This document shows positions 1 to 28,042 of a stretch of 28,042 nt of DNA, one piece after another. The translations under genes and the position numbers were made by a program. The stretch comes from a virus, in the IMG/VR virus record IMGVR_UViG_3300034024_000012, positions 1 through 28,042 of that record, one strand, 5' to 3'. The notes beneath the pieces were generated by a model. The model had not been told where the DNA came from and ran no database searches. It saw only the letters and a program-made list of their open reading frames with translations. Each line of letters opens with the position of its first letter. Within the stretch, counting starts at the first letter, position 1.

Positions 1-795
1 GTGCCAATCGTCGGCGCCACCTCCGCGACCTACGCCATCCCCTCAGGGACGGGCGACGTGGGCAAGACGCTCTCGTGCGTTGTCACCGCGACGAACACCA
101 CGGCCTACGGCGACAAGCTGAGCAACAGCGTCACGATCATCGCGGGCGTAGTCACCGACCCGAGCTTCGCAAATGTGAGCCTGCTGATGCACGGGAACTC
201 GACGTTCCTGGACTCCAGCTCCAAGGCCCGCACGTTCACAACAACCGGCTCTGCGGCCATCAGCTCTGTGCAGAGCAAATTCGGCGGCGCCTCCATGCTG
301 TTCAACGGTGGCTACGCAGCCGGCTCGACGGGCACCCTCGCGGACTTCCAGTTCGGCACCGGGAACTTCACGGTCGAGTTCTGGATGTGGCGCAGCAGCA
401 CCAAGGCCGACGCCTTGGTTGTTGCCACCGGAACTGACGGCAGCTCCAACGGGGGCTGGTGGTTCAACTTCCAGGCGGGCAACGCAGTATTCTTCGTGGG
501 CGGTGGTGTGAACGTGACGCGAGTTGGCGCGAACTCAGCGGACTCGCTTTGGCACCATTGGGCAGTGGCCCGCTCAGGCACCGCGATGCGTCTGTTCAGG
601 GACGGCACCCTGGTGGCGACCACCACGACCGCGGTGAACATCACCGCCAGCAATATCCACGTAGGTGGCACACCCTTCGACGGTGGCTTCGACGTGGCCT
701 TCAACGGCTACGTGGACGACCTCCGCATCACCAAAGGCGTGGCGCGGTACACGGCCAACTTCACAGTGCCCACGGCGGCATTCCCGGACTTATGA
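1..795 (+). CDS. Tail-associated Ig-like/LamG protein, C-terminal part
   Basis: The gene is open at the window's left edge, so the true start is probably upstream. Residues about 1-50 look like the end of a bacterial Ig-like repeat (GKTLSCVVTATN, then SNSVTI). Residues about 55-264 form a LamG/concanavalin A-like jelly roll: FTVEFWMW, then WHHWAVARSG, RLFRDGTLVA and YVDDLRITKGVARY, which are the classic LamG-3 strands. Such domains bind glycans and are common in phage tail fibres and adsorption proteins, so a surface-binding virion protein is inferred. The stop overlaps the start of the downstream spanin gene (ATGA), indicating translational coupling with the lysis genes. The family call is firm; the exact virion location is inference. 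Confidence 0.75.
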   Translation: MPIVGATSATYAIPSGTGDVGKTLSCVVTATNTTAYGDKLSNSVTIIAGVVTDPSFANVSLLMHGNSTFLDSSSKARTFTTTGSAAISSVQSKFGGASMLFNGGYAAGSTGTLADFQFGTGNFTVEFWMWRSSTKADALVVATGTDGSSNGGWWFNFQAGNAVFFVGGGVNVTRVGANSADSLWHHWAVARSGTAMRLFRDGTLVATTTTAVNITASNIHVGGTPFDGGFDVAFNGYVDDLRITKGVARYTANFTVPTAAFPDL

Positions 796-1193
796 AACTG
801 TACCTCTACGGTGCGCTGGCCATCGCTCTCACAGCCTTCGGGCTGTGGGGCTGGCTTGGCCACAACCAAGTCAAGCTCCTCAAGAAGGACAACGCGGCCC
901 TCGTCCTCAAGGCGCAGGGCTATAGCGACGCACTGGACGCCTCCCTCAAGGAGGCCGCCCGCCTGGAACAGGTGGACGCCGAGCGACGCAAACGCATTCG
1001 AGAACTCACGGCGCTCATCGCCGTCCAACGGAAAGAGCTACGTGCAGCCATTCAAAACAATCCTGTGTGGGCTTCTACTCCTGTCCCTGACAGCGTGTGG
1101 GACGCTCTCGGCGCCCCCCGCGACGGTCAAGCTCCTGCCGAGCCCAGCGTGGACCGAAGCGGTCCCAGCACCCCTACCCCTGGGGCGGGATAA
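792..1193 (+). CDS. Rz: Rz-like inner-membrane spanin (i-spanin)
   Basis: Predicted 133 aa type II membrane protein. Residues about 4-22 are a single hydrophobic segment (YGALAIALTAFGLWGWL). It is followed by a charged, coiled-coil-prone region (residues about 30-90, rich in Lys, Glu, Arg and Leu) and a PVPDSVWDAL segment typical of Rz C-terminal regions. i-Spanins join the inner membrane to an outer-membrane lipoprotein and fuse the two membranes in the last step of Gram-negative lysis. The partner is nested in another frame from position 1042. The ATG overlaps the stop of the tail gene. Size, topology and the nested lipoprotein all agree, so the call is strong even though Rz sequences diverge quickly. 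Confidence 0.85.
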   Translation: MKLYLYGALAIALTAFGLWGWLGHNQVKLLKKDNAALVLKAQGYSDALDASLKEAARLEQVDAERRKRIRELTALIAVQRKELRAAIQNNPVWASTPVPDSVWDALGAPRDGQAPAEPSVDRSGPSTPTPGAG

Positions 1194-1290
1194 CGAGGCC
1201 CTTGCAGGGTGGGTTCTGGCCCTCCGTGAGGCCCTGGCTACGGCCAACGCACAGCTCGCTGCCATCCGGCAGTGGGCCGGGGAGAAGTAA
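1042..1290 (+). CDS. Rz1: Rz1-like outer-membrane lipoprotein spanin (o-spanin)
   Basis: It begins inside the Rz gene in the +1 frame and runs past its end. I chose the GTG at 1042 because a purine-rich GGAAAGAG lies just upstream and the product then opens with a compact signal, QPFKTILCGLLLLSLTACG. The lipobox LTAC predicts cleavage before the Cys and lipidation, placing the mature protein at the outer-membrane inner leaflet. The mature part is proline-rich at first (SAPPATVKLLPSP), as usual for Rz1, then continues about 40 residues, a little longer than lambda Rz1. It would pair with Rz across the periplasm. Its TAA overlaps the ATG of the next gene (taATG). Confidence 0.85.
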   Translation: MQPFKTILCGLLLLSLTACGTLSAPPATVKLLPSPAWTEAVPAPLPLGRDNEALAGWVLALREALATANAQLAAIRQWAGEK

Positions 1291-3050
1291 TGGGTCTGCG
1301 TAGCAACGGCTACGGGCAGGACTACTACATCCCCCTGTTCGCCGGGGTCGAGGCGGCGCGGCGGGCGGGGTTCCGCACCCGGTTCCCGTGGAGCATCTAC
1401 GCCCCGTACATCAACTCAGGCGGCTCCGGCACGCCCGGGGGCATTGGCGCAGGCGACGGCGGCTTCGAGACGCCCAGCGACCCGACACTGTCGTGCCCGT
1501 CCATCCTGTTCCCCTCGCTGATCGACAACACCAGCATCCTGGACACGGAAAGCATCTTGTCGGATGCGTTCATCACGACGCAGTCCAACAAGATTTCCCT
1601 GAGCCCCATCTCGTTCGGGCCGTCGCTGCCGACTACCAGCATCCTCAACGACAGCGGCGGCCTTGCCTACATCGGCGGGGACTCCATCCAGATCGTCGAG
1701 TTCGATGTCACGTTCCCCGGCCCCCTGCCCACAGGCGGCGGCTGGCACCTGGGCGTGATGCAGCGGGCGAGCATTGAGGGCATCAACACCGTCATCGAAG
1801 GGCAGCCGCAGTACAACGGCGTGGGTACGATCTTCGGCTCCGTGTTCAAGGGTGTGGTCGCGCCCAACGGCATGACCTCGATGGACAACAACGCGGCCGT
1901 CGAGGTGTGGCAGATCGGGCAGATACCGCTGGGGTTCCAGCACGTCAAGCCCGAAACCTACTCGCCCATGTTCCAGGCCGACACGGTGTACAAGTTCCGC
2001 GGGGTGAGCGTATTCAGCGGCACCCAGCGGACGTACCAATACAGCTTCGGGGGCTACACCAGCCCCGTCGTGACGCACGACCTTGCGGTCAGCGCGAACA
2101 ACAACGGGCTGGCGTTCTTCTGCATCGGGGATGTCCCGGCCCTCCTGACGAACATCACGTCGGAGTGGACCTCGGCTACGCACATCGCGTCCCGCTGGAT
2201 CGTCGAGCTGGTGTCTGCTGACGGGTCCGAGGACCTGGAGGAGGGCAGTGGCCTGATCGTGTACGACTCCGGGGTCACACAGACGAACCTACGCGCCCTG
2301 CCGCTGGCGCCGCTGGCGCTGGGGGCCCTGAGCACGTACCGCGTCAAAGTGCGCTACAAGGCGTCCTCTGGCGGCTGGTCTTGCTGGTCCCTGGCGCGTG
2401 AGTTCACGATGGGCCCGTGCGTCGAGGGTGTGCCAATCATCAGCTTCCTGTTCGAGGGCGCACAGGACTCCGAGGTGTTCACCAACGTGGGCTCCATGCC
2501 GGAGATTGTGTTCGAGTCCCTGGGCGCCGGTGCACACCCGTGGGCAAGCATCGACACGACCTACGACCCCGACGGCGACATGCGGCTCAAGAACAGCGAC
2601 AAGCTGCTGTCCAACCAGACCGTCCCGGACCTGGAGGACTTCACGCTACTGTGGAAGATGCGGTTGCCGGTCGGGCAGGTGTCGGATGGCACGATCTTCG
2701 CGGCGCACGCCGACGGGTCCGGTGCTGAGCCGGGCTGGTGGATCGAGCTGGGCACGACCCGCGGGTTCTTCTTCTACGCCAACCTTGGTACTCGCCTTGC
2801 GTTCCCTGCCATCGGCACGACCTTGGACGACGGCCTGGAGCACGAGTACCGCGTGGTCCGCGAGGCCGGGGAAATCACCTTCTACGTTGACGATGTAGAG
2901 ACGGCCTCGGCCACGTATGCCGGCACGCTCACCGCTGGCGGTGACAAGACCGCCATCGGCTCTATGGCGAACGGCACGGACTTCGTGTACTCAGCCACCG
3001 GCTGGTTCAGTGAGCTTCACCTGTACGACATAGCCATTTACCCGGCGTAA
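1290..3050 (+). CDS. Large LamG-containing tail/appendage protein
   Basis: Predicted 586 aa. The ATG at 1290 is chosen because GGGGAGAAG lies just upstream and the start overlaps the Rz1 stop; a GTG at 1272 is possible but lacks such a site. The N-terminal YYIPLFAGVEAARRAGF segment resembles the start of virion proteins that dock on a tail. Residues about 120-330 are beta-rich and unassigned. Residues about 330-375 resemble an Ig/fibronectin-like strand set ending in WSCWSLAREFTMG. Residues about 395-586 are a second LamG-type fold (EDFTLLWKMRLP, WWIELGTTRGFFFY, EITFYVDDVETA, GWFSELHLYDIAIYP). A role in host-surface recognition is inferred from the domain and the late-gene position. I see no lyase or hydrolase motif. 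Confidence 0.65.
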   Translation: MGLRSNGYGQDYYIPLFAGVEAARRAGFRTRFPWSIYAPYINSGGSGTPGGIGAGDGGFETPSDPTLSCPSILFPSLIDNTSILDTESILSDAFITTQSNKISLSPISFGPSLPTTSILNDSGGLAYIGGDSIQIVEFDVTFPGPLPTGGGWHLGVMQRASIEGINTVIEGQPQYNGVGTIFGSVFKGVVAPNGMTSMDNNAAVEVWQIGQIPLGFQHVKPETYSPMFQADTVYKFRGVSVFSGTQRTYQYSFGGYTSPVVTHDLAVSANNNGLAFFCIGDVPALLTNITSEWTSATHIASRWIVELVSADGSEDLEEGSGLIVYDSGVTQTNLRALPLAPLALGALSTYRVKVRYKASSGGWSCWSLAREFTMGPCVEGVPIISFLFEGAQDSEVFTNVGSMPEIVFESLGAGAHPWASIDTTYDPDGDMRLKNSDKLLSNQTVPDLEDFTLLWKMRLPVGQVSDGTIFAAHADGSGAEPGWWIELGTTRGFFFYANLGTRLAFPAIGTTLDDGLEHEYRVVREAGEITFYVDDVETASATYAGTLTAGGDKTAIGSMANGTDFVYSATGWFSELHLYDIAIYPA

Positions 3051-3055
3051 TCACG

Positions 3056-3073
3056 GCGGCCCTTCGGGGCTGC
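3056..3073 (+). other. UUCG-tetraloop hairpin between late genes
   Basis: Seven-base-pair stem GCGGCCC/GGGCTGC (one G-T pair) closing a TTCG loop in the C(UUCG)G context, an exceptionally stable RNA hairpin. It lies 5 bases after the LamG stop codon and 13 bases before the next ATG. There is no T-run after it, so it does not look like a standard intrinsic terminator. An RNA-processing or mRNA 3'-end stabilising element is possible. Confidence 0.55.
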
Positions 3074-3086
3074 CCAAAGGAACCCT

Positions 3087-3587
3087 ATGGCCGTGTGCCC
3101 TGACCTCCCGGACGCGCCAGCGCCCAACCCCCCGCCGACCGTGGCGCCCGTACCCCCGCAGACACCGGCCCCAGCGCCGGCCCCGGGCCAGCCGCCCATC
3201 GTGGTCCCCAAGATCATCCTGGACGTGCAGAACTCGTTCATGCAGGCGGATTGCTTTCAGTACAACGGCACGTTCACCTTGGCCCAAGTCATTTCCACCG
3301 GCATGAAGCAAGCACAGAACAGCACCTCGCTGATCCTCGTCTTGCAGAACACCAAGGCCGCAGCCGGTAGCGTGGGCGTCCAGGTCACCGCGGACAACGC
3401 GAACCTCGTCATCAGCCCCACCGGCGTCCAGACCGTCAGCGTCCCCGCCAGCAACTTCGTGCAGTACGGATTCACCCTCACAGCCAGCATCACCGGCACC
3501 TACGTCGTCACCATCGACGTGGGCGGGAAGCAAGTCAAGATCAACGTCGTCATCATGGGCGGATCGTGCGAAGTGGGTGGGGCGTAG
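3087..3587 (+). CDS. Proline-rich beta-domain protein, unknown function
   Basis: Predicted 166 aa with AAAGGAA just before the ATG. Residues about 6-35 are a Pro/Ala stretch (repeats of PAP and PPP) that looks like a flexible linker. Residues about 45-160 alternate hydrophobic and polar residues (SLILVLQN, AGSVGVQVT, FVQYGFTLTASITGTYVVTIDV), suggesting a small Ig-like beta-sandwich. It is the last gene before the large non-coding region, in the late/tail end of the genome, so a virion decoration or small tail protein is a reasonable guess. I recognise no specific family. Confidence 0.65.
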   Translation: MAVCPDLPDAPAPNPPPTVAPVPPQTPAPAPAPGQPPIVVPKIILDVQNSFMQADCFQYNGTFTLAQVISTGMKQAQNSTSLILVLQNTKAAAGSVGVQVTADNANLVISPTGVQTVSVPASNFVQYGFTLTASITGTYVVTIDVGGKQVKINVVIMGGSCEVGGA

Positions 3588-3644
3588 AGGCAGAACCTAA
3601 AAAATATTGTGGTGAAGCGAGGGGGCAGTTCCCATTTGAAAGTT

Positions 3645-3676
3645 GCGCGTACGCCCCCGTGGGGGTGGGTGCGCGC
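3645..3676. other. Strong GC-rich hairpin after the late genes
   Basis: GCGCGTAC pairs with GTGCGCGC at the base and CCCC pairs with GGGG near a CGTG loop, with a three-base bulge between, giving roughly 12 pairs. It lies 58 bases past the last late gene. No T-run follows (CCGCCTTCATGG), so it could be a terminator for the phage RNA polymerase, a processing site or part of a terminus element. Confidence 0.5.
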
Positions 3677-3692
3677 CCGCCTTCATGGTTGC

Positions 3693-3723
3693 CATTTGAC
3701 ATAATGACCGTCGCATCTAGTAG
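3693..3723 (+). promoter_or_regulatory. Intergenic motif shared with 7319-7362
   Basis: CATTTGACATAAT matches 12 of 13 bases of the copy at 7319, followed by GCATC and TAGTAG as there, with a shorter spacer. It contains a perfect TTGACA (3696-3701) but no good -10 at the usual distance (TAGTAG at 16 bases is only 3/6). Confidence 0.45.
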
Positions 3724-3785
3724 CCAAATGCGGGTAGGGCGCTGATCCTGAGTTCAGGAATGGGCCTACGACGCACGGAATGAGG

Positions 3786-3816
3786 CCTAGGCTGCACGAT
3801 CTAGGGCTAGCCTAGG
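3786..3816. other. Perfect 8-bp inverted repeat in non-coding region
   Basis: CCTAGGCT at 3786-3793 is repeated as its reverse complement AGCCTAGG at 3809-3816, with 15 bases between. The loop contains further CTAG words. CTAG is rare in the coding part of the window but frequent around here. Function unknown. Confidence 0.6.
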
Positions 3817-3920
3817 GGGTAGGTGCTTGACGGGCTCCCAGGGCCTTGTAGGGCCTGTGGCACATCCGGCCATGATCCAGTGTGTAACACCTGGACCAAC
3901 TCGACCGCACTTCCAATTAG

Positions 3921-4307
3921 TACCTGAGTACTACGCAAGGCAACCGTAACACAGACACTGTGCATACGTGGAGCCTTGTTCCCTTTCATTCCTTGTACCC
4001 ATTGAGGGACTACCTGAGTACCCACTGAGCTGCTACTGATAGCCCTATGGGTAAGCACTGGATGAGTACCTGAGGAGCTACTGAGTACGCACTGAGCTAC
4101 TACCTGTGTTAGCTACTGGTGAGTACCTGTGTTAGTTCCTTGTCTACTACCTGTAGCTACCTAGTACGTTACTTAGTTATATACATAGTGAGCACTTTCA
4201 ATTGGAGATTGAGCGGGCAAGCCATTGTCTAGCTACTGTATCTGTAGCAAGGGTATCCTGGCTGTTGGATGTCCGGCTGAACTGGCTGCGCTATGGTGTA
4301 GTACCTG
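3921..4307. repeat. Cluster of short TACCTG-type repeats
   Basis: TACCTG occurs at 3921, 4011, 4067, 4101, 4124, 4148 and 4302, with TACCTA at 4158. Longer shared words include TACCTGAGTA (3921, 4011), GAGTACCTG (4065, 4122), TACCTGTGTTAG (4101, 4124) and CACTGAGCT (4023, 4090). The copies are imperfect and irregularly spaced. T7 carries arrays of a short repeated heptamer next to its terminal repeats; this array sits in a comparable place, so a role at the genome ends is inferred from position only. Confidence 0.6.
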
Positions 4308-4351
4308 CTACTACATAGGGTTTGCGATGCTGCATTGCCTGCAAATAGGTG

Positions 4352-4380
4352 TTGACGGGGATATGCTCAATGAGTACATT
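4352..4380 (+). promoter_or_regulatory. Candidate sigma70-type early promoter
   Basis: TTGACG (4352-4357), a 17-base spacer and TACATT (4375-4380) resemble a host sigma70 promoter (5/6 and 4/6 matches). It lies immediately upstream of the first early gene, and transcription would begin near 4387. If real, it rules out the in-frame ATG at 4370 as the start of that gene and favours the ATG at 4409. Confidence 0.4.
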
Positions 4381-4408
4381 AACTACATACCAACCCAGAG
4401 CAGACGAG

Positions 4409-4630
4409 ATGACCAAAGCACAAGTGAATGCCCTGATCGCAAGCGCTTATAACCTACATGTGGGTATCAAGACTGGCGGCGAGGCGATGACACCAGCCAA
4501 AGCCGCTAACCTGCCTCGTGGTGATCGGGCCATGCTCTGCAAGGTACTGAGCGAAAAGGGCGGCAGCGACCTGTACACACAAGCGCAGGCTACAGACGCA
4601 ATGTGCGCAGTGATTGAGCATCGCGCCTGA
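4409..4630 (+). CDS. Small early protein, unknown function
   Basis: Predicted 73 aa, beginning MTKAQVNALIASAYNL. I preferred the ATG at 4409 because a promoter-like sequence covers the alternative ATG at 4370. The ribosome-binding site is weak (purines CAGACGAG directly upstream). The protein looks helical and soluble, with KAANLPRGDRAMLCKVLSEKGG in the middle (written here only as a landmark near residues 30-50). It is the first gene after the genome-end region, the position where T7-like phages encode host-takeover or anti-restriction proteins. No family recognised. Confidence 0.5.
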   Translation: MTKAQVNALIASAYNLHVGIKTGGEAMTPAKAANLPRGDRAMLCKVLSEKGGSDLYTQAQATDAMCAVIEHRA

Positions 4631-4673
4631 CCAGCTAACCTCACTCGCTAGGGCCTACCTTGGGCCCTATGGA

Positions 4674-4686
4674 GTGCGATTCGCAC
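4674..4686. other. GTGCG/CGCAC near-perfect palindrome
   Basis: GTGCGATTCGCAC. The right half is the reverse complement of GTGCGAAT, the core of the repeat family found at 5.4-6.6 kb. It lies in the 93-base gap between the first two early genes, upstream of the acidic early protein, where an operator would be expected. Confidence 0.5.
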
Positions 4687-4723
4687 AAGCCGCGCCTCGG
4701 GCTACTGGGGCTAAGGATTGACC

Positions 4724-5488
4724 ATGACACAAGAAACCGAGAACGATACAGCCAAGAGCCAAGCACTGGCACAGGTGGCCAGCATTGCCGAGATGGTGGC
4801 GGCCCTGGACGTTGACTATGACCGGCTGGAGGAACTGCGCGACAAGGCCAAAGAGGGCCACTACGTAGCCGGCTGGAATATGCCTGGCTACATGCCCGAC
4901 AGTGAGCCGGCCGCGTTCGATACGTGCGATGAGGCACGGGACTACATCGCTGACGAGATGGACAGGGACGCGGATCAAGAGGCGGATTCGCGTGAAGCAA
5001 CCGGCGACAGGTTGCACAGTGACTATGCGACAGCACTGACTGAAGCGGCGCAAATGATGCGCGGACGCGTCGGCGACAAGGGCGCGGACTACGGTGAAAC
5101 CATCGGCCCATTCCACTACTGGCTGACGCATCAACCGGGCAAGCTGGCCGACGCGGACGAACAAAAAGAACTGGACGAGCTGCTGGATGCGGCCGGCGAA
5201 TGCACCGACCAGGACGAGGCCCGCGAACGCATCCAGGAGAACGCCCTGTCGGTCGAGGTGCGGAGCGGCTGGTCCAATGTGGGCGAAGCATCCCTGACGC
5301 CCGAGGAGTTCCGCATTGTGCTCTGCACTGGTGGCCCCCACGTCGAGATTGTGGGCGAGCTGGACAACCACCTGCAACCCGACCGCGTGCGAATCCTGTA
5401 CCGCGATTGGGGCACGTCCGGCGAGCTGTTCGACTTCGACCGCGATGCCATCCTGACGTACTGCCAACAGTTCTACTTTGGGGAATGA
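4724..5488 (+). CDS. Strongly acidic early protein, unknown function
   Basis: Predicted 254 aa. The ATG at 4724 follows AAGGA at 4713-4717 with good spacing; a TTG at 4718 is in frame but less likely. By hand count there are about 58 Asp/Glu against about 22 Lys/Arg, so the net charge is strongly negative, especially in residues 20-110. The C-terminal 35 residues (RVRILYRDWGTSGELF, ending CQQFYFGE) resemble a tail seen on hypothetical proteins of other proteobacterial phages and plasmids; this is recalled, not searched. The early position and acidity are compatible with a DNA mimic such as an anti-restriction protein, but that is speculation. It contains one GTGCGAATC copy at 5387. Confidence 0.75.
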   Translation: MTQETENDTAKSQALAQVASIAEMVAALDVDYDRLEELRDKAKEGHYVAGWNMPGYMPDSEPAAFDTCDEARDYIADEMDRDADQEADSREATGDRLHSDYATALTEAAQMMRGRVGDKGADYGETIGPFHYWLTHQPGKLADADEQKELDELLDAAGECTDQDEARERIQENALSVEVRSGWSNVGEASLTPEEFRIVLCTGGPHVEIVGELDNHLQPDRVRILYRDWGTSGELFDFDRDAILTYCQQFYFGE

Positions 5489-5490
5489 GC

Positions 5491-5745
5491 ATGGCCTACT
5501 TCGACCGATTCGACATTTGTGAGGCGTATGCCTGCCTGGAGTCCGACTACAACGTGGGCGGCTGGCTGCGCGAGCGGCCGAGCAACCAACGGCGCCGGGA
5601 AGCATGTAGCGTCCAGCTGCACCGGATGCAGTTCAAGCCGGCGCCAAGCATGGGCGGCTATGCTGACCTGACCGACAACGGCCGGGAAATCTATGATGAG
5701 GCAGTCCAGCGCCTGGGCCTGCCGGTGGATGAGGTGCAAGCATGA
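5491..5745 (+). CDS. Small early protein, unknown function
   Basis: Predicted 84 aa, two bases after the preceding stop, so part of the same operon. The sequence MAYFDRFDICEAYACLESDYNVG then LRERPSNQRRREACSVQLHRM is compact and soluble. Later residues (GYADLTDNGREIYDEAVQRLGL) look helical. Similar short proteins with a DRFDICEAY-like start are seen near the preceding gene type in plasmids and phages, by recall only. Its stop overlaps the start of the tiny downstream ORF (catgA). Confidence 0.65.
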   Translation: MAYFDRFDICEAYACLESDYNVGGWLRERPSNQRRREACSVQLHRMQFKPAPSMGGYADLTDNGREIYDEAVQRLGLPVDEVQA

Positions 5746-5789
5746 CCGCCACTAACACCCGTGCGAATGACGACAAGGCGGCCGTATGA
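5742..5789 (+). CDS. Possible 15-codon leader-type ORF containing the repeat word
   Basis: The frame reads MTATNTRANDDKAAV. It starts with ATG overlapping the upstream stop and ends with TGA overlapping the downstream ATG (ATGA), so translation could pass through it from gene to gene. It contains one GTGCGAATG copy read as TRAN, the same frame as in the next gene. It may be a coupling peptide or a remnant left by repeat insertion rather than a functional protein. Confidence 0.35.
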   Translation: MTATNTRANDDKAAV

Positions 5790-6208
5790 CCAATCACCCT
5801 AACCGTACACCCGGCAACCCTGCCGGCAACCCAGCCCCGGCAGACATCCGGGCAGCCCGCGAGGCAGCCGAGATGACACAGACGGCAGCCGGTGCCGTGA
5901 TCTACGCATCCCTGCGGGCGTGGCAACAGTGGGAGTCCGGCGAACGCCGTATGCACCCTGCAATGTGGGAGCTGTGGCAGCTCAAGGTCACTCGTGCGAA
6001 TGGCGATACGGTCGCCGCACTGCCGGACGCGCACCTGACAGCCACCGCCCCGAAACTGCTAGAAGCCCTGCGGGCCCTCCTCGTGTACATCAATGTGGCC
6101 ATTGATCGTAGCGAGGGAGACACGTTTGGGGTCCACCATAACGACGCTACTGACGCGATCATCGCGGCCGAGGCCATCATCACCCGTGCGAATGGTGAAC
6201 TAGTCTAG
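5786..6208 (+). CDS. Helix-turn-helix (XRE/Cro-like) protein
   Basis: Predicted 140 aa. After a Pro/Asn-rich leader (residues 1-18), residues about 20-67 match the XRE/Cro helix-turn-helix pattern: DIRAAREAAEMTQTAAGAV, then RAWQQWESGERRMHPAMWE. Such proteins bind operator DNA, so it could regulate early transcription. The remainder (PKLLEALRALLVYINVAIDR) looks helical and may dimerise. Two copies of the GTGCGAATGG repeat lie inside it, both read as TRANG (residues about 69-73 and near the C-terminus). It is the last gene of the early operon and is followed by a rho-independent terminator. DNA binding is likely; the target is unknown. Confidence 0.7.
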   Translation: MTNHPNRTPGNPAGNPAPADIRAAREAAEMTQTAAGAVIYASLRAWQQWESGERRMHPAMWELWQLKVTRANGDTVAALPDAHLTATAPKLLEALRALLVYINVAIDRSEGDTFGVHHNDATDAIIAAEAIITRANGELV

Positions 6209-6240
6209 CCTAGTCTAGCCGCCCTCCTCGCCTCACCAGA

Positions 6241-6261
6241 ACCCGCCGTAGCGGGTTTTTT
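6241..6261 (+). terminator. Rho-independent terminator of the early operon
   Basis: ACCCGC, loop CGTA, GCGGGT, then six T (6256-6261). It begins 32 bases after the helix-turn-helix gene stop. This is a textbook intrinsic terminator for host RNA polymerase and marks the end of the first early transcription unit. Confidence 0.85.
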
Positions 6262-6669
6262 CATGCCTGCCTATACGTGGGGTGCCACCCGTGCGAATGG
6301 CGCCTTCCTGGGCCTCCTATGGCCTCGCGCCCTGCCCTGCCCCAATCCAGCCCGACAGCGCACCCGTGCGAATGGTCCAGCTTGTAACGCACATTCACGA
6401 TTTGTTGCATTTATTGCTCGTTGGCAATCTTTTGGGCATTTAGGCCATTTCCCTATTGTGCGAAATCTCCTACAAGCGCATAGTCCAGTCTGATGAGATC
6501 GTAGGCATTGTCCTACGGCCTCCAGCGGCTCCTTAACACTGTTGCGGTATTCAGTCCTCCCGCCCTTTCCTCCTCCACGATGGCTTGCCTAGAGGGGAAA
6601 GCGCATGGCGCAAGCCAGGGACCAACGTGCGAATCCTGTTGACTCAGGGGCACTACCAGAAAATACCGC

Positions 6670-6698
6670 TTGACAGTGTTACAGGATGTTGCTACAGT
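6670..6698 (+). promoter_or_regulatory. Strong sigma70-type promoter
   Basis: TTGACA (6670-6675, perfect -35), a 17-base spacer and TACAGT (6693-6698, 4/6 match to TATAAT). Transcription would start near 6705 and run through a region with no good ORF. This is the best host-promoter match I found in the window. Confidence 0.7.
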
Positions 6699-6704
6699 CG
6701 AGTC

Positions 6705-6960
6705 ATCGGTTACGGAATCACTTCCAAGATCGCCATGCACCCAGGTTACGGGTGGCGTTTTGATCCGGTGCTCCTGTGGGTGTGCCGGGGAGCGGCAAGC
6801 CACAGGCGGACATGCATCACAGGGCCCTCGTGCCCTGGACAGGGCGAAAGCCTTTGCATGACAGCCGCGCCGGCCCATGAACGGAAGCTGGTCAATTGCA
6901 GAAGGCATCTAGATGCTCGGCGGCGACGCCTTGCAGACGAAACGCAGTAGCGTTTTGTTA
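6705..6960 (+). ncRNA. Candidate structured RNA downstream of the 6670 promoter
   Basis: The stretch between the promoter and a terminator-like hairpin is about 255 bases with no supported coding frame. Within it, 6811-6860 can fold as a three-way junction. P1 is CATGCA/TGCATG (6811-6816 with 6855-6860). P2 is CAGGGC/GCCCTG (6820-6825 with 6832-6837). P3 is AGGGC/GCCTT with a GAAA tetraloop (6841-6854). A GCATCTAGATGC palindrome follows at 6905-6916. Folding by eye in GC-rich DNA gives false positives, so this is a candidate only; a regulatory RNA or leader is the inference. Confidence 0.35.
6938..6960 (+). terminator. Possible intrinsic terminator
   Basis: CGAAACGC, loop AGTA, GCGTTTTG, then TTA. 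The stem is 8 bp including one G-T pair, and the T-run is partly within the stem. It is weaker than the 6241 terminator but correctly placed to end a transcript from the 6670 promoter. Confidence 0.5.
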
Positions 6961-7015
6961 CAGCCTTCGATTCTTTGTGAGTTGAACTGCATAGACGCAC
7001 TCAACAGCACCACAA

Positions 7016-7210
7016 GTGGCCATCCCCATCACGTTCATCATCGACGGACAGACCCGCAAGGTCACCGTAGACGACGGCACGCGCCAACGGCGCGGCTGGG
7101 GCGGCACCAAGGCCCCTACGGGCCCTGACGTGGAGCTGCTGGCCGCACAGCTACTGTGGGACGCACTGATGAGCAAGCAGTACGCCCTCCTCTCCCCTCG
7201 TCCGTCATGA
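7016..7210 (+). CDS. Possible small early protein
   Basis: Predicted 64 aa from a GTG start, beginning MAIPITFIIDGQTRKVTVDDG. The composition (beta-like N-terminus, then a helical LLAAQLLWDALMS) and GC-rich third positions look like coding sequence. There is no clear ribosome-binding site before the GTG and no overlapping gene, so expression is doubtful. No family recognised. Confidence 0.45.
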   Translation: MAIPITFIIDGQTRKVTVDDGTRQRRGWGGTKAPTGPDVELLAAQLLWDALMSKQYALLSPRPS

Positions 7211-7283
7211 GTGCCTCTATGTAGTTTTCAGCTCACCGAGAGTTCATCACAGAAACCCTACAGTTGACAGGGATTGGAAAGGT

Positions 7284-7302
7284 GCGCCACACTCGGTGGC
7301 GC
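7284..7302. other. Perfect 7-bp hairpin
   Basis: GCGCCAC, loop ACTCG, GTGGCGC. It lies 17 bases upstream of the motif shared with region 3693-3723. The other copy of that motif is also preceded by a strong hairpin (3645-3676), so the two arrangements look alike. Confidence 0.6.
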
Positions 7303-7318
7303 TTCGACGTGTCCACCC

Positions 7319-7362
7319 CATTTTACATAATACACACTGGATAAATGCATCGTCTCTAGTAG
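7319..7362 (+). promoter_or_regulatory. Intergenic motif shared with 3693-3723
   Basis: CATTTTACATAAT (7319-7331), then GCATC (7347-7351) and CTAGTAG (7356-7362). The other copy is CATTTGACATAAT (3693-3705), GCATC (3713-3717) and TAGTAG (3718-3723). Both are non-coding, in the same orientation, and follow a hairpin. Possible roles are a phage or host promoter or a terminus element. The TAATAC inside this copy resembles the 5' part of the T7 promoter consensus, but the other copy does not share it. Confidence 0.45.
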
Positions 7363-7526
7363 AAAACGGTGTGGCGGGGAGGGGTCGGAAGCGGCCCGAA
7401 ACCCGTAACTAGTTGTCAGTGAGTGTAGTTTTCTGTGATGTGCTTTCCCTACGAGGCATAACGTTCTTACCCGACCAGCACGGTCGGTCATCCAGTCCCT
7501 AGTAGGCCCTTCGGCCTACACCCCAG

Positions 7527-7558
7527 CCCGGCACCGCAAGGTGGCCGGGTTTTCTTTT
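7527..7558 (+). terminator. Rho-independent terminator
   Basis: CCCGGCACC, loop GCAA, GGTGGCCGGG (one bulged base), then TTTTCTTTT. A second hairpin GTAGGCC/GGCCTAC with loop CTTC lies just upstream (7502-7519). It would stop host transcription entering the accessory operon, whose first ATG is at 7579, unless antitermination or the phage polymerase overrides it. Confidence 0.8.
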
Positions 7559-7578
7559 GCCCACTCCACGAGGTTTAC

Positions 7579-7842
7579 ATGCACGCACTCAACACGGCGA
7601 CGCGGCTCCTGCACGTCCTGGGGATCGACCCCATCCTGATGCTGGGCTACCAGCGCGACCGCACACCCAGCCATACCAAGGCAGGCCCGGGCCGGCGCCA
7701 CGCCGGCTGCAAGGTCCAGGCGGCCCGTCGTGCGGACAAGACGCACCTGCCTTGCGGCACCCAGCGCCTGCGGATCGGGGCCGACCAGAAGGCCCGTGAC
7801 GCCCGCCGCAGTGTCGTGCTCCGCATCGTCGCCGCTGACTGA
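7579..7842 (+). CDS. Small basic protein, unknown function
   Basis: Predicted 87 aa. The ATG is preceded by CCACGAGGTTTAC, a leader closely matching that of the gene at 8751 (CCACGGAGATTTAC). The protein is rich in Arg, Lys and His (GRRHAGCKVQAARRADKTH), so it could bind nucleic acid. No family recognised. It opens the accessory operon, separated from the early block by a terminator. Confidence 0.6.
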   Translation: MHALNTATRLLHVLGIDPILMLGYQRDRTPSHTKAGPGRRHAGCKVQAARRADKTHLPCGTQRLRIGADQKARDARRSVVLRIVAAD

Positions 7843-7843
7843 A

Positions 7844-7996
7844 ATGCCGCCCGTCGTCCGCGACTACTTCAAATTCCGCGGCGCCGGTATGCGCCCGGCC
7901 AATTCCTGGGCCCTCGCCGTGGCCCTCAACCCCACCGGCGCAGTCATCACCACCTGGGCCGCCGTGTTGCCCGCTTTCCTGCCTCCCCACCTGTAA
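7844..7996 (+). CDS. Small protein, unknown function
   Basis: Predicted 50 aa, starting one base after the previous stop. The sequence begins MPPVVRDYFKFRGAGM and ends with a hydrophobic stretch (AVITTWAAVLPAFLPPHL), possibly a weak membrane segment. It has no separate ribosome-binding site, so it would rely on coupling. Codon use fits its neighbours. Function unknown. Confidence 0.5.
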   Translation: MPPVVRDYFKFRGAGMRPANSWALAVALNPTGAVITTWAAVLPAFLPPHL

Positions 7997-8013
7997 CCAA
8001 CCAAGGATTCCTC

Positions 8014-8385
8014 ATGAACTCGTTGAACAACTACGCCTCCCGCGACTTCCCGCTCGCCGGCTTCTGCGGCCTGCAATCTGAGCCGATGGCTCTGGCGCCC
8101 ATCGTCAAGGCCGGTAGCAAGCGCGGCCTCGCCGTGATGGCCTACCTCAACAAGCAGCACGCCATCGTGGTGGACGACCTCCTGGGCGGCGTGGAGCTGG
8201 ACCCGGAGATGACGCTGGCCCAGGCCGCCGAGCGCCACCAGCGTGCCCAGCAGGCCGCCGCGGCCGCCCTGGGCATGGCGGTACGCCTGCTGGCCGCGCT
8301 GCTGAGCGACGACACCAAGGGCGCCCGGGCCGCCATCACCGACATGGTGAACGACGCGGTCCATGAAGGCGTGGTGGCCGTCTGA
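8014..8385 (+). CDS. Helical accessory protein, unknown function
   Basis: Predicted 123 aa with AAGGA suitably placed before the ATG. Residues about 60-95 are Ala/Gln-rich helix (LAQAAERHQRAQQAAAAALG), followed by MAVRLLAALLSDD and a helical C-terminus (AAITDMVNDAVHEGVVAV). It is probably a soluble helical bundle. The stop overlaps the next start (tgATG). No family recognised. Confidence 0.65.
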   Translation: MNSLNNYASRDFPLAGFCGLQSEPMALAPIVKAGSKRGLAVMAYLNKQHAIVVDDLLGGVELDPEMTLAQAAERHQRAQQAAAAALGMAVRLLAALLSDDTKGARAAITDMVNDAVHEGVVAV

Positions 8386-8678
8386 TGGGCGGCACCTTCG
8401 TAGCCGGCCGGGACGGCATGGACGCCATGCGGACGGTCGAGGCTTTCAAGGCTTCTGAGCGCCCGACCACCGTGGCCCAACGCCGCGAGGCCGTAGCCGG
8501 TGCCCTGGACCGCCGTGCCCGTGACGCCCGGCGCAACAAGAAGGGCAGGGAGGTCGAGCTGGCGTACCACGTCATCGCTGACCTGATCGACGCCCAGCGC
8601 CTGACCGGCACCGCCGCCGAGCGTTCCGCCGCCATCGCGGAAATCCTGGACGAGTACGTCGAGGAGTACCCCCTCTAA
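8385..8678 (+). CDS. Helical charged protein, unknown function
   Basis: Predicted 97 aa, coupled to the gene before it by a one-base overlap. The middle is basic (DRRARDARRNKKGREVEL) and the C-terminus acidic (EILDEYVEEYPL). Predicted mostly helical. No conserved motif recognised. Its stop is followed by a hairpin (8690-8714), so it may end a sub-operon. Confidence 0.65.
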   Translation: MGGTFVAGRDGMDAMRTVEAFKASERPTTVAQRREAVAGALDRRARDARRNKKGREVELAYHVIADLIDAQRLTGTAAERSAAIAEILDEYVEEYPL

Positions 8679-8689
8679 AGCCCAGCCTG

Positions 8690-8714
8690 TAGCCCGTGCG
8701 TGACCCGCGGGCTA
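8690..8714 (+). terminator. Hairpin, possible weak terminator
   Basis: TAGCCCG and CGGGCTA form a perfect 7-bp stem with an 11-base loop; flanking GCC and GGC could extend it past a mismatch. The first T-run (CACTTTTC) is about 10 bases downstream, so intrinsic termination is uncertain. Confidence 0.35.
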
Positions 8715-8750
8715 TGGCCTGCACTTTTCACAACCACCACGGAGATTTAC

Positions 8751-8921
8751 ATGACCAAGCAATCAGGCCCGCGATACGTTGTCCGCCCCCGCAACAACAC
8801 CTTCCATGTGTTCGACACTATCTGGTACGGCGTCGTGGGCAGTGCGCCCAACGCCCAGGCGGCCCAGCGCCGCGCCGACGACCTCAACGCCCGCAAGCCG
8901 GCGCCAAGGGGCCGGGCATGA
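8751..8921 (+). CDS. Small protein, unknown function
   Basis: Predicted 56 aa, starting at the ATG after GGAGATTTAC. The sequence (YVVRPRNNTFHVFDTIWYGVVGS, described as residues 9-31) has a beta-hairpin pattern, and the C-terminus (AQAAQRRADDLNAR) is helical. This beta-then-helix layout is common in short phage proteins of unknown role. The stop overlaps the following ATG (ATGA). Confidence 0.65.
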   Translation: MTKQSGPRYVVRPRNNTFHVFDTIWYGVVGSAPNAQAAQRRADDLNARKPAPRGRA

Positions 8922-9142
8922 ACCCGGAAGTCAGTGACGGCGGCTGCGCCTTCCCCAATGTGCAGCGCAATTCGGACGGCACGCCCGGTTGGCACAACTT
9001 CGGCATGACGCTCCGAGACTACTTCGCCGCTAAGGCGATGGCGGCCATTTTGGTCAATCTGCCGGCCCATATCGCGCCCAAGGACGTACCGGAAATGGCC
9101 TACGCAGTGGCCGACTTGATGCTCGCCCAGGGGCGCGTATGA
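8918..9142 (+). CDS. Small phage protein with GMTLRDYFAAKAM motif
   Basis: Predicted 74 aa. The central GMTLRDYFAAKAM is a motif I recall from many short hypothetical proteins of proteobacterial phages and prophages, usually followed by a helix as here (PEMAYAVADLMLAQ). No function is established for it. Coupled on both sides by 4-base overlaps. Confidence 0.65.
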   Translation: MNPEVSDGGCAFPNVQRNSDGTPGWHNFGMTLRDYFAAKAMAAILVNLPAHIAPKDVPEMAYAVADLMLAQGRV

Positions 9143-9495
9143 GGCTGTGGATGAACGTCTACCGCTCCGGCTTCTACCACCGCCAGGGCAAGCCCAACAC
9201 CACCAACATGCACGGCGGGGACCTGTACGCCACTGAGGCGGCCGCCCTGGAGAACGCCGAGGTCAACCGGGGCTACCTCGGCACCGCGCCGGTGGACTTC
9301 CCGATGGGTGGCGCGCCATACGTCAACGGTCCGGACAGCACGCCCACACCCCTGAGCGTCACCCGCAGCTACGCCACCCGCGACGCCGTGATCCTGCCCG
9401 TGGTTGCCGAGCACCCGCAGAGCATCGACGCCAGCGACGATGCCTGCCTGCCCAACCCCCGCCGCAACCAGCGGCCCGGCTGGCCCAGCCACTGA
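9139..9495 (+). CDS. Small phage protein, unknown function
   Basis: Predicted 118 aa. The start MRLWMNVYRSGFYHRQGKP has a beta-strand pattern, and GGDLYATEAAALENAEVN resembles the strand-loop-helix pattern of short phage proteins that track query-like features. The C-terminus is Pro/Arg-rich (PNPRRNQRPGWPSH) and probably unstructured. Coupled to the upstream gene by ATGA and to the DoxX-like gene by a one-base overlap. Confidence 0.6.
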   Translation: MRLWMNVYRSGFYHRQGKPNTTNMHGGDLYATEAAALENAEVNRGYLGTAPVDFPMGGAPYVNGPDSTPTPLSVTRSYATRDAVILPVVAEHPQSIDASDDACLPNPRRNQRPGWPSH

Positions 9496-9965
9496 TGGTG
9501 TACCTCGACGCCTTCCTCACGCTCTTGCGTGAGGGCATCAACCTGCCCGACGCCGGGGCCCTCGTGCTGCGGCTCGGCGTCGGCGTGTTCTTCGCCATCA
9601 GCGGCTGGAACAAGCTCACGTGCACCACCTGCCACGGCTACCTGCGCAGCAACCTGACGCGCTCGGGCATCCCGTGCGTGCCCTTCGCCGTGTGGTGGGT
9701 GGCCGGCTGGGAATTCCTTGCCGGCGTCGCGCTGGCCCTAGGGCTGTTCACCGGCGCCAGCGCCTTCGTGCTGTTCGTCATCTGCGTCGTCGCGTTCCTC
9801 GTGTCGCACCGCAGAAAGATCGCCAAGAAAAACCCGGTGCACCGCATGGACGCGGCCACCGAGTACCTGTGCATGTTCGACGTGCTTTTGTTGTGGATGA
9901 CGCTGGCCATCATGGCGATGGGCCCCGGCGCTTACAGCCTTGACCGGCTCTTGTGGACCCTCTGA
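9495..9965 (+). CDS. DoxX-family-like integral membrane protein
   Basis: Predicted 156 aa with four likely membrane segments (residues about 21-38, 62-84, 87-104 and 126-144). The first has the DoxX-type pattern LRLGVGVFFAISGWNKL, and the second continues with PFAVWWVAGWEFLAGVALAL, also typical of DoxX/SURF4-like proteins, where a small residue and a Glu sit in helix 2. Bacterial DoxX proteins are inner-membrane proteins linked to redox or thiosulphate metabolism; the phage role is unknown. The start overlaps the previous stop. A membrane protein that alters the infected host envelope is one guess. The family call rests on pattern recognition without a search. Confidence 0.65.
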   Translation: MVYLDAFLTLLREGINLPDAGALVLRLGVGVFFAISGWNKLTCTTCHGYLRSNLTRSGIPCVPFAVWWVAGWEFLAGVALALGLFTGASAFVLFVICVVAFLVSHRRKIAKKNPVHRMDAATEYLCMFDVLLLWMTLAIMAMGPGAYSLDRLLWTL

Positions 9966-10135
9966 TGAAACGATTCAAGTACCAGTGGGCAACCGCTGAC
10001 CAGTCCGGCACCTTTACCGTCGATGAGCGTAGCGAGAGCATCGCCAACGTCGAGGCCAAGATCACGCTGGGCCGCATGGTCAACCCGCTGCACCTCACGC
10101 AGTTTGACCTCGTGTGCTCGGGGCCGGCGTCGTGA
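9965..10135 (+). CDS. Small protein, unknown function
   Basis: Predicted 56 aa, starting at the ATG that overlaps the DoxX-like stop; an in-frame upstream ATG at 9953 is less likely. It looks like a small beta fold with one helix: FKYQWATADQSGTFTVDE, then SIANVEAKITLGRM, and HLTQFDLVCSG at the end. This resembles short phage proteins of unknown role. Its stop overlaps the GTG of the next gene (GTGA). Confidence 0.6.
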   Translation: MKRFKYQWATADQSGTFTVDERSESIANVEAKITLGRMVNPLHLTQFDLVCSGPAS

Positions 10136-10941
10136 GCGCCCCGCAGGCAGAGCGCCAGCCCGACACGCCCGCAGCACAGTGGCGAGAGAACGGCGAGAAA
10201 GACCCGCACGGCACGCGCTACAACTGCGAGCGCGCTGAACTGGCGCTCGGCAAATTGAGCGACGATGAACTGGCAAACGGGGCCTTCATGAACTACGACA
10301 CGCGGATGTCGGTGGAGGACATGATGAACCCGAAGCCCGGCCAGCACATGCCCATCGTGTGGATGACGGCGGTGAAGGATCGCATTCGCTGGCTGTCGCG
10401 CAGGCTGGTCGAGGCCCAGGCAGAGCGCCAGGAGGGCGCAGGAGCGGGGGCGGACGACGCACACCTATTCGAGCTTTGGTGGGCAGAGTTCATGCCAGAA
10501 GCGACACAAGCCCGCGCTTGGGCGGCATGGGTTGCAGCCCCTCGCGCTGATGGCGTTGGTGTCGCCGCACCCCCTGCTGCACCAGTGGCAGCGATGAGGG
10601 AGGCGTTTGAGGCGGAATGGGCGAGGCTTTACCCACATACCCCTGACCCCGAGAATCCACCGCAATTTGATCGGCAACGGAACGGCGACTATGTGTTTTC
10701 CAGTGTCCAGGATGCTTGGCGTGGATGGTCCGCCGCCCTTGCCGCTCCGCAACAGGTAGCGCCACAAGTGAGGACCGATGAGCAAAAACGCGCATCCGAG
10801 TTGGTCAAGGAGTGGCACGAAGGTGCGCGGGATGGATCGCTGATTGAGTGGGGGCAGCGTGCCGTCGATCTGCTTTGGCACTTCTACAGACAGCCAGCAC
10901 CCCCAGCGCAACAGGTGGCGCAGCCAGCGCGGATGCCATGA
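10132..10941 (+). CDS. Repeat-containing phage protein with Trp-rich modules
   Basis: Predicted 269 aa from the GTG that overlaps the previous stop. Residues about 20-90 form one helical unit (HGTRYNCERAELALGKLSDD, then MTAVKDRIRWLSRRL). After that come at least two modules of the type F-x-x-W, variable middle, W-x-x-W: LFELWWAEF with ARAWAAWVAA, and AFEAEWARLYP with VQDAWRGWSAAL. A third, partial unit is AVDLLWHFY. Linkers are Ala/Pro/Gln-rich. Such modules are common in phages and prophages, with unknown function. From about 10.45 to 10.93 kb the codon choice is less GC-rich than the neighbours, hinting that the modules were acquired. Confidence 0.65.
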   Translation: MSAPQAERQPDTPAAQWRENGEKDPHGTRYNCERAELALGKLSDDELANGAFMNYDTRMSVEDMMNPKPGQHMPIVWMTAVKDRIRWLSRRLVEAQAERQEGAGAGADDAHLFELWWAEFMPEATQARAWAAWVAAPRADGVGVAAPPAAPVAAMREAFEAEWARLYPHTPDPENPPQFDRQRNGDYVFSSVQDAWRGWSAALAAPQQVAPQVRTDEQKRASELVKEWHEGARDGSLIEWGQRAVDLLWHFYRQPAPPAQQVAQPARMP

Positions 10942-11351
10942 TCCTCCGCTACTCAGGCGCCGCCTTGCTGGCCCTCCTGCTGGCCGCCGTAATGGCCTCG
11001 TGCTACCCGGCGCCGGCCTATGCCGAGCCGACCCCAACCCGGGAGCATGAGTGCATCGCTGCCATGTACCCCGAAGCGGCCTACGTGTACCTGCTGCACC
11101 ACCAGGGCACCGGCCTGCCGCTGCCCGTGGTGCGCTACCTCGTGTTGACCAACCCCGAGTTGGGCGGCGCCGGCCGCTGGGTCCTCGTCAGCCTGCTGGA
11201 CATGATGGCCTTGGCCGACGCCTTGGGCCGCCCGCTGGACTCAGACGCCACGTTCACGTACCTGCGGTTCCTGTGCCGCCAGCCCCTGCAAACCGTGGAG
11301 CGCCTCGAAGTGGGTCCGTGGCCGCTGCACGACGAGCACAAGGGCATATGA
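10938..11351 (+). CDS. Exported protein, unknown function
   Basis: Predicted 137 aa with a clear N-terminal signal: RYSGAALLALLLAAVMAS, then CYPAPAYAEP. Cleavage could be by signal peptidase I after AYA, or lipoprotein-type before the Cys of MASC. The mature part has Cys in REHECIAAM and RFLCRQ that could form a disulphide in the periplasm. Phage exported proteins can affect superinfection or lysis, but nothing here identifies such a role. Coupled by ATGA overlaps at both ends. Confidence 0.65.
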   Translation: MILRYSGAALLALLLAAVMASCYPAPAYAEPTPTREHECIAAMYPEAAYVYLLHHQGTGLPLPVVRYLVLTNPELGGAGRWVLVSLLDMMALADALGRPLDSDATFTYLRFLCRQPLQTVERLEVGPWPLHDEHKGI

Positions 11352-11533
11352 GCGGTCTGCCCGAACTCACGGCCACTCAGCTCTACACCGCTGAGGCCAA
11401 CGAGGTGCACCGAATCCTCGACAACCACCACGCACCGCGCCACACGGCAGACGGTGCGGTGCTGTCCATGTCGCAGCGGGTGCAGGAGCTGGTCGAGTCA
11501 TTGCGCCGGCATATCAGCGCCCAAGCCCGCTGA
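11348..11533 (+). CDS. Small helical protein, unknown function
   Basis: Predicted 61 aa. The sequence (TATQLYTAEANEVHRIL, then SQRVQELVESLRRHIS) suggests two helices, with a His-rich link (NHHAPRH). No family recognised. Overlaps its neighbours by 4 bases upstream and 1 base downstream, so it is part of the coupled chain leading to the replication genes. Confidence 0.6.
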   Translation: MSGLPELTATQLYTAEANEVHRILDNHHAPRHTADGAVLSMSQRVQELVESLRRHISAQAR

Positions 11534-11742
11534 TGGGCCTCACTGCTGCCGTTTTGGCGGGCGCGAGCGCCACCGCCTACACCAGTGCGCGACAAGCCGC
11601 CTTATCCCAGGCGGTGCAGCGGGGGCTAGACGCCACGCTGACGGATACCTACGTCCCGCGGCCCGCGGCCATGTGCAACGGCTGCGGCGCCCCTGTCCAC
11701 GCCGCCATCTGTTCGTACTGCACGCGCCCCGCACGTCTCTAA
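11533..11742 (+). CDS. Zinc-ribbon small protein
   Basis: Predicted 69 aa. The C-terminal third has CxxC-x8-CxxC (Cys 48, 51, 60 and 63; CNGCGAP then CSYCTRP), the pattern of a short zinc ribbon. The N-terminal 30 residues are an Ala-rich helix. It lies 19 bases upstream of the primase, and the primase shows no zinc-binding motif of its own. T7 gp4 primases carry a Cys4 zinc-binding domain at the N-terminus, so this protein could supply it as a separate chain; that is inference. It could also be an unrelated DNA- or protein-binding ribbon. Confidence 0.65.
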   Translation: MGLTAAVLAGASATAYTSARQAALSQAVQRGLDATLTDTYVPRPAAMCNGCGAPVHAAICSYCTRPARL

Positions 11743-11750
11743 CCCTACCC

Positions 11751-11764
11751 AAGGAGGATTTATC
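11751..11764 (+). promoter_or_regulatory. Strong ribosome-binding site before a non-standard start codon
   Basis: AAGGAGG (11751-11757) is the best Shine-Dalgarno sequence in the window. It is followed by ATTT and then ATC at 11762-11764, in frame with the primase. No ATG, GTG or TTG occurs in this frame between the upstream stop and the ATG at 11936, although the intervening codons look coding. Confidence 0.6.
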
Positions 11765-12589
11765 ACCCAAACCGTATTCCACCAGAGTCCGCCCCCGTGG
11801 TTCACCGAGCGCGTCAGTGCGCTGCGGCCCGGGGGCCGGGTTCGCCTCACGGACGGCCAGCTCGTCAGCTACAACGGCAAGGGCTGGCACCTGTACGACT
11901 TCCGTGAGAAGTCCTCCGAGGTCTACGAGCCCGCCATGTCGCTGGCCGAGCGCCTCGCCGTCATCGCCGCCGCCCGCACCGCCGACCTGGAGGCATCCGC
12001 CTCGGCCGAGCTGCCCCTCACTGGAGCCATGTTCCACCCCAAGGACTGGCCGCTGGACGCCCGCGTCTGGTTCTACAAGGCCGGCATCGGCAATCCCGAC
12101 ATCAACACCCTGGGCGCCTTCTGGAGCCCCGCCATGCGCCGCGTGGTCCTGCCGTACCGCACCGTCACCGGAGAGCGGGCCTGGATCGCCCGGGACCCGT
12201 CGTGGACCAAGGGCAAGCCCATGCCCAAGTACCTGTTCCCCGCTGGCGTCGCCCGCGGCGGCGGGGCGCTGTTCAGTAACGGCTACGAGAAGCCCGTGGG
12301 CATCGTCGTGGTCGAGGACGCGCTCAGCGCCTACCGCATTCAGCGCGACACGGACTACGACGCCGTGGCTGCCCAGGGCACCACCCTGGACCGTGACGCC
12401 ATCGTCGCCATCGCGGAGATGGACGTGCCAGTCGTGGTGTGGCTGGACCCGGATAGCTGGGGCCAGATTGGCGCCGGCAAGCTGCTGCGGGCCTTCGCCA
12501 ACCTCGACGTGCCCGTGCGCAACATCGAGTCCCTGCGGGACCCCAAGAACCACGAGCCGCACGAGATACAGGAGGCCCTGGAGGTATGA
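11762..12589 (+). CDS. DNA primase (TOPRIM type), apparent ATC start
   Basis: Predicted 275 aa if translated from ATC 11762; the first standard start is ATG 11936 (217 aa). I prefer 11762 because of the AAGGAGG placed 4 bases upstream and because 11762-11935 reads as good protein (RVRLTDGQLVSYNGKGWHLY). The TOPRIM core is visible: GIVVVEDALSAYR with catalytic Glu near residue 185, and VVVWLDPDSWG with the Asp-x-Asp pair near 229-231. It synthesises RNA primers for lagging-strand synthesis. Primase and helicase are separate genes here, as in phiKMV-like phages, whereas T7 fuses them. The end overlaps the helicase ATG by 4 bases. Function is confident; the start is unusual. Confidence 0.8.
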   Translation: MTQTVFHQSPPPWFTERVSALRPGGRVRLTDGQLVSYNGKGWHLYDFREKSSEVYEPAMSLAERLAVIAAARTADLEASASAELPLTGAMFHPKDWPLDARVWFYKAGIGNPDINTLGAFWSPAMRRVVLPYRTVTGERAWIARDPSWTKGKPMPKYLFPAGVARGGGALFSNGYEKPVGIVVVEDALSAYRIQRDTDYDAVAAQGTTLDRDAIVAIAEMDVPVVVWLDPDSWGQIGAGKLLRAFANLDVPVRNIESLRDPKNHEPHEIQEALEV

Positions 12590-13866
12590 GCACCTTCGCC
12601 CTCGACCTGTCCGTCCTGCGCCTGCTGACGGAGCGAAAAAAATACCTCAGATTCTCGAACGTGATTCCAGAGGGCACGATCAACAAAGAGTCCGCTGCCC
12701 TGGTCAAGCGTTTCGGGGAGTTCTTCAAACACACCGACGCCGAGCGCATCACCTTCGCGGAGTTCTGGCCCTTCCTTCGCACCCGCTACCCCAAGTGGTC
12801 CGAGAAAGACATCGCCTTCTGGCGGGCCCTTGTCGCACCCATCGACACCCCCAACCCGCTCGGGCTGGAGGAGCAGATCGTCACCAACCTGTTGGCCTCG
12901 GCCCTGGGCAACAAGGCCCTGGACTTCATCGAGCAGTGGAAGGCGGGCGGCGAGATAGAGCTGGGCGAGGCCCTGCGCACCGCGGTGGACCAGTACGAGG
13001 AGCAACTCAACCGCAAGGTCCGCACGCCCCTCGTGCAGCTTGGCTGGGACGAGATGCTGGAGGAGGAGACGAACGACGTGGGCCTGCACTGGCGCATCCG
13101 TGCGCTCCAGGAGTCCACCCGGTCCCTCCGCGGCGGGGATTTCGGCCTCATCGCGCTGCGCCCCGACAAGGGCAAGACCACCATCGCGGCCGGCGAGATT
13201 ACGTACTTCGCCCCGCAGCTCGCGGCCCTGCACGAGGAGTTCCGCCCCATCCTGTGGCTCAACAACGAGGGGCCGGGGCGCCGCATCATGGGCCGCATCC
13301 GGCAGGCCGCCCTCGGCGCCAGCATCAGCGACATCGTGGAGATGGGCGCCGCCGAGGCCCAGCGCCGCTACGTCGAGGCCATCGGCGGGCGCGAGGACAT
13401 CATCCGAGTGCTCGACATCCACGGCTTCAACTCGTATGAGGTGGAGGAAATCTTCCGCAAGCACAAGCCCGCGGTGGTGGTGTTCGACATGATCGACAAC
13501 ATCCAGTTCTCGGGCGGCGCCACCAACGGCGGCGAGCGCAACGACCAGATTCTGGAGGCCATGTACCAGTGGGCGCGGGTCCAGTGCGTCATCCATGACT
13601 TCGTCGGGCTGGCCACCAGCCAGATCAGCGCCGAAGGGGAGGGCGAGAAGTACCCCAAGCAGACGCAGCTCAAGGACAGCCGCACCGGCAAGCAAGGCGC
13701 CTGCGACTTCATTATCACGGGCGGCGTGGACAACGCGCTGCCCAACCAACGCTTCATCGGGTTCACCAAGAACAAGATCAAGCGACAGGGCGCGAAGTAT
13801 TCACCCAACGCGGTGTACTACTTCGACGCAGACCGGGCCCGGCTCGTCGAGCCAACCGAGGAATAA
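12586..13866 (+). CDS. DnaB-like replicative helicase
   Basis: Predicted 426 aa RecA-fold helicase that would unwind DNA 5'-3' at the fork as a hexamer. The Walker A variant RPDKGKTT has its Lys near residue 197, and Walker B is VVVFDMID with Asp near 301. Later motifs include LATSQISAEGEGEKYP and a C-terminal KNKIKRQG with Lys/Arg that could reach a neighbouring subunit's nucleotide. Residues 1-150 are an N-terminal helical domain. It is coupled to the upstream primase gene, which is presumably its partner. A DnaB/T7 gp4-type helicase call is firm. Confidence 0.9.
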   Translation: MSTFALDLSVLRLLTERKKYLRFSNVIPEGTINKESAALVKRFGEFFKHTDAERITFAEFWPFLRTRYPKWSEKDIAFWRALVAPIDTPNPLGLEEQIVTNLLASALGNKALDFIEQWKAGGEIELGEALRTAVDQYEEQLNRKVRTPLVQLGWDEMLEEETNDVGLHWRIRALQESTRSLRGGDFGLIALRPDKGKTTIAAGEITYFAPQLAALHEEFRPILWLNNEGPGRRIMGRIRQAALGASISDIVEMGAAEAQRRYVEAIGGREDIIRVLDIHGFNSYEVEEIFRKHKPAVVVFDMIDNIQFSGGATNGGERNDQILEAMYQWARVQCVIHDFVGLATSQISAEGEGEKYPKQTQLKDSRTGKQGACDFIITGGVDNALPNQRFIGFTKNKIKRQGAKYSPNAVYYFDADRARLVEPTEE

Positions 13867-13868
13867 CC

Positions 13869-13958
13869 ATGTCTGACCTTGAGTGGGCCGTACTGGCCCT
13901 ACTCGTCGTGGCGCTTTGCGTGTTCGTATGCAACGCGCCTCGACCGCCCTGCCAATGA
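13869..13958 (+). CDS. Tiny single-pass membrane protein
   Basis: A 29-residue ORF two bases after the helicase stop, with GAGGAATAACC before the ATG. It starts MSDLEWAVLALLVVALCV, continues with a short hydrophobic run and ends NAPRPPCQ, so nearly all of it would be one membrane helix. The TGA overlaps the ATG of the DNA polymerase (ATGA), so it may serve for coupling, for membrane anchoring or both. Too short for a family call. Confidence 0.55.
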   Translation: MSDLEWAVLALLVVALCVFVCNAPRPPCQ

Positions 13959-16354
13959 TCCTCACCAACACCTACGCGGTGGTGGACGTCGAGACAACAA
14001 CGACCCCGTACATGAAGCGCAAGGCCAGCCCGTTCTCTGACGAGAACTGGATCGTGGCCGCGGGCTGGAAGTTCGGGGGCGGTGAGGTCACCGGTGCCTA
14101 CTACGGAGAGGACAGGCAGGGCTACGCCGGCCTGCTGTCCATGCTGCTGGCTGGCGGCCCCAAGCTGCTGGCCACATTCAACGGCAAGTTCGACTTGCTG
14201 CACCTGCTGCGCAACGAGGCGGACTACGCCGCCTACCAGGAATGGGTCGCCGCTGGCGGCCTCGTGTGGGACGGCCAGCTCGCGGAGTACCTCCTCATGG
14301 GGATGCCGCAAGAGGCGCACATGCTCAGCCTCGACGAGGTCGCGCCCCGCTACGGCGGCAGCACCAAGATCGACGAGGTCAAGGCGCTGTGGGAGAAGGG
14401 CGTCAACACGCCCGACATCCCGCGCCAGCTCCTCATGGACTACCTGCTGGGCCGGGACGGTGAGGGTGGCGACATCCTCAACACCGAGGCCATCCTGCTG
14501 GGGCAGCTCAAGGCCGGCCGCGAACTCAAGATGATGAACCTGATGCGCCTCAATATGGGGGCGCTGCTGGCCAGCATCGAGATGGAGCGCAACGGGCTGT
14601 GGGTCAACAAGCCCCTGGGCCTGGAGCTGGCCGGCAAGCTGTCCACGGACATCGAGGCCATGCACCAGGAGATGGAGCAGTACATCCCCAAGCCGCTGCC
14701 CTTCGAGTTCAAGTGGAGCAGCCCCAAGCAACGCTCGGCGCTGATCTTCGGCGGCGACGTGAAGTACGTGGACAAGGAGCCCGTGCTCGACGAGGCCGGC
14801 GAGCAGGCGTATGTGCTCAAGGAGGAGGAGCATTGGGTCCTTACAGACGGCAGCACTACGCCTCTGATGCCTGGGCCCGACCCCGGCCAACTGGCCCCGC
14901 TCCCCGGCTACGCGGTGTACAGCGGCGGCCAGAAAAAGGGCCAGTACAAAACCAAGAAGGTCAAGGTCCCCGACCTGACCAAGCCGAAGATTCGCAACGC
15001 CGACTTCTACTACCGCTTCAAGGGCTACACCAAGGGCCGCAAGGAGTGGGAAGGCGAGACGCCCGGCGTCTACAGCACCAAGGCCGACATCATCGAGGAG
15101 CTGGCGCTGACCAGCGGCATCCCGTTCCTGGAAACCTACGGCAAGCTGTCCGCGGCCACCAAGGACCTGGGCACGTACTACCAGATGCCGGACGACAAGA
15201 ACCCCGGCGAGTTCAAGGGGATGCTCACGCTCGTGGGGCCGGACGGCATCGTCCACCACAGCATCAACCACACCAGCACGGTGACGGGCCGGCTGTCGCA
15301 CAGCAACCCCAACAGCGGCAACCTGCCCAAGCACTCGACCTCTGAGGTCAAGCGCATGTTCGGCTCGCGCTGGGGCGCAGAGGGCAGCGTCACCGGCAGC
15401 GACTTCAAGACGCTGGAGATTTACGCCCAGGCCATGCTCACCAAGGACAAGCAGCTCGTCGCTGACCTGTCGGCGGGCCTGGACATGCACTGCGCCCGCC
15501 TGTCCACCGTCGAGGGCAAGCCCTACGACGAGGTGCTGCTGCTGTCCAAGGGCGACAAGAAGCGGGGCATCGAGCCTGTGCCCGAGTGGGACGTGAAGCG
15601 CACCGACATCAAGGTGTTCTCCTTCCAGCGGGCCTATGGTGCCGGGGCCAAGAAGATCGCCGGGTTCCTCAAGCGCCCGGTCGAGCTGGTCCAGGAGTGG
15701 ATCGACGCCGACGAGAAACGCTACCCCGAGATTGCCCTGTGGAACGAGAAGGTTGTCGCCGTGGTGGACCGCAGCAAGCGGGCCACGCAGACCTTCGTGA
15801 CGCACCCCATCGTGAGGGTCAACGTGCAGCTTCACCGCGGCACCTACAAGACCTTCGACGGCAAGCGGTACACGTTCACCGAGTCCACCACGCCGGAGTG
15901 GCTGGCCAAGCGGGGCACCTTGCAGTCCTTCTCTCCCACCGAGATGAAGAACTACATGGTCCAGGGCCTCGGCGGCGAGTTCATGAAGGCGGCGATGTGG
16001 CTGGCCGTGCGGGCGTTCTACACGTACCGCAACTTCGGGGGCAAGGCGCTGCTGGTCAACACCGTGCACGACGCGCTCTACAACGACAGCCACCACAGCG
16101 TCACCCGCAAGGCCGCGGTGCTGATGCACGCCTCGATGCTGGCCGCCAGCGACCTCATCGAGTACCTATTTGGGACCCCGGTGCCGGTGCCAGTCCCTAC
16201 CGACACCGGCTACGGGCCGTCGATGTACGAGGAGAACTCGTTCGACAACCCCGCCGCGTTCGACACATCGGCCAACCTCACCCGCACTTGGCTGCGGAAG
16301 CAATTCATGGCGGGCTACGTGCCCACCTACCTCAAGGAAACAGATGGCAATTGA
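13955..16354 (+). CDS. Family A (T7-type) DNA polymerase with 3'-5' exonuclease domain
   Basis: Predicted 799 aa. The ATG at 13955 is chosen because it overlaps the tiny upstream ORF and puts the exonuclease motif near the N-terminus. Proofreading domain: AVVDVETTTTP (Asp 11, Glu 13) and FNGKFDLLHLL near residue 76. Polymerase motifs: A is GSDFKTLEIYAQ (Asp near 483), B is KVFSFQRAYGAG (near 553) and C is NTVHDALYND (His 705, Asp 706). It copies the genome with the helicase and primase encoded just upstream. Motif C ends in HDA where Pol I family members more often have HDE. Residues about 270-370 look like an insertion relative to T7 polymerase. Confidence 0.93.
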   Translation: MILTNTYAVVDVETTTTPYMKRKASPFSDENWIVAAGWKFGGGEVTGAYYGEDRQGYAGLLSMLLAGGPKLLATFNGKFDLLHLLRNEADYAAYQEWVAAGGLVWDGQLAEYLLMGMPQEAHMLSLDEVAPRYGGSTKIDEVKALWEKGVNTPDIPRQLLMDYLLGRDGEGGDILNTEAILLGQLKAGRELKMMNLMRLNMGALLASIEMERNGLWVNKPLGLELAGKLSTDIEAMHQEMEQYIPKPLPFEFKWSSPKQRSALIFGGDVKYVDKEPVLDEAGEQAYVLKEEEHWVLTDGSTTPLMPGPDPGQLAPLPGYAVYSGGQKKGQYKTKKVKVPDLTKPKIRNADFYYRFKGYTKGRKEWEGETPGVYSTKADIIEELALTSGIPFLETYGKLSAATKDLGTYYQMPDDKNPGEFKGMLTLVGPDGIVHHSINHTSTVTGRLSHSNPNSGNLPKHSTSEVKRMFGSRWGAEGSVTGSDFKTLEIYAQAMLTKDKQLVADLSAGLDMHCARLSTVEGKPYDEVLLLSKGDKKRGIEPVPEWDVKRTDIKVFSFQRAYGAGAKKIAGFLKRPVELVQEWIDADEKRYPEIALWNEKVVAVVDRSKRATQTFVTHPIVRVNVQLHRGTYKTFDGKRYTFTESTTPEWLAKRGTLQSFSPTEMKNYMVQGLGGEFMKAAMWLAVRAFYTYRNFGGKALLVNTVHDALYNDSHHSVTRKAAVLMHASMLAASDLIEYLFGTPVPVPVPTDTGYGPSMYEENSFDNPAAFDTSANLTRTWLRKQFMAGYVPTYLKETDGN

Positions 16355-17291
16355 CCTCAAGAAAATTCGTGCTGACGTAGCCGAGCAAGCCCCCGACCTG
16401 ACCAACCCCAACGCCGGTGGCGGGGGCGACTTCGCTCCCCCGGCCGAGGGCCTCACCCGGACCCGCCTCGTGGGCTACGTCGAGGTGGGTGTGCACACCA
16501 CCAAGAGCATCCACGGCGCCAAGACCAAGCCGCGTAGCTGGCAGTTCTTCGAGCTGAGTGGCCCCAAGCACGAACCCAAGGTCCTGGACAACGGGGACAA
16601 GTTGCCGTTCCGCATCCGCACCAAGGAAATCGTCGGCACGCACGTCAAGAACGGCTACATCAAGCTGTTCAACCAGCTCAATCACGACGGCACCGCCAAG
16701 AACTTCGTGGACCTGTTGATGGACTATGCGTGGCTCGCCAAGGTCAGCCACTACAAGTTCAAGCGGGCCGACGGCAAGGAAGGCGTCGTCGCCCAGCTCA
16801 AGACCAATCAGGTCTACAGCTTCTCGCCGGTGACCTTCGAGGACCCGGCCACCGGCGACATGCGTACCGTTGCCGTGCCCCCAGCCCTGAGCGCCCCGAT
16901 GCTGTTCCTGTGGGACTCGCCGGACCTGGACCAGTGGGACAGCATCAAGATCGACGGCGCCCGCGACGACGGCTCCAGCAAGAACTACATCCAGGACGAG
17001 ATTCGCAAGGCCGAGAACTTCGTCGGCTCGCCCATCTACCAACTGCTGATCGAGTCCGGCCGCAAGGACGAGGCCATCCCGCTGGCCGCGGATGCCCCGC
17101 AGGACGAGGACGCCCCGGCGCCGCCGGGCGGCGAGGACAAGCCCGAGGCCAGCAGCCTGACCGAACCGGCTGCCAAGCCTGTGGCCAAGCCGGCCGCCAA
17201 GAAGGCACCTGCCAAGGCCGTGGCTGCACCGAAGCCGGAACCCGAGCCTCTGCCCCCGGTGGACGACAGCGACCCGCTGGCGGGCGTCTAA
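16344..17291 (+). CDS. Putative single-stranded DNA-binding protein
   Basis: Predicted 315 aa, overlapping the polymerase end by 11 bases. Residues about 35-250 look like a large beta/OB-type core (LVGYVEVGVHTTKSIHGAK, RSWQFFELSG, LPFRIRTKEIVGTH, GYIKLFNQLN). The C-terminal 70 residues are an Ala/Pro/Lys-rich linker ending in an acidic DDSDPLAGV tip. A core, a flexible linker and an acidic tail is the usual layout of phage SSBs such as T7 gp2.5, which recruit the polymerase through the tail, although this tail lacks the final Phe. Position beside the polymerase supports the call. Fold not verified. Confidence 0.6.
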   Translation: MAIDLKKIRADVAEQAPDLTNPNAGGGGDFAPPAEGLTRTRLVGYVEVGVHTTKSIHGAKTKPRSWQFFELSGPKHEPKVLDNGDKLPFRIRTKEIVGTHVKNGYIKLFNQLNHDGTAKNFVDLLMDYAWLAKVSHYKFKRADGKEGVVAQLKTNQVYSFSPVTFEDPATGDMRTVAVPPALSAPMLFLWDSPDLDQWDSIKIDGARDDGSSKNYIQDEIRKAENFVGSPIYQLLIESGRKDEAIPLAADAPQDEDAPAPPGGEDKPEASSLTEPAAKPVAKPAAKKAPAKAVAAPKPEPEPLPPVDDSDPLAGV

Positions 17292-17305
17292 CTGGCCCCG
17301 GCTCT

Positions 17306-17890
17306 ATGAAAGTGCTCGTAGCCTGCGAGTACAGCGGCGCCGTGCGCGATGCCTTCCTGGCACGCGGCCACGACGCCATGAGCTGCGACCTCCTGCCCAC
17401 CGATGTGCCCGGTCCGCACTATCAGGGGGATGTGTTCGATGTGATCGACCGGGGGTGGGACCTGATGATCGGCCACCCGCCCTGCACGTACCTGGCCCGG
17501 TCGAGTATGCGGTGGCTCAAGGACCAGCCGCCCCTCAAGTCCGGCAAGCCGGTGGGCGCCGAGCGGCGGGCCCTGCTGGCCGAGGCCATCGAGTTCTTCA
17601 CGGCCCTGTGGAACGCCAAGATCGAGCGGATCGCACTGGAGAACCCGCGCTCGTTCCTGCTGCCCTACAAGGCCACGCAGTATGTCCAGCCGTGGCAGTT
17701 CGGGCACGGCGAGGTGAAGGAGACGGGCCTACACCTCAAGAACCTCCCGCCGCTCGTGCCCACAGACATCGTGCCTGGCCGCAAGCCGGTGGTGCACATG
17801 GCCTCACCGGGACCGAACCGCTGGAAGGAACGCAGCCGCACGTACACCGGCATCGCCAACGCGATGGCCGAGCAGTGGGGTGCTGCATGA
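17306..17890 (+). CDS. Cytosine-C5-methyltransferase-like protein, probably minimal or degenerate
   Basis: Predicted 194 aa. The opening MKVLVACEYSGAVRDAFLARGHDA is like motif I of C5-methyltransferases, then CDLLPT, and DLMIGHPPCTYLARS resembles motif IV with the Pro-Cys pair (Cys 60). RIALENPRSF resembles motif VI, with ENP in place of ENV. The usual target-recognition region and C-terminal motifs IX and X are absent; the whole protein is about half the typical length. Similar short proteins are frequent in phages and often annotated as methyltransferases. It could modify DNA or another substrate, or be a non-methylating relative. Lies between the SSB-like gene and the exonuclease. Confidence 0.6.
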   Translation: MKVLVACEYSGAVRDAFLARGHDAMSCDLLPTDVPGPHYQGDVFDVIDRGWDLMIGHPPCTYLARSSMRWLKDQPPLKSGKPVGAERRALLAEAIEFFTALWNAKIERIALENPRSFLLPYKATQYVQPWQFGHGEVKETGLHLKNLPPLVPTDIVPGRKPVVHMASPGPNRWKERSRTYTGIANAMAEQWGAA

Positions 17891-18816
17891 GCCTGGACCT
17901 TGAGGCACTGGCCGCCAAGGCCAAGGCCCTGGGTGAGGCGGCCCTGTTGCCGGTGCTTGAAACCACCGAGCTGCATGTGGACGGGGACTACGCGGCGTAC
18001 TACTTCTCGGGCAACGACGAGACGCCCTTTGGGGATGGCCGGGCCAACATGGTCCGCACCCTCAAGGCCGTCCGCCGCATCGCCGGGGCAGGGGGCCGTG
18101 CCGTCATCCACCTCACCGCGGGCGGCAGCGACAAGGGTGGGCGCTACAAGATCGCCACCGTCAAGCCGTACCAGGAGCACCGCGAGGGCAAGACCAAGCC
18201 CAAGAACTGGTCCGCCATGCGCGAGTGGTTGGAGGCCGGCACCGTCGAGGGCTTCACCACCAAGGTGTGGACCGACCGCGAGGCCGACGACGGCTGCGCC
18301 GCGGCAGCGCGGTACGCCTTCCAGTCCGGCCACCGGCCGGCGCTGTACAGCCGCGACAAGGACTTCCGCATGATCCCCGGCCGCCACATCTCGTGGACCA
18401 CGCTGGGCATCACCGAGGTGGACCCCACCGCCTACGCCGTGACCGACGAGGAGGGCCTGATCTACGGGCAGAAGTGGTTCTGGATGCAGATGCTGATGGG
18501 TGACCCCACAGACAACATCCCGGGCCTGCCCGGCCAGCCCGCCAAGGAGCCCGGCAAGTTCAAGAACTGCGGCGAGGTCTGTGCCCTGCACTGGCTGTCC
18601 CTGGCCGAGCGCAGCGAGCAAGCGTTCCCCGTGGTCCGCTCGCTGTACCAGAAGTTCTACGCCCAGGCGTGGGCCCCGGCGTTCGCTGAGCAAGCGGCGC
18701 TGCTGTGGCTGCGCACCGACAACAAGGCCAGCCCCGCGGACTTCATGCGGGCCATCCCCGCCGTCAGCCCCGAGCTGGAGCAGGCGGCCCGGCTGCTGGA
18801 ACGGCGGGTCGCATGA
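17887..18816 (+). CDS. 5'-3' exonuclease (FEN/T7 gp6-like)
   Basis: Predicted 309 aa, coupled to the upstream gene by ATGA. The metal-binding motifs of the FEN-type nuclease fold are present in order: ELHVDGDYAAYYF (Asp 32 and 34), DREADDGCAAAARY (Glu 132, Asp 134 and 135), LYSRDKDFRMIPG (Asp 157 and 159) and MGDPTDNIPGLPG (Asp 206 and 209). In T7-like phages this enzyme removes RNA primers and degrades host DNA to feed replication. It stands next to other DNA-processing nucleases. High confidence. Confidence 0.9.
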   Translation: MSLDLEALAAKAKALGEAALLPVLETTELHVDGDYAAYYFSGNDETPFGDGRANMVRTLKAVRRIAGAGGRAVIHLTAGGSDKGGRYKIATVKPYQEHREGKTKPKNWSAMREWLEAGTVEGFTTKVWTDREADDGCAAAARYAFQSGHRPALYSRDKDFRMIPGRHISWTTLGITEVDPTAYAVTDEEGLIYGQKWFWMQMLMGDPTDNIPGLPGQPAKEPGKFKNCGEVCALHWLSLAERSEQAFPVVRSLYQKFYAQAWAPAFAEQAALLWLRTDNKASPADFMRAIPAVSPELEQAARLLERRVA

Positions 18817-18959
18817 GCGCACCGCTGATCGCCCTCGTGGGCCTGATCTACCTCGGCGTGGTGGTCACAGAGGCGCTGCGTGGCAACGCGGGGTGGGCGG
18901 TCGCCTACTTCGGGTACGCCATCGCCAACGTCGGCTGGATCATGGCGTTGCCCAAGTGA
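18813..18959 (+). CDS. Tiny two-pass membrane protein
   Basis: Predicted 48 aa. It has two hydrophobic segments, LIALVGLIYLGVVVTEAL (residues about 5-22) and GWAVAYFGYAIANVGWIMAL (about 27-46), joined by RGN. It sits between exonuclease and endonuclease with 4-base overlaps on both sides, an odd place for a membrane protein. It could place replication at the membrane, but nothing proves this. Confidence 0.6.
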   Translation: MSAPLIALVGLIYLGVVVTEALRGNAGWAVAYFGYAIANVGWIMALPK

Positions 18960-19336
18960 GGCTCACGCTCAGCCAACTGCGCCTGTGGCGTGTCCAGGAG
19001 CTGGGCATCCAGGGCGGCCGCTGTGCCCTGTGCGGCCAGCCGCTCGACATCACAGAGGCAGTGGCGGACCACAACCACACCACCGGGGAACTGCGGGGCG
19101 TGATCCATCGCTCGTGCAACTCGCTTCTCGGCGTGCTGGAAAACAACCGCGTCCGCTACGGCATGAAGAACGAGGTGCACTTCGCCAAGTTCCTGCACGG
19201 CGTCCTGCCGTACACGATGAAGAAGCGCCCCGACGACACGCCCCTGTACCCGACCCACCGGACGGCGGATCAGAAGCGAATCCTGCGTAACACCCGCGCC
19301 AAGCGGGCACGCGCAGCTATCAAAAAAGGAGCCTGA
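18956..19336 (+). CDS. Endonuclease VII-like Holliday-junction resolvase
   Basis: Predicted 126 aa from the GTG that overlaps the previous stop. The endonuclease VII signature is clear: RCALCGQPL (Cys 23 and 26), VADHNHTTGELRGVIHRSCN (Asp 38, His 39, Asn 40, His 41, Cys 54) and NSLLGVLENN. Four Cys/His-rich positions bind zinc and the DHNH centre cuts branched DNA. It resolves recombination junctions and cleans up concatemers before packaging, the role of T7 gp3. The C-terminus is basic (RAKRARAAIKKGA). Confidence 0.9.
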   Translation: MRLTLSQLRLWRVQELGIQGGRCALCGQPLDITEAVADHNHTTGELRGVIHRSCNSLLGVLENNRVRYGMKNEVHFAKFLHGVLPYTMKKRPDDTPLYPTHRTADQKRILRNTRAKRARAAIKKGA

Positions 19337-19635
19337 TGGCCTACCTAAACAAACTGCGGGCGGTCATCCCCGGCGCCACGCCAAGCCGCCCTCCCAACGA
19401 GGACGAGCTGCGGGGCTCCGGCCGCTCGACGGCGTTGGCCTTGATGCACCTCGCCGCCGCAATCCGGGCGCCTGGAGTCGCCATCCACATCCGCGACCAC
19501 CACGAGGGCCGCAACTCAGAGGCATACCTGATGGGCCTGATGCAGAGATACGCCGAGTTGATGGAGTTACAGCATCTCCAGTTCGACCCGAGGCGACATA
19601 CCGTGACGTTCACCGGCCTGGAGTGGGTCGGCTGA
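19336..19635 (+). CDS. Small protein, unknown function
   Basis: Predicted 99 aa. A strong AAAAAAGGAG lies just upstream of the ATG, which overlaps the nuclease stop. The sequence (STALALMHLAAAIR, then GVAIHIRDHHEGRNSEAYLM and RRHTVTFTGLEWV) suggests a mixed alpha/beta fold with several His residues. No family recognised. Position among DNA-processing genes suggests a related role only by association. Confidence 0.65.
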   Translation: MAYLNKLRAVIPGATPSRPPNEDELRGSGRSTALALMHLAAAIRAPGVAIHIRDHHEGRNSEAYLMGLMQRYAELMELQHLQFDPRRHTVTFTGLEWVG

Positions 19636-20471
19636 TGGGCGCCCGCAAGTACCCCTCGCCAGCGCGTAGCGCCAGCCAGCCCGTCAACGGGCAAGCCAAG
19701 GTCCTGATCCTGGACATCGAGACGGCGCCCATCCTGGGCAACGTCTGGTCCATCTGGCAGCAGAACGTCGGCCTCAACCAGATCGAGCGCGACTGGTACA
19801 TCCTGTCCTTCGGCGCCAAGTGGCTGGGGCAGGACAAGGTCATCTACTACGACCAGTCCCGCGCCGCTGAAATCGAGGACGACACCGTCCTGCTGGGCAA
19901 GCTGTGGAAGCTGCTGGACGAGGCGGACATCATGGTCGCCCACAACGGCAAGCAGTTCGACGCCAAGAAGATCAACGCCCGGTTCATCCTGGCCGGCATG
20001 TCCCCGCCGTCACCGTACAAGGTGGTGGACACGCTGCTGATCGCCAAGGCGCAGTTCAAGTTCACCAGCAACAAGCTGGAGTACCTCGCTGACAAGCTCA
20101 ACACCAAGTACAAGAAGCTCTCGCACGCCAAGTACCCGGGGTTCTCCCTGTGGAAGGGCGTCATGGCCGGCGACAAGGCCGCCTGGGCCGAGATGCGGAC
20201 GTACAACGAGCACGACGTACTGAGCCTGGAGGAGCTGTACCTCATCCTGCGCCCGTGGGACCGCAAGCACCCCAACGTCGATGTCTACGACGACACGCAC
20301 GAGGGCACCGCCTGCCCCGTGTGCGGCAGCCACCACCTCCAGAAGCGCGGGTGGCACACCACCAACGTGGGCAAGTACCAACGCTACGCCTGCAACGGCT
20401 GTGGCGCCTGGAGCCACGCACGCACCCCCGTCAACACCAAAGGCAAGCGCCGAGGATTACTCGCAACATGA
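19635..20471 (+). CDS. RNase H-fold 3'-5' exonuclease with C-terminal zinc ribbon
   Basis: Predicted 278 aa. The DEDD-type motifs are in order: VLILDIETAP (Asp 27, Glu 29), IMVAHNGKQFDAKK (Asp 109) and TYNEHDVLSLEELY (His 193, Asp 194), the pattern of DnaQ/YprB-type exonucleases. Residues about 225-260 add a Cys4 zinc ribbon (CPVCGSH, then CNGCGAW), probably for nucleic-acid binding. This is a second 3'-5' exonuclease beside the proofreading domain of the polymerase. Phage homologues are often labelled putative exonuclease; the substrate is not established. Coupled on both sides by short overlaps. Confidence 0.8.
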   Translation: MGARKYPSPARSASQPVNGQAKVLILDIETAPILGNVWSIWQQNVGLNQIERDWYILSFGAKWLGQDKVIYYDQSRAAEIEDDTVLLGKLWKLLDEADIMVAHNGKQFDAKKINARFILAGMSPPSPYKVVDTLLIAKAQFKFTSNKLEYLADKLNTKYKKLSHAKYPGFSLWKGVMAGDKAAWAEMRTYNEHDVLSLEELYLILRPWDRKHPNVDVYDDTHEGTACPVCGSHHLQKRGWHTTNVGKYQRYACNGCGAWSHARTPVNTKGKRRGLLAT

Positions 20472-21214
20472 TGATCGAAGTAGGCAAGACCTATTACACC
20501 CGCGACAACCTCGTGGTCACCATCCGGGAGGTGCGGGCCGGGCCTTACTACCCGTTCCTTGGCACCATTGACGGGATCGAGCGGTCATGGACGGCTGACG
20601 GGGTACACACCCGGGGCGAGGACAACGAGTTCGACCTCGTGGCCGAAGTTCCCAGCTACCCCACCGGCGTAGTGCCTCGCCCCGGCCCGGCCGGCAGGTT
20701 CCCCACGCCACCCGCACCGGCGCCGCTGCCGGGCGTGCTGGTCACCGAGGTGCGCCGCTCGCTGGACGACGCGACGCCGGAGGAGTGGCACGCTGCGAAC
20801 GCTGGCTACGCCGCCTCCATCGGCGCGGCTACCCAGGCCACCGAGGCCGCGGGCGTCCGCGCCTTCGGCACCGGCGCCACCCGCTCGGCGGACGCCGGAC
20901 GCTACGACCCCGAGGGGTTCCTGTCGCCCATCGCGCTGGAGCGGTACGCGCTGTATATGGCCAAGCAGCAGGTGCTGGCCGACGGCAGCGTCCGCGAGTC
21001 CGACAACTGGCAGCGGGGCATCCCCGGTGCCGTGTACATGAAGGGCCTGTGGCGGCACATGCTGCACCTGTGGACCCGCGAGCGCGGCTACCCGGTGCAG
21101 GACCCCAAGGCCGCGGCCGACGCCGAGGAGGACCTGTGCGCCCTGCTGTTCGGCGTCCAGGGCCTGCTGCACGAGAAGGTCAAGGCCCGGCTGGCCGCGG
21201 AGAACCGTGCCTGA
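20468..21214 (+). CDS. dATP/dGTP diphosphohydrolase-like (DUF5664/MazG-type) protein
   Basis: Predicted 248 aa. Residues about 1-60 are a small beta module (MMIEVGKTYYTRDNLVVTIR, then FLGTIDG) seen in front of several phage domains. A Pro-rich linker follows at about 70-95. Residues about 135-248 resemble the dATP/dGTP diphosphohydrolase N-terminal family: GRYDPEGFLSPIALERYA, then SDNWQRGIP, YMKGLWRHMLHLW and EEDLCALLFGVQGLLHE. The conserved NW and RH pairs and the acidic helix are where this MazG-like all-helical family binds metal and nucleotide. It probably hydrolyses purine dNTPs to adjust the pool during replication. Enzyme specificity is not determined. Confidence 0.65.
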   Translation: MMIEVGKTYYTRDNLVVTIREVRAGPYYPFLGTIDGIERSWTADGVHTRGEDNEFDLVAEVPSYPTGVVPRPGPAGRFPTPPAPAPLPGVLVTEVRRSLDDATPEEWHAANAGYAASIGAATQATEAAGVRAFGTGATRSADAGRYDPEGFLSPIALERYALYMAKQQVLADGSVRESDNWQRGIPGAVYMKGLWRHMLHLWTRERGYPVQDPKAAADAEEDLCALLFGVQGLLHEKVKARLAAENRA

Positions 21215-21401
21215 CAGGTTCGCCCCGCCACCGCCCGCCGCACTGACGTGCTTCGACTGCACCTACGTCGGCTTCGACACGGACGGCAAGACCGTCCGCT
21301 GCGCCCATCCCGAGCGCCCTGACCACGCACGCACCGTCGTGCGCTGGTTCCGTGGCTGCCCCCAACTCAAGGAAAAGAATGACCGAACCCCAAGTGCCTG
21401 A
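21207..21401 (+). CDS. Small Cys-rich protein, possible metal binding
   Basis: Predicted 64 aa from a GTG that overlaps the previous gene by 8 bases. Four Cys residues (15, 18, 32 and 51), in CFDCTYVG, VRCAHPE and RGCPQL, with His nearby, form the spacing of a small zinc or Fe-S site. The remainder is basic and flexible. Similar Cys4 mini-proteins occur in phages without a known role. It overlaps the following ORF by 23 bases in a different frame. Confidence 0.6.
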   Translation: MPDRFAPPPPAALTCFDCTYVGFDTDGKTVRCAHPERPDHARTVVRWFRGCPQLKEKNDRTPSA

Positions 21402-21513
21402 GCAACCACCCGAGGTCCAGCAAGTGATCGACTTCGAGAGCGACGCCCCGATGGAGCGCCCGGCCGACGGCCAAGCGTGCTCGCTGGAGCCGGGCTGCGA
21501 GAGCTGCCAGTGA
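21379..21513 (+). CDS. 44-residue acidic peptide ending in a Cys cluster
   Basis: The ATG follows AAGGAAAAG. The first 30 residues are acidic and proline-rich (MTEPQVPEQPPEVQQ), and the end is ACSLEPGCESCQ with three Cys. I recall short phage proteins with similar acidic bodies and a C-terminal CxxCQ-type ending, placed close to replication or polymerase genes; no search was run. It overlaps the Cys-rich gene before it and the tiny membrane gene after it. Confidence 0.55.
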   Translation: MTEPQVPEQPPEVQQVIDFESDAPMERPADGQACSLEPGCESCQ

Positions 21514-21593
21514 CCGCATTCGACAACCTCGTGGCCGCCATCTTGGCGGGCTACCTGAGCTGGGTCCTCTACCTGATCCTCCGCACGCCGTAA
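21510..21593 (+). CDS. Tiny single-pass membrane protein
   Basis: A 27-residue ORF with a GTG start that overlaps the previous stop (GTGA). The sequence MTAFDNLVAAILAGYLSWVL, continuing YLILRTP, is one membrane helix. Its TAA is directly followed by the TTG start of the RNA polymerase, so translating it would bring ribosomes to that weak start codon. Whether the peptide itself acts is unknown. Confidence 0.5.
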   Translation: MTAFDNLVAAILAGYLSWVLYLILRTP

Positions 21594-23972
21594 TTGGACC
21601 TCAGCCAAGCGGACCGCGAACGGCGGCTGCTGGCCGAGGGGCGGGAGAAGCTCCTGGCCCAAGTCATGCACGCCGAGAAAAGCGGCAACACTGCGGTGCT
21701 GCCTTATTCCAACTTCCTGGTCCGTCAGGTCATCACGGACCTGTCGGCCCGCATCGAGGCCGACGCAGCCCTCCGGGGCGGCGCTGGGGCCTACAAAAAG
21801 TTCGCCCTGTACCTGGGCAGCATGGACCCCAACATCGTGGCCCTGCGGGCCCTCCAGGGCGTCCTGTCCATCCTGCTGTCCAACGACGCGGCGGACAGCC
21901 CGCAGCCCATCGGCAAGAAGGTGGCCCACGCGCTGGGGCGTTCGGTGTACGTCGAGTACCTGATGACGCACTTCGCCAAGCTGTCGCCGCCGCTGTTCAA
22001 CAGCCTGCTGCGCGAGCACCACCGCACCATGACCAGCGACGAGCGCCGCATCATCAAGGTGTTCCAGGCCCGGTTCCAGCAGGAGGGGTACACGCACCCC
22101 ACATGGCCGCACGGCGACATCGAGATGGTGGGCAACTACCTGATGCAGCAACTGCGCGACGTAGGCTTCATCGAGCTGTGGACCAAGATCGGCCGCAGCC
22201 GCGGGCGCCCGCACACCTTTCAGTACGTGGCCCTGGCCACCGACGTACGCAGCTCCGGCATCGCCCTCATGGAAACGCTGGCCGAGATGCCGCGCCAGAG
22301 CGGCCCGCTGATCGAAGCGCCCAAGCCCTGGGACGCGCTGACCAATACGGGCGGCGGCTTCCACACCCCCGAGATGCAACGCATGATGGCCTACGCCGTC
22401 CAGGGTGCCGGCATCCGGGAGATGCCGCACAGCGTCATCGAGGGCATCAACTACCTGCAATCCATCGCGTGGCAAGTCAACAAGCCCGTGCTGGACGCGG
22501 TGCGTGCCGTCAGCCTGACGCACGACATCGGCAAGGACATCACCGGCGCCGACCCCGGCCCCATGCCTGAGTACACAGGCGACACCGACGAGGAGAAGAA
22601 GGCATGGAAACGACGAGCCAAGGAGTGGTACACGGAGCGGAAGGTCCGGGCTGTGAGGCACCGCCGAGTGCAGAAAGCTTTCAGGGAGGGCGCCGAGCTT
22701 TCCTCGTATTCTTCAATTTGGTTTGCGTACTACGCGGACTTCCGGGGGCGCATATATGCACGGGCTGGTGGCGTCTCCCCGCAGGGGACCGACCTGGAGA
22801 AGGGCCTGATTCGCTTCGCCTCTGGCAAGCCGCTGGGCACACCGGACGCCGTGTGGTGGTTCAAGGCGCACGGGGCCAGCAAGTTCGGGCTGGACAAGAT
22901 CAGCTTCGAGGACCGGGTACGGTGGGTCGATGAGCAGCACGACGCTCTGCTACGTATGGCTGCTGACCCCATTGGGGAAAGAGCCTGGGCTGAAGCTGAT
23001 AGCCCCGTGCAGTTTCTTGCGTGGGTCCTCGAATACTCGCTATGGGCAAACAACCCTGCGACGTTTGAGAGCCATCTACCCGTCAGCCTGGACGGTACAT
23101 GCAATGGGCTCCAGAACTTCTCGGCGCTACTCCGTGACGATGTGGGGGGACGAGCTGTCAACCTTATTGACGGCGCCCGCCCCAATGACATCTACGCCGA
23201 CGTAGCCAAGCGGGCCACCGAGCTGCTGGAGGCCATGCCGCCCAGCCCGTTCCGGGATGCGTGGCTGGCCCACGGCCTGAACCGCAAGGTCACCAAGCGC
23301 ACCACGATGACGCTGCCCTACGGCTGCACCCGCTTCGCCTGTAGCGAGTTCATCGTCAGCGACTACCTCGAAGTGGAGAAGCCCCCGCAGATCGCGCTGG
23401 CGGACTACGGCGAGGCCGGCAACTTCCTGTCGCATGTCGTGTGGGCCGCCATCGGTGACGTGGTCATCAAGGCCCGCGAGGCGATGGAGTGGCTCAAGGG
23501 CTGGGCAGCGCACGCCGCCAAGAACGGCCGGCGCGTGGAGTGGACCACTCCCAGCGGCCTGCTGGTGCGCAGCGAGTACCCCAAGCAGAGGCGCCTGGAG
23601 GTCAAGAGCATCGCGTTCAAGAGCCGTATCACCCTGTACCGGGACGAGGACGGCAGCCTCGACGCCCGCCGCGTGGCCAACGCCGTGGCCCCCAACTTCG
23701 TGCATAGCCTGGACGCCAGCCACCTGATCCGGGTGGTCAACACGGCCCAGCGCCGGGGCATGACAGTGGCCGCCGTGCACGACGACTTCGGCGCCCACGC
23801 GGCCGACACCGCGGAGTTCTCCAAGATCATCCGCGAGGAGTTCATCCGCATGTACGCGGAGCACGCGCCCCTCCAGGCCCTGGCCGACGCCACCGGCTAC
23901 CCCATACCGCCGCCCGCCGCGGGCCTGCTGGACCTCAACAGCGTCCGCGACTCCCGGTACTTTTTCGCATAG
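21594..23972 (+). CDS. T7-type single-subunit DNA-directed RNA polymerase
   Basis: Predicted 792 aa against 883 in T7. The start is TTG at 21594, immediately after the previous stop; the next in-frame ATG (21666) would cut about 24 residues. Catalytic residues match T7: SLDGTCNGLQNFSALLRDD (Asp near 500, T7 Asp537), VTKRTTMTLPYG (Lys near 568 and Tyr near 576, T7 Lys631 and Tyr639) and VHDDFGAHAAD (Asp near 730, T7 Asp812). The protein ends RYFFA, close to the T7 FAFA tail. It transcribes the late genes from phage promoters. Two stretches, near 22640-22760 and 22925-23175, use clearly different codons. Confidence 0.95.
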   Translation: MDLSQADRERRLLAEGREKLLAQVMHAEKSGNTAVLPYSNFLVRQVITDLSARIEADAALRGGAGAYKKFALYLGSMDPNIVALRALQGVLSILLSNDAADSPQPIGKKVAHALGRSVYVEYLMTHFAKLSPPLFNSLLREHHRTMTSDERRIIKVFQARFQQEGYTHPTWPHGDIEMVGNYLMQQLRDVGFIELWTKIGRSRGRPHTFQYVALATDVRSSGIALMETLAEMPRQSGPLIEAPKPWDALTNTGGGFHTPEMQRMMAYAVQGAGIREMPHSVIEGINYLQSIAWQVNKPVLDAVRAVSLTHDIGKDITGADPGPMPEYTGDTDEEKKAWKRRAKEWYTERKVRAVRHRRVQKAFREGAELSSYSSIWFAYYADFRGRIYARAGGVSPQGTDLEKGLIRFASGKPLGTPDAVWWFKAHGASKFGLDKISFEDRVRWVDEQHDALLRMAADPIGERAWAEADSPVQFLAWVLEYSLWANNPATFESHLPVSLDGTCNGLQNFSALLRDDVGGRAVNLIDGARPNDIYADVAKRATELLEAMPPSPFRDAWLAHGLNRKVTKRTTMTLPYGCTRFACSEFIVSDYLEVEKPPQIALADYGEAGNFLSHVVWAAIGDVVIKAREAMEWLKGWAAHAAKNGRRVEWTTPSGLLVRSEYPKQRRLEVKSIAFKSRITLYRDEDGSLDARRVANAVAPNFVHSLDASHLIRVVNTAQRRGMTVAAVHDDFGAHAADTAEFSKIIREEFIRMYAEHAPLQALADATGYPIPPPAAGLLDLNSVRDSRYFFA

Positions 23973-23977
23973 CACCC

Positions 23978-23999
23978 GGGCCCCGCCAACGCTGGGCCC
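23978..23999 (+). other. Hairpin between RNA polymerase and the structural genes
   Basis: GGGCCC at 23978-23983 is repeated at 23994-23999 and, being self-complementary, can pair with it across a 10-base loop. No T-run follows. It sits in the 43-base leader before the first structural-block gene. Confidence 0.35.
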
Positions 24000-24015
24000 A
24001 CACCCAGGTACATCC

Positions 24016-24291
24016 ATGAGTGCAATCGACCAACGACGCCAAGGCACCACGCCCGCGTTCAACCGGCCCGCCCGGGACATCGGCTCGTCCCTTATCGGCC
24101 AGAGCCCAATGACGCCCATCGTCTACTCCGCTGTCCGCCTCACCGCGGCGCAGTACAAGGAGCTGGAGGCCAAGGTGCTCCAGGGCCAAGGCAATGTTCG
24201 CGAGGACACCACGCCGGTCCAGTCCGGGTTCCGCAACGGCATCGAGCACGTCCTGCGTGCCGTGCGCGAAGGGTTCACCGATGCATCGTGA
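24016..24291 (+). CDS. Small protein at the start of the structural block, unknown function
   Basis: Predicted 91 aa, beginning MSAIDQRRQGTTPAFNRPAR. The first 40 residues are polar and likely flexible, followed by LTAAQYKELEAKVL and a helical C-terminus (FRNGIEHVLRAVREG). It is the first gene after the RNA polymerase. No family recognised. It overlaps the next gene by 11 bases. Confidence 0.6.
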   Translation: MSAIDQRRQGTTPAFNRPARDIGSSLIGQSPMTPIVYSAVRLTAAQYKELEAKVLQGQGNVREDTTPVQSGFRNGIEHVLRAVREGFTDAS

Positions 24292-24556
24292 AGCCGATGG
24301 CGCCGACAAGGCCGTAGCGTTCGAGCGCGGTATGACCGACGCCGAGGTGGCCGCAGCCTTCGAGACGCCGGGCACCCAGGCGTTCATCGTCGCGGAGACG
24401 TTCCTCATCTCCTTCAAGGTGGACGGGGACACGCTCGTCGGCTCCAGGTTCCGCAGGCTGTACAACGGCGGCGGCGGCTTCCAGCAGATCACCGATTTCC
24501 TGGAGGAGCAGGCCCGAGCACAGATGTGCAAGTACATCACCGGGCCGCTGGAGTGA
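24281..24556 (+). CDS. Small protein, unknown function
   Basis: Predicted 91 aa. Mixed fold: GMTDAEVAAAFETPGTQAFI, then LISFKVDGDTLVGSRFRR and FLEEQARAQMCKY. Begins at the ATG overlapping the previous gene's end and closes with a GTGA overlap to the GNAT-like gene. Its place between RNA polymerase and connector suggests a virion or assembly protein, without sequence proof. Confidence 0.6.
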   Translation: MHREADGADKAVAFERGMTDAEVAAAFETPGTQAFIVAETFLISFKVDGDTLVGSRFRRLYNGGGGFQQITDFLEEQARAQMCKYITGPLE

Positions 24557-25020
24557 TCCGCGGCTTTCAGCGGGAGAAGCTCGACGACTTCACCCGCGCT
24601 GATTGGGACGCCCTGATCAACATGCTGGTCGGGCACTACGACGAGCTGACGCTCAACAAGGCCGTGGTGAAGCTCGCCCCCAAATGGGACGAGTATTTCC
24701 TCCTGGAGGAGATGGGCCGCTTCGTGGTCTACACGGCCCGCGATGACGCCGGCACCCTCGTCGGCTACAACGCCTTCTTCATCAACACCCACATGCATTA
24801 CGCCGGCCTCACGCTGGCCGTCAACGATGTGTTCTACCTCCACCCGGCTCACCGGCGTGGACCCGCCGCCCTCCGATTCCTCCGCTACACGGAGGGTGCC
24901 CTCAAGGCGTTGGGGGCTCAGAAGGTCGCCTACCACTTCAAGCGAAGCAACAACTTCGGCTTGATCCTGTCGCGTCTCGGCTATGCCGACGAGGAGGGGG
25001 TAGTCGGCAAAATAATCTAG
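24553..25020 (+). CDS. GNAT-like acyltransferase-fold protein
   Basis: Predicted 155 aa from the GTG that overlaps the preceding stop. The pattern fits a GNAT fold: beta strands RFVVYTARDDAGTLVGYNAF, then NDVFYLHPAHRRGPAALRFL, where the basic loop HRRGP is at the place of the acetyl-CoA pyrophosphate loop, followed by ALKALGAQKVAYHF and NNFGLILSRLGYADEE. In T7-like phages a GNAT-like protein lies near the structural genes, with an unclear role. Enzyme activity is not shown by the sequence. Confidence 0.6.
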   Translation: MIRGFQREKLDDFTRADWDALINMLVGHYDELTLNKAVVKLAPKWDEYFLLEEMGRFVVYTARDDAGTLVGYNAFFINTHMHYAGLTLAVNDVFYLHPAHRRGPAALRFLRYTEGALKALGAQKVAYHFKRSNNFGLILSRLGYADEEGVVGKII

Positions 25021-25028
25021 GAGCCCGC

Positions 25029-25394
25029 ATGGGTATTACCGCAGTCGTCGCCCTGGTTGGGGCGGCAAGCAGCGCCTATGCCGCGGCTGAGCAATCATCC
25101 GCCGCCAAGAAGCAGGCCCGCGCCGTGCGCGAGCAGGCCGAGGCCCAGGCCAAGCAGGCCGCCGAGAGCGCCCGCGGCGCAGCCCTCGCACAGCAGACCG
25201 CTGTGGACCGGGCCAACGCCGAGGCCACCGCCCAGCGCAACGCGTTGCTGGCTGCCGAGACAGCCGCCACCCCCGAGGTCCAGGCATCGGCCGCCACCGC
25301 ACCCACCGAGGCCAACCGGCGCCGGCAGGTGCGGGCGCAGTTCGCCGTAGACGACGCCACCAGCGCCGGCAACGGGGGCAGCATCCGTGTCTAA
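25029..25394 (+). CDS. Ala-rich coiled-coil small virion protein (putative)
   Basis: Predicted 121 aa with AGGAG suitably before the ATG. The N-terminal 20 residues are hydrophobic (GITAVVALVGAASSAYAAA), then a long Ala/Gln/Arg helix (residues about 25-75), and a flexible Gly/Ser tail. I recall proteins with this layout beside portal genes in several podovirus groups, where they are virion components. The stop overlaps the connector's GTG start. The functional call is tentative. Confidence 0.55.
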   Translation: MGITAVVALVGAASSAYAAAEQSSAAKKQARAVREQAEAQAKQAAESARGAALAQQTAVDRANAEATAQRNALLAAETAATPEVQASAATAPTEANRRRQVRAQFAVDDATSAGNGGSIRV

Positions 25395-26943
25395 CCCGAA
25401 GCCCCCACACATCCCGGCCGTCCGCAAGGGCGAGACGGCGCTGGGCCGCTGGCAGGCCGTCAACGGCAAGCGCCGCGGGTTCCTGCGCCGGGTCGAGGGT
25501 TACGCCTCCGTGACCATCCCCAAGGTCTGCCTGCCCGAGGGCGTGGACCAGGACAGCGCCAGCATCCAGCATGACTGGCAGAGCGTCGGGGCCCAGGCCG
25601 TCAACCACCTGCTGAACAAGCTGATGCTGGCGATGTTCTCGCCGTCCCAACCGTTCTTCCGCCTGGAGCCTGACGACAAGCTCCTGGCCGCGATGCGCGA
25701 GAAGGGCATCGAGGAAGCCGACATGCGTACCGCCCTCGTCGGCGGCGAGCAACGGGCCATCCGTCTGCTGGACCAGCGGGCCATCCGGCCCAAGCTGTAC
25801 GAGACGCTCAAGCACCTCATCATCACCGGCAACGTGTTGCTGGACATGATCGACCCGGACAACCTCCGCGTCATGGGCCTCAAGCGGTACACCGTCAAAC
25901 GCTCCGTGTCCGGCCGCCCCATCGAAATCATGATCCACGAGAGTGTCATGTACGACGAGCTGGAGGACGATGTCAAGGCAGCCGTCCGCGGACGCACACC
26001 CGACGAGCTGGTGGACTTCATCCGCTGGTTCAAGTGGCGCGACAAGCGGTGGTATCTGACGCAGCACGTTGGCAACGAGGCGCTGCCCGAGGAGTTCAAC
26101 GAGGAGTGGGCCGAGGACAAGTTCCCTGTGTACCCCCTCGTGTGGGACCTCGCGGACGAGCACAACTACGGCACCGGCCTCGTCGAGGACTACGCTGGCG
26201 ACTTCGGCACCCTGTCCACGCTCAGCGAGGCCGAGGTCAAGGCCGCCATCCTGGCCTCGGACTTCCGCTGGCTGGCCAACCCGTCGGGCATCACCGACAT
26301 CCGGGACTTCAAGAACTCCTCCACCGGCGACGTGCTCGCCGGCAAGAAGGATGACCTGACCCTGGTGTCCATGATGCACGGCGGGGCGCTGGAGGCGCTC
26401 GGCAAGTCTGCCGAGAAGTTCATCCGCCGCATCGGCTCGGCGTTCCTGCTGGGGTCCGCAGTGACCCGCGACGCAGAGCGCGTGACCGCTGAGGAGATTC
26501 GGATGCAGGCCCAGGAGCTGGAGACAGCCCTCGGCGGCGTGTACTCCCGGCTCTCCGTGGACCTCCAGCTCCCGCTGGCCACCTGGCTCCTCAAGGCCAT
26601 CAAGGTGGACATCGGCGGCACCAGCCTGACGCCCACGATCACCACGGGCCTCGCAGCCCTCAGCCGTGCGGCCGACGCACAGATGCTCGTGCTGTTCCTC
26701 CAGGACCTGGGCGGCATCGCCGTCCTGCCCCCGGACGTGCAGGTGCGGCTCAAGCTGGCCGAGGTGATGACCACCCTGGCCGGCGCCCGCGGCATCCAGT
26801 CCAGCAAGTACATCCGCCCCGAGGAGGAAGTACAGGCCGACATCAAGCGCCAGCGCGAGCAAGAAGCCGCACAGCAGCAGCAGAACGAAGTAGTAAAGGC
26901 CGGGGCTCAAGCCGCGGCTAACCCAAGGACTGAAACAGCTTGA
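25387..26943 (+). CDS. Head-tail connector (portal) protein
   Basis: Predicted 518 aa from a GTG, close to the 536 aa of T7 gp8. Portal-type features: ASIQHDWQSVGAQAVNHLLNK near the N-terminus, LAMFSPSQPFFRLEP, KHLIITGNVLLDMID, YGTGLVEDYAGDFGTLSTLS, and a C-terminal helix ending in a Gln-rich stretch (EEEVQADIKRQREQEAAQQQ). It forms the dodecameric ring at the unique vertex through which DNA is packaged. Followed immediately by the scaffold gene through a TTGA overlap. The family call is firm. Confidence 0.88.
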   Translation: MSNPKPPHIPAVRKGETALGRWQAVNGKRRGFLRRVEGYASVTIPKVCLPEGVDQDSASIQHDWQSVGAQAVNHLLNKLMLAMFSPSQPFFRLEPDDKLLAAMREKGIEEADMRTALVGGEQRAIRLLDQRAIRPKLYETLKHLIITGNVLLDMIDPDNLRVMGLKRYTVKRSVSGRPIEIMIHESVMYDELEDDVKAAVRGRTPDELVDFIRWFKWRDKRWYLTQHVGNEALPEEFNEEWAEDKFPVYPLVWDLADEHNYGTGLVEDYAGDFGTLSTLSEAEVKAAILASDFRWLANPSGITDIRDFKNSSTGDVLAGKKDDLTLVSMMHGGALEALGKSAEKFIRRIGSAFLLGSAVTRDAERVTAEEIRMQAQELETALGGVYSRLSVDLQLPLATWLLKAIKVDIGGTSLTPTITTGLAALSRAADAQMLVLFLQDLGGIAVLPPDVQVRLKLAEVMTTLAGARGIQSSKYIRPEEEVQADIKRQREQEAAQQQQNEVVKAGAQAAANPRTETA

Positions 26944-27740
26944 CCCAAGCAGCCCCCGCAACCGTGGCATTCGCCCCCGCCGTCCCTGACGCGGTGGTGG
27001 TGCCCGACACAGCCCCTACCGTACCCGCGGTAGTCACGCCCCCAGCCACTGACCCGGCCACGCCGGTCGTCGCGCCACCCATCACGTTCACTGAACCTCC
27101 CGTCACCGCTCCGGTAACCCCGGCCGCTGACACGGAGGTCGTGTACGAACCCACCGGCGATGCCGGGCTTGATGTGGCGCTGGGCTTTGTGGGCAAGCGG
27201 GGCTTCGCCCCCGAGCACCCGGCCATGCAAGCCGCGCTCAAGGGCGACTTCTCTGTACTCGAAGCCGAGCTGGCCAAGCTGGGCGACAAGGCACAGGGAC
27301 ACGAGCGGTACGTCGCTCTCGCCAAGGACTCGTACACCCGCAAGCAGGCCGCTACCAAGGCCACCTCTGATGCCACCGCCAAGGTGGTCTACGAGGCAGT
27401 CGGTGGCGTAGAGCAGTGGGCAGCGGTCCAGGCATGGGCGCAGGCCAACGCCGACCCCGCAGAGAAGAAGGCGCTCAACGCTGCCTTCGCTCTCGGCGGG
27501 ATGCCGGCGCGAGCCGCCGCCAAGGAGCTGGCCGCCCTGTTCAAGAGGTCAGGGTCCCCGGTGCCCAAAGGCGTCGTGAAGGCGGAAGCCTCCACGGTCG
27601 TCGCACCGACCAACGGCCCCATCGACGCCAAGACCTACGGCCGGGAAACCGAGAAGCTGTACGCAAAGCTCGGCAACAAGATGCAAGCCTCCCCCGAGTA
27701 CGCAGCCCTCCGGGCCCGCCACCTCGCATACCGCGGCTAA
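26940..27740 (+). CDS. Capsid assembly (scaffolding) protein
   Basis: Predicted 266 aa from a TTG start overlapping the connector stop. Residues 1-70 are Pro/Ala/Val-rich and disordered, and residues about 75-260 are helical and charged (ALGFVGKRGFAPEHPAMQAA, then WAAVQAWAQANADPAEKKAL). The C-terminus has short basic helices (EYAALRARHLAYRG), where T7-like scaffolds contact the capsid. Order connector-scaffold-capsid matches T7. It is followed by a strong terminator before the capsid gene. Confidence 0.85.
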   Translation: MTQAAPATVAFAPAVPDAVVVPDTAPTVPAVVTPPATDPATPVVAPPITFTEPPVTAPVTPAADTEVVYEPTGDAGLDVALGFVGKRGFAPEHPAMQAALKGDFSVLEAELAKLGDKAQGHERYVALAKDSYTRKQAATKATSDATAKVVYEAVGGVEQWAAVQAWAQANADPAEKKALNAAFALGGMPARAAAKELAALFKRSGSPVPKGVVKAEASTVVAPTNGPIDAKTYGRETEKLYAKLGNKMQASPEYAALRARHLAYRG

Positions 27741-27752
27741 CCAGCCCACCCC

Positions 27753-27788
27753 GACAAAGAGCCCGCCACTGAGCGGGCTTTTCTTTGT
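27753..27788 (+). terminator. Rho-independent terminator between scaffold and capsid genes
   Basis: GCCCGC (27761-27766), loop CACTGA, GCGGGC (27773-27778), then TTTTCTTTG. The flanking GACAAAGA and TTCTTTGTC extend the pairing. It could lower host-polymerase read-through or separate the scaffold transcript from the highly expressed capsid transcript. Confidence 0.8.
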
Positions 27789-27808
27789 CCGCAACCAGGA
27801 ATACATAC

Positions 27809-28042
27809 ATGGCACTCGACGACGTTTTCGCGGTCACCCGCCCCAATCAAGCCCTCAATGCAGGCGACGAACTCGCACTCGCAATTGCGGAGTTCACCGG
27901 CATCGTGGAGGGCACCATTGCCCGCAAATCCAAGGCCGCCCCGTTCGTGGACATCAAGCCGGTTCGCGGCACCTCGACGATTACCAACGAAGGCATCGGT
28001 GAATCGACGCTGCAAGTGGTCACCCCTGGCGTCACGCCGGAC
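27809..28042 (+). CDS. Major capsid protein, N-terminal part (cut by window end)
   Basis: The first 78 codons are present and the rest lies beyond the window. CCAGGA precedes the ATG. The start MALDDVFAVTRPNQALNAGD, then ELALAIAEFTGIVEGTIARK, resembles the N-terminal arm of T7-like capsid proteins (T7 gp10: AAGDKLALFLKVFGGEVLTA). VRGTSTITNEGIGESTLQ follows the pattern of the next strands. Position after the scaffold supports the call. Confidence 0.8.
   Translation, partial: MALDDVFAVTRPNQALNAGDELALAIAEFTGIVEGTIARKSKAAPFVDIKPVRGTSTITNEGIGESTLQVVTPGVTPD

Follow-up and report, generated by a model that had tools for sequence, protein, structure and literature searches.

In a T7-like phage fragment recovered from a metagenome, the codon ATC stands where the primase gene ought to have its start codon. 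This raises two questions, best kept apart: does translation of the primase start at that very place, and, if it does, is the codon found there AUC in the phage itself?

The sequence and its primase

The window, by which we mean the whole stretch of DNA analysed, is the entire IMG/VR virus record IMGVR_UViG_3300034024_000012, 28,042 bases long. It is an autographivirus (T7-like) fragment, with genes for a primase, a DnaB-like helicase, a family A DNA polymerase, a single-subunit RNA polymerase (Pfam PF00940, 2e-94) and a head-tail connector on its + strand; the part from the primase to the right end is in synteny with Variovorax phage VPv81 (PV558796). The phage is known from this one metagenomic fragment: two DNA patterns run against viral contigs returned no further copy, and no relative was found among the genome contigs that were scanned. 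The RNA polymerase gene (21594–23972) begins with a TTG that overlaps the stop of the preceding frame (TAATTG) and has no Shine–Dalgarno sequence. A truncation of this gene, which might have been a sign of error in the sequence, was considered and rejected: the gene is whole, TTG 21594 standing where VPv81 has ATG.

The primase (11762–12589, + strand, 275 codons plus stop; phrog_47 DNA primase, 1.6e-14) has the RNA polymerase domain, the TOPRIM fold and the conserved acidic residues of the T7/DnaG type. Residues E185, D229, D231 and D260, which are catalytic, are invariant, and the catalytic domain superposes on that of T7 primase (1nui_A, Z 14.3, rmsd 3.2, 177 residues of 76–274) and on 5guj (Z 16.2, rmsd 3.0, 191 residues). 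A DnaB/gp4-type helicase (12586–13866, + strand; phrog_19, 2.8e-58) lies downstream as a separate gene, with an ATG start.

A ribosome-binding site in front of ATC

The open frame of the primase runs from 11642 to 12589. The first-pass annotation had claimed that no ATG, GTG or TTG occurs in this frame before 11936, that the best Shine–Dalgarno sequence, AAGGAGG, is placed just upstream of an in-frame ATC ACC CAA, and that the 58 codons between this ATC and the first ATG read as good protein; closer analysis upholds all of it. The first canonical ATG of the frame (11936–11938, + strand) is internal, being codon 59 when ATC is counted among the 58 that come before, and the only weaker candidates ahead of it are ATA at 11645 and CTG at 11693, 11822 and 11891. 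The Shine–Dalgarno sequence (11751–11757, + strand) matches the anti-Shine–Dalgarno at seven positions out of seven, which is the longest match among 22 gene starts compared. A spacer of four bases, ATTT, separates it from ATC (11762–11764, + strand), within the range of 3–6 that prevails at the window's other gene starts with a match of at least 4. The 60 bases around ATC fold at −5.2 kcal/mol, the second-weakest value of the 22 starts. As for the 58 codons, their codon-usage score is +0.22 per codon in frame versus −0.73 and −0.83 in the two other frames, and the N-terminus of every relative can be aligned with them; upstream of ATC the primase frame scores −0.77 per codon, as non-coding DNA does.

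The rank of this Shine–Dalgarno sequence is in part the outcome of selection, the site having been picked at the outset for its strength. AAGGAGG is found three times in the window, where 2.8 occurrences are expected by chance (both strands), and the two other copies, at 948 and 14819, lie inside genes. By our own arithmetic, the probability of meeting it 3–10 bases ahead of this one start, the homologous one, is about 4e-4.

Where translation of the primase starts

The two nearest relatives of the window primase are those of VPv81 (54% identity) and of the IMG/VR contig L012 (44%). The former starts as GAGG-N4-ATG-ACA, reading ATG ACA GTT TTT CAC, and the latter as AGGAGG-N8-GTG-ACC, reading GTG ACC ATA TAT CAC, while the window has AAGGAGG-N4-ATC-ACC, reading ATC ACC CAA ACC GTA TTC CAC. 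Threonine is next to the start codon in all three, and the window carries two additional residues after it. Residues 2–58 are identical to VPv81 at 33/55 positions (60%) and to L012 at 30/55 (55%), against 51% and 42%, respectively, in the remainder of the protein. The segment is under purifying selection (dN 0.44, dS 1.42 and dN/dS near 0.3 versus VPv81), and AlphaFold2 models the N-terminal domain that it encodes (11762–11935, + strand) with pLDDT 86–95. A set of 61 distinct, untruncated IMG/VR relatives comprises 54 that start with ATG and seven with GTG, in every case before the N-terminal segment, and none has AUC, AUU or AUA there; nine annotated phage primases agree, all with ATG starts.

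Because the starts of the nearest relatives, the conservation and codon usage of residues 2–58 and the 61 relatives all designate the same place, translation almost certainly starts at 11762. Homologues that begin at 11936 and lack the upstream segment, named in the first-pass annotation as the case that would tell against ATC, were looked for among these 61, and every one of them carries the segment. An aligner pairs the two other starts with CAA at 11768, owing to the two extra residues; CAA is not any start codon and ATC lies at the Shine–Dalgarno distance of VPv81, hence our preference for ATC. Starts at CTG 11693 or ATA 11645 were discarded, codon usage being non-coding and homology absent there, and so was initiation in a different frame close to the Shine–Dalgarno sequence, within reach of which there is no ATG, GTG or TTG.

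Two further readings would do away with initiation at ATC. The primase might start at ATG 11936, the first canonical start in frame, and go without its N-terminal domain. There is a precedent in T7, which makes a 56-kDa form of gp4 that begins at codon 64 and is devoid of the zinc-binding domain (PMC9198812). Yet a proper Shine–Dalgarno sequence is absent at 11936 (the nearest sequence of that kind, GAGGT, is 13 bases upstream), residues 2–58 are more conserved than what follows, none of the 61 relatives starts there, and L012 has leucine at the position of this ATG. We find such a start very improbable; the internal ATG could at most be the source of a second product. The other reading calls upon the 69-codon open reading frame located immediately upstream (11533–11742, + strand), the stop of which comes 19 bases before ATC: a +1 shift near that stop would bring it into the primase and create a fusion. 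The primase frame, open from 11642, is indeed +1 to this frame, at the end of which a zinc ribbon may be encoded (CNGC-x8-CSYC; Pfam DZR, E 0.0023, below the cut-off), and the primase has no zinc ligands of its own. By contrast, the best Shine–Dalgarno sequence comes behind the stop, at the distance of a start codon, between the stop and ATC the primase frame shows the codon usage of non-coding DNA, a recognisable shift signal is absent, and in VPv81 and L012 the primase begins with an ATG or GTG of its own, with no zinc ribbon beside it. Fusion is scarcely credible on this evidence. No homologue of the 69-codon frame appears in phage records. Its zinc ribbon acting in trans was also discarded as a general solution, and since neither relative has one beside the primase, we rate as low the idea that it stands in for that of the primase, as we do its fusion by frameshift. 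All readings other than a genuine AUC and an error or minority variant at 11762 share, in sum, a very slight probability.

Is the codon AUC in the phage?

The codon at 11762 in this sequence is ATC. Most likely the phage really uses AUC as the start codon of its primase, with chances that we place slightly above even. A serious contender, with chances not very far below even, is that the start at 11762 is canonical and that the C of ATC comes from an assembly or base-calling error, or from a minority variant that entered the consensus. ATC is one base away from ATG, so that a single G-to-C miscall suffices; ATG and GTG are found at the same place in the nearest relatives, all 61 relatives are canonical, and the phage is a metagenomic fragment for which no second copy was found. 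Nor is a strong Shine–Dalgarno sequence peculiar to a rare codon: it also fits a canonical start, as L012 has AGGAGG with GTG. On the other side, the conserved genes with a homologue in VPv81 are unbroken, with neither frameshift nor premature stop, their other starts being ATG, GTG or TTG, and at none of the sites otherwise invariant across 77 sequences does the helicase carry a change of its own – checks on gene integrity and invariant sites which would, it must be said, overlook one substitution.

What is known of initiation speaks on both sides. Against a genuine AUC stand its weak initiation and the finding that in a reconstituted system IF3 opposes start-codon pairs that are weak at the third base (PMC10158994). 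In its favour, PMC12350097, citing Hecht 2017, counts AUC as one of the seven codons with the strongest initiation in E. coli, each more than 100-fold over control, and weak starts tend to be paired with strong Shine–Dalgarno sequences, compensation having been reported for GUG and UUG (PMC5622118). The strong Shine–Dalgarno sequence, the usual spacer and the weak folding at ATC are what would be expected if a weak codon were compensated.

How an AUC start might work, and at what level

If real, the AUC start would belong to a kind already known, that of the near-cognate AUU of infC. In E. coli, infC, the gene for IF3, and pcnB have AUU start codons. Both have been confirmed by experiment, and that of infC is conserved and subject to autoregulation by IF3. 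The likeness is that AUH replaces AUG at a conserved gene, through a change in the third position, with initiation by fMet-tRNA; the difference is that the AUC of the window is seen in the sequence of one contig and is common to no relative.

The anatomy of the site can be read off directly, and from it we infer the steps that would follow. The anti-Shine–Dalgarno of 16S rRNA would pair with AAGGAGG and bring AUC into the P site at the usual spacing, where initiator fMet-tRNA would read it with a third-base mismatch that IF3 disfavours. The mRNA around AUC, little structured, may be open to the ribosome, and ribosomes that have finished the upstream open reading frame 19 bases earlier might re-engage at AUC. 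Weak as the codon is, it would probably still yield enough of an enzyme that may be needed in small amounts. That a rare start lowers the primase relative to the helicase, as proposed when the site was first noticed, is possible; a simple reduction is argued against because the strongest Shine–Dalgarno sequence, together with nearly the weakest mRNA structure, would offset the weak codon. A more ambitious view has the AUC start both real and selected. Synthesis of the primase would then be subject, like that of infC, to the check that host IF3 makes on start codons, its level tuned by the perfect Shine–Dalgarno sequence, in a lineage whose primase would, moreover, work without a zinc-bound template-reading domain. 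We regard this combination as a long shot.

With reference to annotation, gene finders limited to ATG, GTG and TTG would miss the N-terminal domain and place the primase start 58 codons too far downstream. If the AUC is real, the phage would also have put an essential replication gene on a near-cognate start, which is uncommon in nature.

A primase that has lost its zinc ligands

The arrangement of the locus recalls T7 gene 4 (gp4A/gp4B), in which the primase catalytic domain likewise comes after a small N-terminal domain, with an in-frame internal ATG just behind it. It differs in that primase and helicase are separate genes in the window, that zinc ligands are missing from the N-terminal domain and that T7 starts at AUG. 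The likeness is closer to the split primase/helicase pair of autographiviruses (phiKT, JG068, VPv81), with the same order of primase and helicase, similar length and homology throughout, the start codon apart: ATC in the window, and not ATG or GTG.

The loss of zinc ligands is common to the window, VPv81 and L012 only (11762–11935; L002:1498–1670; L012:392–560). None of the four Cys/His ligands that characterise the N-terminal zinc-binding domain of T7/DnaG-type primases is left in these three: a conserved DFRE replaces the CxxC of the second knuckle and the first knuckle is deleted. In the IMG/VR relatives the second CxxC is kept in 60 of 61, the exception being the contig of L012 itself. Even without zinc ligands the domain is better conserved than any other part of the primase, and its model is a small beta fold (pLDDT 91). 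Searched alone, this very small domain gave no significant match in Foldseek, and VIA-align returned unrelated proteins with Z at most 4.6. In metazoan Twinkle these cysteines disappeared along with primase activity (PMC3610141); the primase of the window, which has lost them too, retains its catalytic residues. The zinc-less primases of this lineage may matter more than the start codon, as they would show how a primase of the T7 type picks its priming sites in the absence of a zinc-bound domain. In the replication region of the same three phages there is, besides, a conserved protein with a Cys4 zinc ribbon (CPVCG...CNGCGAW) at its end, found at 19635–20471 in the window, at L013:19405–20244 and on the minus strand of L015.
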